Shown here in pieces: positions 1 through 64,000 of a stretch of DNA of 64,000 bases. The notes below the pieces were generated by a model. It did no database searches, had not been told where the DNA came from, and was given only the letters and a program-made list of their open reading frames with translations. The first letter of the stretch is position 1, and each line of letters starts with the position of its first letter. The stretch spans positions 1 through 64,000 of the forward strand of contig CANREG010000002.1 in assembly GCA_947629565.1 (NCBI GenBank), read 5' to 3'. The stretch comes from an uncultured Lachnospiraceae bacterium (GTDB taxonomy: Bacteria; Bacillota; Clostridia; Lachnospirales; Lachnospiraceae). A program made the translations under genes and the position numbers.

Positions 1-134
1 CCTATGAGTTGGACGGCGGCGGCAAGGGAACCATCGGAATTATCGGTCCAAAGCGCATGGACTATAAGAAAGTGGTCAGTACCCTTAAGAATCTTACAGA
101 TGAGCTAGATACGATATTTAAGAAGAAAGAGTAG
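1..134 (+). CDS. hrcA: HrcA heat-inducible transcription repressor, C-terminal end (partial)
   Basis: The reading frame is open from base 3 to the TAG at 132-134 and gives 43 residues. They include GTIGIIGPKRMDYKKVV, which matches the conserved C-terminal segment of HrcA, where an IGP-R-MDY motif precedes the final helix. HrcA represses the hrcA-grpE-dnaK-dnaJ operon by binding CIRCE elements, and grpE follows only 10 bases downstream, as expected. The DNA-binding domain and any CIRCE site lie outside the window. The identification rests on this short motif together with synteny. Confidence 0.88.
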   Translation, partial: YELDGGGKGTIGIIGPKRMDYKKVVSTLKNLTDELDTIFKKKE

Positions 135-144
135 AGGTGTCAGA

Positions 145-816
145 GTGGAAGAAAAGAAGAAAAATAATGCCAACCGTAACGGAACAAAGAAAAAGCAGCC
201 CGAGGGCAAGGCCACTGAGGAAAAGGTGGAGGAAGTTGCCGTAGAATCCACTGAGGAGACAGAAGTAGAGGCAAAAGAAGTGGAAAAGGAAAGCGGCCCC
301 AAACCGGCGAAGGGCAAGAAAGGCAACCGGCGCTCCGGCGGTGGTGGCGGCAACAACAAGGCCATGGAGGTGGAACTTAACAAGCAAAAGGAGCTTGTAG
401 AGGAAGCCAATGACAAATACAAGCGCCTTCTGGCGGAATTTGAGAATGCCAGAAACCGCAACGAAAAGGAATCCAAACGGATGTATGACATCGGCGCCAA
501 GGAGGTTTTGGAAAAACTTCTTCCGGTGGTGGATAACTTTGAACGGGCTTTGCAGGCCATCCCTGAGGAGGATAGGGAAAGAGCCTTTGAGCAGGGGGTT
601 GACAAGATTTATAAGCAGCTTATCGTTGCTTTGGAGGAGATTGGCGTAACCCCGATGAATGCGGAGGGCACAGAGTTTAACCCGGATCTTCACAATGCGG
701 TAATGCATGTGGAGGACGAAGAGCTTGGAGACAACATTGTTGCCGAGGAGCTGCAGAAGGGTTATATGTATAAGGACGAGGTGCTTCGCCACAGTATGGT
801 AAAGGTAGCCAACTAA
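145..816 (+). CDS. grpE: GrpE nucleotide exchange factor
   Basis: A 223-aa protein starting with GTG at 145, with a purine-rich AGAGGTG ribosome binding site just upstream. GrpE releases ADP from DnaK. Residues 1-75 are a low-complexity, Lys/Glu-rich extension ending in a Gly run, typical of Gram-positive GrpE and probably disordered. The rest shows the family coiled coil (YKRLLAEFENARNRNEKE), the VVDNFERAL segment and the C-terminal beta domain (GTEFNPDLHNAV). It sits between hrcA and dnaK in the class I heat-shock order and is probably under HrcA control together with them. Confidence 0.97.
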   Translation: MEEKKKNNANRNGTKKKQPEGKATEEKVEEVAVESTEETEVEAKEVEKESGPKPAKGKKGNRRSGGGGGNNKAMEVELNKQKELVEEANDKYKRLLAEFENARNRNEKESKRMYDIGAKEVLEKLLPVVDNFERALQAIPEEDRERAFEQGVDKIYKQLIVALEEIGVTPMNAEGTEFNPDLHNAVMHVEDEELGDNIVAEELQKGYMYKDEVLRHSMVKVAN

Positions 817-860
817 ACACAGAGTGTTTGGAGCATATATTTATAAGATATGAAAGATGA

Positions 861-2729
<1,869 letters not shown>

Positions 2730-2740
2730 GGGTGAGGAAG

Positions 2741-3904
2741 ATGGCAGAGACAAAGAGAGATTATTATGAGGTCCTTGGTGTTTCTAAAACGGCCACCGAT
2801 GCAGAATTAAAGAAAGCTTACAGACAGATTGCCAAGAAGTATCATCCGGATATGAATCCGGGTGATGCGGAGGCGGAGGCAAAGTTTAAAGAGGCATCTG
2901 AGGCGTATAAGATATTGAGCGACCCGGATACCAGAGCGAAGTATGACCAGTTCGGCCATGCGGCCTTTGACCCGAACAGCGGTATGGGAGGCGGCTTCAG
3001 CGGCTTCGATTTCAGCGATATGGGAGATATCTTCGGCGATATCTTCGGAGATATGTTCGGCGGCACCAGAACCCGCCAGTCCAATGGGCCAATAAAGGGA
3101 GCAAATATTAAGACCAGCGTCCGGGTAAAATTTGATGAGGCGGTATTTGGCTGCCAGAAGGAATTAGAGCTGCCCTTAAAGGACGAGTGCGTGGTCTGCC
3201 ATGGAACCGGCGCCCAGCCGGGACACACGCCGGAAACCTGTACCAAGTGTAACGGAAAAGGCCAGGTGGTATTTACCCAGCAGTCCTTATTTGGCGTAGT
3301 GAGAAACGTGCAGACCTGTCCGGAGTGTAGTGGAACCGGTAAGGTAATTAAGTATAAATGTACCCAGTGTTCCGGTACCGGATATGTAAAGAGCAAGAAG
3401 AAGATTCAGGTGGTGGTTCCGGCCGGTATCGACAACGGCCAGAGCATCCGCATCCGGGAAAAAGGAGAACCGGGCGTGAATGGCGGCGGCAGAGGCGATT
3501 TGCTGGTTACCGTATTAGTAGACCGGCATCCGCAGTTTCAGCGGCAGGAGTATGATATCTTTTCCACAGAGCCGATTACCTTTACCCAGGCTGCTTTAGG
3601 CGGTAATATAACCATTAATACCATAGACGGACCTATGGATTATGAGATTAAGGCTGGTACCCAGACGGATACTAAGGTGAAGTTAAAGGGCAAGGGAGTT
3701 CCCACCCTGCGGAATAAGAATGTCCGGGGCGACCATTATGTCACATTAGTGGTGCAGGTACCCGATAAGCTTACCGAGGAACAGAAAAATATACTGAATA
3801 ACTTTGACGAGGCCACCGGCTCTACGGCCAGAAGGTCAACGGATTCTTCAGGCGATTTCAGCTTCAGCGGGCATAAGAAGAAGGGCTTTGGCAAGAAAAA
3901 ATAA
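2741..3904 (+). CDS. dnaJ: Chaperone protein DnaJ (Hsp40)
   Basis: A 387-aa type I J-protein. I chose ATG 2741 ([14 protein letters not shown]) over the in-frame GTG at 2732 because GGGTGAGG lies directly upstream and the family begins at this point. Domains in order are a J domain with HPD (residues about 5-70), a Gly/Phe-rich linker with repeated [14 protein letters not shown], a zinc-binding region with four CxxCxGxG motifs ([32 protein letters not shown]) and C-terminal substrate-binding beta domains. The tail is Lys-rich. It stimulates the DnaK ATPase and closes the heat-shock operon before the terminator at 3961. Confidence 0.98.
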
Positions 3905-3930
3905 GAAGAAATAAGAAGAAATAAGAAGAA
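3901..3930 (+). repeat. Three perfect 10-bp tandem repeats across the dnaJ stop codon
   Basis: ATAAGAAGAA occurs three times without change at 3901-3910, 3911-3920 and 3921-3930. Each unit carries a TAA. Because the period is 10, the three TAA codons (3902, 3912, 3922) fall in all three forward frames. The first one is the dnaJ stop. Confidence 0.9.
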
Positions 3931-3960
3931 AACCAGTAGATAACGAAAAAGGTATAAGTA

Positions 3961-3996
3961 ATTCCCATACAGAGCGGTCTGTGTGGGAATTTTTTT
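3961..3996 (+). terminator. Rho-independent terminator of the hrcA-grpE-dnaK-dnaJ operon
   Basis: A 13-bp stem (3961-3973 with 3978-3990, one G-U pair) closes a 4-base GCGG loop. It is followed by a run of seven T residues at 3990-3996. It lies 57 bases after the dnaJ stop and just before the promoter of the next operon. Confidence 0.93.
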
Positions 3997-4023
3997 GCAA
4001 AAAGGAGGCGGGTGTGATATAAT
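3995..4023 (+). promoter_or_regulatory. Sigma-A-type promoter of the glycosylation island
   Basis: TTGCAA at 3995-4000 is separated by exactly 17 bases from TATAAT at 4018-4023. The -10 is preceded by an extended TG at 4015-4016. The -35 overlaps the T run of the dnaJ terminator, so the two operons are packed end to end. The first gene starts at 4074. Confidence 0.75.
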
Positions 4024-4073
4024 AATATTCAATATGCGCCTTGAGCTTTGATAGGAAGGAAAGTTGTGCGAAA

Positions 4074-5021
4074 ATGAAAGAGTCAGAGAAGATTTCTTTT
4101 GTAATTCCCTGTTACCGTTCTGAAAAGACGGTTATTCTGGTGGTTGATGAAATTGAGGAGACCATGGGGCAAAGAAAGGAATTAGATTATGAAATTATAT
4201 TGGTGAATGACGGGTCTCCGGATAACGTCTGGGATGTGATTGCCAGACGGGCAGCAGATGATAGTCATATTACTGGTATTAATCTTGCCAGAAATTTCGG
4301 ACAACATGCGGCTCTCATGGCTGGATATAACTATTGCACCGGTGATTATGTGGTTTCCCTGGATGATGACGGGCAGACTCCGGCCAATGAAGTATTTTCA
4401 TTAATGGACGAGTTGGAAAAAGGTTATGATGTAGTATATGCATCATATCCGGAAACGCATCAGAACTGGTTTCGGCGGTTGGGTTCGGATTTTGCTAGTA
4501 AAACATCAGCATATGTTTTTGGCACGAAGGGAGACGACAGAAAGGGAAGCAGTTTTTTTGTAATGCGCAGATATATTGTAGAGGAGATAGTCCGATATGA
4601 ACATTCTTTTCCTTATGTTGCAGGATTGATATATAGAACCACGACAAATATTGGTTTTGTGCAGGTCAATCACAGGGAGCGTTTTTCCGGCACCTCCGGA
4701 TACAGCCTTAGGTCTTTGATTTCCCTGTGGCTGAATGGGTTTACTGCATTTTCAGTGCGGCCGTTGGAACTGGGGGCCTATGCGGGTTTTGGCATGGCGA
4801 TTGTGGGATTTATATATGCTATTTATACGATTATACGACGTTTGTTAAATCCGTCAATTATGCAGGGCTGGAGTTCGCTGATCTCTATTATGTTGATTGT
4901 CGGAGGGATTATTATGATTATGCTGGGCTTGATTGGCGAATATATTGGCCGTATATATATATGCATTAATAACTCTCCCCAGTATGTGGTAAAAGATATA
5001 TGTAAAAAGGATAAAATGTAA
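4074..5021 (+). CDS. GT2-family polyprenyl-phosphate glycosyltransferase (ArnC-like)
   Basis: A 315-aa membrane-associated glycosyltransferase. I start at ATG 4074 (MKESEKISFVIPCYRSEKT) because GGAAGGAAAG ends about 10 bases upstream; a TTG at 4041 is in frame but has no such site. The N-terminal GT-A fold shows VIPCYRSE, EIILVNDGSPD and the metal-binding VSLDDDGQTP. Two hydrophobic segments near the C-terminus (about residues 235-260 and 275-300) match ArnC/GtrB-type enzymes that load a sugar onto undecaprenyl phosphate on the cytoplasmic face. The SMR pair at 6218-6918 and the TDP-sugar genes downstream suggest that it makes the lipid-linked donor. The sugar itself is inferred. Confidence 0.85.
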   Translation: MKESEKISFVIPCYRSEKTVILVVDEIEETMGQRKELDYEIILVNDGSPDNVWDVIARRAADDSHITGINLARNFGQHAALMAGYNYCTGDYVVSLDDDGQTPANEVFSLMDELEKGYDVVYASYPETHQNWFRRLGSDFASKTSAYVFGTKGDDRKGSSFFVMRRYIVEEIVRYEHSFPYVAGLIYRTTTNIGFVQVNHRERFSGTSGYSLRSLISLWLNGFTAFSVRPLELGAYAGFGMAIVGFIYAIYTIIRRLLNPSIMQGWSSLISIMLIVGGIIMIMLGLIGEYIGRIYICINNSPQYVVKDICKKDKM

Positions 5022-5035
5022 GAGGTGGTATTCTT

Positions 5036-6181
5036 ATGAAAACGCTATTAAGCAGCGTGACTTATCAGGAAAATGATTATTATGTTAAAATTAATCATTT
5101 ACTGCACAGTGATAAAAAAATTGGTGTTTTTGGAGCCGGGATTTATGCAAAACAATTAGAATCGCGGTTAAATAAATGGGGGATTTTAATTGATTTTTGT
5201 GTAGTTGATGACGAATATTTTGACACGGCAATTTCTAATGGTAAAGAGCTGGTTAAATTAACCCAATTAAAATCTTATGACGATGTTATATTAATTATTG
5301 GTTTTGAAACAATAGTTGAGCGGGAAGAATTTTTGAAGGCAAAAATTAATGAAATATTACTCTCTGCCCCCAATATCGAAATAATGGATTTTGAAAATTG
5401 TTATGTTGATTGGGATTTTATTGATTATCCTTTTTTTCTTAATCATTATGAAGAATTTGAAACAACGTATAATTTATTAGCAGACGATTTTTCAAGAAGA
5501 GTTATGGTTGAATATTTAAATGCCTGCATTTCCGGAAAGGCAGGTGATTTTTGTAATTTAAAAACAGATCATATGCATGATTATGAGCATGAACTGATTT
5601 TTAAGAACATAGTTTCGGGGGGGGTAATTCTAGAGTGTGGTGCATACAATGGCAAAACGGCACTCGAAACAGCAGAAACCTTAGAGGATAAGAATATATC
5701 AGCAACAATTGTTGCATTAGAGCCGGATGAAAGTAATATCAAAATATTGAATGATAATTGTAAAAATTATCCCAATATTGTTTTGGAATCAAAAGGCGTG
5801 TATAGCAAGGATGGAATTGTATATTTCTGTCTGTTGGGAGGGCAGGCTGGGAAAATAACAAATATAGATGAAATTGAAGATATGTCGCAATATACCGCTG
5901 TCGATGTGGTCAGCATCGACTCATTAGAGAAAAAATACGGTCCGATTACGGCTGTCTTAATGGATATAGAAGGAAGTGAGTTAGAGGCGCTTAAAGGAGG
6001 AATAAATGTTATCAAAAAATATAAACCTGCGTTAGCAATAAGGGCTTACCATAAAAAAACAGATTTATTTGAAATACCAATGTTTTTGGATTCATTGTTG
6101 ACTCAGAATAAATATAAATTATATCTTCGAAATAATGCAAACAGCAGGGGAATATTTGATTTAACATTATATGCTGTTTGA
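5036..6181 (+). CDS. FkbM-family SAM methyltransferase with N-terminal nucleotide-binding-like domain
   Basis: A 381-aa protein with two parts. Residues 25-100 resemble a Rossmann-like domain (KIGVFGAGIYAKQLESRL). Residues 190-370 resemble an FkbM methyltransferase: VILECGAYNGKTALE (SAM loop), ATIVALEPDESN and VLMDIEGSELEALKGG. FkbM proteins are usually O-methyltransferases acting on sugars or polyketides. The ATG at 5036 follows AGAGGTGG. The gene is clearly more AT-rich than its neighbours (long A/T runs, many AAA and TTA codons), which hints at separate acquisition. It shares its whole architecture with the gene at 6957. The substrate is unknown, and cell-surface sugar methylation is inferred from context. 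Confidence 0.8.
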   Translation: MKTLLSSVTYQENDYYVKINHLLHSDKKIGVFGAGIYAKQLESRLNKWGILIDFCVVDDEYFDTAISNGKELVKLTQLKSYDDVILIIGFETIVEREEFLKAKINEILLSAPNIEIMDFENCYVDWDFIDYPFFLNHYEEFETTYNLLADDFSRRVMVEYLNACISGKAGDFCNLKTDHMHDYEHELIFKNIVSGGVILECGAYNGKTALETAETLEDKNISATIVALEPDESNIKILNDNCKNYPNIVLESKGVYSKDGIVYFCLLGGQAGKITNIDEIEDMSQYTAVDVVSIDSLEKKYGPITAVLMDIEGSELEALKGGINVIKKYKPALAIRAYHKKTDLFEIPMFLDSLLTQNKYKLYLRNNANSRGIFDLTLYAV

Positions 6182-6217
6182 TAAATATAGTATTGTTTGG
6201 GTAAAAGGATAATGGGA

Positions 6218-6586
6218 ATGAAAGAAAAAAGTTATAATTGGAGGGCATTTGTTGTTCTTCAGCTTGCTGTTTTTATTGTATCTTTAGGCGGAATCTGTTC
6301 CAAAATGGCAGGACGGCAGATATTTTTATCTAAAAAGTTTATAATATATTACGCCTTGCTGTTATGCATACTGTTTGTATATGCGCTTATATGGCAGCAG
6401 GTGCTTAAGCATATCTCACTGTCTGTCGCCTATGCCAGCAAAGGCGTGGGGATTGTGTATGCGATCTTGTGGGGAATATTGATTTTTGGCGAAGAGATAC
6501 GATGGAATATGATAGTGGGCGCAGTTTTGGTATTAATTGGTTCTTATTGTTATATCATTGATGAAATCAGGAGGATTTCCAAGTGA
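6218..6586 (+). CDS. SMR/EamA-type small membrane protein, first half of a transporter pair (ArnE/ArnF-like)
   Basis: A protein of about 122 aa with four hydrophobic segments. The start is uncertain: ATG 6212 and ATG 6218 are both possible, and 6218 has better spacing from AAAAGG at 6203-6208. The motif SVAYASKGVGIVYAILWGILIFGEEI is typical of small multidrug resistance and ArnE/F-type half-transporters. The next gene overlaps it by 4 bases (GTGA) and encodes a similar protein, so the two probably form a heterodimer. In ArnE/ArnF such a dimer is thought to flip a lipid-linked sugar across the membrane. The adjacent GT2 gene supports that role. General drug export is the alternative. Confidence 0.75.
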   Translation: MKEKSYNWRAFVVLQLAVFIVSLGGICSKMAGRQIFLSKKFIIYYALLLCILFVYALIWQQVLKHISLSVAYASKGVGIVYAILWGILIFGEEIRWNMIVGAVLVLIGSYCYIIDEIRRISK

Positions 6587-6918
6587 ACTATATAATTATT
6601 TTTCTGCTGTCTGTGTTTGTGTCCTCCGTTTCCCAGATCTTGCTGAAAAAAAGCGCAGGCAGACAATATAAGAGCGTGATTGCCGAATATCTGAATCCGA
6701 GGGTTATTACAGCATATGGGATGTTTTTTTTATCCACCCTGTTAACCATGTATGCATATAAAGGCGTGCCGCTGTCTTTTGGCGCACTTTTAGAGGCGGC
6801 AGGATATATATATATTCCGGTGTTAAGTTATTTTTTTCTGGGAGAAAAGATAACGTCGCTGAAAATAACCGGAGCTGTATTGATTATACTCGGCATATGC
6901 TGTTATTCTTTGCTATAG
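6583..6918 (+). CDS. SMR/EamA-type small membrane protein, second half of a transporter pair (ArnE/ArnF-like)
   Basis: A 111-aa protein with four predicted hydrophobic helices, starting with GTG at 6583. It overlaps the stop codon of the preceding gene by 4 bases, so the two are probably translationally coupled. The segments ISQILLKKSAG-like (SQILLKKSAG) in helix 1, YAYKGVPLSFGALLEAAGYI in the middle and YFFLGEKITSLKITGAVLIILG at the end fit the DMT/SMR fold. It presumably pairs with the upstream protein as a flippase for a polyprenyl-linked sugar. The assignment to lipid-sugar flipping is inference from gene order. Confidence 0.75.
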   Translation: MNYIIIFLLSVFVSSVSQILLKKSAGRQYKSVIAEYLNPRVITAYGMFFLSTLLTMYAYKGVPLSFGALLEAAGYIYIPVLSYFFLGEKITSLKITGAVLIILGICCYSLL

Positions 6919-6956
6919 ATATGATGTCGATAACATGAAGAACAAAAAGGAGATAA

Positions 6957-8090
6957 ATGATGAGACCACTGGAAGATTATTCTAAAATTATTTTTTTAGG
7001 CGGCGGCATTATGGCTGAGCGGTTGTATCGACAGATTGAAGGGATTGAACAAAAACTGGTTGGCGTTATGGATTTGTTAGAGCCTGAAAAACGGACCAAA
7101 ACGGAGTTTAAGGGGTTGAAGATTCAGTCACCGGAGTGTTACAGGGAGGTTCTGACCGATGGAGATACTGCAGTTATCGTTGCGATAGGACAATGGTTTG
7201 TGCCCGATATAGTTCATCAATATCTGTCTCAGTATGAATTCGGAGAAGAAAATCTTTTTGTTGTCAATCCGTATACAACGCTGCGTTTTTTCTGTATCGA
7301 TGAAGAGTTGGAAAAGGAAAAGAGAATATCGGTTAAAGCCCCAGGGTATCAATTTGTCAGGAAACTGTTTCAGGATGAGCTTTCGCTGAAAACATACCGA
7401 TTGCTGACGGAAAGTAAACCGTATGATACATTTGCCGACCCCTATGAGATTATGCCATATACACAGATAAAAGATATGTATTACATGGAAGAGGATTACT
7501 GGCTAAGTTATGATTTTGGTAAAAGCTGTGGCGGAGAAGCTACAGTTATTGATTGCGGCGCATATATTGGTGACAGCATATTGCCGGTTTGCAATAAAAT
7601 ACCGCAAAATCATATATACTATTATGCCTTTGAGCCGGATCGGGAAAATGCGGACTGTATGCGGAACAACGAGGAATTCAAAAATGCAGTCAGTCAACTG
7701 GAAATATATGAATATGGCGTAGGAGAGAAAAACCAGAGGCTTTCATTTAAATATCCGGAAAATGGAGACAAAGAGGGCGGAAGGTTTGTGGAAATAAATG
7801 ATGACACAGCCGAAGCGTTAGAGGTGAAACGGTTGGATGACCTTAATCTCGATATCCATGGCACGCTATATATTAAAATGGATATAGAAGGTTCTGAACT
7901 GGGGGCGTTAAAGGGAGCAGAGGACATATTGAAAAAGAACAGGCCTTATTTAGCGATTTGTCTTTATCACAGAAAAAATGATTTGTTAGAAATTCCCACA
8001 TATATCGCAAAACTTCTGCCGGATTATAAATTTTATCTGCGGGGAGGGTTTCATACCATATTGTGGGCAATTCCGGAAAAACAGGAGTAG
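6957..8090 (+). CDS. FkbM-family SAM methyltransferase, second copy
   Basis: A 377-aa paralogue of the protein at 5036, starting at ATG 6957 (or ATG 6960) after AAAAAGGAG. The N-terminal part has a Rossmann-like KIIFLGGGIMAERLYRQI. The C-terminal methyltransferase part has ATVIDCGAYIGDSI, YYAFEPDRENADC and YIKMDIEGSELGALKGAE, the same three landmarks as the first copy. Base composition is closer to the rest of the island than that of the first copy. FkbM enzymes transfer methyl groups from SAM, usually to hydroxyls of glycans. Two copies could methylate two positions or two sugars. The substrate is not visible from the sequence. Confidence 0.8.
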   Translation: MMRPLEDYSKIIFLGGGIMAERLYRQIEGIEQKLVGVMDLLEPEKRTKTEFKGLKIQSPECYREVLTDGDTAVIVAIGQWFVPDIVHQYLSQYEFGEENLFVVNPYTTLRFFCIDEELEKEKRISVKAPGYQFVRKLFQDELSLKTYRLLTESKPYDTFADPYEIMPYTQIKDMYYMEEDYWLSYDFGKSCGGEATVIDCGAYIGDSILPVCNKIPQNHIYYYAFEPDRENADCMRNNEEFKNAVSQLEIYEYGVGEKNQRLSFKYPENGDKEGGRFVEINDDTAEALEVKRLDDLNLDIHGTLYIKMDIEGSELGALKGAEDILKKNRPYLAICLYHRKNDLLEIPTYIAKLLPDYKFYLRGGFHTILWAIPEKQE

Positions 8091-8100
8091 TTGATTTATT

Positions 8101-8817
8101 ATGAAAATAATTAATGCAGTCTGGGAACAGCGAAATCTGGGCGTAGATGCAGCAGAGATTCAATTTGAGATGAAGGATCGGATTGAGGACATTGCAGATT
8201 CTTTTGAAAATGTAGCGGCAGCCTATCTGGTAGCCAAGATTCCCAGTGGGCGTGGGGACTTATGTGGATTTGTGCAGGACCATGAATATCGATATATAGA
8301 AGATTTGATACAGATGGAACATGATTTACATGAACCGGTGCGAACGCCGCTGCATCAGCGTCTGTATAATGCAACTTCTTATAGAAAAATGACAGAGGAG
8401 GATATAGATATCCTGCAAAGGGAAGTCATGGCGGGAATGTTTGATTCCGACAGAATTTCCCAGGATTATGTCTTTGGGAAAGATGTGGCTGCAAAACGGT
8501 ATTGCAATTGGATTCATGATTTGATTGAACAGGGGGCGACGCCTTATGTGATTTTGTATAAGGAAGAACCGGCCGGTTTTGTTATGTTAAAGAATATGGA
8601 TAGTAAAAGCTATGAGTCCGTGTTAGGTGGCGGATACCAAAAGTATCGTGATACGGGGCTTGGACTAATACAAAAAGAACAAGAGATTGTTAAAAAAATG
8701 GGAGGAAAGCGGGTAACTACTCATGTTTCATCTAATAATCAGGCCCAATTAAGAGCCATGGTTTTAAACGGCTATATTCCCATGGGAATTGAACATGTTT
8801 TTGTGAAGCATATATAA
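8101..8817 (+). CDS. GNAT-family N-acyltransferase, WecD/RffC-like (sugar amine acylation)
   Basis: A 238-aa protein. The C-terminal half carries the GNAT fold: SDRISQDYVFGKDVAAKRY, then TPYVILYKEEPAGFVMLKN, the acetyl-CoA loop region (KYRDTGLGLIQKEQEIVKK) and VSSNNQAQLRAMVLNGY. The DRIS-D...A...Y..W pattern resembles WecD/RffC, which acetylates dTDP-4-amino-4,6-dideoxygalactose. The WecE-like aminotransferase two genes downstream makes exactly this type of substrate, so a joint role in Fuc4NAc-type sugar synthesis is likely. The ribosome binding site is weak (AGGAG at 8083-8087, 13 bases upstream), so the start is less certain. The acyl donor and the exact sugar are inferred. Confidence 0.7.
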   Translation: MKIINAVWEQRNLGVDAAEIQFEMKDRIEDIADSFENVAAAYLVAKIPSGRGDLCGFVQDHEYRYIEDLIQMEHDLHEPVRTPLHQRLYNATSYRKMTEEDIDILQREVMAGMFDSDRISQDYVFGKDVAAKRYCNWIHDLIEQGATPYVILYKEEPAGFVMLKNMDSKSYESVLGGGYQKYRDTGLGLIQKEQEIVKKMGGKRVTTHVSSNNQAQLRAMVLNGYIPMGIEHVFVKHI

Positions 8818-8851
8818 AATACAATAATTAAAATGAAAGGCAAATAGGAAA

Positions 8852-11458
8852 ATGGAAAAGCGTATAATGTTGATAAAGAAACATGGGGTATATATTGCGG
8901 CATTTTTGTTTCCGTGCATAATAGTTTTTTTGCATCTGATTACAAGAAATTCGTGGATATTCGGCGACGGAAGCATTCTCCGGGGAGATGCGGGCATACA
9001 GTATGTATATATTTTTGAAGAATTGTGGAATAAAGTACACAGTGGTGATTTATCCTTTTATAGCTGGAATGCGATGAGCGGATATGACTTTTATCTGAAT
9101 GTGATATATTATGCAATTTCGCCGGCAACGTTGATTTTACTGATATTGCCTAAAAGCATGTTGTATGATGGCATCCAGTTTTTTATGGTACTAAAATGGG
9201 CGTTGCTTTCCCTGTCTTCTGTGTATTTTTTTATGCATACAAAGTTTAACACATTAAAGAAGAACAGAAAATTAGTTGCGTTCACGTTAGGCGTATGTTA
9301 TGCTTTGGGGAATTTTTTTATTGATATGTTATGTTTATTCAATTGGCTGGACAGTCTGATATTGTTTCCTGTATTGCTCCTGTTAATTGAGAACATGACG
9401 GAGAGTGGAAAATGGAAACTGTACTACTGTGTATTGACAGTCTGTATATTTTGTAATTTTTATATTTCTTTTCCTATATGCATTTTTGTTACGTTTTGGT
9501 TTTTGGTAAATCTGTGGAAGGTTCATCAGGAAGATATGGGAAAAAGAATCAAAACATTTCTTGGCTCCTCAATTTTGGCGGGAATATCATCAATGGTGAT
9601 CATTATTCCCAGCATTTTTAATGTGAATAGCAGATATACGGAGGGAAGCCAGAATGTTCAAGAATATGTTAGAAGCATAATAAAGACGGTGGAAGGGTTT
9701 GTTAAGAAGTTCTTTATTTTTAGTTCTGTTGATGAAAATCATTTAAGTACATGTATGTTTATGTCAATAGGCGCAATTGTTCTTGGTTTGCTCTTTTTCT
9801 TTATTAAGTCAGATAAACGGATAAAATATACCAAAATTGCTATGTTTTTATTAGTACTGGCATCTTTCTTTATAGGAGCGCTCAATTATTTTTGGCATGG
9901 ATTTTCTGTTCCTCACGGAATCGACAGCCGGTATGCTTTTGGATTTATACTGTTATTCTGTATTATGGGACTTGAGGTATTTGCAAATTTAAAACAGATA
10001 AAACTGCAGCATTGTTTCATTGTTTTTGCAGTCAGTCTGGCGCTGTTCTTTTATACCTTTTTCCATCTTACGCATTTTGAAGCTGTTTATGTATATCTTG
10101 GCACATTATTTTTAATTGTACTGTACAATATATTATTTATGTTGAATCGCAGAAAAAGTATCAGCAATAAGATATTTATACGGATATTTTGTTGTCTGTG
10201 TATTTTAGAAATAAGTGCAAATGCATATTATCAGTTGAGGGCATATGAAGTCTTACGGCCGGAAAAAATTGGAAATGTGGCAGAGGCAGAAAAACAGGTT
10301 GAGGGCTTGAAGGTAAAAGAAGGGCAAAGGGTTGCGTTTCAGGATGCAGGATATGGAATGGGAATGAAAACAGGTCTTCCAAGTATTTCCGGATTTGTTT
10401 CCTTTTTTAACGGGAATCTGGGGGATTTATGTTATAATCTTGGCATGAACCGGGTTTCTGATGCGGCAATTGATTATTCCGGTGGGACTCCGGTTATGAA
10501 TGTTATGTTTAATATTGGGTATGGCGTGGGAGGATACGAATCGGAATTCAGTGATTGTGAAGTGGTAAAATCAGATGAGAATATGATATTGTGTAAGATG
10601 AACAGGCCGGCAGGACTGGGATATATGGTGTCTGACGACATAGTAAACTGGGAAGGCAATGATTTATCCAACTTTGTGAACCAAAATGAATTTGTTGAAA
10701 AAGCAACAAATGGGGCTGTGAAAGAGGTATTTAAGGTGTTTACCCCTGATGTGACCAACTGTGCCTGTGATAATTACAGTCTGGATACTGTCACGGAAGA
10801 ATTGGAAGAAGCAGGCGTATCCTATCATTATCTGATATTGGATGATGAAGAAAACAGTGTGCTGGAATTTGAGGCTGATGAGGATATGGATTTGTATTTT
10901 ACGATAAAAGGAAGTACGGAGTATTATTCTTCAGTGATGGTAAATAATCAGCTGGTGTATAAAGATGTCATAAAGATGGGAAGAAATATTGTTCATTTGA
11001 AAGATATTAAAGCAGGAGACAAAGTGTCAATTAATAATTATGTTGAGGGAGAGGCAGGGGAAGAGGCTGCTTTTTATATGCAGTTTGCCCGGTTTGATTT
11101 CGCGCAGTATGATACCTTTTACGATATGATATCAAAAAATATTTATGATATCACCTCTATGAAACCGGATGATATAAAAGGGACAATATCAGTAGATAAA
11201 GCGGGTGTGATGATGACCTCCATCCAGAATATGAAGGGCTTTCAGGTATTTGTGAATGGAAAGAAGGCCAATTATATAACCATTGGACAGGCGTTGATCG
11301 GAGTGCCTTTAGAACCCGGAGAATATGAGATAGAGTTTCAATACCGTACGCCGAATTTTGTGACAGGATGTGTTTTGTCAGGGGCGGGTATTATGATTTT
11401 TATTTTTATGTGTATATGGGACCGAAAAAAAAGGAGAGATAAAGTTGATTCCGTTTAA
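8852..11458 (+). CDS. YfhO-family GT-C-like multi-pass membrane glycosyltransferase (copy 1)
   Basis: An 868-aa protein with about 12 hydrophobic segments in the first 460 residues and a large extracytoplasmic C-terminal domain. The YfhO signature is visible: LRGDAGIQYVYIFEELWN, YSWNAMSGYDFYLNVIYYA and SP in the first external loop, then GLGYMV near residue 590 and MTSIQNMKGFQVFVNGK near the end. YfhO proteins are the third part of CsbB-flippase-YfhO systems and transfer a sugar from polyprenyl phosphate to a surface acceptor. The 3' end overlaps the aminotransferase gene by 14 bases. Two further copies lie at 12603 and 22745. The acceptor is unknown. Confidence 0.88.
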   Translation: MEKRIMLIKKHGVYIAAFLFPCIIVFLHLITRNSWIFGDGSILRGDAGIQYVYIFEELWNKVHSGDLSFYSWNAMSGYDFYLNVIYYAISPATLILLILPKSMLYDGIQFFMVLKWALLSLSSVYFFMHTKFNTLKKNRKLVAFTLGVCYALGNFFIDMLCLFNWLDSLILFPVLLLLIENMTESGKWKLYYCVLTVCIFCNFYISFPICIFVTFWFLVNLWKVHQEDMGKRIKTFLGSSILAGISSMVIIIPSIFNVNSRYTEGSQNVQEYVRSIIKTVEGFVKKFFIFSSVDENHLSTCMFMSIGAIVLGLLFFFIKSDKRIKYTKIAMFLLVLASFFIGALNYFWHGFSVPHGIDSRYAFGFILLFCIMGLEVFANLKQIKLQHCFIVFAVSLALFFYTFFHLTHFEAVYVYLGTLFLIVLYNILFMLNRRKSISNKIFIRIFCCLCILEISANAYYQLRAYEVLRPEKIGNVAEAEKQVEGLKVKEGQRVAFQDAGYGMGMKTGLPSISGFVSFFNGNLGDLCYNLGMNRVSDAAIDYSGGTPVMNVMFNIGYGVGGYESEFSDCEVVKSDENMILCKMNRPAGLGYMVSDDIVNWEGNDLSNFVNQNEFVEKATNGAVKEVFKVFTPDVTNCACDNYSLDTVTEELEEAGVSYHYLILDDEENSVLEFEADEDMDLYFTIKGSTEYYSSVMVNNQLVYKDVIKMGRNIVHLKDIKAGDKVSINNYVEGEAGEEAAFYMQFARFDFAQYDTFYDMISKNIYDITSMKPDDIKGTISVDKAGVMMTSIQNMKGFQVFVNGKKANYITIGQALIGVPLEPGEYEIEFQYRTPNFVTGCVLSGAGIMIFIFMCIWDRKKRRDKVDSV

Positions 11459-12575
11459 TAAACCTCCCTATGTGGGAAAAGAAAAAGAATATATTGCGGA
11501 GGCTATAAACTCCAACAAAATAAGCGGAGATGGTATTTTTACAAAAAAATGCCAGGAATGGCTGGAAAACATTACCGGAACAAGAAAGGCGCTGCTGACT
11601 ACTTCCTGTACTTCGTCATTGGAGATGAGTGCGCTTTTATGTGATATAAAACCGGGAGATGAAGTGATTATGCCATCTTATACCTTTGTATCTACAGCGA
11701 ATGCCTTTGTTATGCAGGGAGCGGATATTGTATTTGTCGATATCAGACCGGATACTATGAATATAGATGAAAAGTTGATTGAAGAGGCTGTGACAGAAAA
11801 AACAAAAGCAATTGTACCGGTTCACTATGCAGGAGTGGGCTGCGAGATGGATAAAATCATGGAGATTGCCGCAGCGCACAATTTGATGGTGATTGAGGAT
11901 GCTGCCCAGGGCTGTTGTGCTTCCTATAAAGAAAGACTGCTTGGCTCCATCGGGCATTTGGGGTGCTATAGTTTTCATGAAACGAAGAATTTCAGCATGG
12001 GAGAGGGCGGCGCACTTTTGCTTAATCGGGAAGACTTTATTGAAAGAGCTGAAATTATGAGGGAAAAAGGAACAAACCGCAATCAGTTTTTCCGGGGAGA
12101 GGTTGATAAGTATAGTTGGATAGAAAAAGGTTCTTCCTACCTGCCAAGTGACATGAACGCCGCATATCTTTGGGCGCAGCTGGAACAGGCTGACAGGGTG
12201 AATGAAAACCGTCTTGGCATATGGCGACAGTATGATGCCGGACTGCAGGAACTTAAGAAAAAAGGGTATATTGAATTGCCGTATATACCATCGGAATGTA
12301 AGCATAATGGGCATATGTATTATATAAAAACCGATTGTCTGAAGACGCGTACCAGATTGATTGAATATTTACGCAAATGTGGAATATACGCAGTGTTTCA
12401 TTATGTGCCTTTGCACTCTTCCGCAGGAGGACAAAAATACGGCCGGTTTTGCGGTGAAGACCGGTTTACTACGAAGGAGAGCGAAAGACTGGTGAGACTG
12501 CCGCTGTATTATGGATTGAGCGGTGATGAGGCAGAGTATATAGTGGATGCGGTTCAAAAATTTTATATACAGTGA
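11445..12575 (+). CDS. rffA: dTDP-4-amino-4,6-dideoxygalactose transaminase-like (WecE/RffA, DegT/DnrJ/EryC1 family)
   Basis: A 376-aa PLP-dependent sugar aminotransferase of normal length. It starts with TTG at 11445, inside the end of the YfhO gene, with AAGGAGAGAT upstream. Family landmarks include IPFNKPPYVGKE, GDGIFTKKCQEWLE, DEVIMPSYTFVSTANAFV, VIEDAAQG and the PLP lysine context CYSFHETKNFSMGEGGAL. In RffA/WecE the enzyme converts dTDP-4-keto-6-deoxyglucose to dTDP-4-amino-4,6-dideoxygalactose (TDP-Fuc4N). The WecD-like acyltransferase at 8101 would acetylate it. No RmlA or RmlB is present in the window, so the TDP-keto sugar must come from elsewhere. Family membership is firm; the exact sugar is inferred. 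Confidence 0.9.
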   Translation: MIPFNKPPYVGKEKEYIAEAINSNKISGDGIFTKKCQEWLENITGTRKALLTTSCTSSLEMSALLCDIKPGDEVIMPSYTFVSTANAFVMQGADIVFVDIRPDTMNIDEKLIEEAVTEKTKAIVPVHYAGVGCEMDKIMEIAAAHNLMVIEDAAQGCCASYKERLLGSIGHLGCYSFHETKNFSMGEGGALLLNREDFIERAEIMREKGTNRNQFFRGEVDKYSWIEKGSSYLPSDMNAAYLWAQLEQADRVNENRLGIWRQYDAGLQELKKKGYIELPYIPSECKHNGHMYYIKTDCLKTRTRLIEYLRKCGIYAVFHYVPLHSSAGGQKYGRFCGEDRFTTKESERLVRLPLYYGLSGDEAEYIVDAVQKFYIQ

Positions 12576-12602
12576 TTTGTGAAAAAGAGAAGAGGATAGT
12601 AT

Positions 12603-15224
12603 ATGGAAGAAATGAAAAAGAAATTAAAGAAAAACTGGATATATATAGCGGCCTTTGCTATTCCGTGGATGATATTTTTATTTCATTCGTGGTATGCCGA
12701 CACCTGGGTAACCGGAAACGGAAGTATTCTGCGCGGAGACATGTCAGCTCAATTGGTTCCTTTTTACTATGAATTGTGGAATAAGATTCATGCAGGAGAA
12801 GCGCTTTCTTTTACCTGGAATGTGGGGGGCGGAGTAGATTTTCATACCATCAGCGGGTATTTGATATCTCCGTTCACTTTGCTGGTGCTGCTGTTACCTA
12901 AAGCGTGGATTCCCAATGTGGTGCAGTTTATTATGGTGATGAAATGGGCTTTGGTAACTGTCAGCATGGTATATTTTTTCAACCGTACCCGTTACAATAC
13001 AATAAAGGAGCATAAGGGAGTGGTTTCCCTGTTTTTAGGCACTGCTTATGGAATGGGAACCGGCATGATTAATTATATGGGCTATATTCAGTTTGAGGAT
13101 GTAATGATTTGCTTCCCCATTCTGCTGCTGCTGGTGGAGAAAATGGTATCAGAAAAAAAGTGGAAGCTGTATTATCTTTTACTGACATTTTCTATGTTTA
13201 GCAATCTGTATTTATCCTTTAGCGTTTGTATTTTTCTGTTGCTGTGGTTTATTTTGCAGCTTATGTCCGATACCGGAGAAAAAATAAAGAAATTTTTGAT
13301 ATTTGCAGGGACGTCAGTGCTGGCAGCCCTCACTTCCTTTAACGGATTAATCACCGGATTTGCGTTGGCTCAGGGGAGACTGGATACGGAATTGGACGAT
13401 GCGTTGAAGAACTATTTGCAATCTATGCTGGTAGAACCCCATAATTTTATAAAGCAGTTATTTGCTTTGACGCCTGTCGCAGATGCTACAAGCTATGATC
13501 CCAATATCTATTTTTCAGTCATTGCAGCAACGCTTGTGGGCACATTTTTATTTGTGAAAATAGAAAAAAAGAAAAAGATATATATGTTGTGTTTGGCCGG
13601 TATACTGACACTCAGTTTTTTTTATGGTCCACTGAGCATTATATGGCATTGTTTTGCGGTACCTAACGCAGTATATCACCGGTTTGCTTATCTGTTTGTA
13701 TTTGTAATGCTCTTTTTGGTCCTGCATGTGCTGATACATTTAGAGGAGCTGCGGCTGCGCCATATATGTGCAGTCGGAATAGCAGATGGCATTATATTTG
13801 TGCTTACCTTCTTATTTCTTGAATATTATGAATCTTATAAAGTATATCTGATAACCATAATGCTAATGGTTTTAACCATTATATTGTTGTATTTTCTTCG
13901 GAAAAAAAGGATTGCTTATCCGCAAATGCTGCTTACTATTTCAGTCATTGGTATACTGGAGGTATGTGTAACAGCTTTTGCTGCGTTGAAGGATTTTGAC
14001 AGAGATGCCTTTTATAATGACAAGGGGAATCAACAGGTTGTGGAGTTAGCAGGAAAAGCGGATTTGGCGGCCGGGGAACGGATGGAATTCATGGATTGTA
14101 CGCTGAATATGGGACTGGTGACTTCCAGGGCGTCAGATTCGGCTTTCCTGTCCAGTCTTAATGGATATAAGCGGCAGATGCACAAGGAATTAGGGATGCC
14201 ATATAATGGACAGGTGGAATATTCCTATTGCGGCGCCTCTCCTTTAATTAACCTGTTATCCAATATCCGATATTATGTGGCTACCGCTTCCACTCAGGTC
14301 AGTGATGCGGAAGAAGCGGCCACAGAAGATGGATATACCTTATACCGTACCAAGCGACTTGCCGGATTAGGTTATATGGTAGATGAGGAAATAACGAATT
14401 GGGATATAACTAAGGGAACAGGCTTTGATGTTCAGAACGGTTTTGTCAAGAATGCAGTTGGGGGCGCCGACATATTTCGTAAAATCAAATCCCCGCAGCT
14501 TACCTGTTACAATTCCACTGGTGAGATTCTTCAAGCCGATGCTGCATGGGCAGAAGAAGGAATTTATAGATATAACTATCAGATGCGATATGGAAATGAA
14601 ATGGATGCAATGATTGTCCAATATGTGGCGTCTGAGGATATAGATGATTTGTATATATCAGGAATCGCAAATTGGGGCGCATATTTTAATATAGCTTTGG
14701 ATGATGAATTAATTCATCCCAGTGATACAATAAATATTCAGCAAATGTTTCATATTGGAAAAATTAAGAAGGGGCAGACTCTCATCATATGTGCAATACC
14801 GGCGCCTTCGATCACTGCTGTGCCCGAAGGGATTCTTGCATTAGAATTTGCAGAGTTTAACGAGGACGCCTATGCGGAAGCCTATGAAAAGTTAAGCAGC
14901 AATGTGTATCAAATCGAAACACAGGAGGCAGACTATGTAAAAGGCTCTATTGAGGCTGAACAGTCAGGAATTATGATGACGTCCATTCAGGCTTTGGATG
15001 GTTTTACCGTTTACGTAGACGGGAAGGAAACCCAATGTGTTAAGGTGGCGGATGCTTTGCTTGGCGTTCCTCTGGAAAAGGGGAAACATACGGTTGAGTT
15101 CAAGTACCGGACGCCGTCGCCTCTGTATGGGAAGGTAATCTCTGCAGGCGCATTTGTCCTGTATGTGATATTCTGCCTGATTGATAATAGGAAGAAGAGG
15201 AAGAAAAATGGAAGTATACTTTGA
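12603..15224 (+). CDS. YfhO-family GT-C-like multi-pass membrane glycosyltransferase (copy 2)
   Basis: An 873-aa paralogue of the proteins at 8852 and 22745. The start at ATG 12603 follows GAGAAGAGGATAG. The external-loop motifs are LRGDMSAQLVPFYYELWN, FTWNVGGGVDFHTISGYLI and SPF. The middle shows AGLGYMVDEEITNWD, and the C-terminal domain has MTSIQALDGFTVYVDGKE before a last membrane helix and a basic tail. It would move sugars from a polyprenyl-phosphate carrier to an acceptor outside the cell. Compared with copy 1 the Asp of the first loop is kept, while the following residues differ (MSAQ instead of AGIQ), which may reflect different specificity. Its last 17 bases overlap the cysteine desulfurase gene. 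Confidence 0.88.
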   Translation: MEEMKKKLKKNWIYIAAFAIPWMIFLFHSWYADTWVTGNGSILRGDMSAQLVPFYYELWNKIHAGEALSFTWNVGGGVDFHTISGYLISPFTLLVLLLPKAWIPNVVQFIMVMKWALVTVSMVYFFNRTRYNTIKEHKGVVSLFLGTAYGMGTGMINYMGYIQFEDVMICFPILLLLVEKMVSEKKWKLYYLLLTFSMFSNLYLSFSVCIFLLLWFILQLMSDTGEKIKKFLIFAGTSVLAALTSFNGLITGFALAQGRLDTELDDALKNYLQSMLVEPHNFIKQLFALTPVADATSYDPNIYFSVIAATLVGTFLFVKIEKKKKIYMLCLAGILTLSFFYGPLSIIWHCFAVPNAVYHRFAYLFVFVMLFLVLHVLIHLEELRLRHICAVGIADGIIFVLTFLFLEYYESYKVYLITIMLMVLTIILLYFLRKKRIAYPQMLLTISVIGILEVCVTAFAALKDFDRDAFYNDKGNQQVVELAGKADLAAGERMEFMDCTLNMGLVTSRASDSAFLSSLNGYKRQMHKELGMPYNGQVEYSYCGASPLINLLSNIRYYVATASTQVSDAEEAATEDGYTLYRTKRLAGLGYMVDEEITNWDITKGTGFDVQNGFVKNAVGGADIFRKIKSPQLTCYNSTGEILQADAAWAEEGIYRYNYQMRYGNEMDAMIVQYVASEDIDDLYISGIANWGAYFNIALDDELIHPSDTINIQQMFHIGKIKKGQTLIICAIPAPSITAVPEGILALEFAEFNEDAYAEAYEKLSSNVYQIETQEADYVKGSIEAEQSGIMMTSIQALDGFTVYVDGKETQCVKVADALLGVPLEKGKHTVEFKYRTPSPLYGKVISAGAFVLYVIFCLIDNRKKRKKNGSIL

Positions 15225-16362
15225 CAATGCGGCGACAACGAAAGTTCTCCCGGAAGTAAAGGATATCATGATAAAGACCATGGAGGAGGAATATGGCAAT
15301 CCTTCTTCTATGCATCGGAAGGGTGTAGAGGCAGAACATTATCTGAAACGCACCCGTGAGATTATCAGCAGGCAGTTAAAATGCGAACCCAAGGAGCTGA
15401 TTTTTACCTCCGGCGGAACCGAGGCCAACAATTTGGCTTTGATTGGCATTGCCATGGCGAACCGCCGGGCAGGTAATCACATTATCACAACCAAGATTGA
15501 ACATGCGTCGGTAATCAATACGGTGCTCTATTTGGAGGAGCAGGGATTCCGGGTTACGTTTCTCCATGTGGATGCAAATGGAAAGGTAGATATGAACCAT
15601 CTTCGTGAGGTTCTCGATGAGGAGACGATTCTGGTGTCTGTCATGGCGGTCAACAATGAGATTGGCGCAGTAGAACCATTGGAGGAGATTGCTTCTGAAA
15701 TTGTGAAATATAATAAAGAGCATGGGAAGAATATTGTATTTCACGTGGATGCGATTCAGGCTTTTGGAAAACGGCTGATTTATCCCAAGCGGATAGGGAT
15801 TGGCGCATTATCCATGAGCGGCCATAAGATTCATGGACCGAAGGGAAGCGGCGCCCTGTTTGTGGACAGCGCTGTAAAGCTTCAGCCCATCCTGTACGGC
15901 GGCGGGCAGGAAAAGGGACGGCGTTCGGGTACGGAAAATACGACTGCCATTGCCGGGTTTGGCAAGGCTGTGGAGGTGATGTATGAGCGCCTGAATGAAA
16001 ACGTCACAAAAATGGAAGCAGTCAAGCAAAAATTAATTATGGGGGCGACGGCTATAGAAGGCGTCACAGATAATTCAGGGGAATCTCCCCATATTGCCAG
16101 CTTAAGTTTTCGCGGCGTCAAAAGCGAGGTTTTGCTGCATGCCCTGGAGGAGAAAGGAATCTGCGTTTCCGCAGGTTCTGCCTGCGCCTCTAACCATCCG
16201 GCGGTCAGCGGCGTGTTAAAAGCGATTGGACTGGATAAGGATTTGCTGGACTCTACACTTCGGTTCAGCTTTTGTGAGCAAAACACCGTAGAGGAGGCGG
16301 AGTATACAGTAAAGGCGTTGGAAGAACTGCTGCCGAATCTGCGCCGGTTTACCAGAAAGTAA
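15208..16362 (+). CDS. Cysteine desulfurase (NifS/IscS family), partner of ThiI
   Basis: A 384-aa PLP enzyme that removes sulfur from cysteine and passes a persulfide to acceptors. I start at ATG 15208 (MEVYFDNAATTKVLPEV), which has AAGAAGAGGAAG directly upstream and fits the family N-terminus; a frame extension back to 15181 has no support. PLP-binding TSGGTEANNLAL, the Schiff-base lysine in MSGHKIHGPKG (about residue 206) and the catalytic cysteine in SAGSACASNHP (about residue 324) are all present. Immediate linkage to thiI suggests a dedicated sulfur donor for tRNA 4-thiouridine, as in other Gram-positive nifZ-thiI pairs. The gene begins inside the YfhO reading frame, so it may be translationally coupled to it. 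Confidence 0.95.
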   Translation: MEVYFDNAATTKVLPEVKDIMIKTMEEEYGNPSSMHRKGVEAEHYLKRTREIISRQLKCEPKELIFTSGGTEANNLALIGIAMANRRAGNHIITTKIEHASVINTVLYLEEQGFRVTFLHVDANGKVDMNHLREVLDEETILVSVMAVNNEIGAVEPLEEIASEIVKYNKEHGKNIVFHVDAIQAFGKRLIYPKRIGIGALSMSGHKIHGPKGSGALFVDSAVKLQPILYGGGQEKGRRSGTENTTAIAGFGKAVEVMYERLNENVTKMEAVKQKLIMGATAIEGVTDNSGESPHIASLSFRGVKSEVLLHALEEKGICVSAGSACASNHPAVSGVLKAIGLDKDLLDSTLRFSFCEQNTVEEAEYTVKALEELLPNLRRFTRK

Positions 16363-16376
16363 GGGGGAGAAATACA

Positions 16377-17552
16377 ATGGAATACAAGGCGTTTTTGATT
16401 AAATACGCAGAGATTGGAACCAAGGGAAAGAACCGCTATGTATTTGAAGAGGTTCTGTGCAAACGGATATCAGAGCATGTGGCCGGGTTGGGGGAATTTT
16501 CCATCCGGCGGGAATACGGAAGGATTTTTTTAGAGGCGGAATCCGCTTATGATTATGAAGACCTGACGACGGAGCTTAAGAAGGTATTCGGCATTGTGGG
16601 CATCTGTCCGATTGTGGTGGAAGAGCATGTGGAATTTGAAGCCATTAAGAGCCGGGCCGTTTCCTACATGCAGGAGTGCTACGGGGGACAGGCCCTTACG
16701 TTTAAAGTCAATGCCAGACGAACCAACAAGGCGTTCCCTATGCATTCCATGGAATTAAACAGTGAAATCGGGCATTTTGTCTTAGAAGCGCTTCCCGGTA
16801 TGTCTGTGGACGTCCATACACCGGACGTCATGTTACATATCGAGGTCCGGGACAGGGTATATATTTATTCGGAAACCATTAAGGGGGCCGGGGGCTTGCC
16901 GGTTGGAACCAACGGGAAAGCCATGCTTCTGCTCTCCGGAGGCATTGATTCTCCGGTAGCCGGATATATGATTTCCAAGCGCGGCGTGGAGTTAGAGGCG
17001 GTGTATTTTAACGCGCCGCCCTATACGTCGGAGAGGGCAAAGCAGAAGGTCATTGATTTGGCGAAGATTGTGGCCGGTTATGCGGGACATATCCGCCTGC
17101 ATATCGTGAATTTTACGGATATCCAGTTAGCCATTTACGAAAAATGTCCCCATGCGGAGCTCACGATTATCATGCGCCGTTATATGATGAAGATTGCACA
17201 GCATTTAGCCGGGGAGAATCAGTGTCAGGCGTTGATTACGGGGGAGAGCATCGGACAGGTGGCCAGCCAGACCATGCACAGCTTAGCCTGTACCAATGAA
17301 GTGTGTACGATGCCGGTCTTCCGGCCCTGTATCGGCATGGACAAGCAGGAGATTGTAGATATCTCGGAGCAGATTGGCACCTATGAGACCTCGATTCAGC
17401 CTTATGAGGACTGCTGTACCATCTTTGTGGCAAAGCATCCGGTCACGAAACCTGTGCTGGATGTCATTAAGCGGTCAGAGGCAAAGCTTGATGATGTAAT
17501 AGATGAATTGATGGAGAAGGCGCTTGGCAGCGTGGAGGTTGTCGATATCTAA
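16377..17552 (+). CDS. thiI: tRNA 4-thiouridine synthase ThiI
   Basis: A 391-aa protein starting at ATG 16377 after AAGGGGGAGA. It has an N-terminal ferredoxin-like and THUMP region (IKYAEIGTKGKNRYVFEE, VFGIVGICP, FKVNARRTNK) and the PP-loop ATP pyrophosphatase motif LLLSGGIDSPVAGYM near residue 185. The end lacks a rhodanese domain, which is normal for the short Gram-positive form. ThiI adenylates U8 of tRNA and inserts sulfur received from the cysteine desulfurase encoded immediately upstream. C-terminal motifs GESIGQVASQT and RPCIGMDKQEI agree with the family. The pair is a housekeeping unit inserted between surface-glycosylation genes. Confidence 0.97.
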   Translation: MEYKAFLIKYAEIGTKGKNRYVFEEVLCKRISEHVAGLGEFSIRREYGRIFLEAESAYDYEDLTTELKKVFGIVGICPIVVEEHVEFEAIKSRAVSYMQECYGGQALTFKVNARRTNKAFPMHSMELNSEIGHFVLEALPGMSVDVHTPDVMLHIEVRDRVYIYSETIKGAGGLPVGTNGKAMLLLSGGIDSPVAGYMISKRGVELEAVYFNAPPYTSERAKQKVIDLAKIVAGYAGHIRLHIVNFTDIQLAIYEKCPHAELTIIMRRYMMKIAQHLAGENQCQALITGESIGQVASQTMHSLACTNEVCTMPVFRPCIGMDKQEIVDISEQIGTYETSIQPYEDCCTIFVAKHPVTKPVLDVIKRSEAKLDDVIDELMEKALGSVEVVDI

Positions 17553-17604
17553 AACTGCTGTGCCATGAAGCAAATCAGGCTTTTGCGGAATCGTTGGAAA
17601 TTTC

Positions 17605-17633
17605 TTGCAAAGCTATCTGAAAACAATTATAAT
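17605..17633 (+). promoter_or_regulatory. Sigma-A-type promoter of the large surface protein gene
   Basis: TTGCAA at 17605-17610, exactly 17 bases, then a perfect TATAAT at 17628-17633. The start codon of the surface protein lies at 17681 with GGGAGG at 17668-17673. The gap between thiI and this gene (17553-17680) shows nothing else recognisable. Confidence 0.75.
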
Positions 17634-17680
17634 ATATTGTATGGGTTCGGTTTACTAAAATGTTAGTGGGAGGTTATGCT

Positions 17681-20600
17681 ATGAAGAAATATGTTAGACA
17701 AGCAAAGTATCTATTAATTATGTTTCTGTTGCAGATGGCGTTCTTTGCCCTGCCGATGGCAGGTATGACGGCGCATGCTGCGAGTGCAGGTGGATTGACT
17801 GTTACAGGAGGAACGGATGGGACGGATTATTCTTATGATGAGACAAAACATCAGTTGATAGTTAAGACGGATACGGCATTAACCCTTAGCGGTAAGGATA
17901 ATGCTATGCAAATATACATTGAGTCGGGGGTTGATGCGAATCTGACATTGAATGATATATTTATTAATAGATATGAAAATAATAAGCAAAGTATGAACTC
18001 GGAGGCGGCCGTGGTCATTGAGGATGATTCTCCCGCAACGGTTACGCTGACAATTAAAGGCACAAATGGGTATCTTGGCGGGATAAACGCCCCGGCCATA
18101 CAGAAGAATGGCGATCAGGGGAAGCTGATATTCAAGGGGAGTACTACGAGTAAGATTCAGATTGAAACTGTGGCGTACTTGACTGCTTGTCATGGGGCAG
18201 CCATAGGCGGTTCTGCAGGCAAAAACGGCGCTAACATACAGTTTGAGAGCGGGCGGTATGATGTAACATCCTTTACATCTGGGGCAGCCATAGGCGGAGG
18301 CAATGGCGCAGCTGGAAAGAATATTGTCATTAACGGGGGGACAATAAATGCATATTTGCAATCTTTAAGTGGTTATACTCTAGATCAACAATTTGGGGCA
18401 GCCATAGGCGGCGGATATGAGGGCAATGGAGAAAATATTACTATTAATGGAGGAACGGTAACGGCAGACGTTAAGGGAAAAGATACGTCCAGTAGTGGCA
18501 GGGGAGCAGCCATAGGCGGTGGTTCCTGCAAGGACAGTATTGATAATGTTAATAAGGGAGTTGGCAGGAACATTGTTATTAATGGAGGGACAGTAACAGC
18601 AACAGCATATCATTCTGCAGCCATAGGCGGCGGTTTGAATAGCAACGGAGGAAGCAGCATAACTATAAACGGGGGATTTATAACAGCCACATCTACCAAT
18701 GCGGCAGCAATAGGAAGTGGACAAACAGCAACAGAGGTAGATACAGCAACAGTTGGAACAGCAGACAGTAAGGTTACCATTACAGGGGGGACTGTCACGG
18801 CAAAGAATGGGGATGCATCGCCCGCCATTGGGGTAGGAGATGCAGGTTCTTCTAAGGTATATATATCGGGGGGTAGCGTTAATGCCACTGGAGGTCCGCA
18901 TACTGCAATCGATAGTGATTATACGGCGGATAATATTGGATTAAGCGCATTCGCAAAGAAGCTGAATGGCCCTAGTGGCAGCAAATACACCAGTACGTTG
19001 ACATACAGTGAGACCGATTCAGAAGATGTAGAACTTTTTAAGTATCAGGTTCCCGGTATAACAAAAATAACATCGGTAACGCCATATCTATTATATAAGG
19101 GGGAATATTATAAGGATTATGGAATTAAGGATTTGCAAACAGACAGTAATGGATATCTCTATCTGTACTTTAAAAAGAGCATAGTAAATGATATCACGGT
19201 AGGAGTCCTTGGAGCAGACGACTGCCTGCAGGAGTTTACTGTTTCTCTTAACAAAGACGGTTCTCTATGGAAAGATGCCGGGGAAGTCACATTGCAACCC
19301 GAAAACAATCCCAATCAATATGATGTAACAAAAGAAGACGGCAAGTATACCTTTAAAGGGATATTTAAAAAAGGTACTTATGATATTTGTGTTGACGGGA
19401 AACCCACTGGAAGGAAGATAACTTTGGGTGAGGAGGCAGCGTCCGATCAGACGTTAAATTATTACTCAGTGACGATAAATCAGCCTGAAAATGGAAAGAT
19501 TACAGGAGAAAACACGGCGTTAGAAGGAGTTGATTATACCTTTACTGTGACGCCCGACGCCGGCTATTCCGTGTCGGAAGCGTCATATACAATCGGCGGA
19601 ACAGAGAAGACTTTAAAAGACAAATATACAATTCCGGGAGAAGAGATTACCGGACCTGTTGCATTGTCAGCGGTAATAATTGATGGAAGAGGGACTCCGG
19701 TGGATTTATCCGGGGTTACCTGGAATTATGAAGGGCCTTATTACTATAAGAATGAGCCGTATACCGTTACATTGAAAAATTTGCCCGAGGGCGTAGATGA
19801 AACTCAGATTGTATATGAGAATAACAGCAAGTCAGAAGTCGGAACCTATACGGCAACGGCAACCTGTACGGCAAAGGCTGGCTATTATATCACAGAGCAG
19901 CCTTCTTCGCTTGACTGGGAGATTAAGGAATATGCTCCAACGGATATCACGCTGCAATATAATGGAGAAACGACAAAGCAGGAGTGGTATAATAAGAATG
20001 TAACCGTGACAGCAGAGGGTTATACCATGTCGGAAAGTCTTACAGGCTCATTTGTGCCGAGCGTGACATTTGATGCTACGGGCAGTAAGACTCTGTATTT
20101 TAAAAATGATGCAGGTGGTTATATAACGACAACGGGACGAACAGTTACGGTAAACATTGATAAAACCGCTCCGACGGGAACCATTACCCTTGACGGAGCA
20201 ACTTATAGCACATTAAATGAGAATTCTGTGGAACAAAGATGCCATATGCAGAATCGTAAGGCAGAATTTACCGGTGAAGATACCCAAAGCGGTATAGAAA
20301 AGATTCAGTATGCAGTATCGGGCGATTGTTACCGGGCGGCAGGGGACTTAGAGAAGCTTGAATGGCAATTAGGAAATTCTTATGAAGTAAAAGCAGACAC
20401 AAGACAGGCGGTATATGTAAAACTTCAGGACAAGGCGGGAAATGTCTCCTATTTATCTACGCCGATAATTTATGACGATACCGTGGCGCCGGCAACGCAG
20501 GGAGAACCGGAGATTACAGATAAGACAGATACCGGTGCTGTATGCAGCGTATCCTTTGACGGAATATGTTACTATGATTATGTTGTACTGTTGTCTGGTG

Positions 20601-22720
20601 AAACAGCTCCCGCAGATGCAGCCGATATCAAAAAAGCAGCGGCAGCGGAAGGCGGCATTGGTGGCAGCGGTCAGGCGGCAGAGGCCAGGATAGAACTAAA
20701 AGAACTAAAACCGAATAAAGATTATACGTTGTATATGATTTTAAATGACGGCCTTAAAACTTTGTCAGGGACGGACAATCCGAATCGTTCTGGCATAATT
20801 TCTGTTCCATTTACAACGGAAATGTCAAAGGTTAAGGTGACGGATCAAGAGCTTTATATTAAAGCAGAAAGCGACGTAGATAGTTATACATATGATTTGT
20901 CCCGGATGGTTTCCGGTTTGGATATTTCACAAATGACAACTATTGGGTATGAGATAAAAATAGAAAAAAATGGTCCTATTTTCTCCCAATATCCCAGTGT
21001 TAACGGGAATCTGTTGACAATTCCGGTTCGTACCGGATTAGCGGCCGACGTCAGTCAGGAGATTCAAATAACGTTTTCAATTCAGGATTATGTTGTCGTT
21101 ACGGCTGTTCTTACTGTTAAGACGGTTTCCAAAACACCAGCAACCCTTTCCGGTGTAACGGTAACGGATACAGTCTACAATGGGGAGCCTCATGGAGTTA
21201 CCGGTACGCCTCAATGGAAAGCTGGGGATACAGTGGTTACGGGTGGAACAACAGGTATTGTATATACAGGTATAGATAATAATTATTCTGGAATAACCCC
21301 ACCGATAAATGCAGGTACATACAAAGTTACATATACAATAGAACATTCAGATTATGTAGGAATCTGGTTGGCTACCTATGAAATTAAAAAAGCTGAAGTA
21401 TCCGGCATGGAGAATGTACAGTGGTATGTGGATAATGACAGTGAACCATATGACTTGCAAACCAGTGAAATATATGCAGATGGAAAAGAGCATACGATTT
21501 GTGTTAAGGGGTATCCGTCTAATGTGAAGCCTGAATATAGCGGAGTGTATAAAGCAAGTGCCGCAGGAGAATATACGGCCTATGTTGACTTTGTATTATC
21601 TGGCGGGGATTCAAAAAATTATAATCAGCCGTCAAGAAGGCAGATTTCCTGGAAAATCAAAGAAAAGCCTATGGACGTGACGAAACAAAAACCGGATATG
21701 TCAAACGTGCATTGGGAATATGAGCAGGAGGGAGTTTCAAAGGAAATTAAGGATAATGATAATCTGCCTGCAAATGGGAAACTATACACAGTAAAGCTTG
21801 CAGGGGTTCCTGAGGGTGTAGAGTGTATATATTCCGGGGACTACGTTGAAACGAAAGCAGGAAAGTATCTTGCTATAGTTGAATTTGAGGTTGACTCTGC
21901 TATTTATGAGGAGCCAGATCCCGGTAGAATGGAACTTAATTGGAATATTGTGGAATCCGGCAGTGGTGAAGAGGAAAAGGGTGAAAATCCAGATAATCCG
22001 ACACCGGACAATCCGACACAGGATAATCCAACACAGGATAATCCAACACAGGATAATCCGACATCGGGTAATCCGGGGAATACGGCGCCTTCAGGAAACA
22101 ACAGTCAGAAATCAGAACCGAATACAGAGGCAGTAGATATTCCGGCAGTGGGCGCTACGGAAGAATATGCCGGACAGAAATATAAGGTTGTTACGGCAAC
22201 AGCCCAAGGAGGAACGGTAGAGTATGACCAAGCGGACGGCAGCCAAACCAAGGTTGTGATTCCTGATCAGATTACTATAGGGGGTCAAAGCTATAAGGTC
22301 ACAGCTATCGCCAAAAATGCATTTAAAGCCAACAGTAAAAAGCTTAAGAGCGTGAAACTGGGAAATGAAATAAAGCAGATTCCTTCAAATTGCTTTAGCG
22401 GATGCTCCAAATTGACTTCCGTTACAATTGGTAAAAATGTGACTAAAATAGGGGCTAAGGCGTTTTATAAATGTACGTCTCTTAAGAAGATTACCATTCC
22501 GGATAACGTTAGCGTTATGGAAAAGCAGTGTTTTTCCGGATGCAAAAAGCTGAAAAATATTACAATTAAGTCAAAGAATCTTAAAAAGGTAGGCTCTAAA
22601 GCCATTAAAGGGATTGCGCCTAAAGCAACTATAAAATGTAAGGATAAGAAGACGGCTGCTAAGTATAAAAAGCTGTTTAAGAGCAGCACAGGATATGTAA
22701 AGACCATGCATATTAAATAA
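17681..22720 (+). CDS. Large secreted surface protein with beta-helix repeats, Ig-like modules and BspA-type leucine-rich repeats
   Basis: A 1679-aa protein. ATG 17681 is preferred over ATG 17660 because GGGAGG precedes it by 7 bases and the signal peptide (MKKYVRQAKYLLIMFLLQ..., cleavage near AHA-AS at about residue 33) then begins correctly. Residues 50-420 contain repeated INGGTVTA and AAIGGG units, suggesting a right-handed beta helix. Beta-sandwich modules follow, with a repeat typical of extracellular proteins (VTPDAGYSVSEASYTI) and DKTAPTGTITLDG. A Pro/Asn/Asp/Gln linker built on DNPTQ units lies near residues 1435-1460. A BspA-like LRR region (FSGCSKLTSVTIGKNVTKIG) spans about 1540-1655. 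No LPXTG motif is visible. It may be an adhesin and a possible acceptor for the island's glycosyltransferases; both are inferences. Confidence 0.85.
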   Translation: MKKYVRQAKYLLIMFLLQMAFFALPMAGMTAHAASAGGLTVTGGTDGTDYSYDETKHQLIVKTDTALTLSGKDNAMQIYIESGVDANLTLNDIFINRYENNKQSMNSEAAVVIEDDSPATVTLTIKGTNGYLGGINAPAIQKNGDQGKLIFKGSTTSKIQIETVAYLTACHGAAIGGSAGKNGANIQFESGRYDVTSFTSGAAIGGGNGAAGKNIVINGGTINAYLQSLSGYTLDQQFGAAIGGGYEGNGENITINGGTVTADVKGKDTSSSGRGAAIGGGSCKDSIDNVNKGVGRNIVINGGTVTATAYHSAAIGGGLNSNGGSSITINGGFITATSTNAAAIGSGQTATEVDTATVGTADSKVTITGGTVTAKNGDASPAIGVGDAGSSKVYISGGSVNATGGPHTAIDSDYTADNIGLSAFAKKLNGPSGSKYTSTLTYSETDSEDVELFKYQVPGITKITSVTPYLLYKGEYYKDYGIKDLQTDSNGYLYLYFKKSIVNDITVGVLGADDCLQEFTVSLNKDGSLWKDAGEVTLQPENNPNQYDVTKEDGKYTFKGIFKKGTYDICVDGKPTGRKITLGEEAASDQTLNYYSVTINQPENGKITGENTALEGVDYTFTVTPDAGYSVSEASYTIGGTEKTLKDKYTIPGEEITGPVALSAVIIDGRGTPVDLSGVTWNYEGPYYYKNEPYTVTLKNLPEGVDETQIVYENNSKSEVGTYTATATCTAKAGYYITEQPSSLDWEIKEYAPTDITLQYNGETTKQEWYNKNVTVTAEGYTMSESLTGSFVPSVTFDATGSKTLYFKNDAGGYITTTGRTVTVNIDKTAPTGTITLDGATYSTLNENSVEQRCHMQNRKAEFTGEDTQSGIEKIQYAVSGDCYRAAGDLEKLEWQLGNSYEVKADTRQAVYVKLQDKAGNVSYLSTPIIYDDTVAPATQGEPEITDKTDTGAVCSVSFDGICYYDYVVLLSGETAPADAADIKKAAAAEGGIGGSGQAAEARIELKELKPNKDYTLYMILNDGLKTLSGTDNPNRSGIISVPFTTEMSKVKVTDQELYIKAESDVDSYTYDLSRMVSGLDISQMTTIGYEIKIEKNGPIFSQYPSVNGNLLTIPVRTGLAADVSQEIQITFSIQDYVVVTAVLTVKTVSKTPATLSGVTVTDTVYNGEPHGVTGTPQWKAGDTVVTGGTTGIVYTGIDNNYSGITPPINAGTYKVTYTIEHSDYVGIWLATYEIKKAEVSGMENVQWYVDNDSEPYDLQTSEIYADGKEHTICVKGYPSNVKPEYSGVYKASAAGEYTAYVDFVLSGGDSKNYNQPSRRQISWKIKEKPMDVTKQKPDMSNVHWEYEQEGVSKEIKDNDNLPANGKLYTVKLAGVPEGVECIYSGDYVETKAGKYLAIVEFEVDSAIYEEPDPGRMELNWNIVESGSGEEEKGENPDNPTPDNPTQDNPTQDNPTQDNPTSGNPGNTAPSGNNSQKSEPNTEAVDIPAVGATEEYAGQKYKVVTATAQGGTVEYDQADGSQTKVVIPDQITIGGQSYKVTAIAKNAFKANSKKLKSVKLGNEIKQIPSNCFSGCSKLTSVTIGKNVTKIGAKAFYKCTSLKKITIPDNVSVMEKQCFSGCKKLKNITIKSKNLKKVGSKAIKGIAPKATIKCKDKKTAAKYKKLFKSSTGYVKTMHIK
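18194..18630 (+). repeat. In-gene repeats encoding AAIGG beta-helix rungs
   Basis: The 14-mer GCAGCCATAGGCGG occurs five times without change, at 18197-18210, 18284-18297, 18398-18411, 18506-18519 and 18617-18630. The intervals are 87, 114, 108 and 111 bases, all multiples of three. Synonymous positions are conserved as well as the protein, which suggests recent duplication or gene conversion of rungs. Confidence 0.85.
21990..22080 (+). repeat. 15-bp tandem repeats encoding a DNPTQ linker
   Basis: About five near-identical 15-base units (of the type GATAATCCAACACAG) encode NPTPDNPTQDNPTQDNPTQ between the last beta module and the leucine-rich region. Two adjacent units are identical. The array can expand or shrink in frame. 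Confidence 0.85.
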
Positions 22721-22744
22721 TTCATAATAAGGAGACAAAGCAAC

Positions 22745-25372
22745 ATGAATCAGGGATTAGATATTATATTAGTCAAGATGAAGGAAAAACGTTTTTATAT
22801 AGCTGCATTTCTAATTCCCTGGTTGGTGGTGCTGGTATATGGTTTTGTGACAGGTACATGGCCTTTTCAGGGGAAAAGCCTGTTGGAAGGGGATACCGGC
22901 CTGCAGTATGTTGAGCTTTATTATGAGCTTTGGCATAAAGTGCGGGCGGGAGAATCCCTGTTTTATAGCTGGAATGCGTTTGGGGGATATGATTTCTTTG
23001 TCAATATGCTGTATTATCTGGTATCGCCTTTTACTGCGCTCATATTGATTTTGCCAAAGAGTCTGATACCGGCGGGAGTCCAGTTTATCATGGTTTTAAA
23101 ATGTTCCTGCGTGTCTTTGGCGATGACTTATTTTTTTAATCATACAAAGCATAATACATTAAAGGAACAAAAAGAGCTGGTATCGCTGTTTTTGGGCGTT
23201 GCCTTTGGTATCAGCAACGGCATGCTTTATTTTATGAAATTTTTCAACTGGATGGATGCTATGATTTTATTCCCCTTCCTTTTGTTAAGCATAGAAAAGA
23301 TGATGGAGGGCAGGGGTTATAGACGATTTTGTGTATTGCTGGCGTTGGCGATTCTTACCAATTATTATATTATGTATCATGTCTGTATCTTTCTGGTATT
23401 CTGGTTTTTCCTGCAAATGGATCGTAATACTTCTCATAAGCTGAAGAAATTCCTGCTTTTTGCCGGAAGTTCTGTGTGGGCAGCCCTGATGGCCATGGTG
23501 GCCATATTTCCCACTGTTCTTACATTGCATGACAGAGAGTCTGCAGATATGGCGCAGTTGGCGCATGCGTATGTAAGGTATATATTTAATAGATTGACAG
23601 ATATAGTACAGTCTTTCTTTATTATGCAGCCTATTTCTATATACGAATTTGCTCCGAATGTATATTTTTCGGTTGCCGCTGTCTTTTTGGCAGTTTTGTT
23701 CTGTTTTATTCGCATGGGAAAGAAAAAGAAACTGTATATTATTCTCTTTGCACTGTTTATGACAGCCAGCTTTTCCTTTGGATTATTGAATATTTTGTGG
23801 CATGGGTTTACAGTGCCTACCGGAGTGTATAATCGTTTTGTCAATATGTATATTTTTCTGCTGCTGTTTATGGCGATGCAGGTAATGATTCATTTGAGCG
23901 ATATTCGGTTATGGCAGATTCTTGCTGCGGGAATAACGGTTTTGTTCTTGGTGGGAATTACCTTTATCAGCATTAAGGAGTATCAGGCTGTTTATGTATA
24001 CTTGATTACAATTATGCTGGTGGTTTTTTATCTGTTAATGCTGATTCTGTATAAAAGACAGTCCATTACCCATTCTCAGATACTTTTAGTTTTTGTGCTT
24101 GCAGGACTTGGAGAGTTGTGCGTGAATGCATATAATGGTCTGAACGGCCTTTTGGATCATGATTTTTTTAAGGCAGAGGGAAATGCTCAGATTATGGAAT
24201 TGTCTGAAAAGGCAGAATTGCAAAAAGGAGCGCGGATAGCATATCCCCAGTGTTTTTATAACATGGGAATGGTTACGAATCTGCCGGTAGCATCTGGTTT
24301 TCTCTCTCTTACGAATGGCAATATAAACCGTCTGTACCGCAATCTGGGAATGGAATCAAGTAACGATGTACAGATTGCTTATTGTGGAGGGTCTCCCCTT
24401 CTTAATCTGATGTTAAACATTGAGTATGGGATTGCTGTAGATGAGTTACAATATAGCGATGAGGAATTGGTAACAGAGAAAGATGGCTATTATCTTTACA
24501 AAATACAAAGAGGGGCAGGATTGGGATATATGGTGGATAATAGCGTTCTGGATTGGGATGTGAATGGCGGACAGCCTTTTGATTTACAGAATTCCTTTGT
24601 CCGTCAGGCTGTGGACGGGGAGAATATTTTTAAGGTAGTGCATCCAGAGGTAAAATGTCAGCTATGGGATATGACATTGGAACCAAATGCGGATATCCTT
24701 TCGGAACAGAATATTTATTCCTATGTTTATGCGACGGCTTATGGAGATGAACGGGATGCGCTCCAGATGCAGTTTACCGTAGAAGAAGATCAGGATTTAT
24801 ATTTGATTCGCACCAGCTACCTTGATCTTTATGCACAGGTATATATTGATGGCGTCCTTGCACATGATGAAGTGGGGGTAAGTGTCCGGGGAACCATACC
24901 AATCGGGAAAGTAAAAAAAGGACAGGTAATTACTGTGGTGTTCTCTCCGGCGGATTCGGCAGATGCAGGGAAAAATGCGTGGATTCAGTGTCAAATGGCG
25001 GCATTTGACGAGGCGGCTTATGAGGCCGCTTATGAGCGGTTGACAGAGAGCGTTTATCATGTAGATACCATGGAAGCAGATTATGTGAAGGGTTCTATAT
25101 CAGTGAAGAAACCAGGTCTGATGATGACTTCTATTCAGGCAGTGGATGGTTTTCAGGTTTTGGTTGATGGAAAAGAGAGTTCCTATGAGGTGGTCGGTGA
25201 TACTATGATAGCAGTTCCCTTAGAAACAGGGGAACATGTTGTGGAGTTTATCTATCAGACACCGGGCATATGGCAGGGAATTGTGATTTCAGGAGTAAGC
25301 ATACTGGCATTCCTTGTGTCGGCGCTGTTGAAAAAAAGATTCGGAGATAAGGAGAAGGCATGTGAAAGATAA
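22745..25372 (+). CDS. YfhO-family GT-C-like multi-pass membrane glycosyltransferase (copy 3)
   Basis: An 875-aa third paralogue, starting at ATG 22745 after AAGGAG at 22729-22734, only 24 bases after the surface protein gene, so the two are probably co-transcribed. External-loop motifs are LEGDTGLQYVELYYELWH, YSWNAFGGYDFFVNMLYYL and SPF. The middle has AGLGYMVDNSVLDWD, and the C-terminal domain has MTSIQAVDGFQVLVDGKE plus a final membrane helix. In copies 1 and 2 an Arg precedes the conserved GD; here it is Glu (LEGD). It probably transfers a polyprenyl-linked sugar to a surface acceptor. Tight linkage to the surface protein makes that protein the first acceptor to test. Confidence 0.88.
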   Translation: MNQGLDIILVKMKEKRFYIAAFLIPWLVVLVYGFVTGTWPFQGKSLLEGDTGLQYVELYYELWHKVRAGESLFYSWNAFGGYDFFVNMLYYLVSPFTALILILPKSLIPAGVQFIMVLKCSCVSLAMTYFFNHTKHNTLKEQKELVSLFLGVAFGISNGMLYFMKFFNWMDAMILFPFLLLSIEKMMEGRGYRRFCVLLALAILTNYYIMYHVCIFLVFWFFLQMDRNTSHKLKKFLLFAGSSVWAALMAMVAIFPTVLTLHDRESADMAQLAHAYVRYIFNRLTDIVQSFFIMQPISIYEFAPNVYFSVAAVFLAVLFCFIRMGKKKKLYIILFALFMTASFSFGLLNILWHGFTVPTGVYNRFVNMYIFLLLFMAMQVMIHLSDIRLWQILAAGITVLFLVGITFISIKEYQAVYVYLITIMLVVFYLLMLILYKRQSITHSQILLVFVLAGLGELCVNAYNGLNGLLDHDFFKAEGNAQIMELSEKAELQKGARIAYPQCFYNMGMVTNLPVASGFLSLTNGNINRLYRNLGMESSNDVQIAYCGGSPLLNLMLNIEYGIAVDELQYSDEELVTEKDGYYLYKIQRGAGLGYMVDNSVLDWDVNGGQPFDLQNSFVRQAVDGENIFKVVHPEVKCQLWDMTLEPNADILSEQNIYSYVYATAYGDERDALQMQFTVEEDQDLYLIRTSYLDLYAQVYIDGVLAHDEVGVSVRGTIPIGKVKKGQVITVVFSPADSADAGKNAWIQCQMAAFDEAAYEAAYERLTESVYHVDTMEADYVKGSISVKKPGLMMTSIQAVDGFQVLVDGKESSYEVVGDTMIAVPLETGEHVVEFIYQTPGIWQGIVISGVSILAFLVSALLKKRFGDKEKACER

Positions 25373-25373
25373 A

Positions 25374-25399
25374 AGAAGGCTGTCATCTGACAGCCTTCT
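25374..25399 (-). terminator. Intrinsic terminator of the minus-strand HPr-like gene
   Basis: A perfect 11-bp stem (25374-25384 with 25389-25399) closes an ATCT loop. On the minus strand it is followed by TTTTATCTTTC, a U-rich tail. On the plus strand no T run follows, so it acts mainly for the minus-strand gene. It begins 2 bases after the YfhO stop codon. Confidence 0.8.
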
Positions 25400-25415
25400 G
25401 ATACCTGCGTTTCAG

Positions 25416-25646
25416 TTAGATAAGATATGGCTTCAACGCCTCCATTATCTCAGCGTCATCGCCGTCTGTGTGGATATTCAAATCGATGGGCTGGGAAATA
25501 TCCAGACTGAAGATTCCCATGATGGACTTGGCGTCAATGACATATCTTCCGGATACCAGATCAAACTCGGCGTCGAATCTGGCAATATCGTTGACAAAGC
25601 TCTTGACCTTGTCGATAGAATTTAACGAGATCTTAACTGATTTCAT
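25416..25646 (-). CDS. HPr-family phosphocarrier-like protein without the catalytic histidine
   Basis: A 76-aa protein read on the minus strand, with GGAGG at 25654-25658 seven bases before its ATG. The length and the motif DAKSIMGIFSLDISQPIDLNI match the second half of HPr, including the Ser46-type regulatory serine (KSIMG). The first half reads ISLNSIDKVKSFVNDIARFDAEFDL and lacks the usual N-x-x-G-L-H-A-R-P-A segment, so the phosphate-accepting His15 is absent. It therefore probably does not carry phosphate in the PTS. A regulatory role through the serine site is possible but unproven. It is a single gene with its own promoter and terminator. Confidence 0.8.
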   Translation of the reverse strand: MKSVKISLNSIDKVKSFVNDIARFDAEFDLVSGRYVIDAKSIMGIFSLDISQPIDLNIHTDGDDAEIMEALKPYLI

Positions 25647-25671
25647 AACTGTTCCTCCTGAATATACTATT

Positions 25672-25684
25672 ATGCGTTACGCAT
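25672..25684. promoter_or_regulatory. Perfect palindrome just downstream of the HPr-like promoter, possible operator
   Basis: ATGCGT at 25672-25677 and ACGCAT at 25679-25684 flank one T. The site falls at about +4 to +16 of the predicted minus-strand transcript, a position suited to a repressor. No matching regulator is encoded next to it. Confidence 0.4.
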
Positions 25685-25694
25685 TACTGCTATT

Positions 25695-25723
25695 ATGATA
25701 ACTTTTTGGACAGCAAAAGTCAA
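25695..25723 (-). promoter_or_regulatory. Minus-strand sigma-A-type promoter of the HPr-like gene
   Basis: On the minus strand TTGACT (25718-25723) is followed after exactly 17 bases by TATCAT (25695-25700). The start codon is at 25646. The divergent mtaB gene starts at 25736, so any mtaB promoter must overlap this region. Confidence 0.65.
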
Positions 25724-25735
25724 TAGGGATAACGA

Positions 25736-27166
25736 ATGGATGAGAAAAAACAATTATTACGGAATAAAAAGGCCCTGCTGATGAATCTGGGCTGTAAAGT
25801 GAATAAATATGAGACGGACGCCATGGCAGAGCGTTTGCGGGAAGTCGGGATGGAGATTGTGGAGCCGGGCGTCCCGGCGGACGTGTGCATTGTCAATACC
25901 TGTTCCGTAACCAATATGGCGGAGAAGAAATCCCGGCAGATGTTAAGAAGGGTGAGAAGGCAGAACGAAAAGGCAGTGGTAATCGCTGCCGGCTGCTATG
26001 TCAATGCAGAGCATGAAAAGCTCCTTGGGGACGATCTTGTGGATATTGTGGTTGGCAACAACCGGAAAAAAGAGATTGTTGAGGTGTTAGAGGAATATTA
26101 CTTCGAACATACAGGGAAGCGAGCGGAAGAACAGGCCGTAGAACATAGCGGGGAACATGTTCACATGGACTGCTATGCGCCTATAGGCGAGCAGAGGGAA
26201 TATGAGGAGATAGGAAGCCTGCGGGCAGAGGGGCTTGACCACAGGCGGGCTTACATCAAGATTCAGGACGGCTGCAACCAGTTCTGCTCTTACTGCATCA
26301 TTCCCTATACCAGAGGCCGGGTGAGAAGCCGGGATCCGGAGGAGATTATAAGGGAAATTTCTCAGCTTGCTGTCTCCGGCGTGAAGGAATTTGTGCTTAC
26401 CGGCATCCATATATCCTCGTATGGAACGGATTTTTCCGACGGGAAGGAACCAAACGACTTAGGAAGCCTTGTTCAGGCCATAGACAGGATTCCGGAGGTT
26501 AGGCGGATCCGGTTAGGCTCGTTGGAACCCCGGATTATCACAGAAGAATTTCTTCATAAGATTAAAGACAGCGAAAAGCTCTGCCCTCATTTCCACTTGT
26601 CCCTGCAAAGCGCCTGCAATGCAACCCTTAAACGGATGAACCGCAGATATACCATAGAGGAATATATGGATAAATGCAGGCTGTTACGGGAATGTTTTGA
26701 CCGGCCGGCCATTACCACGGATGTGATTGTAGGCTTTCCGGGGGAGACAGAGGAGGAGTTTGACGAGACCTTTGCCAATTTAAAAAGGCTTGGCCTTTAC
26801 GAAATCCATGTGTTCAAATATTCCCTGCGCTCCAAAACGGCGGCGGAGAAGCTTCCGGACCATGTGCCGGAGGAGATAAAGAATATCCGCAGCAATCTGT
26901 TGTTGGAACTGACAGAAAAACAAAAGGCTGACTTTGAAGGGCAACTTTCCGGCATGATGGAAGAGGTGTTAGTGGAGGAACCTCTTGACTGTAGCGGCGA
27001 GAGGGAAAAGTTAGCTGAGGCCGTGGTTCTTACAAAGTCCGGTTCGCCTGAAAATATACCGGAAGGCGGGCAGTATTTCACCGGACATACAAAAAGATAC
27101 GTTAAAGTGCGGATAAAGTCGGAGCAGGACTTGGTGAACCGGCTTCTTGCGGTAAAAATGTCCTGA
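25736..27166 (+). CDS. mtaB: tRNA (N6-threonylcarbamoyladenosine37) methylthiotransferase MtaB
   Basis: A 476-aa radical-SAM methylthiotransferase starting at ATG 25736 (TAGGGA upstream). The N-terminal UPF0004 domain has its three cluster cysteines in LGCKVNKYE, NTCSVTN and AGCYVN. The radical-SAM motif CNQFCSYC is near residue 180, followed by IPYTRGRVRSR. A C-terminal TRAM-like segment ends the protein (YFTGHTKRYVKVRI). The LGCKVN start and the RGRVRSR sequence separate it from MiaB and RimO. It converts t6A37 to ms2t6A37 in tRNA for ANN codons. It stands alone between the HPr-like gene and the ireB operon. Confidence 0.95.
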   Translation: MDEKKQLLRNKKALLMNLGCKVNKYETDAMAERLREVGMEIVEPGVPADVCIVNTCSVTNMAEKKSRQMLRRVRRQNEKAVVIAAGCYVNAEHEKLLGDDLVDIVVGNNRKKEIVEVLEEYYFEHTGKRAEEQAVEHSGEHVHMDCYAPIGEQREYEEIGSLRAEGLDHRRAYIKIQDGCNQFCSYCIIPYTRGRVRSRDPEEIIREISQLAVSGVKEFVLTGIHISSYGTDFSDGKEPNDLGSLVQAIDRIPEVRRIRLGSLEPRIITEEFLHKIKDSEKLCPHFHLSLQSACNATLKRMNRRYTIEEYMDKCRLLRECFDRPAITTDVIVGFPGETEEEFDETFANLKRLGLYEIHVFKYSLRSKTAAEKLPDHVPEEIKNIRSNLLLELTEKQKADFEGQLSGMMEEVLVEEPLDCSGEREKLAEAVVLTKSGSPENIPEGGQYFTGHTKRYVKVRIKSEQDLVNRLLAVKMS

Positions 27167-27169
27167 CTT

Positions 27170-27207
27170 TGTCGGAAAAATGAGAAAACGCTGGGGATTT
27201 TCCGACA
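27170..27207 (+). terminator. Hairpin after mtaB, possible terminator without a T run
   Basis: TGTCGGAAAA at 27170-27179 pairs perfectly with TTTTCCGACA at 27198-27207 around an 18-base loop. It begins 3 bases after the mtaB stop. No T tract follows, so termination is likely weak. Confidence 0.45.
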
Positions 27208-27223
27208 GAGAGTAAGATACGAC

Positions 27224-27252
27224 TTGCAACTTTTGGAAAATTATATTATCAT
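27224..27252 (+). promoter_or_regulatory. Sigma-A-type promoter of the ireB-ruvX operon
   Basis: TTGCAA at 27224-27229, 17 bases, then TATCAT at 27247-27252. The first start codon is at 27278 with GAGG at 27267-27270. The -35 is the same TTGCAA seen at 3995 and 17605. Confidence 0.6.
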
Positions 27253-27277
27253 AGAGATATTGAAGTGAGGACGTGAT

Positions 27278-27547
27278 ATGATGAATAACCAGAATACATT
27301 TAACACACAATTTGTGGAAGTAGTGAAAGACAACGATCTGCCGGTAACGGAGATTCTTGAGGATGTGTATAACGCCCTTTCCGAGAAAGGGTATAATCCG
27401 GTAAGCCAGATTGTTGGTTATATAATGAGCGGAGACCCAACCTATATAACCAGCTATAAGAATGCAAGAAGTCTGATTATGAAGGCAGAGCGGGATGAGA
27501 TTATTGAGGTTTTGTTGTCGCACTATATCGAGACAAAACTCAAATAA
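27278..27547 (+). CDS. ireB: IreB-family regulatory phosphoprotein (UPF0297)
   Basis: An 89-aa protein of full family length, starting at ATG 27278 (a second ATG follows directly). Conserved segments are [13 protein letters not shown]-like residues near the start, [20 protein letters not shown] and [19 protein letters not shown]. In Enterococcus the homologue IreB is phosphorylated on N-terminal threonines by the kinase IreK and influences cephalosporin resistance. Thr7 and Thr10 here lie in the matching region. The gene is first in the conserved run ireB-ruvX-DUF1292. Its biochemical output in Clostridia is not established. Confidence 0.93.
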
Positions 27548-27560
27548 CGGGAGACGGATG

Positions 27561-27983
27561 ATGCGGATTATGGGACTGGACTATGGGAGTAAGACAGTTG
27601 GCGTTGCCGTAAGCGATGAGCTTTTGCTTACCGCCCAGCCTGTGGAGACCATAGAGAGAAAGTCGGAGAATAAGCTTAGGAGAACCTTGGCGAGAATCGA
27701 GGAGCTAATCGATTCCTATGGGGTTTCTTTTATCGTGCTTGGATATCCGAAGAATATGGATAATTCGGAAGGGTTCCGGGCACAGGCAACGGAAGAATTT
27801 AAAGAGATGTTAGAGAGAAGGACAGGCTTAGATGTGTTCTTGCAGGATGAGCGGCTCTCCACTGTGGAATCTGAACGGGTTTTAATGGAACAGGGAGTGC
27901 GTCGTGAGAACCGGAAACGTTATGTGGATAAGTTGGCGGCTTCAGTTATCTTACAGGGCTATCTGGATAAGCAGAGACAGTAA
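27561..27983 (+). CDS. ruvX: RuvX/YqgF-family RNase H-fold nuclease (putative Holliday junction resolvase, pre-16S rRNA nuclease)
   Basis: A 140-aa protein. I start at ATG 27561 ([20 protein letters not shown]), seven bases after GGGAG; ATG 27558 is an alternative. The RNase H-like fold is marked by [46 protein letters not shown] and the final [13 protein letters not shown]. YqgF proteins process the 5' end of 16S rRNA in E. coli, and a junction-resolving role has been proposed. The gene sits 13 bases after ireB and 14 before the DUF1292 gene, an arrangement widely kept in Firmicutes. Confidence 0.93.
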
Positions 27984-27997
27984 AGAAAGGAAATGGA

Positions 27998-28291
27998 ATG
28001 GAAGAAGAATTAGAGACGATTGTGATTACCTTTGAGGATGGGGAGGAAGCAGAATTTTATGTGTTGGAAGAGACGCAGTTGATGGGCGTGAATTATTACC
28101 TGGTACTGCCGGCGGAGATGGAAGACGACGGCAGCGAGGAATTAGAATGTTATATTCTTAAGGAGAACGGAGGTTCTGAACAGGACGGAGAGGCAACCTA
28201 TGAATTTGTAGAGGACGAAGCGGAGCTGCAAAGTTTAGGTTCGATTTTTGACGAGTTGTTAGAGGACAGTGATATGGAGGTAGAATTTTGA
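27998..28291 (+). CDS. DUF1292-domain protein (YrzB-like)
   Basis: A 97-aa strongly acidic protein starting at ATG 27998 after GAAAGGAAATGG. The sequence IVITFEDGEEAEFYVLEE, YYLVLPAEMEDDGSEELECYILKE and YEFVEDEAELQSLGSIFDELL matches DUF1292. The function of the family is unknown. It nearly always follows the ireB and ruvX genes in Firmicutes, as here. Its stop overlaps the TTG start of the ribonuclease J gene. Confidence 0.9.
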   Translation: MEEELETIVITFEDGEEAEFYVLEETQLMGVNYYLVLPAEMEDDGSEELECYILKENGGSEQDGEATYEFVEDEAELQSLGSIFDELLEDSDMEVEF

Positions 28292-29991
28292 AAATGAATA
28301 TGAAAAAAGGGGAGCCTTACAGGAAGGGAAAAGCATCGAAGGCTCCCAGCGTGAAGATTATTCCTTTGGGAGGTCTTGAGCAGATCGGCATGAACATTAC
28401 AGCCATTGAGTACGAAGATACCATCGTTGTAATCGACTGCGGTCTGGCATTTCCGGAAGAGGATATGTTGGGAATTGATCTGGTGATACCGGATGTATCG
28501 TATCTGAAAGAGAATATCGAGAAGGTAAAGGGATTGGTAGTAACCCATGGACATGAGGACCACATCGGCGCAATCCCCTATGTGGAGAAGGAAATGAATA
28601 TGCCGATTTATGCGACCAAGCTTACGATGGGACTGATTGAGAATAAGCTGAAAGAGCATAATCTGATGAACAATGTGAAGCGGAAGGTGGTAAAGCATGG
28701 ACAGACCATTAATTTAGGCTGTTTTAGAGTAGAGTTTATCCGTTCTAACCACTCCATTGCAGATTCTTCCGGCCTTGCCATTTATACACCGGCGGGAATT
28801 TTAGTACACACGGGCGACTTTAAGGTGGACTTTACCCCGGTTTTTGGGGAAACCATTGATCTGCAGCGGTATGCGGAGCTTGGAAAGAAGGGAGTGCTCG
28901 CCTTGATGGCGGACTCCACCAATGTGGAGAGACCGGGCTTTACGCCCAGTGAGAAGAAGGTGGGGCGGACGTTTGATATCCTCTTTTCCGAGAATAAGAA
29001 CAGCCGTCTGATCATTGCCACCTTTGCTTCGAATGTGGATAGAGTACAGCAGATTATCAACAGCGCGGACAAGTACGGGCGCAAGGTGATTATTGAGGGA
29101 AGAAGTATGGTGAATGTGATCAACACGGCTTCTGAACTCGGATTTATCCAGATTCCGGATAATACCTTAATTGATATAGAGCAGATGAAGAACTATCCCG
29201 ACGAGCAGATTGTACTGATTACCACGGGAAGCCAGGGAGAGAATATGGCGGCTTTAAGCCGGATTGCCGCAAATATCCACAGCAAGGTAAGCATCAAGCC
29301 GGGGGATACGGTCATCTTAAGCTCCAGCCCTATTCCCGGTAATGAGAAGGCCATTAACAAGATTATCAATGAGTTAGAGATGAAGGGGGCAAAGGTAATC
29401 TTCCAGGATACCCACGTATCCGGACATGCCTGTCAGGAGGAGCTTAAGCTAATCTATGCCCTGACGAAGCCCCAGTATGCGATTCCGGTACATGGAGAGT
29501 ACCGGCACTTAAAGCGGCATGCCCAGCTGGCAATGGAGATGGGCGTGGAAAAGGATCATGTGCAGATTTTAAGCAACGGCATGATTTTAGAGCTTTCCGC
29601 AGATTCTTCCAAGATTACCGGTCATGTGACCTCGCAGGGCGTGTTGGTAGACGGCCTGGGCGTGGGGGATGTGGGCAATATCGTCCTTCGCGACCGCCAG
29701 CACCTTTCACAGAATGGTTTGATTATTGTGGTGGTTGCATTGGAAAAGAACAGCAATCTGTTAGTGGCAGGGCCGGACATCGTATCCAGAGGTTTTGTGT
29801 ATGTCAGGGAATCAGAGAATCTGATGGATGAATGCCATGACGTGGTGGAAGATGCTTTGAACGACTGTCTGGAACGGAATATTACGGACTGGGGCAAGTT
29901 AAAGACTTCCATTAAAGATGAATTAGGGGATTTCCTCTGGAAACGGACCAAGCGGAACCCCATGATTTTACCGATTATTACGGAAGTGTAG
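28288..29991 (+). CDS. Ribonuclease J (metallo-beta-lactamase/beta-CASP RNase)
   Basis: A 567-aa ribonuclease. The TTG at 28288 overlaps the upstream stop (TTGA) and lies seven bases after GGAGG; ATG 28294 is the alternative. The metallo-beta-lactamase core has VVTHGHEDHIGAIPY (about residue 85) and HSIADSSGLAI, then VHTGDFKVD. The beta-CASP part has ADSTNVERPGFTPSE, TTGSQGENMAAL and PVHGEYRHLKRH. RNase J degrades and matures mRNA and rRNA by 5'-exonuclease and endonuclease action. It is inserted between the DUF1292 gene and the YlbF-like gene, all on one strand with short gaps. Confidence 0.96.
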   Translation: MKMNMKKGEPYRKGKASKAPSVKIIPLGGLEQIGMNITAIEYEDTIVVIDCGLAFPEEDMLGIDLVIPDVSYLKENIEKVKGLVVTHGHEDHIGAIPYVEKEMNMPIYATKLTMGLIENKLKEHNLMNNVKRKVVKHGQTINLGCFRVEFIRSNHSIADSSGLAIYTPAGILVHTGDFKVDFTPVFGETIDLQRYAELGKKGVLALMADSTNVERPGFTPSEKKVGRTFDILFSENKNSRLIIATFASNVDRVQQIINSADKYGRKVIIEGRSMVNVINTASELGFIQIPDNTLIDIEQMKNYPDEQIVLITTGSQGENMAALSRIAANIHSKVSIKPGDTVILSSSPIPGNEKAINKIINELEMKGAKVIFQDTHVSGHACQEELKLIYALTKPQYAIPVHGEYRHLKRHAQLAMEMGVEKDHVQILSNGMILELSADSSKITGHVTSQGVLVDGLGVGDVGNIVLRDRQHLSQNGLIIVVVALEKNSNLLVAGPDIVSRGFVYVRESENLMDECHDVVEDALNDCLERNITDWGKLKTSIKDELGDFLWKRTKRNPMILPIITEV

Positions 29992-30069
29992 GAAAAGGAA
30001 GCGCCGCTGTGATTTGATATGCATTTGGCAGGCGGCCGGCATATATATTTTGGGGAAAGGAAAACCGGT

Positions 30070-30405
30070 ATGATAACAAAAGAAGCGGAACGGCTGAATC
30101 AGACAATTAAAGAAAGTCCGGAGTACCGGAATTATCTTACAGCGCTAAACCGGCTTAAGGAGAATCAGGAGCTTTATCAGGCCATGAATGTCTTTCGGAG
30201 AAGAAATTATGAGCTGCAAAGCTATGACGACGGTATTAACCGTTACCATGAGATTAACAATTTAGGCCTGGAGTTTGAAAAGGTGCTCCGCAATCCTTTG
30301 GTCAATGAATTTCTGATCGCAGAGCAGATTCTTTCCAGGAAGATGACGAGGGTATATGAGATGATTGCAGACGGACTGGAATTAGATTACAGTTATATGG
30401 AGTAG
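30070..30405 (+). CDS. YlbF-family regulator-like protein
   Basis: A 111-aa, mostly helical protein starting at ATG 30070, nine bases after GGGGAAAGG. The open frame extends back to 30019 but without a binding site. The pattern MITKEAERLNQTIKESPEY, LTALNRLKENQELYQAMN and YHEINNLGLEFEKVLRNP matches YlbF/YmcA-type proteins. In Bacillus these form a complex with YaaT that helps RNase Y mature mRNAs. Placement right after RNase J is consistent with a link to RNA processing. That link is inference. Confidence 0.85.
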   Translation: MITKEAERLNQTIKESPEYRNYLTALNRLKENQELYQAMNVFRRRNYELQSYDDGINRYHEINNLGLEFEKVLRNPLVNEFLIAEQILSRKMTRVYEMIADGLELDYSYME

Positions 30406-30413
30406 GTGAGAGG

Positions 30414-30800
30414 ATGGCAGGGGACAGGGAAAATATATCGGGTACAATTTTAAGGCTCAGCCTGCGGACGCTGGTCAATATGGTATTGTTGTTTTTTCTG
30501 GTAGAGGGCTGCATAGCGGCATACAACTTTTCCTACAAAGTGTTTGCTGATTATCCCTATATGGCGGTATCAAAGGATACGAAAACTGTTACCATTTCCA
30601 AAGGGCAGACGGCAAAGGATGTGGCACTTGTTTTGGAGAAGTCAGATATTGTGGAAAGCCGGTATGTGTTTTTGGCAAGGGCGTATCTTGGCAGGTATAA
30701 CAATCAGATTCAGGCGGGAACTTATACGTTAGGTCCGGGCATGACGCCGGAAGAGATTTGTAAGACAATCTGCGGGCAGCAGAGTGAGGGCGATACATGA
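30414..30800 (+). CDS. Short MltG/YceG-like membrane protein (N-terminal part only)
   Basis: A 128-aa protein with one membrane helix near residues 20-45 (LVNMVLLFFLVEGCIAAYNF) and a LysM-like outer domain (KTVTISKGQTAKDVALVLEK, IQAGTYTLGPGMTPEEICK). This matches the N-terminal part of the endolytic transglycosylase MltG, but the catalytic domain with its Glu is absent. The following gene overlaps the stop by 4 bases, so there is no room for the missing part. Synteny with Bacillus yrrL (mltG)-yrrM supports the assignment. It may be a degenerate or regulatory form, and glycan cleavage is unlikely. Confidence 0.75.
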   Translation: MAGDRENISGTILRLSLRTLVNMVLLFFLVEGCIAAYNFSYKVFADYPYMAVSKDTKTVTISKGQTAKDVALVLEKSDIVESRYVFLARAYLGRYNNQIQAGTYTLGPGMTPEEICKTICGQQSEGDT

Positions 30801-31444
30801 TAGTAGAAGAGAGAATTGCCTCCTTTATCCAGTCTATGATTCCGGATATGGGAGGTATTTTAGGTGAGATTGAAAAAGAGGCGATAGCGGATGAGGTTCC
30901 CATTATCCGGAAGGAGACCAGGGAATGGATGAAAACATTGCTGCTTGCCACACGCCCGGTACGGGTGTTAGAGGTAGGAACGGCAGTGGGATTTTCTGCA
31001 ATCTTTATGTGCAGCTGCCTTCCGGCGGAGGGGCACATCACAACCATTGAAAAGTGGAAGCCGAGAATTTGTAAGGCAAAGGAGAATTTCAAACGTGCTG
31101 ACGTGGAGAACAGAATTACCCTGCTTGAAGGCGATGCGGCAGAGGTGTTAAAGGAGCTTTCCGGCAGTTTTGATTTCATTTTTATGGATGCGGCTAAGGG
31201 TCAGTATATCCATTTTCTGCCGGAGGTGCTAAGGCTGCTGGCGGAAGGCGGTATTCTGGTGTCTGACAATGTGCTTCAGGATGGTGAAGTGCTTGATTCG
31301 AAATATGTGGTGGAAAGACGGAACCGGACGATACACAGCCGGATGCGGGAGTATCTATATACGCTGGAAAATCATGCATGCCTGACAACTTCAATCCTCC
31401 CCATAGGCGACGGGGTGGCTTTTTCGGTAAAGCGCAGCGCATAG
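30797..31444 (+). CDS. trmR: Class I SAM O-methyltransferase, TrmR/YrrM-like (tRNA 5-hydroxyuridine methyltransferase)
   Basis: A 215-aa methyltransferase that overlaps the upstream gene by 4 bases (ATGA). Motif I is VLEVGTAVGFSAIFM, followed by HITTIEKWKPRICKAKENF, LLEGDAAEVL and FDFIFMDAAKGQYIHFLPE, and the late VSDNVLQDGEVLD. This is the catechol-O-methyltransferase-like family that contains Bacillus YrrM, now TrmR, which methylates 5-hydroxyuridine at tRNA position 34. The next gene is a U32 protein like YrrN/YrrO (TrhP), which is needed to make that hydroxyuridine. The pair therefore supports the tRNA role. Confidence 0.85.
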   Translation: MIVEERIASFIQSMIPDMGGILGEIEKEAIADEVPIIRKETREWMKTLLLATRPVRVLEVGTAVGFSAIFMCSCLPAEGHITTIEKWKPRICKAKENFKRADVENRITLLEGDAAEVLKELSGSFDFIFMDAAKGQYIHFLPEVLRLLAEGGILVSDNVLQDGEVLDSKYVVERRNRTIHSRMREYLYTLENHACLTTSILPIGDGVAFSVKRSA

Positions 31445-31474
31445 AGATTCAGGATGGAAAGTGGTGGAAGAGGA

Positions 31475-32722
31475 ATGAGAGAGACAGAATTGTTAGTTCC
31501 GGCGGGAAGCCTGGAAGTATTGAAGGTGGCGGTGGATTATGGCGCAGATGCGGTATATATCGGCGGAGAAGCCTTTGGATTACGGGCAAAAGCTCACAAT
31601 TTTTCAATCAAAGATATGAAAGAAGCGGTTGCTTACTGCCATGCCAGAAAAGTCCGCTTATATGTGGCGGCCAATATTTTTGCCCATAATCGGGATCTTG
31701 CCGGAATCCGCTCTTATTTTGAACGGCTGAAGCCTTTGGGGATTGACGGTTTGATTATATCTGATCCGGCAGTTTTTATGCTGGCGAAGGAGATTTTGCC
31801 GGAGGTGGAACGCCATGTCAGCACCCAGGCGAATAACACCAATTATGGGACTTACCGATTCTGGCATGATTTGGGAGCGAAACGGGTGGTGTCCGCCAGA
31901 GAACTTTCTCTTGCCGAGCTTAAGGAAATCAGGGAGCATATCCCGGAGGATATGGAGATCGAAAGCTTTGTCCACGGCGCCATGTGCATATCCTATTCGG
32001 GAAGATGCCTGTTATCCCATTATCTCACAGGAAGGGACGCTAACCAGGGCGCCTGCACCCACCCCTGCCGATGGAAATATGCAGTCGTGGAGGAAAAACG
32101 TCCCGGAGAATATTTTCCCGTGGATGAGGATGAGCGGGGAACGTATATTTTTAATTCCAAGGACCTTTGCATGGTGGAGTACATTCCGGAGCTTATGGAG
32201 GCGGGGATTGACAGCTTTAAGATTGAAGGGCGGATGAAGACGGCTCTCTATGTGGCGACTGTGGCGAGAACCTACCGGATGGCCATAGATGATTACCGAC
32301 AATCACCAAAGCTATATAAAAAGCGGCTGCCATATTACAGGGAGGAGATTGGAAAGTGTACCTATCGGCAGTTTACCACAGGCTTTTACTTTGGAAAGAC
32401 GGATGAAACCTCCCAGATCTATGACAGCAATGAATATGTGAAGGATTATACCTATATCGGCAGGGTGGAGCAGGTGGATAAGGAGGGAAGGGCCTGCTTT
32501 ATCCAGCGCAATAAGTTTTCCGTGGGGGAGCAGGTGGAGGCCATGCTTTTTGACGGAACCAATAAGCTGCTTACGGTCAGGGCAATCCGCAACGAAAAGG
32601 GGGAGCAGGTGGAAAGCGCCCCCCATCCGAAGGAGCAGTTGGCGGTAGATTTTGGGGAGGCGTTGGCGCCGGGAATCATCCTACGCCGGGAAACCGTCGA
32701 AAGCCCTGCGCAGCTTGTGTAG
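31475..32722 (+). CDS. Peptidase U32-family protein, TrhP-like (tRNA U34 hydroxylation)
   Basis: A 415-aa U32 protein. I choose ATG 31475 (MRETELLVPAGSLEVLKVAV) because GGAAGAGGA precedes it; ATG 31454 has no clear site. Landmarks are LVPAGSLEVLKVAVDYGADA, VYIGGEAFGLRAKAHNF, the signature FVHGAMCISYSGRCLLSHYL, a cysteine set (GRDANQGACTHPCRWKY) for an iron-sulfur cluster and DSFKIEGRMKTALYVATV. TrhP proteins act with prephenate to hydroxylate U34 of tRNA. Its last 42 bases overlap the convergent sigK gene. Classical peptidase activity is doubtful for this subgroup. Confidence 0.88.
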   Translation: MRETELLVPAGSLEVLKVAVDYGADAVYIGGEAFGLRAKAHNFSIKDMKEAVAYCHARKVRLYVAANIFAHNRDLAGIRSYFERLKPLGIDGLIISDPAVFMLAKEILPEVERHVSTQANNTNYGTYRFWHDLGAKRVVSARELSLAELKEIREHIPEDMEIESFVHGAMCISYSGRCLLSHYLTGRDANQGACTHPCRWKYAVVEEKRPGEYFPVDEDERGTYIFNSKDLCMVEYIPELMEAGIDSFKIEGRMKTALYVATVARTYRMAIDDYRQSPKLYKKRLPYYREEIGKCTYRQFTTGFYFGKTDETSQIYDSNEYVKDYTYIGRVEQVDKEGRACFIQRNKFSVGEQVEAMLFDGTNKLLTVRAIRNEKGEQVESAPHPKEQLAVDFGEALAPGIILRRETVESPAQLV

Positions 32723-33313
32723 CGCTTTTTTTTCAATGCGGGATACATAGGAGCGGGATATGTGCAAGGCGTCCGCCACCTCCCGCTGTGTCATGGGATT
32801 TTTGTGGAACAGGCCGTAGCGCAGGGAAAGCACCTTGAATTCACGCGGTTCTAATTGCTGATTCAGTGCCTGGTAAAGCTGTTTTACATTGTCTTCTAAG
32901 ATAATGTGTTCGCTGATGTCCCTGCCCTCTGATTCCACAATGTCAAGCAGATTGATTTCGTTCCCCTCTTTATCGGTGCCGATGGGCTCGTAGAGGGAAA
33001 ATTCCCTGGAGCATTTCCGCTCCTGCCGGAGCATCATCAGCAGCTCGTTTTCAATGCACCGGGAGGCGTAGGTAACCAGGCGGCTGCCCTTTTCCATGTC
33101 ATAGGTGTTGATGGCTTTAATCAGCCCGATGGTTCCGATGGAGATTAAGTCATCCGTATCCCGGTCAAAATTATTGTATTTTTTTACAATATGGGCTACC
33201 AGCCGCAGATTGTATTCAACTAAGATATTACGCGCCTCTAAGTCGCCTTCCCTGCTTCTTTTCAAATAATAAAGCTCAGATTCCTTCGATAGAGGCTGTT
33301 TGAATGTCTGCAT
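32681..33313 (-). CDS. sigK: RNA polymerase sporulation sigma factor SigK
   Basis: A 210-aa sigma factor on the minus strand, starting at ATG 33313 with AAGGTGA upstream. Longer in-frame starts to 33586 are rejected because the added part resembles no sigma factor and runs under the start of pilB. Region 2 is GDLEARNILVEYNLRLVAHI and NNFDRDTDDLISIGTIGLIK; regions 3-4 end in PMTQREVADALHISRSYVSR and IEKKALHKL. A short pro-sequence (MQTFKQPLSKESELYYLKR) precedes it. SigK drives late mother-cell genes, so the organism probably forms spores. The gene is uninterrupted, with no skin-like element. It is convergent with trhP and divergent from pilB. Confidence 0.95.
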   Translation of the reverse strand: MQTFKQPLSKESELYYLKRSREGDLEARNILVEYNLRLVAHIVKKYNNFDRDTDDLISIGTIGLIKAINTYDMEKGSRLVTYASRCIENELLMMLRQERKCSREFSLYEPIGTDKEGNEINLLDIVESEGRDISEHIILEDNVKQLYQALNQQLEPREFKVLSLRYGLFHKNPMTQREVADALHISRSYVSRIEKKALHKLRRAFDGFPA

Positions 33314-33425
33314 AGGAGTCACCTTAAAGGGGTTTTTCCTTATTTTATGATGAAATTTGCCAAAAGTGCTTTTCCACAAAGGTTTTTCCCGGTTTTTGTG
33401 CAAATAAACAAAATTATAGAAAAGG

Positions 33426-33454
33426 TTTCTTTTTTTTTGGTAATGTGGTACAAT
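33426..33454 (+). promoter_or_regulatory. Possible promoter of the type IV pilus operon
   Basis: TACAAT at 33449-33454 is a good -10. The best -35 at 17 bases is TTTCTT (33426-33431), which is weak. Transcription would start about 25 bases before the pilB start. The intergenic stretch also has to carry the sigK promoter on the other strand, which I could not place. Confidence 0.35.
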
Positions 33455-33488
33455 ATGAATATCTAAAATTATTTGTGAGGTCATGCAT

Positions 33489-35204
33489 ATGCGAATCGGA
33501 GTAGGAAGAAAGAAAATAAGAATCGGTGATCTGTTAGTTGCGGCGGGGGCAATTACAGAGGAACAGTTGCAGGAGGCTCTTACCATTCAGAAGGAGAAGG
33601 GGCAGAAGTTAGGCCAGACTCTTTTGGAGGAGGGCTTTATCAGTAAGGAATTATTTATTGCCGTACTGACCCAGCAGATGGGCGTGGAATATATAGATCT
33701 GAAGGGCTGCAAGTTTGATGATGATGTATTGTCCACTATTCCTGAAGATATCGTTATGAAATATAATGTGGTTCCTTTAGGATATGATGAGAACAATCCC
33801 AATGTGTTGAGGGTTGCCATGTCGGATCCCATGGATATCATTGCGGTGGATGATATCTCTATTGCTACCGGCACCCAGGTAGAACCGCTCCTTGCCATGG
33901 AGGATGAGATAGCCGAGACGATTGGTAAGTATTACGGCAGCCATCAGGCTATGGAAGCGGCGGAAGCTTACCGGAGAGAGCGGGAAGAGGCCATGCTTTC
34001 CGAGGCGGAAGAAGAGGAGATGAATGCGGATATTGAGAACTCTCCTATCGTACTTCTTGTAAAGCAGATATTGGAAGGCGGAGTCAGACAGAGGGCTTCC
34101 GATATCCATATTGAGCCGTTAGAGACTTCCGTTCGCGTCCGGTACCGTATCGACGGTGCACTAAAGCAGGTAATGTCCTATGATTATTCCCTGCTTTCCG
34201 GTATCTGTGCCAGATTAAAGATTATGGGAGGCATGGATATCTCCGAGAAGAGAAAACCTCAGGACGGCCGTATCTCCATTATGGTAGACCGGAAAGAGTT
34301 TGATATCCGTGTGTCCATGCTTCCCACGGTATATGGAGAGAAGACGGTTATGCGTCTTACCTCAAAGGAAGGCTTGACGAGACCGAAATCCGGACTCGGT
34401 TTCTCACCGGAGGAGGAGAAGGTCTTCGACGGCATCTTGAGTAACCCGCATGGAATTATCCTGGTAACGGGGCCTACGGGTTCCGGTAAGTCAACGACTC
34501 TGTATACGGCGCTAAGCGAGCTGAATACAGAGGACGTGAATATCATCACGGTAGAGGACCCGGTGGAGGCGAATATCGAAGGAATCAACCAGTGTCAGGT
34601 AAATGAGAAGGCGGAGATGACATTTGCGGCAGCCCTTCGTTCTATCTTACGTCAGGACCCGGACATTATCATGATCGGTGAGATTCGTGACGGCGAGACG
34701 GCGGATATCGCGGTAAAGGCGGCGATTACCGGACACTTGGTGGTATCTACCCTGCATACCAACTCTGCGGCTTCTACGGTAACCCGTCTGATTGATATGG
34801 GAATTGAGCCCTATACGGCCGGCGATGCGCTGGTAGGAGTAATTGCCCAGCGTCTGGTAAGAAGGCTGTGTACCTGCAAGCAGCCGAGATATGCAGAGGA
34901 GAACGAGAAGCGCCAGTTAGGCGTGGAAGGGGAAGATGATGTGGTAATCTATGAGCCGGTTGGCTGTCCCCTTTGCAATGATACCGGTTATACCGGACGT
35001 ATCGGCGTGTATGAGATGATGCCGGTTTCAAGGGGACTGCAGCAGGTTATCGCTACCAATGCTCCGGCGAATGAGATTGAGAAGCAGGCTTTGGCAGAAG
35101 GCATGATGACATTGAAGCTTAGCTGCGCCAAGCATGTACTGAATGGAATCACATCTATCTCTGAGATGCGTAAGATTGTGTACGAAGCAGGAGATGATTA
35201 TTGA
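33489..35204 (+). CDS. pilB: Type IV pilus assembly ATPase PilB (GspE/PulE family)
   Basis: A 571-aa extension ATPase. ATG 33489 lies 8 bases after GAGG and gives MRIGVGRKKIRIGDLLVAAG; ATG 33483 is also in frame. The N-terminal MshEN-like domain (GQTLLEEGFISKELFIAVLTQ) precedes the motor core. Motifs are Walker A GPTGSGKSTTLYTAL (about residue 328), Asp box ITVEDPVE, Walker B DPDIIMIGEIRDGETA and His box HLVVSTLHTNSA. A zinc-binding tetracysteine is present (CTCKQPR and CPLCNDTGYTGRIGVYE). It powers pilus polymerisation at the inner face of the membrane. It opens the operon. Confidence 0.96.
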   Translation: MRIGVGRKKIRIGDLLVAAGAITEEQLQEALTIQKEKGQKLGQTLLEEGFISKELFIAVLTQQMGVEYIDLKGCKFDDDVLSTIPEDIVMKYNVVPLGYDENNPNVLRVAMSDPMDIIAVDDISIATGTQVEPLLAMEDEIAETIGKYYGSHQAMEAAEAYRREREEAMLSEAEEEEMNADIENSPIVLLVKQILEGGVRQRASDIHIEPLETSVRVRYRIDGALKQVMSYDYSLLSGICARLKIMGGMDISEKRKPQDGRISIMVDRKEFDIRVSMLPTVYGEKTVMRLTSKEGLTRPKSGLGFSPEEEKVFDGILSNPHGIILVTGPTGSGKSTTLYTALSELNTEDVNIITVEDPVEANIEGINQCQVNEKAEMTFAAALRSILRQDPDIIMIGEIRDGETADIAVKAAITGHLVVSTLHTNSAASTVTRLIDMGIEPYTAGDALVGVIAQRLVRRLCTCKQPRYAEENEKRQLGVEGEDDVVIYEPVGCPLCNDTGYTGRIGVYEMMPVSRGLQQVIATNAPANEIEKQALAEGMMTLKLSCAKHVLNGITSISEMRKIVYEAGDDY

Positions 35205-35312
35205 TAGGATTTATAAGTCAGATGGCGCTTATACTTGAATGTGGCGGCATTTGGCAAAAATACGGAGCCGTCAGGCGACGAGATATAATGTAACAGGGAA
35301 AGGGGAAAAGAC

Positions 35313-36365
35313 ATGATTGACATCAAGGAATTATTGGCATTTTCAGTGGAGCAGAAGGCGTCCGACGTGCATATTGCAGTGGGGATTCCGCCGAAGCTTC
35401 GTATTAATGGTAAGCTGATTGAGGTGGAGAGTCCCCCATTAGAGCCGGCGGATGCGGCGGAGATGATTGGGGCTACCATGCATGAGAGACATAAGCAGAT
35501 CTTGAAGGAACGGGGAGAGGTGGACTTTTCTTTTGACTCTGATGAGACCGGCCGTTTCCGTGTGAATGTATTTATGGACCGGGGCAATATGGCAGCCGCT
35601 TACCGGCGGGTGGAGACTATAATCCCGAGACCGGACCAGTTAGGAATTCCTACCGAGGTTGTGGAATTATATAAGAAGAAAAGAGGACTGGTTTTGGTAA
35701 CCGGACCTACCGGTTCCGGTAAATCCACCACGCTTGCTTCTATTATTAACAAAGCTAATGAGAATCTGACAGATCATATTATTACATTGGAAGACCCGAT
35801 TGAGTATGTGCATCACCATAAGAAATCCGTGGTGAACCAGCGGGAGGTCGGAATGGATACCTTAAGCTACGGCAACGCCCTTCGCGCAGCCCTTCGTGAG
35901 GACCCGGACATTATTCTTTTGGGAGAGATGCGTGATTTAGAGACAATTTCCACGGCAATCACGGCGGCTGAGACCGGACACCTGGTATTCTCAACCCTGC
36001 ATACGATTGGAGCGGCCAATACGATTGACCGTATCATTGACGTATTCCCGACTCATCAGCAGCAGCAGACCCGTGTACAGCTGGCCATGATTTTGGAGGG
36101 AGTTATTTCGCAGGCGTTAGTGCCTGCTGAAGATGGCAGAGGCCGTGTGGCAGCCTTTGAGGTTATGTTTGGAAGCGCCGCTATCCGAAGCCTGATTCGT
36201 GAGGCCAAGACGCATCAGATTCAGTCCACTATCCAGACCAGTCGTCAACAGGGGATGATTACATTGGACGATCATTTGTATGAATTGTACAGAGAAGGGG
36301 CTATTAGTCGTGAAAATGCACTAATTTACGCTCAGGATCAGGTGGCTCTGAAGAAGAAAATGTAG
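35313..36365 (+). CDS. pilT: Type IV pilus retraction ATPase PilT
   Basis: A 350-aa hexameric ATPase starting at ATG 35313 after AAAGGGGAAAAG. The N-terminal part has the family start IDIKELLAFSVEQKASDVHIAVG. Core motifs are Walker A VTGPTGSGKSTTLAS (about residue 130), Asp box ITLEDPIEYVHHHKKS, Walker B DPDIILLGEMRDLETI and HLVFSTLHTIGAANTIDRII. The end carries AIRSLIREAKTHQIQS, the AIRNLIRE-like motif needed for retraction in studied PilT. It depolymerises pilin to retract the pilus, so twitching or DNA uptake is plausible. About 108 bases separate it from pilB. Confidence 0.95.
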   Translation: MIDIKELLAFSVEQKASDVHIAVGIPPKLRINGKLIEVESPPLEPADAAEMIGATMHERHKQILKERGEVDFSFDSDETGRFRVNVFMDRGNMAAAYRRVETIIPRPDQLGIPTEVVELYKKKRGLVLVTGPTGSGKSTTLASIINKANENLTDHIITLEDPIEYVHHHKKSVVNQREVGMDTLSYGNALRAALREDPDIILLGEMRDLETISTAITAAETGHLVFSTLHTIGAANTIDRIIDVFPTHQQQQTRVQLAMILEGVISQALVPAEDGRGRVAAFEVMFGSAAIRSLIREAKTHQIQSTIQTSRQQGMITLDDHLYELYREGAISRENALIYAQDQVALKKKM

Positions 36366-36420
36366 AATTTTGTACAAAATTGATAAAAAATTAATTTTAT
36401 GTCAATTTATTATTGCAATT

Positions 36421-36447
36421 TTGACGAAATTGGTTTATTATCATACT
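36421..36447 (+). promoter_or_regulatory. Weak possible internal promoter before pilC
   Basis: The 192-base gap between pilT and pilC (36366-36557) is AT-rich. It holds TTGACG at 36421-36426 and CATACT at 36442-36447, spaced by 15 bases, which is short. No riboswitch fold could be recognised in the gap. Confidence 0.25.
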
Positions 36448-36557
36448 TAGGAAATAGAATGTTAATAATTTGTTCATATTTTGCAGCGGAATGCATATTT
36501 AATAGTAAGGGGATTTGCAGGATGTGAACATAGGGTGAATGGTGGAGGAGTTGTTAT

Positions 36558-37766
36558 ATGGCACAGTTTAATTATAAGGCGACCGACAAAGCTGGTAAAG
36601 CGAGAAAGGGTACAATTGATGCGGCCGACGAGTCCAAGGCAAGAGAGAAGTTAAAGGCAGAGGGGCTTACAGTCAGTGAGATTAAGGACGCCGGTGATGC
36701 AAAGCCGATTCGAATCGGCAAGAAGAAGGTAAAGAGCCGGGATTTATCCATTGTGTGTAAGCAGATGGTAAGTATTTTGAATGCAGGTGTTACCGTAATT
36801 ACTGCGTTGGATATGCTTTCTGAGCAGATGGATAACAAGGTGCTGCGGGCGGCACTGATTGAGGCGAAGGTGTATGTAGAGAAGGGAGGCAATCTCTCAG
36901 ACGCCATGCGTTTGAATCCCAATGTATTCCCACCGATTATGATTAACATGGTGGCGGCAGGTGAGGCTTCCGGTAGTATGGAGACAGCTTTTGATCGTCT
37001 GTCAATTCACTTTGAGAAAGATGATGCATTGAAAGGAAAGATTAAGGGAGCGCTTACTTATCCGATCATGGTTATGATTGTAGCGGTACTGGTAATCATC
37101 GTGGTTATGATTGCAGTTATCCCTAACTTTGTTGAGATGTTTGCAGATATGGGAACAGAACTTCCTTTAGCAACAAGAATTATGATGGCGGGCAGCGACT
37201 TTATTTTGCATAGGTGGTTTATCCTGGTTCCGGTGTTGATTGGTATCGGATTTGGCATTAAGGTTGCATTGGCAACCCCAGGCGGACAGTTGTTTGCGGC
37301 TAAGGTCGGTATTAATGCACCGATTTTCAGCGATATGGTTATCAAGTCCAATTCTGCACAGTTTGCAAGAACGTTAAGTACATTGATGGCAGCAGGTATT
37401 CCTATGTTGGATGCTATTGAACAGGTTGCCCGGATGATGAGCAATAAGATTTTCCGGGATGGCTTGATGAATACGAAGGCGCAGGTTGCCAAAGGCTTGC
37501 CATTATCCAAGCCACTTAAGGATATGGATGTATTTCCAACCATGCTGGTACAGATGGTTAAGATTGGAGAAGAGACCGGTAATATTGAAGATATGATGGA
37601 GAAGGTTGCTGACCTCTATGACAGAGAGGTGGATTTGGCAACGGAATCTTTGACACAGGCTATGGAGCCGCTTACTATGGTACTGATGGCTGGTATTGTG
37701 GGCATGATTGTTGCCGCAGTATACGGACCAATCCTCAGCATGTACGAAGGTATCGACAATATGTAA
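36558..37766 (+). CDS. pilC: Type IV pilus inner-membrane platform protein PilC (GspF family)
   Basis: A 402-aa protein starting at ATG 36558 after GGTGGAGGAG. It has the usual start FNYKATDKAGKARKGTIDA, followed by two repeated GspF domains: LSIVCKQMVSILNAGVTVI with GGNLSDAMRLNPNVFPP, and AQFARTLSTLMAAGIPMLDA with PLKDMDVFPTMLVQMVKIGE. Three membrane helices separate and end them (MVMIVAVLVIIVVMIAVIP; the late one VLMAGIVGMIVAAVYGPIL). PilC links the PilB and PilT motors to the growing pilus. It is followed by a structured repeat and then the major pilin. Confidence 0.95.
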   Translation: MAQFNYKATDKAGKARKGTIDAADESKAREKLKAEGLTVSEIKDAGDAKPIRIGKKKVKSRDLSIVCKQMVSILNAGVTVITALDMLSEQMDNKVLRAALIEAKVYVEKGGNLSDAMRLNPNVFPPIMINMVAAGEASGSMETAFDRLSIHFEKDDALKGKIKGALTYPIMVMIVAVLVIIVVMIAVIPNFVEMFADMGTELPLATRIMMAGSDFILHRWFILVPVLIGIGFGIKVALATPGGQLFAAKVGINAPIFSDMVIKSNSAQFARTLSTLMAAGIPMLDAIEQVARMMSNKIFRDGLMNTKAQVAKGLPLSKPLKDMDVFPTMLVQMVKIGEETGNIEDMMEKVADLYDREVDLATESLTQAMEPLTMVLMAGIVGMIVAAVYGPILSMYEGIDNM

Positions 37767-37773
37767 TCCTTAC

Positions 37774-37952
37774 GAGCCTTGCACGAATATCTGGGAAACA
37801 ATCTGCGCAAGCTTGCTTGCAGCCAGATTGTTTCGCGGATATTCGTATACGGCGACAAGCCGCAGCGAACTGCGAAGCAGTGAGCTGGCAAGGCTCGGTA
37901 GAGCAAAGCGACAAGCCGCAGCGAACTGCGAAGCAGTGAGCTGGCAAGGCTC
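37774..37952. repeat. REP-like palindromic element between pilC and pilA
   Basis: This 179-base block has three layers. ACGAATATC (37783-37791) and AAACAATCTG (37796-37805) pair with CAGATTGTTT (37824-37833) and GATATTCGT (37838-37846), forming a long hairpin. A perfect 45-bp direct repeat follows at 37852-37896 and 37908-37952, each copy carrying ACTGC-GAA-GCAGT as a small hairpin. GAGCCTTGC at 37774-37782 is complementary to GCAAGGCTC at the end of both copies, so alternative outer pairings exist. It codes for nothing convincing. It may be a mobile palindromic unit or an mRNA processing or attenuation element. Confidence 0.8.
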
Positions 37953-38030
37953 CTATTTTACAATGGTTAAATCTGCTACTGACCATAGCAGTTTTGATAA
38001 AAATATTATATAAGTAAAGGAGAGATGATT

Positions 38031-38546
38031 ATGAAAACAAACAAAGGTTTCTCAATGGTCGAGTTGATTATCGTTATTGCCATCATGGCAATCTTAGCAG
38101 GTGCGTTGGCTCCGGCGTTGATTAAGTACATCAACAAGTCTAGAATCTCAACAGATATCCAGACAGGTAACACAATTGCAACTGCAATTCAGACAGCACT
38201 TTCAGTTGAAGCTGCTTATGATGATGCTTCTGGCACAACCTACAATCAGAAATGGACGACATTGACTGGTGGTAACGCATGGGGCCATTCCGATTCATTT
38301 ATGGATGCAATCAAGGATACCGTGGGCGGCAGTAACATGCCTAAGGTTAAGTCAAAGAAGTGTGTTGGTAGTGGTGGTACCAATTATACAGGTGCTAATT
38401 TTATGTTCTATGTTGATCCAGCTGCTAACAAGGTTTTTGTTGCTATCTCTAACGGAACAACTAGCCACCTTATATTCCCGACAGCAAGTATTTGCTTGGA
38501 CACTGACACAACAGTTCATGCAGCATATAACGGTATGGTTAACTAA
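38031..38546 (+). CDS. pilA: Major type IV pilin PilA
   Basis: A 171-aa prepilin. ATG 38031 is seven bases after AGGAGA and gives MKTNKGFSMVELIIVIAIMA; ATG 38025 is less well spaced. The short basic leader ends in Gly, followed by Phe at +1 and Glu at +5, the canonical prepilin peptidase and methylation site. A hydrophobic alpha-1 helix (about residues 9-30) comes next, then a globular domain with two cysteines (residues about 107 and 157) that might form a disulfide. Position right after pilC and before a stem-loop suggests high expression, which fits a major subunit. The major-pilin call is inference from that context. Confidence 0.9.
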   Translation: MKTNKGFSMVELIIVIAIMAILAGALAPALIKYINKSRISTDIQTGNTIATAIQTALSVEAAYDDASGTTYNQKWTTLTGGNAWGHSDSFMDAIKDTVGGSNMPKVKSKKCVGSGGTNYTGANFMFYVDPAANKVFVAISNGTTSHLIFPTASICLDTDTTVHAAYNGMVN

Positions 38547-38557
38547 TGTTTAATCTT

Positions 38558-38591
38558 ATTAGGCACATTTCTTTTCGGAAATGTGCCTAAT
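38558..38591 (+). terminator. Perfect 14-bp stem-loop after pilA
   Basis: Bases 38558-38571 pair without mismatch with 38578-38591 around a TTTTCG loop. No T run follows. It may protect or help process the pilA message, or reduce read-through into the peptidase gene, more than act as a full terminator. Confidence 0.6.
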
Positions 38592-38608
38592 GGTGACAGG
38601 AGAGTGTC

Positions 38609-39436
38609 ATGGAAAAGGTTTTGACAGGAGGGGTGGGTGTGCTGCTTGCCTGGTTCGCTGAATTTGCACTCCCGTTATCCGTATTTATTCGTGCAATTGA
38701 AGAAGAAACCTTGTGCCGGAAGTGCACTCAACTGACAGATTGTTTTGCCAGGCGGAAGACAAAGCAGGGAGATTTCCTTTATGTTGAAAAGTGGATGTTG
38801 ATTTCTTTTTTTCAGGTTAGAAAGAAATGTCCCTACATACGCAGGAATACTTTGCGCAACATAATTATAAGTTTTATGGGATGCCTTGGTGTTTATCTCT
38901 TTCCTCTTTGGTCAGGAGAAATGGGGATAAGAGGCTTTTTATACGGAATTGCCGCCGCTATGTTATTTTTTCTATCTATAGTGGATTGGCAGACCCAGTA
39001 TATTCCTTTGGAGTGTAATGTTATAATTTTTTTATGCGGACTGATTCATTTATTTGCAGATTTTTCTAATTGGGTAGATTATTTAATTGGTCTTTTTGCG
39101 GTCAGCGGTTTTTTATTATTTGTAGATAGGATTTTCACGCCGGTTCTTCGGGAGAAATATCAGGGTGAAGCGGAGATCGAACATGTAATAGGGGACGGCG
39201 ACATCAAATTAATGGCAGCAACTGGCTTATTATTAGGCTGGCAACTTAATTTTTTAGCATTGGGAATCGGGTGTGTAGCAGGGTCAGTTATACATTTGAT
39301 TTTAATGAAAATCAGGAAGGCGGACAGACAATTTGCCTTCGGCCCGTATTTATCTTTGGGCGTTTATATAACAATGATATGCGGTGAACAGCTGATAAGC
39401 TGGTATCTGAACATGTTGGGTATTAAGCCCACTTAA
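38609..39436 (+). CDS. pilD: Prepilin peptidase (PilD/GspO, A24 family)
   Basis: A 275-aa multi-pass membrane protease starting at ATG 38609 after GGTGACAGGAGAG. The two catalytic aspartates of the A24 family are visible in SIVDWQTQYIPLECN and VIGDGDIKLMAATGLLLG. It removes the leader of the prepilins encoded around it. The N-terminal half differs from the standard: instead of two clean CxxC pairs in a conserved loop it has CRKCTQLTDC and a later lone KKC, and the segment between them is rewritten. The methyltransferase part may therefore be altered. Hydrophobic segments fit about seven to eight membrane helices. Confidence 0.88.
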   Translation: MEKVLTGGVGVLLAWFAEFALPLSVFIRAIEEETLCRKCTQLTDCFARRKTKQGDFLYVEKWMLISFFQVRKKCPYIRRNTLRNIIISFMGCLGVYLFPLWSGEMGIRGFLYGIAAAMLFFLSIVDWQTQYIPLECNVIIFLCGLIHLFADFSNWVDYLIGLFAVSGFLLFVDRIFTPVLREKYQGEAEIEHVIGDGDIKLMAATGLLLGWQLNFLALGIGCVAGSVIHLILMKIRKADRQFAFGPYLSLGVYITMICGEQLISWYLNMLGIKPT

Positions 39437-39470
39437 ACAAAACTTCTGATTAGCAAGGGAGGCTATGGAG

Positions 39471-41108
39471 ATGGCGAAAAGTAATAAAGTCTTAACGGTA
39501 GAGATAACAAATGAAAGTATTACAATCATTGAGGTTACGCCCTCAATTAAAAAACAAACCAATGTACATAATGCATTGATTTTTGAGACACCTGAGGATG
39601 CATATGAGGATGGCACCCTTAGAGATGTAGAGAAGGTTGCTTCGGCAATCAGGGAGCAGTTAGACTCTAACGGAATAACGAACAAGAATGTTATATTCAT
39701 TCTTTCTTCCTCTAAGGTAGTAAACAGAGAGGTTCTTATTCCGGAAGTGAAAGAGACGAAAATAAAGGGAATAGTCAGTGCAAATGCGTCTGAATACTTC
39801 CCTGTTAACATAGAGGATTATGTGATATCTCATTCTGTCCTCGAGCATTTGACAGATGAGTCCAAAACAAAACAGATTAAGTTAATGGTTGTAGCAGCGC
39901 CGATTGCTATGGTAAAGGGATATTATGAATTAGGAAGCATGCTGGGATTGAATGTACAGTCTATTGATTATGTCGGAAATGCAATGCTTCAGTTGATTAA
40001 GACCCAGACAAGCGCAACTATGACAACAATGGTAATACAGTTAGGCAGCGAATCTACTATTTTGAATATTGTTAAGGGTGATACCTTATTGCTGCAAAGA
40101 ACAGTGCCTTATGGTACGAATGCCGTGGTAACGGAGATTATGGATGAAAAGGGCGTGGACGCCACCACAGCTATGACTCTTTTACAGAATGAACGTATGA
40201 TTACGGTTGATTTTGATGACAATGCGGCTACGGGCGCCTTTCGTTATCTGATTAATAACATCGGACGTGTGATTGATTATTATTCCACTAAGAATCCGGA
40301 TAAGCCGATTGATGACGTATTTTTGGTTGGTGACGGAGCTTTGATTCGCGGTATTGACGGTCTGTTCAAGATTCAATTGAATATTCAGACAAGAATTATG
40401 GACAGTCTGTATAACGTCAAATTTGATCCTAAGATTGATTTAAAAATATATAATCCCGTATATCTGGTGGCTCCTATCGGTGCGGCTTTTGCGCCAATGG
40501 GCTTTTTACCTGTGGAGGCTAAGGCTTCACGGAGCGGTAATACGGAATACTTTAAGTATTGCGCTGCCATAGCCGGTGTGGTAATTCTTGCAGCGGCCGT
40601 TGCGAGCGGAGTGACTATTGTCTTGAAGAATAACGAGCAGCAGCGCCGAGACAGCATTAATGCCCAGATTATGGCAATTCAGGATATTGATCAGATTATT
40701 ACTCAATACGATGCAGCAAAGGCCAAATATGACGATATTATGCTGATGTATGACACGACCCGCACCTTGAATGAAAACGTGAGTATGTTTATTGCAGCTT
40801 TAGAGGATTGTATTCCTAAGGAGGTTACGGTTCAGACATACAGCTCTAGTGAAAGCGATGTGTCTATTGCAGCGACTTCAGCCAGTTATGATGCAATTGC
40901 CAAATTTGTAATCGAGTTAAAGAAGATTGAATGTATATCTGATGCATTTGTAACTGATATTTCTACTTCTATTGATGCAGAAGATGGCACAGAACTGCAT
41001 ACCTTTAATGTGACTTGTCAGTTTGTATCTATGGTACAGGAAGATCAGATTGGCGTGGATGAAGGTGAAACAGAGTCTGATGCTTTGTTAGACACAACTG
41101 TAGAATAA
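39471..41108 (+). CDS. pilM: PilM-PilN fusion, type IV pilus alignment protein
   Basis: A 545-aa protein. ATG 39471 is eight bases after AAGGGAGG; ATG 39465 is too close. Residues 1-350 resemble actin-like PilM: KVLTVEITNESITIIEVTPS, VIQLGSESTILNIVKGD and DDVFLVGDGALIRGIDGLF. At about residue 365 there is one membrane helix (YCAAIAGVVILAAAVASGV), followed by a PilN-like part with a coiled segment, ALEDCIPKEVTVQTYSSS and a beta-rich end. In Gram-negative bacteria PilM and PilN are separate proteins that bind each other across the membrane boundary. Here they are one chain. PilO follows. Confidence 0.88.
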   Translation: MAKSNKVLTVEITNESITIIEVTPSIKKQTNVHNALIFETPEDAYEDGTLRDVEKVASAIREQLDSNGITNKNVIFILSSSKVVNREVLIPEVKETKIKGIVSANASEYFPVNIEDYVISHSVLEHLTDESKTKQIKLMVVAAPIAMVKGYYELGSMLGLNVQSIDYVGNAMLQLIKTQTSATMTTMVIQLGSESTILNIVKGDTLLLQRTVPYGTNAVVTEIMDEKGVDATTAMTLLQNERMITVDFDDNAATGAFRYLINNIGRVIDYYSTKNPDKPIDDVFLVGDGALIRGIDGLFKIQLNIQTRIMDSLYNVKFDPKIDLKIYNPVYLVAPIGAAFAPMGFLPVEAKASRSGNTEYFKYCAAIAGVVILAAAVASGVTIVLKNNEQQRRDSINAQIMAIQDIDQIITQYDAAKAKYDDIMLMYDTTRTLNENVSMFIAALEDCIPKEVTVQTYSSSESDVSIAATSASYDAIAKFVIELKKIECISDAFVTDISTSIDAEDGTELHTFNVTCQFVSMVQEDQIGVDEGETESDALLDTTVE

Positions 41109-41127
41109 TAGTAGGGAGGGAATGACT

Positions 41128-42381
41128 ATGAAGTTAAATGATTCACAGAAAAGTATTATTGTGATTTTAATTGCAGCCGTTATTGCAGCAGTTTGCGGTA
41201 TCTATATAATTAAGCCGAATATTGACGAGACTCAGGCATTGAAAGCAGAGTGTGCCCAGTTGCAGGACAGACTGAATCTTCTTCAGCAAAAAGAAGCGCG
41301 GAGAGATGAGTATTTAGCAGGAATTGAGGAATATGAGAATGCATTTCAGGAGCAGATGGCTAATTTTGCCCCTGATTTGAATCAGGAAGTTACCATTATG
41401 TTCTTAGAGGGAATTAAGGATAATAATGACTTTGATATCTCAGCTTTGACTTTAGGTGAGCCTGAGCAGTTCTATACATTAGGCCTTGGCGGCGGAGACG
41501 CTGCTTTGACAGGTACAACAGATGCTGCGGCAACAGATGCTGCGGCAACAGAAGCAGCATCTACGGAGGCAGCTTCTACAGAAGCTGCATCAACAGAAGC
41601 AGCGCCTGCAGAGGGATTGGCAGAAGGCGAGGCTCCAGTGGATGATAATGGATATTATTGCTATAGAGCAGATTTCCCGATATCTTATTCAGGTTCCTAT
41701 GAATCATTAAAGGATGTTATTGATTATGTCAACAATTTTGAAAACAGAATGACAATTAATTCTATTGATATTACTTATGCGGCAGACACAGAAACTTATT
41801 CCGGCAACCTTGATTTGAAATGTTATGCGATTACAGGTCCGGACAGACCGGAGACCAGCATGGATCTTAACGAGGTTGAAACAGGTACAGACAATATCTT
41901 CCATGGCCAGGGTGGCGATGCATCCGGTTCAGCAACGGAAGGCATGAATAAGTATGATGAGAATGATGGAGCTGCAATTGAGAGCAACTATGATTTCTAT
42001 GCAATGTTGAGTCCTGCCACCAGTGATGTTTCCGCTAAGGTAGTAGGACAGAATGGTTCCGGAAAAGAAGCCAGTGTTATTTCTAATAGCGATAACAATG
42101 TATCTACTTTGAGCTATGAGTTTTATGAAAAGGATGGAAAGAATTATTGCAAATATACTTTAGCAAATTCTTTATCATATGAAGCTGAGGTTACTTCAGC
42201 AGAGGACATCAAGTTATTGATTCAGTCATCTGCCAGAAAGAATGATGAGGATGATGTCGGATTACGGGTAACTATTAAGAATACTACTTCTTTACCGGTT
42301 TATGTTAAGGTTAGCGGAGAAGATAGTGTTTCACCGAGAGTTGACATTGTTAGCAAATCTGGTTCTGTGAAGGTTTATTAA
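41128..42381 (+). CDS. PilO-like type IV pilus protein with repetitive Ala/Thr/Glu linker
   Basis: A 417-aa protein. ATG 41128 is seven bases after GGGAGGG; ATG 41122 lies too close. One membrane helix (residues about 9-28, SIIVILIAAVIAAVCGIYII) is followed by a coiled coil (ALKAECAQLQDRLNLLQQKE) and a PilO-like domain split by a low-complexity linker at residues 128-167 built on TDAAA and TEAAS units. The later segment FPISYSGSYESLKDVIDYV with MTINSIDITY matches the PilO ferredoxin-like fold. An extra C-terminal domain of about 140 residues (ISNSDNNVSTLSYEFYEKDG) is not typical. It probably pairs with the PilN half of the upstream protein. Confidence 0.8.
   Translation: MKLNDSQKSIIVILIAAVIAAVCGIYIIKPNIDETQALKAECAQLQDRLNLLQQKEARRDEYLAGIEEYENAFQEQMANFAPDLNQEVTIMFLEGIKDNNDFDISALTLGEPEQFYTLGLGGGDAALTGTTDAAATDAAATEAASTEAASTEAASTEAAPAEGLAEGEAPVDDNGYYCYRADFPISYSGSYESLKDVIDYVNNFENRMTINSIDITYAADTETYSGNLDLKCYAITGPDRPETSMDLNEVETGTDNIFHGQGGDASGSATEGMNKYDENDGAAIESNYDFYAMLSPATSDVSAKVVGQNGSGKEASVISNSDNNVSTLSYEFYEKDGKNYCKYTLANSLSYEAEVTSAEDIKLLIQSSARKNDEDDVGLRVTIKNTTSLPVYVKVSGEDSVSPRVDIVSKSGSVKVY
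41512..41600 (+). repeat. 15-bp tandem repeats encoding an Ala/Thr-rich linker
   Basis: Degenerate 15-base units (ACAGATGCTGCGGCA, then ACAGAAGCAGCATCT-like forms) repeat about six times. They encode T-D/E-A-A-A/S pentapeptides within the PilO-like protein. The length is free to vary in frame. Confidence 0.8.
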
Positions 42382-42401
42382 GAGAATGGAGTGATTGAAC
42401 C

Positions 42402-43940
42402 ATGCCAAAAATGAAGAACAAGGGTGTAAGTATGGTTGAGATTTTGATTTCCATTACAATCTTTGCCATATTGATGATACCAATTGTATCGGGTATTATT
42501 AGTTCGATGAATAATACTACCAATGCAAAGACCCTTCAGTATCGAAATGAATATATAGAGAATATAATTGAATATGTAAAAGAAGAATCTCTTGAAAATA
42601 TACTAGCGGGTAAATATTTTTCGGATAATGGTTCTTTCACAGATACCTCTGATCCTGTGAATGTTTCAGTTGACTTTTATAAGAAAACAGACGCTGCTAC
42701 GTATGATTTAAATCTGAAACCGTTGGCCGATTTAGCTACGGATAAGGGCTGGACATTGAATGTGAAAGATTCTGATGTTATGGATGGCGTGGGTATCGGT
42801 GCAAAGTCCGTTCCTTACGAAGTATATACTGTGTCAGGTAAGGTGAAGCTGGGCACAAAGCATAAAACCTATGCCTATAAGATGGAGATAAGCAACAAAT
42901 ATTATGCGCAGAAAGAAATTGACTCTTCTTATGTGAATCCTAACAATTTGGCCTTGGGTGTTGTGGAAGATATCGATCATACAAAGGTTGCATTAATCAA
43001 CGGAACGATTGCTAATTATGACACAGCAGTATCAAATGCATTTATGACTAAGAAGTTAGAGGTATTAAAAGAGAAGAATCCGGATTGGTATGATATTTAT
43101 ATTAATCAGGCCGAGGCAACGAATTTGTTTCCAAATGATACGGCTACCCGGAAAATTATTCTCAAGGTTTCCGGCAGTGAAACAAAGGGTTATACGGTAA
43201 CCTGCGGATTGGTATATCATGATAATTCAACGAACAGTACTGTCCAGAGCGCTCTTGCAAATTATAACATTGAGTATATGCCTTTTGAGTATAATTATCC
43301 GATAGATCCTACAACAAAGAAAGCAGTACTTCCCAATATATACCTTATGTATAATGTGTGTCTGTATAACGGGCGGTTCTCCAGTGATGATTATATCGTG
43401 TTTGACACGACAGAAATGGAAGACGATACGCCAATTAACTGTTTTGTTGTTCAGACGGCGGAGAAGTATTCCACTAATTTGGCGGAAGCAAATCCGGATT
43501 TGGATGCTTCAAAGACATTGTATAACAATCAACTGACCACGGATGCTGTTGTAAGAAATGATATCAATATCCATATGGTTGCTGTTAAAGGGTCGAAGTT
43601 ATCTAATTTATATGTTTATCATAATTTTGACAATGGCTCACCCAATATGGACGCCAATAAAAAGAATGAAAAACTATTGTATCGGAATACAGATGCTGGT
43701 CTGTTTGACAGCACATTGCCGACAACGGAATATGTTCCATTGGTTTCATATCAGCCGGGAACCGGTTCGCCAGATCCCAGCAGCAGTGCTGCGGCTGTTG
43801 GTTCCTTAGATAGCGCAACGGCGGAGAATCGAGGGCTATATCAGGTTAAATTGTGGATGGCAGAAAGTGATAACATAGATGATGTAGATACATCAGCAAA
43901 TCCAGTGATGACGGCAACGAAAGGAGGAGATGAGTCTTGA
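42402..43940 (+). CDS. Minor pilin-like protein with prepilin N-terminus (PilV/GspI-like position)
   Basis: A 512-aa protein starting at ATG 42402 (GGAG ten bases upstream). The leader KMKNKG is followed by VSMVEILISITIFAILMIPI, with Glu at +5 and a hydrophobic helix; the +1 residue is Val rather than Phe or Met. The globular part is much larger than usual for minor pilins and has no recognised domain. Conserved features are few: KTLQYRNEYIENIIEYVKEE after the helix and an acidic C-terminus. It is the first of four consecutive pilin-like genes that may form an initiation and tip complex. Confidence 0.82.
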   Translation: MPKMKNKGVSMVEILISITIFAILMIPIVSGIISSMNNTTNAKTLQYRNEYIENIIEYVKEESLENILAGKYFSDNGSFTDTSDPVNVSVDFYKKTDAATYDLNLKPLADLATDKGWTLNVKDSDVMDGVGIGAKSVPYEVYTVSGKVKLGTKHKTYAYKMEISNKYYAQKEIDSSYVNPNNLALGVVEDIDHTKVALINGTIANYDTAVSNAFMTKKLEVLKEKNPDWYDIYINQAEATNLFPNDTATRKIILKVSGSETKGYTVTCGLVYHDNSTNSTVQSALANYNIEYMPFEYNYPIDPTTKKAVLPNIYLMYNVCLYNGRFSSDDYIVFDTTEMEDDTPINCFVVQTAEKYSTNLAEANPDLDASKTLYNNQLTTDAVVRNDINIHMVAVKGSKLSNLYVYHNFDNGSPNMDANKKNEKLLYRNTDAGLFDSTLPTTEYVPLVSYQPGTGSPDPSSSAAAVGSLDSATAENRGLYQVKLWMAESDNIDDVDTSANPVMTATKGGDES

Positions 43941-46924
43941 TGATGAGAAAAAAGCATGGTAAACGGAAACAGAATCAAGGTAACAGTTACATAATGGTTG
44001 TGGCTACAATATCTTTTCTTGCTGTTTTGGTAGCTGCAATTTTAGTGGCGGTAGCGTTATGTTATCGGTTGAAAGCCTTTGACATTAATGCCAGGGATAA
44101 TTTCTATTATCTTGAACAGGCGATGGACGAAATCTATGCGGGAGTTGGTGCAGATGCAATGCAGCATTTGAACGAGGCATATGATGATACCATTGAAGTA
44201 TTGGTATATTATGATGTTACCACGCAGGCTTATGTAACTATGGATGATGAGGAGGCTAATCGGATACTTAAAAATACCTATATTAATCTGGTAAAGAACG
44301 ATCCCAGCTATGGCAGTAGTAATTTGGATGATTTGAAAGAACATTTGAATGGTTTTTTGAGTAATAAATATGCCGATGACAATAAAGAAGGGATACAGTT
44401 ATCTATTGAGAATCGTGTTACAGATGACGATTCCCTGACGATTGTTAATCTGCTGTTAAAAAGAGAGGCTGTATATAGTACGGTCAATTCCAGAAAATCA
44501 GTAGATGACGAGGGCAATGTTACTGTAGCAGCCGGAGATACTTTTGTACAGACAATTACTACAGATTTGGTGATTGGCAAGCCGGAGTTTAATGTTAATT
44601 TCAATACAATCTCCTCTGATTTGAACGACTTGTATACGTATTCCTTTGTTGCAGATAAGGGTATTGAAATTGGAAATGCTACTACGAAGGTAAATATTAC
44701 TGGTAATATCTATGCGGCTTCGGATTTTTATAATAAGGATTACAATATAACCGATACATCCGATCCGAATTATATTTCCAAAAATGATACTGACGGCTCA
44801 GCTGTAAAATATGCGGCGGTCAGCAATTATAAAGACTCTGAAGACCGATATAAAAATTGTGATGGCAAACAGGAAAAGAGTATGTATTCCGGTATCTACA
44901 TTGATGGTGCGGATGTAATTATATCTGCCAATCGTGTAATCGTTCCCGGAACTATTTCTGCGTTTAACAGTGCAAGCCTTACGCTTTCCGGCGCCAGCCA
45001 AAGTACCGCTAATGCATCAGAAGTATGGGCAGATGGAATTGCATTGGGCGGTTATTCCTTACTGAAGAGTGCAGAGAGCAAGGATGTGCAGGGTTCCGTA
45101 GTGAATATGCGTGCGAAGGCTTATATTGCGGACGATTTGGAGTTAAATGCGAATTCTTCATATTTCAATATGGTCGGAGAATATTATGGTTATAATTATG
45201 CTTCTTTAGACAACAGAACATATACGGATGCCTGTATCACGGCTAACGGAGGAAGGACCTTTGTTTCTAACGTAAAGGATACAATTAAAGACGGCGCTAC
45301 TCTGGAAGGTCAGGCACACTATAACAGTAGTGCTGTTATTGTGAATGGTGAGAATTCATCTTTGGATTTGTCGGGTGTTACTAATATGTATATTGCCGGC
45401 CAGGCATACATTGAGACGTCTAAGGATTATGGTGATGATGAGGATAAGGAAGTAACGGTTACTAATAAAAATGGCGAAGAAGAAACAGTAACAACGGATA
45501 CTTATGATTATCCGGGACAGTCAACGCGTAAAGAGACAGTTGTCACAAAGACAACAGAAAAGGATGGAACGGAAGTAGAAAAGACGGAAGAAGTGGATGT
45601 TCCGGATAACTATACGACCAATTCGAAGGACTTTAAGGATGAAGACAAGAATACGAACATTCAGGATTATCGTACCGGTGAAGCAATTTCTATAAAGAGC
45701 AACCAGTTAGCGTATATTCCAAACTGGGCGGTTACGGATACGGAAGATGGCTTGTATTTATCCCTTCCGGCCGGACTTAGAAATTATGACATTTTCAAGG
45801 ATAATTGGGACGATTTATCCCACATTCCTATTATTAAAACAGTTGTTTCAGGTAAAAGGTATTATTTCTTTGACTTTTCTACCGAGGAGACAACAAAAGC
45901 CGGCAAGACACAGGATGTAATGAATAAATTTATTGAGGCTTATGCGGATATGTTTACCTTAGAGCCGGAGCAGACTGTTTCAGAAGGCGAGACGGCGCAG
46001 CTTACCAATATTACAGATTATGATTATTTTAAGATTCAGATGTTGAAGGTAAATACAACCTATGATGATTCAACGAAAGCGCCGGATACAGATGCATCGG
46101 GTAATTATGAGAACATATATTCCAATTCGGCAATTTCAGTGAAGAATGGCGCAAGCTTTACGATTAAGGCAAAGAGCAGCAGTATTAATCCGTTAATTAA
46201 GGCTGCCGGCAATATTAACAGCAGTATTAATGAACAGAATAAATATATTGCCGAAGATGCTGCAAAGAGAACGGATTTGGTATCTGAAAATGAAGAGCAG
46301 GATGCTTCTGCATTGGCTAATACGGTTACAACCAGACTGCAAAGTGAATATAAGGAAGCTAAGTGGATGCTGACGACAACAAGCCGGAACCAGGCCGGCG
46401 TATCTGATGCGCATACCATGAAGGAAAGTGATATTACGCCGATTAATTATTTCTTCTATTTCAATAAGTTAGGAGATAGCTGGAATGATATTATCGTTAA
46501 ATTAAATTCCGGATATAAAGTTTGGGTTTGTAAGGGAGATGTAGAAGTAACTGCGGAAGATTTCCCAAGCGGCAATGTTCAGGGAATGATTATTTGTAAG
46601 GGTGATGTTACATTTGCATCTGATGTTAAGTCCTTTGAAGGTCTGATTGTATCCGGAAGCAAAGTAAAAATCAACCAGACCATGAACTTTATGGCGAATG
46701 AGGAGATTATTAAAACGATTCTTCGGGAATGTGATGAATCTCAATTGTCTGCGGATGCTTCTAAGAATTACTTTGAGGTATGTAATTTGTTCCAGCAGTA
46801 TCAGTCTATATATAAGGTTGATGAAGATTCCGGAACGATACAAACAGAATCTACAAAGAATATTAGCGCAGTGCAATTTGAAGATGTACTTAGCTTTAAG
46901 AATTGGAAGAAGAATGTAGATTAG
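43937..46924 (+). CDS. Giant PilX/GspK-like minor pilin without Glu5
   Basis: A 995-aa product by the first ATG; TTG 43937 lies nine bases after AGGAGG and overlaps the upstream stop, with ATG 43940 and 43943 as alternatives. The basic leader RKKHGKRKQNQG is followed by NSYIMVVATISFLAVLVAAI, a pilin-like helix with Met where pilins have Glu at +5. GspK and PilX-type proteins also lack or vary this residue and sit at the tip. The ectodomain has about 950 residues, including a charged Thr/Glu/Lys-rich stretch (residues about 510-560) and beta-rich parts with ITGNIYAASDFY and MIICKGDVTFASDVKSFEGL. The latter resembles polymer-forming or autotransported surface repeats. No enzyme domain is recognised. 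Confidence 0.75.
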   Translation: MMMRKKHGKRKQNQGNSYIMVVATISFLAVLVAAILVAVALCYRLKAFDINARDNFYYLEQAMDEIYAGVGADAMQHLNEAYDDTIEVLVYYDVTTQAYVTMDDEEANRILKNTYINLVKNDPSYGSSNLDDLKEHLNGFLSNKYADDNKEGIQLSIENRVTDDDSLTIVNLLLKREAVYSTVNSRKSVDDEGNVTVAAGDTFVQTITTDLVIGKPEFNVNFNTISSDLNDLYTYSFVADKGIEIGNATTKVNITGNIYAASDFYNKDYNITDTSDPNYISKNDTDGSAVKYAAVSNYKDSEDRYKNCDGKQEKSMYSGIYIDGADVIISANRVIVPGTISAFNSASLTLSGASQSTANASEVWADGIALGGYSLLKSAESKDVQGSVVNMRAKAYIADDLELNANSSYFNMVGEYYGYNYASLDNRTYTDACITANGGRTFVSNVKDTIKDGATLEGQAHYNSSAVIVNGENSSLDLSGVTNMYIAGQAYIETSKDYGDDEDKEVTVTNKNGEEETVTTDTYDYPGQSTRKETVVTKTTEKDGTEVEKTEEVDVPDNYTTNSKDFKDEDKNTNIQDYRTGEAISIKSNQLAYIPNWAVTDTEDGLYLSLPAGLRNYDIFKDNWDDLSHIPIIKTVVSGKRYYFFDFSTEETTKAGKTQDVMNKFIEAYADMFTLEPEQTVSEGETAQLTNITDYDYFKIQMLKVNTTYDDSTKAPDTDASGNYENIYSNSAISVKNGASFTIKAKSSSINPLIKAAGNINSSINEQNKYIAEDAAKRTDLVSENEEQDASALANTVTTRLQSEYKEAKWMLTTTSRNQAGVSDAHTMKESDITPINYFFYFNKLGDSWNDIIVKLNSGYKVWVCKGDVEVTAEDFPSGNVQGMIICKGDVTFASDVKSFEGLIVSGSKVKINQTMNFMANEEIIKTILRECDESQLSADASKNYFEVCNLFQQYQSIYKVDEDSGTIQTESTKNISAVQFEDVLSFKNWKKNVD

Positions 46925-46935
46925 GCGGTGATGGC

Positions 46936-47526
46936 ATGAAGAAGAACAAAGGTTATACACTAATTGAAATGATTATTGTCATTGCTATTATGGCAATATT
47001 GACAGCCGTTGCATTTGTTACTTTGGGCGTTATTCATCAGGCAAAATGTAATGCGGCTGTTAATTCCCTGGATAATCAGATTGGAAGCTTGTGGATTAAA
47101 ACAAAGGCAATATCTCAGGGCAAAACCCAAACCAGTCCCACATCTTCTGAACCGGGCGCAGCATATCCTTTATGTATGCAGTTATGCAAGAATGTCGATA
47201 GTACAGATGATATAAGGGATGGATCCTACGAGATTATTTTGGGATATGAAGATGGAACTAACTTTATACAAAAGGAAAAAGTTGAGGCATTGACGGATAT
47301 TGTTTCAATAAAATATACCGAAACTTCAGGTCATGCGGAACAAAGACATAGTACGCTTACATCTTCTCCAAATGCAGATGGAACAACAGATAACATATTA
47401 ATTGAGTTTAATAAATCAGATGGCTCTGTTAAATATGGTGCAGGTACGTACGAGGTTATATATAATAACAGTACAGTGGCGTCGATTTATTTGGATAGTA
47501 TAACCGGAAATCATTATATCAAGTAA
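46936..47526 (+). CDS. Minor pilin-like protein with prepilin N-terminus (GspH/FimT-like)
   Basis: A 196-aa prepilin starting at ATG 46936 after GGCGGTGA; the open frame to 46903 overlaps the previous gene and has no site. MKKNKG is followed by YTLIEMIIVIAIMAILTAV, with Tyr at +1 and Glu at +5. The ectodomain is about 160 residues, has one Cys pair (CNAAVN near residue 46 and the CMQLC segment) and ends in beta strands (YEVIYNNSTVASIYLDS). Size and order fit a GspH-like minor pilin. Function is inferred from the neighbouring pilin-like genes. Confidence 0.82.
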   Translation: MKKNKGYTLIEMIIVIAIMAILTAVAFVTLGVIHQAKCNAAVNSLDNQIGSLWIKTKAISQGKTQTSPTSSEPGAAYPLCMQLCKNVDSTDDIRDGSYEIILGYEDGTNFIQKEKVEALTDIVSIKYTETSGHAEQRHSTLTSSPNADGTTDNILIEFNKSDGSVKYGAGTYEVIYNNSTVASIYLDSITGNHYIK

Positions 47527-47539
47527 GGAGGGAATGCAG

Positions 47540-48565
47540 TTGGGGAATGCGAAAAAAGCCAATCAGGGTTTTTCATTAATTGAATTGTTGATTGCAATGA
47601 CAATCCTTTCGATTATAATGATTATGATTGTTCAATTTATGAGTACATCCTCGGGAGCCTATCGCAAGACAAAGAAAAATCTGAATATCCAGACGGAATC
47701 CATGCAGGTTATGGAGCAGATGGCGGATACGTTGATGCAGGCGAGTTATGTCAGAGTCAGCACAAAGGATGATGGAATGTATACCATTACGAAGGCTGAC
47801 AAAGACACAAAAAATCAGAGGGTGGTAGCTGAGGCAGCTTCTTATGATGCTGTAAAATTTGATTTTGTACCGGATAATTACGGTAACTATGCGTTGAATG
47901 ATACCTTGAAAACTACAAGTCGTGATGTTATAGTCGATTTTACAACCTTTGAGGTATTAGATGGCAGCAGCGGTAAACCATATCCATTGGATACAGACAG
48001 TGATTTTATATCGCCTGATGAACCGGTGCGTTCATTCCGATATTTGAAGTCTACTGGAGAGTATCAGTATATCAAACCGGAGTTTATTTACGCAGAATAT
48101 GCAAGACAGGCTGATGATGGCACTGCCATTACGGTTCACGTGATATATTATATTACGGATATAACAGATACGCGGGATGGAACCTGTTCCATATATGTTA
48201 ACCGGTATGAGACACAGACGGATGCAGATGCTAAAGCCAAGAATTATGAATGGGCGCGCCAACAGATATTAAGTAAGTTAGGAGCCAGTGTTTCGACAGC
48301 AGCGAGTAAGAAGTCAGCTGTTACGGATAAGTTTACTTCGGCTAATACAACTATATCCGGTGACATCGAAGGATTGTTGACAGATCGAGTTTCAGATTTT
48401 TATCTGTCGGCAGATTCAGAGGGCAATGCATTCTTAGCGAATATTCTTTTTGCGGATGAAGGATATGAATATAATGTTGCGGAGACGATTAGTTTCAGAA
48501 ATTCTAACGTCCTGACGGTCCGGCCGCAGCAGTTATATAAGAAAAAAGGAACTGGAACACCATGA
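47540..48565 (+). CDS. Minor pilin-like protein with prepilin N-terminus (PilW/GspJ-like)
   Basis: A 341-aa prepilin. TTG 47540 has the best spacing (seven bases) from AAGGAGG at 47525-47532, while ATG 47534 lies only one base from it; both give the same leader. GNAKKANQG is followed by FSLIELLIAMTILSIIMIMI with Phe at +1 and Glu at +5. The pattern after the helix (QTESMQVMEQMADTLMQAS) is typical of PilW/GspJ, which scan for long N-terminal helices. The ectodomain is beta-rich and ends with SFRNSNVLTVRPQQLYKK, a common terminal motif of this subgroup (structure lists ending in R-PQ). It completes the set of four minor pilin-like genes. Confidence 0.82.
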   Translation: MGNAKKANQGFSLIELLIAMTILSIIMIMIVQFMSTSSGAYRKTKKNLNIQTESMQVMEQMADTLMQASYVRVSTKDDGMYTITKADKDTKNQRVVAEAASYDAVKFDFVPDNYGNYALNDTLKTTSRDVIVDFTTFEVLDGSSGKPYPLDTDSDFISPDEPVRSFRYLKSTGEYQYIKPEFIYAEYARQADDGTAITVHVIYYITDITDTRDGTCSIYVNRYETQTDADAKAKNYEWARQQILSKLGASVSTAASKKSAVTDKFTSANTTISGDIEGLLTDRVSDFYLSADSEGNAFLANILFADEGYEYNVAETISFRNSNVLTVRPQQLYKKKGTGTP

Positions 48566-48602
48566 TTAAGCATGAGTAGAAGAAAGGAAAAGGGAGAAAG
48601 AT

Positions 48603-51600
48603 ATGTCAAAGAAAAAAGTAATCAATATAATTTCAATTGCCGTCTTGATTGCTCTGTTTGCAGTGGTTTCTGTAGCTTCTTACTCTATTGCAACCAAAGG
48701 TCATGGAGAATCAAAAAATAGTATTAAGCTGGCAGAAAATGATATGACAAACAGAGGCGATAATTTGTCAGATATGACCTATATGACAAATATTGACTTG
48801 ATAATTGACAATGCAATAAATGCAAATGAAAAATTTAACGTAGTTGAAATTATACCAAACGGCGCCACCCAATCTGATTTGGGTGCGTACATTGCCAATG
48901 AAGGTTTTAGCAAGTATGTTATATCTGCCAATAAGGATAGTGTGGCCTCAGATATGCCGGCGGGTATGGTTAATTTTACTTTGCTTACCATACATGCCGG
49001 AACAGCTTTAAGCGACGTTGTCTCTGGCGAGGAAACGGTTCAGTCGATATTAGATGCAGCAGATTTAATCTATGTAAACAGTCCTGCCTATAATTCCTAT
49101 GATGGAACCAATAATATGAATGACGATTTGTTTAATTATCTTCATGTGTATGCTTTAGGTCAGGATAAACCGATTATTATGGATTATGTTACGAAGGGAA
49201 CTACGGCGGCAGCGAATAAGACTTATTATGATTTGGTCAATGCAATCAGCAGGAACCATATTAAATTCCGTACCTATTCATGGGCGGAAGGCTTAACTGC
49301 CGAGAATTTCTTCAAGGCAAACGGATCTTATTATCTGAAAAACAACGTGAATAGCAGAACAGACAGAGCGCCCGGTACAGTGCTTGTTGTAACGAATAAT
49401 GATTCAGCAGCCGATACCATGTACCAAAGAATGTCAGGATATAGTGATGTTATCAAAGATGCATATTATGGTATGAGTGATAAATTGCCGGAAGCAATGA
49501 ATTATACGGTTGTTTCGCCGAGTGCGCTTACAGTGGCCGAATTGGAGAATGGGTATGATTATATCCTTTTGGAAAATGATATTAAGACTGAGACAGTACC
49601 GGAGGATGTCTATAAGAAACTGAAAGCGTTATCAGAGTCTAGTAAGTATATTTTATATGATGGACGGATTATTGGAAATACTTCTGGCGAGGTAGTGGAT
49701 TCTGGTGCGAATAACTACCTGAAATTAATGGATATGCTGATTAGTAATAAGGGTGTAGCAAGGTATCCTCATGTTCTGGCTATTACCAGCGGTTTCTTTA
49801 CTTCCCTGAATGAGCAGCAGGCAGAAGGAATAGCCGGCGCTAAGACGGTTGCCGATATTTTAAACGGAGGGGATTATCGCGGTAGCGGCTCAAGAGGTTC
49901 TAACGGTAAGAAATTCCGTGTCCTGGAGTTACAGCCCTGTTATCCCATTGATCTGGAACTGGCACAGACAAAACCGGCAATGACCAGCAGCAAGGTGCAA
50001 AGTGTATATGAGATGGGTGGTAACTATTATGAGCAGCCTTCCGAAGTGCTTAGCGGCGTTACGAAGGATGAGGTAGAAGAAGGTACGGAGTACTACGCAT
50101 TCGAGTTGTCGAAGGCAAAGATTGCGTATGCAACAGGTCTTAAAATGACGCAGATTCAGATTGACCAGATGTCTACAGATGAGCTGATTACCAGAAAGGA
50201 TAAGCTGATAGAGACATATGATTTAATCTATGTAGGCGGTAATTCCTCTGCTCTGACACCGCATATCTTTGCGGATTTCTTTAGAAATCAAACTAAAGCG
50301 AGCTTAAAGGATGCATTAAAGGTATGTACTTATTTTGATATGTATACCCATACGGGAATTTCTGTTCCTTTGCGTGTGGCAGCAAGTAATAACAAGCAGG
50401 TAGTAACGAACAGTATTCCTTATGGTAATGTAGATAATGAATCAATGAGTACCTTTGTGGAATTAAATGGTAATGACATTACGAAGCGCAAGTTAGATGA
50501 GTTTATTGCCTATATGAATGCAGGAATGCCGATTATTTTTGAAAGCCGGGTAACGGAGGCTTTTGAGAAGGTAAAGAATGAGACTAACCGTCTAAAGCAG
50601 CTTGAAATGAATGATATTGACCCGGATTCCTTTATGTATGATCTGTTAGATGCAGCTTATGCGGATCAGGATAAGAAAGCTAGTATTCTCTGGGATTTTA
50701 AGGCAACAGATGGGCTGGATGATGAGGGGAAGCCATACACTGCTGTTACGCAGATAGATAACTCAGATAAGACTTATGGCAATACACTCGGAGACGTTAC
50801 TGTTTTCAAAGAGGAGGTTGGCGTTGAGATAAAAGATGTAGTGAACGCCTCTCAGACCAGACCGGTTTTAACTCTGACAAAGGCGCCGAAGGATTATATT
50901 GAGGGCAATGCGAATTCGTATAATGAGGCCGGAGAGAAGTTAAGCGTAACCGGTTATGCGACTCTTCCGGGTTCCGATTTGGCGGATATCACAATGAAAT
51001 TATATGTGGATTATGACGGAGACGGAGTCTTCAGTGATGATGCGGATGAATTGGTAAGCTCCGGAATTTATCATTATAATTCAGCAGAGACCACGCCGAC
51101 GGAAATGACCTTAACCTATGATGAGATGGATGAAGATTTTTATGGTCTTGTCAGCTGGAAGGTAGTTGCTCTGGCTCAGAGCGGCGCTTGCGCTGTGACA
51201 GAAGGCTATGCATACTATCCGAAGAAAGAGGATTTGGAAAAGAAGACAGTCCGTATTTTAGAGATTATGCCGGTTGCAGATACCAACGCATCAGGAGAAG
51301 GCGAAGATGAGAATGACGGCCATTCCCTGTATCTGTGCCCGGAATGTCAGATGGCAGAGTACCGCGCTAAGTATAATATATGGTGTAACGGTCTTGATGC
51401 ACTTGCGGAGAATACATCCGGTGATGATGAGACAATAAATGGCGTGAATTTAGGACTGCATCAGCACAAGTTTGGCATTGTTAAATTTGATTCTACCATT
51501 ATGGATGAGGATTGGGATTCCAATATAGCTGATATTTTGTTAGAGGACTATGATTTTGAACTGGATATTGTGACAGTTAACGAATTTGAACAAGTTGTCA

Positions 51601-53708
51601 ACGCAGTTGCAGGACAGACAGACGAACAGATTGAAGCGAATAGACTTGCGGCGCAAGAGCATTATGCCAAGTATCTGCAGTTGCAGAAAGAAGTTGACGA
51701 AAGTATAGAGCTTGCCAACCTAAAGGAAGAGATGGGAAAATTGGTAGGCAATTCTGCGTATACGAAGTCAGATCGTCTGGAACAATATATTGAGAATAAC
51801 GAGTTTTATAAGTTCTGGCTGTATAATATAAATGCACAGCAGGGCGCTTTAGGGGGCAATGGCAATTTGGTGCAGCTAAAGAATTATTATAATGCTTATA
51901 TTGCAAAGAAGGATGAAGCAATTAAGGAATATAATGAATACATTAACTATACTCGTTTATCCGGTAATGCAGAAAATTGGATGTTGAATAACTTTGATAT
52001 GGTTGTATTGGGATTTGCAGAGGACTTTGGAGGCAGAGATTTATCTTTGAGCGCTTGTGAACAGCTTAAGAGTTACATTGATAATGGCGGCGCTATGTTG
52101 AATACCCATGACTCTACAACCAGATACAAGGGCGCCGGTGCAACCAATCTTACGAATGAACTTCGTTCCAGATTTGGTATGGATCGTTTCCATGTAACAG
52201 GACCGGATGATAGTATAGCTGCTTCTGCACAGTCATTGTCATTTGTTTTTGGTAATCAGCCAGGTTGGGGAGCACAGAATGAATTTACTGTTAAGGATAC
52301 AGATATTAATCTGTCTCTTACAAGAAATAATCCATATAATAGTAATATAGACCAAATATCAGCAACAGAGGTACAGGATTCTGTTCATTCGTCTCTTGAT
52401 GAGAAACTTACAATAAATATAGAAATTAAATATCCAGATGGGGGTGCAGTAGCGAATCAAGATGTATGTATATACCGTACCGATAATCGAGATGTTTATG
52501 TGCTAGGGAAAACAGACTCAGATGGAAAAGTGACGTTGCAGTGGGATCAATATGTACGGACAGGAGGTAAATACCAGAAATATCTGACTGAAGACAAGAG
52601 CTTGTATTTCTGGACTGAACGTGCAAGGAATGGCGACAGTACAAGTTTAGATTCTCCATTAAATTGGATGATTTATGGATATCGTTCCATAGTGGGCGTG
52701 ACAGACCCGATGGCTATGTATTCAACTGTTGAAAATCATACGTCACCGTATTTGTATGTACAGTATGAATTCCAAAATGCGGTATTCTGGAATCAGGGTT
52801 ACAATGTAGTAAAAGGAAAAGGAACGGATGGAGCTTCACAGGTAAATGACGGTATTGTAACCACCTATCCATTTACAATCAGTTCAGAGCTTCGGATATC
52901 CGGCACCCATTCACAGACCCTTGCATTGGATATGGAGGATGAAAACGTAGCCGTATGGTATACCTTGTCCGCAGGATCGTCCGCCAGCTCAAAAGACGGC
53001 GCATCTGTATTTGCAGCATCGCCGCATGATGGCATGGATAATTACTTCCTGTACAGTAAAGGCAATATCTTCTACTGCGGCGCCGGTCATACAGTGGTAA
53101 CCGGTCCGGCACGTGACAATAATGACGAGCGTAGATTATTTATTAACATCATTGTAAACAGTGTTCGTAATAAAGGCTCTAAGCCAAAGATTACAGTTCA
53201 TGAACCGGATACAGATGGTGAAGTAATTGACAAGACAAAAGATGAGGGCAATATCTTTTTAGATGAAGATGGGAACTATTATTATAATGTTGAAGATGCA
53301 GAAAGCGTTCCTGAATTTGACTTTAAGGTAAAAGTGGATTCCACTACAGAGCTCAAGCAGGTATATGTATACTATGATTTGAACTATAATATTCCCGGTG
53401 GTGATCTGTTAGATGATTACAGTGCAGATTCAAATCACGTTATGATTGCAGAGTATAATACTCTGACAACGAATAAAGATTTGTTAGGTGGTTTGGATGG
53501 CACATTGAAGAAAGGACAGTTAGCTGAGCTGCGCTACGATCCGGAAAAGAAGGAAGGCTTTAAGAATCTGAAACTGAAATCCCAATATTTTGAACCATAT
53601 GGAGGACAGTATACTTACATTGTAATAAAGGCCGTTGATGGAAAAGGCAATATAGCATACAAGAGGATTAAGATTAAATTAATTCCAAGGCTCTTTGATT
53701 TGACTTAA
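48603..53708 (+). CDS. Very large exported protein of the pilus operon, candidate tip adhesin (DUF5057-like)
   Basis: A 1701-aa protein starting at ATG 48603 with GGGAGAAAG upstream. One N-terminal hydrophobic segment (residues about 6-29, IISIAVLIALFAVVSVASYS) acts as a signal or anchor. There is no C-terminal anchor or sorting motif. Visible features include a KFNVVEIIPNG strand motif, a Ca-binding-like loop YVDYDGDGVFSDDADE near residue 802, a cysteine set (LCPECQMAEYRAKYNIWC) near 915, a GATase-like LKSYIDNGGAMLNTHDS near 1155 and a beta-sandwich module (GGAVANQDVCIYRTDNRD) near 1285. It resembles DUF5057-type clostridial proteins from memory, unchecked. A PilY1-like tip role is inferred from its place after the minor pilins. 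Confidence 0.75.
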   Translation: MSKKKVINIISIAVLIALFAVVSVASYSIATKGHGESKNSIKLAENDMTNRGDNLSDMTYMTNIDLIIDNAINANEKFNVVEIIPNGATQSDLGAYIANEGFSKYVISANKDSVASDMPAGMVNFTLLTIHAGTALSDVVSGEETVQSILDAADLIYVNSPAYNSYDGTNNMNDDLFNYLHVYALGQDKPIIMDYVTKGTTAAANKTYYDLVNAISRNHIKFRTYSWAEGLTAENFFKANGSYYLKNNVNSRTDRAPGTVLVVTNNDSAADTMYQRMSGYSDVIKDAYYGMSDKLPEAMNYTVVSPSALTVAELENGYDYILLENDIKTETVPEDVYKKLKALSESSKYILYDGRIIGNTSGEVVDSGANNYLKLMDMLISNKGVARYPHVLAITSGFFTSLNEQQAEGIAGAKTVADILNGGDYRGSGSRGSNGKKFRVLELQPCYPIDLELAQTKPAMTSSKVQSVYEMGGNYYEQPSEVLSGVTKDEVEEGTEYYAFELSKAKIAYATGLKMTQIQIDQMSTDELITRKDKLIETYDLIYVGGNSSALTPHIFADFFRNQTKASLKDALKVCTYFDMYTHTGISVPLRVAASNNKQVVTNSIPYGNVDNESMSTFVELNGNDITKRKLDEFIAYMNAGMPIIFESRVTEAFEKVKNETNRLKQLEMNDIDPDSFMYDLLDAAYADQDKKASILWDFKATDGLDDEGKPYTAVTQIDNSDKTYGNTLGDVTVFKEEVGVEIKDVVNASQTRPVLTLTKAPKDYIEGNANSYNEAGEKLSVTGYATLPGSDLADITMKLYVDYDGDGVFSDDADELVSSGIYHYNSAETTPTEMTLTYDEMDEDFYGLVSWKVVALAQSGACAVTEGYAYYPKKEDLEKKTVRILEIMPVADTNASGEGEDENDGHSLYLCPECQMAEYRAKYNIWCNGLDALAENTSGDDETINGVNLGLHQHKFGIVKFDSTIMDEDWDSNIADILLEDYDFELDIVTVNEFEQVVNAVAGQTDEQIEANRLAAQEHYAKYLQLQKEVDESIELANLKEEMGKLVGNSAYTKSDRLEQYIENNEFYKFWLYNINAQQGALGGNGNLVQLKNYYNAYIAKKDEAIKEYNEYINYTRLSGNAENWMLNNFDMVVLGFAEDFGGRDLSLSACEQLKSYIDNGGAMLNTHDSTTRYKGAGATNLTNELRSRFGMDRFHVTGPDDSIAASAQSLSFVFGNQPGWGAQNEFTVKDTDINLSLTRNNPYNSNIDQISATEVQDSVHSSLDEKLTINIEIKYPDGGAVANQDVCIYRTDNRDVYVLGKTDSDGKVTLQWDQYVRTGGKYQKYLTEDKSLYFWTERARNGDSTSLDSPLNWMIYGYRSIVGVTDPMAMYSTVENHTSPYLYVQYEFQNAVFWNQGYNVVKGKGTDGASQVNDGIVTTYPFTISSELRISGTHSQTLALDMEDENVAVWYTLSAGSSASSKDGASVFAASPHDGMDNYFLYSKGNIFYCGAGHTVVTGPARDNNDERRLFINIIVNSVRNKGSKPKITVHEPDTDGEVIDKTKDEGNIFLDEDGNYYYNVEDAESVPEFDFKVKVDSTTELKQVYVYYDLNYNIPGGDLLDDYSADSNHVMIAEYNTLTTNKDLLGGLDGTLKKGQLAELRYDPEKKEGFKNLKLKSQYFEPYGGQYTYIVIKAVDGKGNIAYKRIKIKLIPRLFDLT

Positions 53709-53732
53709 ATATGACCAATGATGAGTATGCTA

Positions 53733-53741
53733 TGGTATTAT
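53733..53741 (+). promoter_or_regulatory. Possible extended -10 promoter of the csbB-like gene
   Basis: TG at 53733-53734, one base, then TATTAT at 53736-53741. The -35 is poor (ATGACC at 53711-53716, 19 bases away). The csbB-like gene starts at 53863, leaving a leader of about 115 bases with a hairpin. Confidence 0.35.
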
Positions 53742-53773
53742 GATTCAGTAATTGTATATCCGTAGGGTTAATG

Positions 53774-53830
53774 AGAAAGCACCGCCATTTGCCAGTTCTG
53801 AAAGGGATGGGCAGTGGTAAGGTGCTTTCT
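53774..53830 (+). terminator. Long imperfect hairpin between the pilus operon and the csbB-like gene
   Basis: AGAAAGCACC at 53774-53783 pairs perfectly with GGTGCTTTCT at 53821-53830. CCA and TGCC further inside pair with TGG and GGCA. The A-rich left arm and T-rich right arm resemble clostridial terminators, but no long T run follows. It ends 32 bases before the next start codon, so it could also be a leader attenuator. Confidence 0.45.
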
Positions 53831-53862
53831 ATGGTTATAATGCTTTTAAAGAGGTACGTTAT

Positions 53863-54816
53863 ATGAAGAAAAAAATTTCTTTGATTATTCCAAGTTATAA
53901 TGAACAGGAAAGCCTGCCTATTTTGTATGATAGTCTTTGTGGTGTGGCAGAAAAAATGCCGGATTACGAATTTGAATTTTTGTTCGTGGATGACGGTTCA
54001 ACGGATGGAACCAAGGCCGTACTTAGGAAATTAGCAGCGGAAGATAAACGTACAATCTATTTTTCATTTTCAAGGAATTTTGGAAAGGAATCGGCAATGT
54101 ATTGTGGTTTCTGTAATGCAAAGGGCGACTATGTAGCTGTGATGGACGCCGATATGCAGGATCCTCCATCTCTGTTACCGGAAATGGTAAAAGATTTGGA
54201 AACAGGGGAGTACGACAGCGTGGCAACGAGGCGGGTTTCCCGCCAGGGCGAACCTCCTATTCGGTCTTTTTTTGCAAGGATATTTTATAGAATTATTAAT
54301 AAAATTTCGGATGCAGATATTGTAGATGGGGCCAGAGATTTCCGGCTAATGACCAGGGAAATGGTCAATGCAATTATCCGGATGTGTGAGTATAACCGGT
54401 TTTCCAAGGGAATTTTTGGGTGGATTGGCTTTCGGACAAAATGGATTCCCTTTGAAAATATTGAAAGAGTCGCAGGCCAGACAAAATGGAATTTTTGGGG
54501 ATTGTTTAAATATTCTCTCGATGGGATTATTAATTTTTCTCAGGTACCGTTAGTTCTTTCTTCCTGGATGGGTATCTTTTTTACGATTCTGGCTTTTGTC
54601 ATGATTTTATTTGTAATAGTAAGGAGATTAATTTTTGGTGATCCTGTACAGGGGTGGGCTTCTCTGGTGTGTATTATTACGCTTATAGGCGGTATCCAAT
54701 TATTTTGTATTGGTATTTTGGGACAATATATATCAAAGATGTATCTGGAAGTTAAAAATAGACCACATTATATTATAGGCGAAACAAATGAGAAAAATGT
54801 TAATAGGATAAAATAG
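53863..54816 (+). CDS. CsbB/GtrB-type polyprenyl-phosphate glycosyltransferase (GT2)
   Basis: A 317-aa GT2 enzyme starting at ATG 53863 after AAAGAGG. It has LIIPSYNEQESLPIL, FLFVDDGSTDGT and the metal site MDADMQDPPSL. The highly specific CsbB/GtrB segments GARDFRLMTREMV, NRFSKGIFGWIGFRTKWI and VAGQTKWNFWGLFKYSLDGI follow, with two membrane helices at the end. These enzymes transfer glucose or GlcNAc to undecaprenyl phosphate for export. CsbB and YfhO are partners in Bacillus, and three YfhO proteins are encoded 28-45 kb upstream. Only about 155 bases separate it from the pilus operon, which raises pilus or adhesin glycosylation as an idea. The sugar is inferred. Confidence 0.9.
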   Translation: MKKKISLIIPSYNEQESLPILYDSLCGVAEKMPDYEFEFLFVDDGSTDGTKAVLRKLAAEDKRTIYFSFSRNFGKESAMYCGFCNAKGDYVAVMDADMQDPPSLLPEMVKDLETGEYDSVATRRVSRQGEPPIRSFFARIFYRIINKISDADIVDGARDFRLMTREMVNAIIRMCEYNRFSKGIFGWIGFRTKWIPFENIERVAGQTKWNFWGLFKYSLDGIINFSQVPLVLSSWMGIFFTILAFVMILFVIVRRLIFGDPVQGWASLVCIITLIGGIQLFCIGILGQYISKMYLEVKNRPHYIIGETNEKNVNRIK

Positions 54817-54827
54817 GAGATTCATGT

Positions 54828-55334
54828 ATGCATAAGCTTTATCCAAGATGCGCATATAACAAAAAAGAGGATATACCCATTGAAAAATACTATCAACAGG
54901 GATTTCGGGGAATATTGCTTGATATCGATAATACATTAGTTCCCCATGACCAGCCGGTAGATGAAAAGGCGGAAATTTTCATTCAGAGATTGAAGGCGGC
55001 AGGATTTGGGATTTGCCTGATTTCCAATAATGATGAAGAACGGGTGCGTACCTTTGCAGATCCATTGGGAGTAAAATATGTGTATAAAGCATGGAAACCT
55101 TCCAAAAAAGGCTATGAAAGAGGTATGGAGCGGTTGGGAACTAATCTGGAAAACACACTGTTTGTTGGGGATCAGATATTTACGGATATTTGGGGGGCCA
55201 ATCGTGCCGGTATGTATAGTATTTTATTAGATCCGATTGATCCTAAGGAGGAATTTCAAATTGTTCTGAAACGAATTCCCGAAAAGATAATTAAATGGTT
55301 TTATCTAAGAAAAGTTTCCAGGGGAGGAAAATAA
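54828..55334 (+). CDS. YqeG-family HAD IIIA-type phosphatase
   Basis: A 168-aa HAD-superfamily protein starting at ATG 54828 after ATAGGAGATTC. Motif I is LLDIDNTLVPHD with the nucleophile Asp, then LISNNDEERV as motif II, a lysine in YKAWKPSKKGYERG and VGDQIFTDIWGANRAGM as motif IV. This exact pattern marks the YqeG family. The substrate is not settled; related enzymes dephosphorylate phosphatidylglycerophosphate. In Bacillus yqeG precedes yqeH and aroE, and here aroE follows 2 bases after the stop, so the linkage is conserved. Confidence 0.92.
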   Translation: MHKLYPRCAYNKKEDIPIEKYYQQGFRGILLDIDNTLVPHDQPVDEKAEIFIQRLKAAGFGICLISNNDEERVRTFADPLGVKYVYKAWKPSKKGYERGMERLGTNLENTLFVGDQIFTDIWGANRAGMYSILLDPIDPKEEFQIVLKRIPEKIIKWFYLRKVSRGGK

Positions 55335-55336
55335 TA

Positions 55337-56719
55337 ATGAATATTAGCGGAAAGACCAGTGTGATTGGTTTGATTGGCAATCCGGTGGAGCATACATTGT
55401 CACCGGTGATTCATAACGGATTGGGAGAGCGGCTTAACATTCCTTCCGTATATGTGCCTTTTTTAGTGGAAAAGGAGGGGCTTAGCGCGGCAGTGAAGGG
55501 CGCTTACGCCTTGCATATAAAGGGGCTTAACGTGACCGTACCCCACAAAAATGACGTAATGGATTCTCTGGTGGAGATAGATGAGGCGGCGGCGGCAATC
55601 GGAGCAGTCAATACGCTGGTCCGCTGCGAGGAGAAGGGCGGCTATAAAGGGTACAATACGGATATGTCGGGGCTTCGGCGGCAGATGAAAGAGGATGGGA
55701 TTTCTCTTAAGGGGGAAACCGTGGTTATCTTAGGCGCAGGCGGGGCGGCAAAGGCGGTTGCCTATATGTGTCTCATAGAAGGGGTGGCAAAGATTTACCT
55801 TTTAAACCGCACTGTGGAAAAGGCGGGGGAGATTGCTGGGAAGCTTGACCCAGAGGGAAAAGTGATTGTCCCTATGGCGCTGGCGGATTATGGGAAGCTT
55901 CTTGAAGGATTGGAGAAATGGATTGTCTTTCAGGCAACGTCAATCGGATTGGCGCCTCATATAGATCAGGTTGTAATTGAGGACGGTTCCTTTTATGACA
56001 GGGTAAAAATCGGCGTGGACCTTATCTATAATCCGGCGGAGACCAAGTTCATGAAGCTGGTAGCAGCGCATGGAGGAAAAGCATTTAATGCCCTCAAAAT
56101 GCTGCTTTATCAGGGAATTATCGCTTATGAGCTATGGCATGATATGACGGTGCCGGAGGACGTGGCGGCGGAGATTTACACTGAGCTAAGGCGCCAGGTG
56201 TACCCGAAGGATAACATTGTCCTTATCGGCTATATGGGAAGCGGCAAGACTACCTTTGGAAAAGCTTTGGCGAAGCATTTTGACATGGATTTTCTGGATA
56301 CGGACGGGTATATTGAGCGGCAGGCGGGAAAGAAGATTTCAGAGATTTTTGCGGAAGAAGGGGAGGAAGCCTTCCGAAAGCTTGAGACGGAAGCATTGAC
56401 CGGGCTGCGGGATTCCCTGCAGCATACGGTGGTCGCCACCGGCGGCGGTATGCCTCTGCGTCCGGAAAATGCAAGGCTTCTAAGGGAGATTGGCCGGGTT
56501 TGCTACCTGACGGCGGCCCCTCAGGTCATTTATGAGCGGGTAAAGGAAGACGGAAACCGACCTCTCTTAAAGGGGGAAGACCCTTACGGCACCATATGCC
56601 GGATGATGAAGCAAAGAGAGCCTATGTACAGGCGGGCGGCTGATGTGGCTGTGGACGCAAACTGCGACAGCATTGAGGAAATGTTGGAGAGATTAATTCC
56701 GGCTGTGGGCGTAGAATGA
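55337..56719 (+). CDS. aroE: Bifunctional shikimate dehydrogenase / shikimate kinase (AroE-AroK fusion)
   Basis: A 460-aa fusion starting at ATG 55337, nine bases after GGGGAGG. Residues 1-280 are AroE: GLIGNPVEHTLSPVIHN, NVTVPHKNDVMD with the catalytic Lys, NTDMSGLRRQM and the NADP loop VILGAGGAAKAVAYM. Residues 290-455 are AroK: IVLIGYMGSGKTTFGKALAK (Walker A near 297), DFLDTDGYIERQAGKKISEI and VATGGGMPLRPENA. The two domains catalyse the reduction of 3-dehydroshikimate and then phosphorylation of shikimate, which are consecutive steps. Both catalytic sets look complete. An imperfect copy of the 3' end follows the stop codon (56723-56770). Confidence 0.95.
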   Translation: MNISGKTSVIGLIGNPVEHTLSPVIHNGLGERLNIPSVYVPFLVEKEGLSAAVKGAYALHIKGLNVTVPHKNDVMDSLVEIDEAAAAIGAVNTLVRCEEKGGYKGYNTDMSGLRRQMKEDGISLKGETVVILGAGGAAKAVAYMCLIEGVAKIYLLNRTVEKAGEIAGKLDPEGKVIVPMALADYGKLLEGLEKWIVFQATSIGLAPHIDQVVIEDGSFYDRVKIGVDLIYNPAETKFMKLVAAHGGKAFNALKMLLYQGIIAYELWHDMTVPEDVAAEIYTELRRQVYPKDNIVLIGYMGSGKTTFGKALAKHFDMDFLDTDGYIERQAGKKISEIFAEEGEEAFRKLETEALTGLRDSLQHTVVATGGGMPLRPENARLLREIGRVCYLTAAPQVIYERVKEDGNRPLLKGEDPYGTICRMMKQREPMYRRAADVAVDANCDSIEEMLERLIPAVGVE

Positions 56720-56770
56720 GAGAGCATTGAGGAGATGCCGGAGAGATTGATTCTGGCTGCGGGCGATGAG
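56669..56770 (+). repeat. Imperfect tandem duplication of the aroK 3' end across its stop codon
   Basis: The last about 48 bases of the fusion gene (56669-56716, encoding SIEEMLERLIPAVG) recur at 56723-56770 after the stop, encoding SIEEMPERLILAAG in the same frame. The offset is 54 bases, 18 codons. A TGA at 56717-56719 separates them. Confidence 0.8.
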
Positions 56771-56826
56771 TACCCGAAGTGCAGCCGGGGAAATAAGAAA
56801 TTGCAGGAACAGGGAAAGGGCAGAGT

Positions 56827-58017
56827 TTGGAAATGTGGCAGGCAAGAAGGGATTTTTTAAGAGAAAAACTGAAAAGGCAGGGAATGGCGGCTGTGCTGAT
56901 TGACAGTCCGGCGAACCTTTATTATTATACAGGATTTACCGGCGGAGAGGCGGTATTTTTGATGCGCGCAGAAGACGGACGGGGGGTTCTTATAACGGAT
57001 TCCCGCTATTATGAACAGGTGGAGAAGGAGTGCCCGGATATTCCCTTAGCGCCGTTAGAGAAGGAACCTTATCATATTGTAGTTAGTAAACTGCTTGGGG
57101 AGCTTGTGGGAGAAGGCGTATCAGACAGTGCAGGAGTTGGCGCGAATGTTAAGGCGCATGAGGAACGTGAGGTATCAGGAGGAGCCGCTGCAGGAGGTAG
57201 TGTATCCGGTAATGTTAAGGCGGTTGTGGGAATTGAGGCGACGATGCCGCTTTCCCGGTATCTGCGGTTTCGCGAGACCTGTGGAGAATATGAGTTCATT
57301 TTAGCACAGGATGCGATTCAGGAAAGCCGTCAGGTGAAAGACGAAAAAGAGCTTTCGCTTATTGCCAGGGCAGAGGCTATCGGCGACGCAGCATTTTCTC
57401 ATATATTGGAACTGATCCGGCCGGGGGTGACGGAGGCGGAAATCGCCTTAGAGCTGGAATTTTTCATGAAGAGACAGGGCGCCGCCAAGTTAAGCTTTGA
57501 CACCATTGTGGCAAGCGGCCCTAATTCTTCCATGCCGCATGCGCAGGTGACCGACAGGAAGCTGCAGCCGGGAGATTTCATCACGATGGATTTTGGCTGT
57601 GTGTATCAGGGGTATTGTTCCGATATGACAAGAACCGTTGCGTTGGGAAAGCCCTCCGAGGAAATGCGGCGCATATATGAGATTGTGTCCGAGGCAAACT
57701 GTCGGGCGATGGAGGCGGTTCGCACAGGCGTGAAGTGCAGTTTCGTTGACGCGGCGGCAAGGGATTATATTGCCGACATGGGCTATGGGGAGTATTTCGG
57801 CCATGGTCTGGGGCACAGCGTGGGCCTGGAAATCCATGAGGAACCCCGTTTTTCCCCTAAGTGTGACGTCGTAACTAAAGAGAATATGGTGATTACGGAT
57901 GAACCGGGAATTTATCTGCCGGGGAAGTTTGGCGTCCGCATTGAGGATTTGCTGGTGGTAAAGGAGGATGGGTGCGAGTGCCTTTCCCATTCCCCGAAGG
58001 AGTTGATTATTTTGTAG
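56827..58017 (+). CDS. Xaa-Pro aminopeptidase-like M24 metallopeptidase
   Basis: A 396-aa protein; TTG 56827 is six bases after AAAGGG and ATG 56833 is the alternative. The creatinase-like N-terminal domain begins REKLKRQGMAAVLIDSPANL. The pita-bread catalytic domain holds the five metal ligands: MDFGCVYQGYCSDMTRT (two Asp), GHGLGHSVGLEIHEEP (His, Glu) and DEPGIYLPGKFGVRIEDL (Glu). It removes N-terminal residues before proline in the cytoplasm. Residues about 91-135 are a Gly/Ala/Val/Glu-rich insertion (VKAHEEREVSGGAAAGGS) not usual in the family. The repeated GANVKA and GNVKA suggest an internal duplication. Confidence 0.92.
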   Translation: MEMWQARRDFLREKLKRQGMAAVLIDSPANLYYYTGFTGGEAVFLMRAEDGRGVLITDSRYYEQVEKECPDIPLAPLEKEPYHIVVSKLLGELVGEGVSDSAGVGANVKAHEEREVSGGAAAGGSVSGNVKAVVGIEATMPLSRYLRFRETCGEYEFILAQDAIQESRQVKDEKELSLIARAEAIGDAAFSHILELIRPGVTEAEIALELEFFMKRQGAAKLSFDTIVASGPNSSMPHAQVTDRKLQPGDFITMDFGCVYQGYCSDMTRTVALGKPSEEMRRIYEIVSEANCRAMEAVRTGVKCSFVDAAARDYIADMGYGEYFGHGLGHSVGLEIHEEPRFSPKCDVVTKENMVITDEPGIYLPGKFGVRIEDLLVVKEDGCECLSHSPKELIIL

Positions 58018-58062
58018 GGCTCACGGTTTTCTTTCCCGATGGAACGGATTATTTTGTAAGAC

Positions 58063-59070
58063 TCAGTGTGTAATGTCAAGAAAACGCTTTGCTGTGGTGC
58101 CGATGGCGTGTTCGTTATACACAAAACCAACGGTGCGTTCCGGGATTTCATAGTCCATGGGAATTTCTATGACCTGGCCGCTTTCAATGTAGGAATCCAC
58201 AAATTCCCGCACCACACAGGCGACGCCCATGCCAATGGCGGCAAAATCAATCAGCAGATCCATATTGTTAATCTCTAAAATCTGTCCCGGCTGGATGCGG
58301 TGCTTTTCTATATAGGCGTCGATGTATTGCCGGGATATATTTCCTTTGTCTAACAGCATGAGATTGGATTTTTCCAGAATCTCTTTTTCTGTAAAGGGGA
58401 TATCGGAACTCTTTTTCTTATCTTCTTCCGCAAATAGCAATAGACCGGTCATAGGTGGAAGCGGAGAAGCCCCGGCTCCTGTTTCACTGTCGGAACGGGA
58501 GCTTCCTTGATCGGCGTCGTATTCCCGCAAAATCAGGTTATCCAGATAAAGCCTTGTGGTGACAAAGGTGTCGTGGATTTTTCGCAGAGGCGCAAAATGA
58601 AAGTCTCTGTCTAATTTCGTCTCACAGATTAATCCAATATCAATTTTATCTGCCTTAAGAAGCTGGATGGTCTCAAAGGTGGGATTACATTCAATGGAAA
58701 CCTTGACATGGGGATTTTCCCGGATAAAATCCTGCAGGTACGACAGCAGCACATATTTGCAAAGCGAGGTGGAAACGCCGATGCGGAGCTGTCCCATGCC
58801 CAGATTTTTAATGCGTTTTAAGGTGTTTTCCGCCATGTCGATGGAGGCAAAGGCAGTTTCTAAGTGTTGGTAGAGGGTCTTACCTTCCTCCGTCAGCTTT
58901 ACGCCTTTTTTGCTTCGGATAAAAAGCGTCTGCCCAAGGGAATGTTCTAATCCGGTGATGGATTTGGAAACAGCGGGCTGGCTGATATAAAGATTCTCTG
59001 CCGCCCGGCTGATATTGCCGGTTTTTGCGGCTTCATAAAAAATGCGGTAATGGTTTAAATTCTGTTCCAT
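58063..59070 (-). CDS. LysR-family transcriptional regulator
   Basis: A 335-aa regulator on the minus strand with GAAAGGAAAACCCC before its ATG. The N-terminal winged helix reads MEQNLNHYRIFYEAAKTGNI and AAENLYISQPAVSKSITGLE. The effector-binding domain includes LRIGVSTSLCKYVLLSYLQD and IDIGLICETKLD. Near residues 178-210 there is a Ser/Gly/Pro-rich insertion (DADQGSSRSDSETGAGASPL) between the two halves of the sensor domain, which LysR proteins normally lack. No target gene is divergent from it: the upstream region is the 486-base AT-rich gap. It is convergent with the M24 peptidase gene. Confidence 0.93.
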   Translation of the reverse strand: MEQNLNHYRIFYEAAKTGNISRAAENLYISQPAVSKSITGLEHSLGQTLFIRSKKGVKLTEEGKTLYQHLETAFASIDMAENTLKRIKNLGMGQLRIGVSTSLCKYVLLSYLQDFIRENPHVKVSIECNPTFETIQLLKADKIDIGLICETKLDRDFHFAPLRKIHDTFVTTRLYLDNLILREYDADQGSSRSDSETGAGASPLPPMTGLLLFAEEDKKKSSDIPFTEKEILEKSNLMLLDKGNISRQYIDAYIEKHRIQPGQILEINNMDLLIDFAAIGMGVACVVREFVDSYIESGQVIEIPMDYEIPERTVGFVYNEHAIGTTAKRFLDITH

Positions 59071-59556
59071 GGGGTTTTCCTTTCTTCTATGAGTCTAATT
59101 GTTTTGCTTTTCTATAATCCGATATGATTTTGTGGTTCTTGTAATCTCTTATGATTTCTGTAGTTATTTTGTGATATTTATAATCTCTTATGATTTCTGT
59201 AGTTGTTTTGTGATTCTTATAATCTTTTATGGCTTCGCAGGCATCTGTCTTTTTGTAATTTGGAGTTGCATTATAAAAACAGATAACATAAATGATAGTT
59301 ATTATAAATTTAAATATCTATACAATAAAATTATATTATATCAATACAATTATTTTTTCAAGTCCGGTTAATGGGACACTTATTTTGATACAATGAATTT
59401 ATCAAGAAGTTAGATTGAAAAATTAAACCTGTACTTTGACAACTGACGATGGCTAAATAAGTCTAATTTACTTTTGCATAAGAATGTTTTTCATTCAAGG
59501 ATAATTTTAGGTTGCCTAAGTGTTGACGGAAGATTATAATACAAGGAGGAATGGCT
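59071..59556. other. 486-base AT-rich stretch without a convincing gene
   Basis: The region between the LysR start and the Rpn-like gene is very AT-rich. It holds the 39-bp tandem repeats at 59112-59228, an extended -10-like TGATACAAT at 59386-59394 pointing to the Rpn-like gene and an isolated TTGACA at 59436-59441 without a fitting -10. A TTG-started frame at 59099 only reflects the repeats. Confidence 0.7.
59112..59228 (+). repeat. 39-bp tandem repeats upstream of the LysR gene
   Basis: Two units at 59151-59189 and 59190-59228 each begin ATGATTTCTGTAGTT and differ at only a few positions. A more degenerate unit at 59112-59150 keeps the second half (TTTTGTGGTTCTTGTAATCT). The start of a further unit follows at 59229. 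They lie 42-159 bases upstream of the LysR start codon. Confidence 0.8.
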
Positions 59557-60519
59557 ATGGGGAAACAGGAGAATATTGTAGTTCATTTTTTGTCGAGGGA
59601 TGACCGGTTCGCAGATTTGTTTAATGCGGTTTGTTTTAATGGGGAGCAGGTGATTGATGAGAAGGCGCTCAGGCCATGGAACGAGACTTACCGGACAGTG
59701 GTTAAGGATCGTACAGGGATGGATGTGATTCGCAGGGAACGGGATATTTCCAGAGTGGTAACGTTTGGAGACACAAAGCTTTTGCTGATGGTTTGCTGTG
59801 TGGAGCATCAGGAACATATTAATTACTGTATGCCCTTTCGGAGCATGATGTACGATTGTCTGGAATATTCGGATCAGGTGAGCCGGGTACAGTACCAACA
59901 TACACAGAGGAAGGACCTGTCAGGGGATGCGTATCTGGGACGTTTTGCCAAGGAGGATAAGCTGATTCCCGTGATAACGCTGATTTTCTATACGGGAGAC
60001 GACAAGTGGGACGCCGGCAGGTGTCTGTGGGATATGCTGGATATCGGGTTTCCGGATTTGGTGCGCCCCTATATTGGGAACTGGCCCCTTAATCTGGTAG
60101 AGTTTCAGAATATGGGAGATACAGAAGGGTATCGTTCGGACCTGAAACTGGTGTTAGATATTCTAAAGCACCGGGATAGCAAAGATGATCTGTGGAATTT
60201 TATTAATCAGAATGTACAATATCGTAATCTGGAAGCGGATACCTATATGATGATATCTAAGTTTATGAAGATGGATTTGATTGTAGATTCAGAGAATTAT
60301 GAGAACGAGGAAGGTGGGATTGATATGTGTAAGGCAGTACAGGAGATTTTTGAGGAAGGTCAGATGAATGGAAGGATAGCGGGAAGAGAAGAAGGAAGAG
60401 AAGAAGGAATACGCCTGGCAAAGAGGATATTTGAGAGAAGGTCAGCCGGAGAGGATATTGAGGAGATAGCGAAAGAGGAAGGTTTGGATATAGAATATGT
60501 CAGATCCATTCTGCTATAG
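59557..60519 (+). CDS. Rpn-family / PD-(D/E)XK nuclease-like putative transposase-related protein
   Basis: A 320-aa protein. ATG 59557 is seven bases after AAGGAGG; ATG 59551 is too close. The sequence DDRFADLFNAVCFNGEQVI, MVCCVEHQEHINYCMPFRSM and MYDCLEYSDQ, then LIPVITLIFYTGDDKWD matches the Rpn (YhgA-like) family with a PD-(D/E)XK nuclease fold. The C-terminus carries the usual charged helix with GRIAGREEGREEGIRLAKRI and a final helical motif. In E. coli Rpn proteins act as endonucleases that promote RecA-independent recombination. Such genes are often multicopy and lineage-specific. No inverted repeats or partner gene were found here. Confidence 0.85.
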   Translation: MGKQENIVVHFLSRDDRFADLFNAVCFNGEQVIDEKALRPWNETYRTVVKDRTGMDVIRRERDISRVVTFGDTKLLLMVCCVEHQEHINYCMPFRSMMYDCLEYSDQVSRVQYQHTQRKDLSGDAYLGRFAKEDKLIPVITLIFYTGDDKWDAGRCLWDMLDIGFPDLVRPYIGNWPLNLVEFQNMGDTEGYRSDLKLVLDILKHRDSKDDLWNFINQNVQYRNLEADTYMMISKFMKMDLIVDSENYENEEGGIDMCKAVQEIFEEGQMNGRIAGREEGREEGIRLAKRIFERRSAGEDIEEIAKEEGLDIEYVRSILL

Positions 60520-60563
60520 AGGATTGGGTGCAATCAAGGGATTGAATACTATGTATGAATTTA

Positions 60564-60620
60564 TGTTATAATATGTATTCTATATATATATTTTAATTAT
60601 AAATAGGATTATGCTATACT
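60564..60620 (+). promoter_or_regulatory. Two candidate extended -10 promoters of the leuCDB-ilvD operon
   Basis: TGTTATAAT at 60564-60572 (perfect -10 with TG, and TTGAAT 19 bases upstream at 60542-60547) and TGCTATACT at 60612-60620 both point to leuC at 60660. GTATGAATTTA occurs at 60553-60563 and again at 60623-60633, once on either side of the two -10 elements, and could be a regulator site. No T-box features were recognised. Confidence 0.5.
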
Positions 60621-60659
60621 GTGTATGAATTTAATCAATAAGTAAAGGAGAGAATGGTT

Positions 60660-61925
60660 ATGGGAATGACTATGACACAGAAGATTCTTGCTGCCCATGC
60701 AGGACTTCCCTCGGTAGAAGCAGGCCAGTTGATTGAGGCAGATTTGGATTTAGTATTAGGAAATGATGTGACAACGCCGGTAGCCATCCATGAGATGGAG
60801 AAATTTAAGACAGATAAGGTGTTTGACAAGGATAAAATCGCTATGGTGCTTGATCATTTTACGCCGAATAAGGATATTAAGAGCGCAGAGCATTGTAAGT
60901 GTGTCAGGGAGTATGCGGATGCCCAGGAGATTACCAATTTCTTTGATGTGGGAGAGATGGGGATTGAACATGCGCTGCTTCCGGAGAAAGGCTTGATTGT
61001 TGCCGGAGAGACCTGCATTGGCGCAGATTCCCACACCTGTACCTATGGCGCATTGGGAGCATTTTCCACCGGAGTGGGTTCTACGGATATGGCGGCCGGA
61101 ATGGCAACCGGGAAGGCGTGGTTCAAGGTACCCTCTGCGATTCAGTTTGTATTGACTGGGAAACCAAAGAAATGGGTCAGCGGCAAGGATGTTATTTTAC
61201 ATATTATCGGCTTGATTGGTGTAGACGGCGCCCTTTATAAGTCGATGGAATTTGTAGGAGACGGTATTGCCAATCTTTCGATGGACGACCGTTTTACCAT
61301 GGCGAATATGGCCATTGAAGCAGGGGCCAAGAATGGAATTTTCCCTGTGGACGATAAGACGATTGCTTATATGAAGGAACATTCCAAGAAAGAGTATAAG
61401 GTCTATGAAGCCGATGAGGATGCGGTATATGATGAGGTGTATACCATTGATTTAAGCGCTTTAGAGCCTACTGTGGCGTTTCCGCATTTGCCGGAGAATA
61501 CCAAGCCAATCAGTCAGGTTCCGGATATTGCCATTGATCAGGTGGTGATTGGTTCATGTACCAATGGACGGATTGAAGATTTGCGGATTGCCGCAGAGGT
61601 ATTGAAAGGAAGACATTGTGCAAAGGGCCTCCGCGTAATTGTCATTCCGGCTACCCAGGCAATCTATTTACAGGCAATGGAGGAAGGCTTGCTCAAGATT
61701 TTTGTGGAAGCAGGGGCAGTTGTCTCTACTCCAACCTGCGGTCCATGTCTTGGCGGACATATGGGAATCCTTGCGGCAGGGGAAAAAGCAGTGGCCACAA
61801 CTAACCGGAACTTTGTAGGGCGCATGGGACATGTGGATTCTGAGATTTATCTGGCTTCCCCGGCGGTGGCAGCAGCTTCAGCGGTAACCGGTAAGATTTC
61901 CTGTCCATGCCAGTTAGAGAATTAA
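60660..61925 (+). CDS. leuC: 3-isopropylmalate dehydratase, large subunit
   Basis: A 421-aa aconitase-family protein of the HACN type. ATG 60660 is eight bases after AGGAGA and gives [15 protein letters not shown]; other in-frame ATGs are at 60654, 60666 and 60672. Cluster cysteines appear in [20 protein letters not shown] (about residue 300) and [13 protein letters not shown] (about 359-362). The start also shows [20 protein letters not shown] and the middle [20 protein letters not shown]. With LeuD it isomerises 2- to 3-isopropylmalate in leucine synthesis. It heads the operon leuC-leuD-leuB-ilvD. Confidence 0.96.
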
Positions 61926-62051
61926 GATAGAAAGGAACGCCTGGACAACGGGCATTTATTTAAGGCTGTATATCAGACAGCCGACAGGACAGCATCAGAC
62001 AGATATGGAGTGTTTGATAAGAAGAATGAGCAAACAGGAGGTTTAAGAATA

Positions 62052-62537
62052 ATGAAAGCACATGGAACAGTACATAAGTATGGAGATAATGTGGATACCG
62101 ATGTTATTATTCCGGCAAGATATCTCAATTCATCTGATCCGGCGGAGCTGGCAAAGAATTGCATGGAGGATATTGACAAGGATTTTGTAAAGCGGGTAAA
62201 GCCGGGCGATATTATGGTAGCCAATAAGAATTTCGGCTGTGGTTCCTCAAGGGAACATGCCCCGATAGCGATTAAAGCCAGCGGCATTAGCTGTGTGATT
62301 GCGGAGACCTTTGCAAGAATTTTTTACCGCAACGCCATTAATATCGGACTTCCGATTATCGAATGTCCGGAGGCGGCAAAGGGAATTGATGCCGGTGACG
62401 AGGTGGAGATTGATTTTGACAGCGGTATGATTTATAACCGGACCAAGGGAACAGAGTTTAAAGGGCAGGCATTTCCGCCGTTTATGCAGGAGATTATCAA
62501 GGCGGAAGGTCTGGTAAATTATATTAATAATAAGTAA
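62052..62537 (+). CDS. leuD: 3-isopropylmalate dehydratase, small subunit
   Basis: A 161-aa swivel-domain subunit of normal short length. ATG 62052 ([20 protein letters not shown]) follows AGGAGG at 62037-62042; the open frame back to 62010 is not used by the family. Landmarks are [34 protein letters not shown] and [15 protein letters not shown]. It pairs with LeuC to form the active isomerase. The 126-base gap after leuC holds a small hairpin (GGCTGT 61964-61969 with ACAGCC 61977-61982) and nothing else clear. Confidence 0.96.
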
Positions 62538-62553
62538 TTCGGGAGGAAGGAAG

Positions 62554-63636
62554 ATGAATTTTAATTTAGCGGTCATCAAGGGAGATGGCATTGGACCGGA
62601 GGTTGTCACAGAGGCAATGAAGGTCTTAGATAAGATTGGGGAAAAGTATGGACATACCTTTCAGTATGACCAGCTTTTGATGGGGGGCTGCTCCATTGAT
62701 GCTTACGGCGAACCCTTGACAGACGAGACAGTGGAACGGGCGAAGAAGGCAGATGCAGTGCTGTTAGGCTCCATTGGCGGCAATACCAGCACTTCCCCCT
62801 GGTATAAGTTAGAGCCTCATTTAAGGCCGGAGGCAGGACTTTTAAAAATCCGCAAGGAATTGAATCTGTTTGCCAACTTAAGACCGGCATTATTATATCC
62901 CGAATTAAGAGGCGCATGTCCTCTGAAGGAGGAAATCTCTGAAAAGGGCTTTGACATGATGATTATGCGGGAACTGACCGGAGGACTGTATTTTGGTGAA
63001 AGGAAGACAGTTGAGGAGAACGGTAAGAAAAAGGCTATTGATACGTTGACCTACACGGAGGACGAGATTAGAAGAATTGCAATCCGGGGATTTGACATTG
63101 CGATGAAACGCAGAAAGAAAGTCACCTCGGTGGATAAAGCGAATGTATTAGATTCATCAAGACTTTGGCGGGCTGTAGTCAACGAAGTGGCAAAGGATTA
63201 TCCGGAGGTTCAGTTAGAGCATATGCTGGTGGATAACTGTGCCATGCAGTTAGTGAAGGATCCGGCGCAGTTTGATGTAATCCTGACAGAGAATATGTTT
63301 GGGGATATCCTATCTGACGAGGCGTCTATGGTGACCGGCTCCATCGGAATGTTAGCCTCCGCTTCCCTCAATGAGACGAAGTTTGGCATGTATGAGCCAA
63401 GCGGCGGTTCCGCACCGGATATTGCGGGACAGAACAAGGCAAATCCCATTGCCACAATCCTGTCTGCGGCTATGCTGCTCCGGTTTTCCTTGGATCTGGA
63501 CAAGGAGGCCGATGCGGTTGAGGCGGCAGTGAAGAAGGTTCTTGAAGATGGGTACCGCACCTGTGATATCGTATCGGAAGGAACGCAGTTAGTTAGCTGT
63601 ACGCAAATGGGAGACCTGATTGCTGAAAGGCTCTAA
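62554..63636 (+). CDS. leuB: 3-isopropylmalate dehydrogenase
   Basis: A 360-aa NAD-dependent oxidative decarboxylase starting at ATG 62554 after GGGAGGAAGGAAG. The sequence [20 protein letters not shown] opens it. Substrate-binding arginines lie in [15 protein letters not shown] and [15 protein letters not shown]. The metal-binding part has [16 protein letters not shown] and [14 protein letters not shown], and the NAD site is [19 protein letters not shown]. It forms 2-ketoisocaproate, the precursor of leucine. It lies 16 bases after leuD and 25 before ilvD, so all are one transcript. Confidence 0.97.
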
Positions 63637-63661
63637 TAAAAGAATATAAAGGAGACAGATT

Positions 63662-64000
63662 ATGAAGAGTGATAATGTTAAAGTTGGTATGCAGCAGGCG
63701 CCGCACAGATCTTTATTTAATGCGCTGGGCATGACCGAAGAAGAGATGAAGAAACCTTTAGTCGGCATTGTATGTTCCTATAATGAGATTGTTCCGGGAC
63801 ATATGAATCTGGATAAGATTGCCCAGGCCGTTAAGATGGGGGTTGCCATGGCAGGCGGTACGCCGGTTATGTTCCCGGCTATTGCTGTCTGTGACGGAAT
63901 TGCCATGGGGCATATCGGTATGAAGTATTCTTTAGTGACGAGAGATCTGATTGCAGATTCCACAGAATGTATGGCCATTGCCCATCAGTTTGACGCTTTA
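63662..64000 (+). CDS. ilvD: Dihydroxy-acid dehydratase, N-terminal part (cut by the window end)
   Basis: 113 residues are visible from ATG 63662, after AAAGGAGAC. The start [20 protein letters not shown], with the conserved R-AP-RSL pattern, [39 protein letters not shown] and [14 protein letters not shown] match the IlvD/Edd family. The Cys in AVCDGI is a cluster ligand. IlvD makes the 2-keto acid precursors of valine, isoleucine and leucine, so it belongs with the leuCDB genes before it. The remainder, about 440 residues by family length, lies outside the window. Confidence 0.96.

Follow-up and report, generated by a model that had tools for sequence, protein, structure and literature searches.

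The DNA analysed here, hereafter the window, comprises the first 64,000 nucleotides of contig CANREG010000002.1 from an uncultured Lachnospiraceae bacterium. A YfhO gene in the window is flanked by a WecD-like and a WecE-like gene, which raises the question of which sugar the YfhO protein would transfer and by what route it would be supplied. The original prediction named a Fuc4NAc-type sugar. We consider it probable, from sequence comparison, that the operon at 4041-15224 builds and exports a single modified sugar, a polyprenyl-phosphate-linked N-acyl-Fuc4N that would be flipped by a pair of SMR proteins and then attached by YfhO to an acceptor at the cell surface.

The WecD-like GNAT, YfhO1, and WecE genes lie where they had been placed, on the forward strand, with YfhO1 flanked on both sides. 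The reported 14-base overlap is also present, between the TTG start of wecE at 11445 and the end of the YfhO1 gene at 11458. These three genes are part of a longer operon than was first described, which adds a GT2 gene, two SMR genes, two FkbM genes, and the gene of a second YfhO protein (Table 1). The wecE gene is thereby placed between two YfhO genes. The operon is preceded by grpE-dnaK-dnaJ and followed by a cysteine-desulfurase-like gene and thiI, as read off the sequence. The enzyme families and the operon, together with the conserved linkage described below, come from sequence or structure prediction.

Table 1. Coordinates of the operon, its genes, and the signals upstream of it.
Feature	Position	Strand	Basis or remark
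Terminator-like hairpin	3960-3991	+	3' of dnaJ; pattern scan only
Promoter-like site	3994-4023	+	5' of operon, between dnaJ and GT2; pattern scan only
Operon	~4041 to 15224	+	Nine genes in one direction, intergenic gaps of 39 bases or less
GT2 polyprenyl-phosphate sugar transferase (putative), ArnC/PgfS-like	4041-5021	+	Alternative start ATG 4074
FkbM-family methyltransferase 1	5036-6181	+	TIGR01444 53.9 bits, cut-off 37.7
SMR1, SMR/EamA small membrane protein, ArnE-like	6197-6586	+	Profile match and hhalign
SMR2, SMR/EamA small membrane protein, ArnE-like	6583-6918	+	4-base overlap with SMR1
FkbM-family methyltransferase 2	6957-8090	+	TIGR01444 75 bits
WecD-fold GNAT acyltransferase	8101-8817	+	TIGR02382 29.8 bits, AlphaFold2 model, hhalign
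YfhO1, GT-C-type membrane glycosyltransferase, PgfM-like	8852-11458	+	PF09586 404 bits
WecE, dTDP-4-keto-6-deoxyglucose 4-aminotransferase	11445-12575	+	TTG start; TIGR02379 635 bits
YfhO2, second GT-C membrane glycosyltransferase	12603-15224	+	PgfM2 165 bits; PF09586 379.5 bits

The aminotransferase is solidly assigned to the WecE type and is predicted to form dTDP-Fuc4N. It scores 635.2 bits against TIGR02379 (E = 2.8e-191), over the curated cut-off of 434.85, and 631.3 bits against PRK11706 (cut-off 375). The next-best models are PseC, ArnB, and DesI with 215, 200, and 127 bits, respectively. Among solved structures, enterobacterial WecE (6blg and 4piw) matches best, at 538 and 535 bits; QdtB comes next at 165 bits. 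E. coli WecE and the operon enzyme are identical at 235 of 376 residues (63%). Translation initiates at the TTG codon, with an AGGAG sequence at 11432-11436 located eight bases upstream, and yields the N-terminal residues MIPFN that are also found in E. coli WecE. The PLP lysine is kept in the motif HETKN (residues 178-182), and K181 is invariant in an alignment of 17 proteins (A1). All 17 proteins share a one-residue deletion right after this motif relative to E. coli WecE.

Phylogeny, named at the outset as the test that could overturn this identity, did not do so. In a maximum-likelihood tree built without VioA, the operon enzyme and E. coli WecE share one 100/100 branch. The clade is separate from perosamine synthase, QdtB, ArnB, bacillosamine-type (PglE-type) enzymes, the genome's second DegT enzyme, and the enzymes of loci L151 and L152, which carry a PglC-like transferase. 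A perosamine, bacillosamine, or QuiN type is rejected on this tree. It is very unlikely that the product is another amino sugar, such as Qui4N, perosamine, a bacillosamine precursor, or Ara4N. The fold is common to all DegT aminotransferases and the Firmicutes group lacks the residue following the lysine motif, which would leave room for such a product, but the scores of PseC, ArnB, and DesI set against that of WecE and the common clade with E. coli WecE in the VioA-free tree argue against it. A literature search for WecE together with CalS13 found no report.

The precursor of WecE appears to be supplied from outside the operon. Neither rmlA nor rmlB occurs in the window, as had been noted, and a search of the genome located both in a full rmlA-rmlB-rmlD-rmlC set on contig C6 (L005). 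RmlA and RmlB score 484 and 493 bits, each over its cut-off. A lack of the two genes in the organism is thus rejected, and the enzymes missing from the window would come from this separate rhamnose-type operon.

By sequence, the WecD-like GNAT (ACYLTRANSFERASE) is only a distant WecD. Its score of 29.8 bits against TIGR02382 (E = 4e-7) lies far under the equivalog cut-off of 195.1, and phmmer against the PDB gives no match at E < 1, so that the relationship is visible by profile and fold comparison alone. A profile of 11 relatives aligns lengthwise with enterobacterial WecD in hhalign (97.1%). The AlphaFold2 model, with a mean pLDDT of 91, contains the two-part GNAT fold of WecD. The top PDB match of the model is 2fs5, E. 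coli WecD (TDP-fucosamine acetyltransferase), with an E value of 2.1e-14 and TM scores of 0.72/0.77; the second match has an E value of 1.2e-11. The position of E. coli WecD Tyr208, the proposed general acid, is occupied by Met in the operon GNAT and by Leu, His, or Gln in the aligned relatives. The protein is a WecD-fold relative and not a WecD equivalog. Of the homology originally claimed, the fold and the genetic tie to wecE hold, whereas the cut-off is missed and Tyr208 is not kept. The Fuc4N(Ac) pathway proposed to feed YfhO likewise retains its WecE-type aminotransferase, backed by HMM, PDB, and tree comparisons, and its precursor genes, but not a WecD equivalog.

The WecD-like GNAT family is rare, being found in 6 of the 348 genomes of the family. 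The gene directly adjoins wecE in G020, L074, G271, and G161, and in G234 it shares one gene run with wecE and rmlA. At L151 and L152, the nearby genes encode a different DegT aminotransferase and a sugar-phosphate transferase, so the role of the GNAT seems to extend to 4-amino sugars in general. Other neighbors in relatives are ACP genes (L149, L151, and L152), an AMP-ligase with LuxE/LuxC (G002/G005 and G271), and FkbH_N proteins (L149 and L150). The acyl group therefore need not be acetyl. "Fuc4NAc" is a guess for the product, and "N-acyl-Fuc4N, possibly O-methylated" is the safer designation.

These neighbors bear on a refinement of the main explanation that competes with Fuc4NAc. With the export route unchanged, the GNAT would move a longer or hydroxylated acyl group from ACP or CoA and FkbM would O-methylate the sugar. 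The terminal sugar formed in this way would have galacto configuration and resemble anthrose or a modified viosamine. The acyl-activation and ACP genes of the relatives, the replacement of Tyr208, and the two FkbM methyltransferases of the operon make this a serious possibility, though one that falls short of even, because the operon of the window has no acyl-activation gene and acetyl-CoA is still the simplest donor. A literature search on anthrose biosynthesis found no papers.

Two related arrangements were observed. In the G002/G005 island (L048:2326-9870 and L046), the WecD-like gene is separated from wecE by LuxC, LuxE, and AMP-ligase genes, and the GT2 gene has a TPP-enzyme gene beside it; together these insertions possibly form a cassette for acyl or branched-chain sugar modification. 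The genome of the window also encodes a second WecD-like GNAT, 42% identical to the first, on contig C21 (L147:9656-10375). Beside it are genes for an HMGL-like protein and a TPP-type enzyme, but none for WecE.

Loading onto polyprenyl phosphate, as originally suggested, is strongly implied by two neighbors that had been overlooked, the ArnC-like GT2 and the SMR pair. The family assignment of the GT2 is clear, and the protein is a candidate polyprenyl-phosphate sugar transferase. It scores 180.8 bits against ArnC and 155.6 bits against PgfS, each under the cut-off (500 for PgfS). In a GT2 tree, it falls within a clade of GT2s from WecE loci, apart from a second GT2 of the window (PgfS2, 53863). 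The tree was used for this separation alone, as its labels for distance from wecE are uninformative: members of one operon counted as "far" once they were more than five genes apart. The gene of PgfS2 (328 bits against PgfS) occupies 53863-54816, 28 kb past the third YfhO gene of the window. That YfhO gene, at 22745-25372, lies 3' of a gene for a 1686-residue secreted repeat protein.

SMR1 and SMR2 match E. coli ArnE in hhalign with 95.7% and 92.1%, respectively, and ArnF weakly with 11% and 4%; the comparison covered ArnE and ArnF. The central Glu is missing from SMR1, SMR2, and every aligned row. Lipid-type SMRs, found mainly in Proteobacteria, often have Asn in place of this residue (PMC9574504), and the missing Glu and the ArnE match are in line with this type. 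SMR1/SMR2 is the only SMR pair that a sequence search found in the genome. A GtrA-type flippase (PF04138), in whose stead the SMR pair is present, was not found in the genome, nor was a WecF homolog. Neither usual alternative is thus seen, although at 85% genome completeness such absences are weak evidence.

The association of these genes is conserved in relatives. Within a 10-kb radius, an ArnC-like GT2 gene is present at 67 of 85 wecE loci that have 8 kb or more of context and at none of 19 control loci, which are centered on DegT aminotransferases other than WecE in the same set of relatives. The Fisher p value of 6e-11 is a guide only, as are the other linkage p values, because relatedness of the species inflates the linkage statistics and WecE loci themselves supplied the sequences for the GT2 and SMR profiles. 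Within the same distance, an SMR pair is found at 25 of the wecE loci and one control, YfhO at 19 and none, and rmlA at 16 and none. Another GNAT family, Acetyltransf_3, occurs in about 30 of the 85 loci and often adjoins the GT2 gene. In three loci (L071:12929-14404, L120:13052-14551, and L132:13031-14500), the Acetyltransf_3 GNAT and the GT2 are fused beside wecE in a single reading frame of about 490 residues. The fusions tie acylation to the polyprenyl-phosphate step, and no other single finding argues as strongly for the acylated amino sugar as the substrate of the GT2.

The same fusions weigh against two readings that uncouple the amino sugar from YfhO. WecE and the GNAT could make Fuc4NAc for a separate polysaccharide assembled in the cytoplasm (Wzx/Wzy or ABC), the adjacency of GT2, SMR, and YfhO marking a glycan island only. 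E. coli uses Fuc4NAc in this manner for common antigen, several WecE loci sit inside large polysaccharide clusters, and GT2 or SMR is missing at some WecE loci. We consider this unlikely: beyond the fusions, the linkage sets WecE apart from the other aminotransferases, the search for WecF was negative, wecE overlaps the YfhO gene, and the operon has no further soluble sugar transferase.

Alternatively, the sugar processed by GT2, the SMR pair, and YfhO could be one of the common ones (GlcNAc, Gal, or Glc), with WecE and the GNAT as unrelated passengers. The characterized Gram-positive transmembrane glycosylation systems list these three sugars exclusively, with GtrA- or Wzx-type flippases (PMC8035078), and the pgf operon of S. 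mutans contains the UDP-glucose epimerase gene pgfE between pgfM1 and pgfM2 (PMC5856776). Against these precedents stand the WecE-GT2 linkage conserved across genera, the GNAT-GT2 fusions, and rmlA within the WecE-SMR-GT2-WecD run of G234, which together leave the common-sugar reading quite improbable.

A polyprenyl-phosphate N-acyl-Fuc4N donor is thus preferred, and its transfer would fall to YfhO. YfhO1 clearly belongs to PF09586, and its model is similar to AftD, to subunits of oligosaccharyltransferase (OST), and to undecaprenyl-phosphate-bound ArnT. As with PgfS, the PgfM equivalog score is missed (148.9 against 1500). The genome contains five YfhO copies. Operon context and fold suggest that YfhO transfers the sugar. 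The YfhO link of the WecE loci is looser than the GT2 link, since at some of them other membrane proteins of about 600 residues replace YfhO.

The sister genome G020 differs in this part of the operon. Its DNA is 94-96% identical to the window up to the end of wecD and 72-80% identical across wecE, YfhO1, and YfhO2, and the order of wecE and YfhO1 is swapped. This marks a mosaic boundary at 8811-8824, as though the genes at the transfer end had been replaced. G020 also contains a tandem YfhO fusion, a 1748-residue frame (L042:13740-18986) in which residues 7-861 and 882-1741 each form a complete YfhO domain.

The following scheme is inferred as regards its individual reactions and their order, the acyl group, the methylation, and the acceptor. 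RmlA and RmlB, encoded elsewhere, would form dTDP-4-keto-6-deoxy-D-glucose, which WecE would aminate at C4 to dTDP-Fuc4N. The WecD-fold GNAT would then N-acylate dTDP-Fuc4N with an acetyl or other acyl group, and the sugar may be O-methylated by either FkbM enzyme or by both. The ArnC/PgfS-like GT2 would load the sugar onto polyprenyl phosphate, and the SMR1/SMR2 pair would flip the lipid-linked product. Finally, YfhO1, YfhO2, or both, as GT-C enzymes, would transfer the sugar to a putative surface acceptor.

Parts of this scheme are known from other systems. The enterobacterial common antigen (ECA) pathway of WecE/RffA and WecD/RffC shares the WecE enzyme (63% identical and in one clade), the top structural match of the GNAT, and the genes for the dTDP-4-keto-6-deoxyglucose precursor. 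Neither an ECA operon nor WecF was found here, and WecD Tyr208 is not kept; the sugar apparently goes to polyprenyl phosphate for extracytoplasmic transfer, whereas in ECA it enters lipid III. The CsbB-GtcA-YfhO system of Bacillus, Listeria, and Staphylococcus likewise combines a polyprenyl-phosphate sugar GT2, a small flippase, and a YfhO GT-C, but here an SMR pair replaces GtcA/GtrA and the operon has its own dTDP-amino-sugar synthesis. In the S. mutans PgfS-PgfM1-PgfE-PgfM2 system, a GT2 is combined with two YfhO/PgfM proteins, and a sugar-nucleotide enzyme is encoded between the latter two. Here, WecE takes the place of the UDP-glucose 4-epimerase, GNAT, FkbM, and SMR proteins are extra, and the PgfS and PgfM scores are far under cut-off. 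The Arn system for L-Ara4N (ArnB-ArnC-ArnEF-ArnT) also comprises a 4-aminotransferase, N-acylation, an ArnC-like GT2, an SMR pair, and a GT-C transferase. It differs in using a UDP-pentose rather than a dTDP-hexose, a formyltransferase rather than a GNAT, and ArnT rather than YfhO; the present operon contains no deformylase and involves no lipid A. With no GtrA, no ArnB or ArnT, and Pgf scores under cut-off, the defining features of these systems are missed, and the operon would represent a distinct variant of multi-component transmembrane glycosylation. The best explanation is that it works like CsbB-GtcA-YfhO and Arn, as an Arn-like transmembrane glycosylation system with a putative polyprenyl-phosphate N-acyl-Fuc4N donor.

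We suggest tentatively, at rather less than even confidence, that gut Firmicutes widely possess such a hybrid of the Fuc4NAc and Arn pathways. The polyprenyl-phosphate N-acyl-Fuc4N would often carry a non-acetyl group and in some lineages be O-methylated, a lipid-type SMR heterodimer would flip it, and YfhO/PgfM would transfer it to surface proteins or polymers. For Fuc4NAc in Firmicutes, a literature search yielded work on E. coli only. If the proposal is true, an amino-dideoxyhexose would be a donor class not listed before for YfhO. An SMR flippase would take the place of GtrA in a Gram-positive system, and lipid-type SMR flippases, for which Proteobacteria are the main source of reports (PMC9574504), would extend to Gram-positive glycosylation. 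YfhO proteins, a widespread class of enzymes that decorate cell surfaces, are multi-copy in such genomes, and few of their sugars are known, hence the value of predicting a donor. If wecE-GT2-SMR operons make a defined Fuc4N lipid donor, the donors of these YfhO proteins would be predictable from the genome and directly testable, and a candidate surface sugar of gut commensals would have been named.
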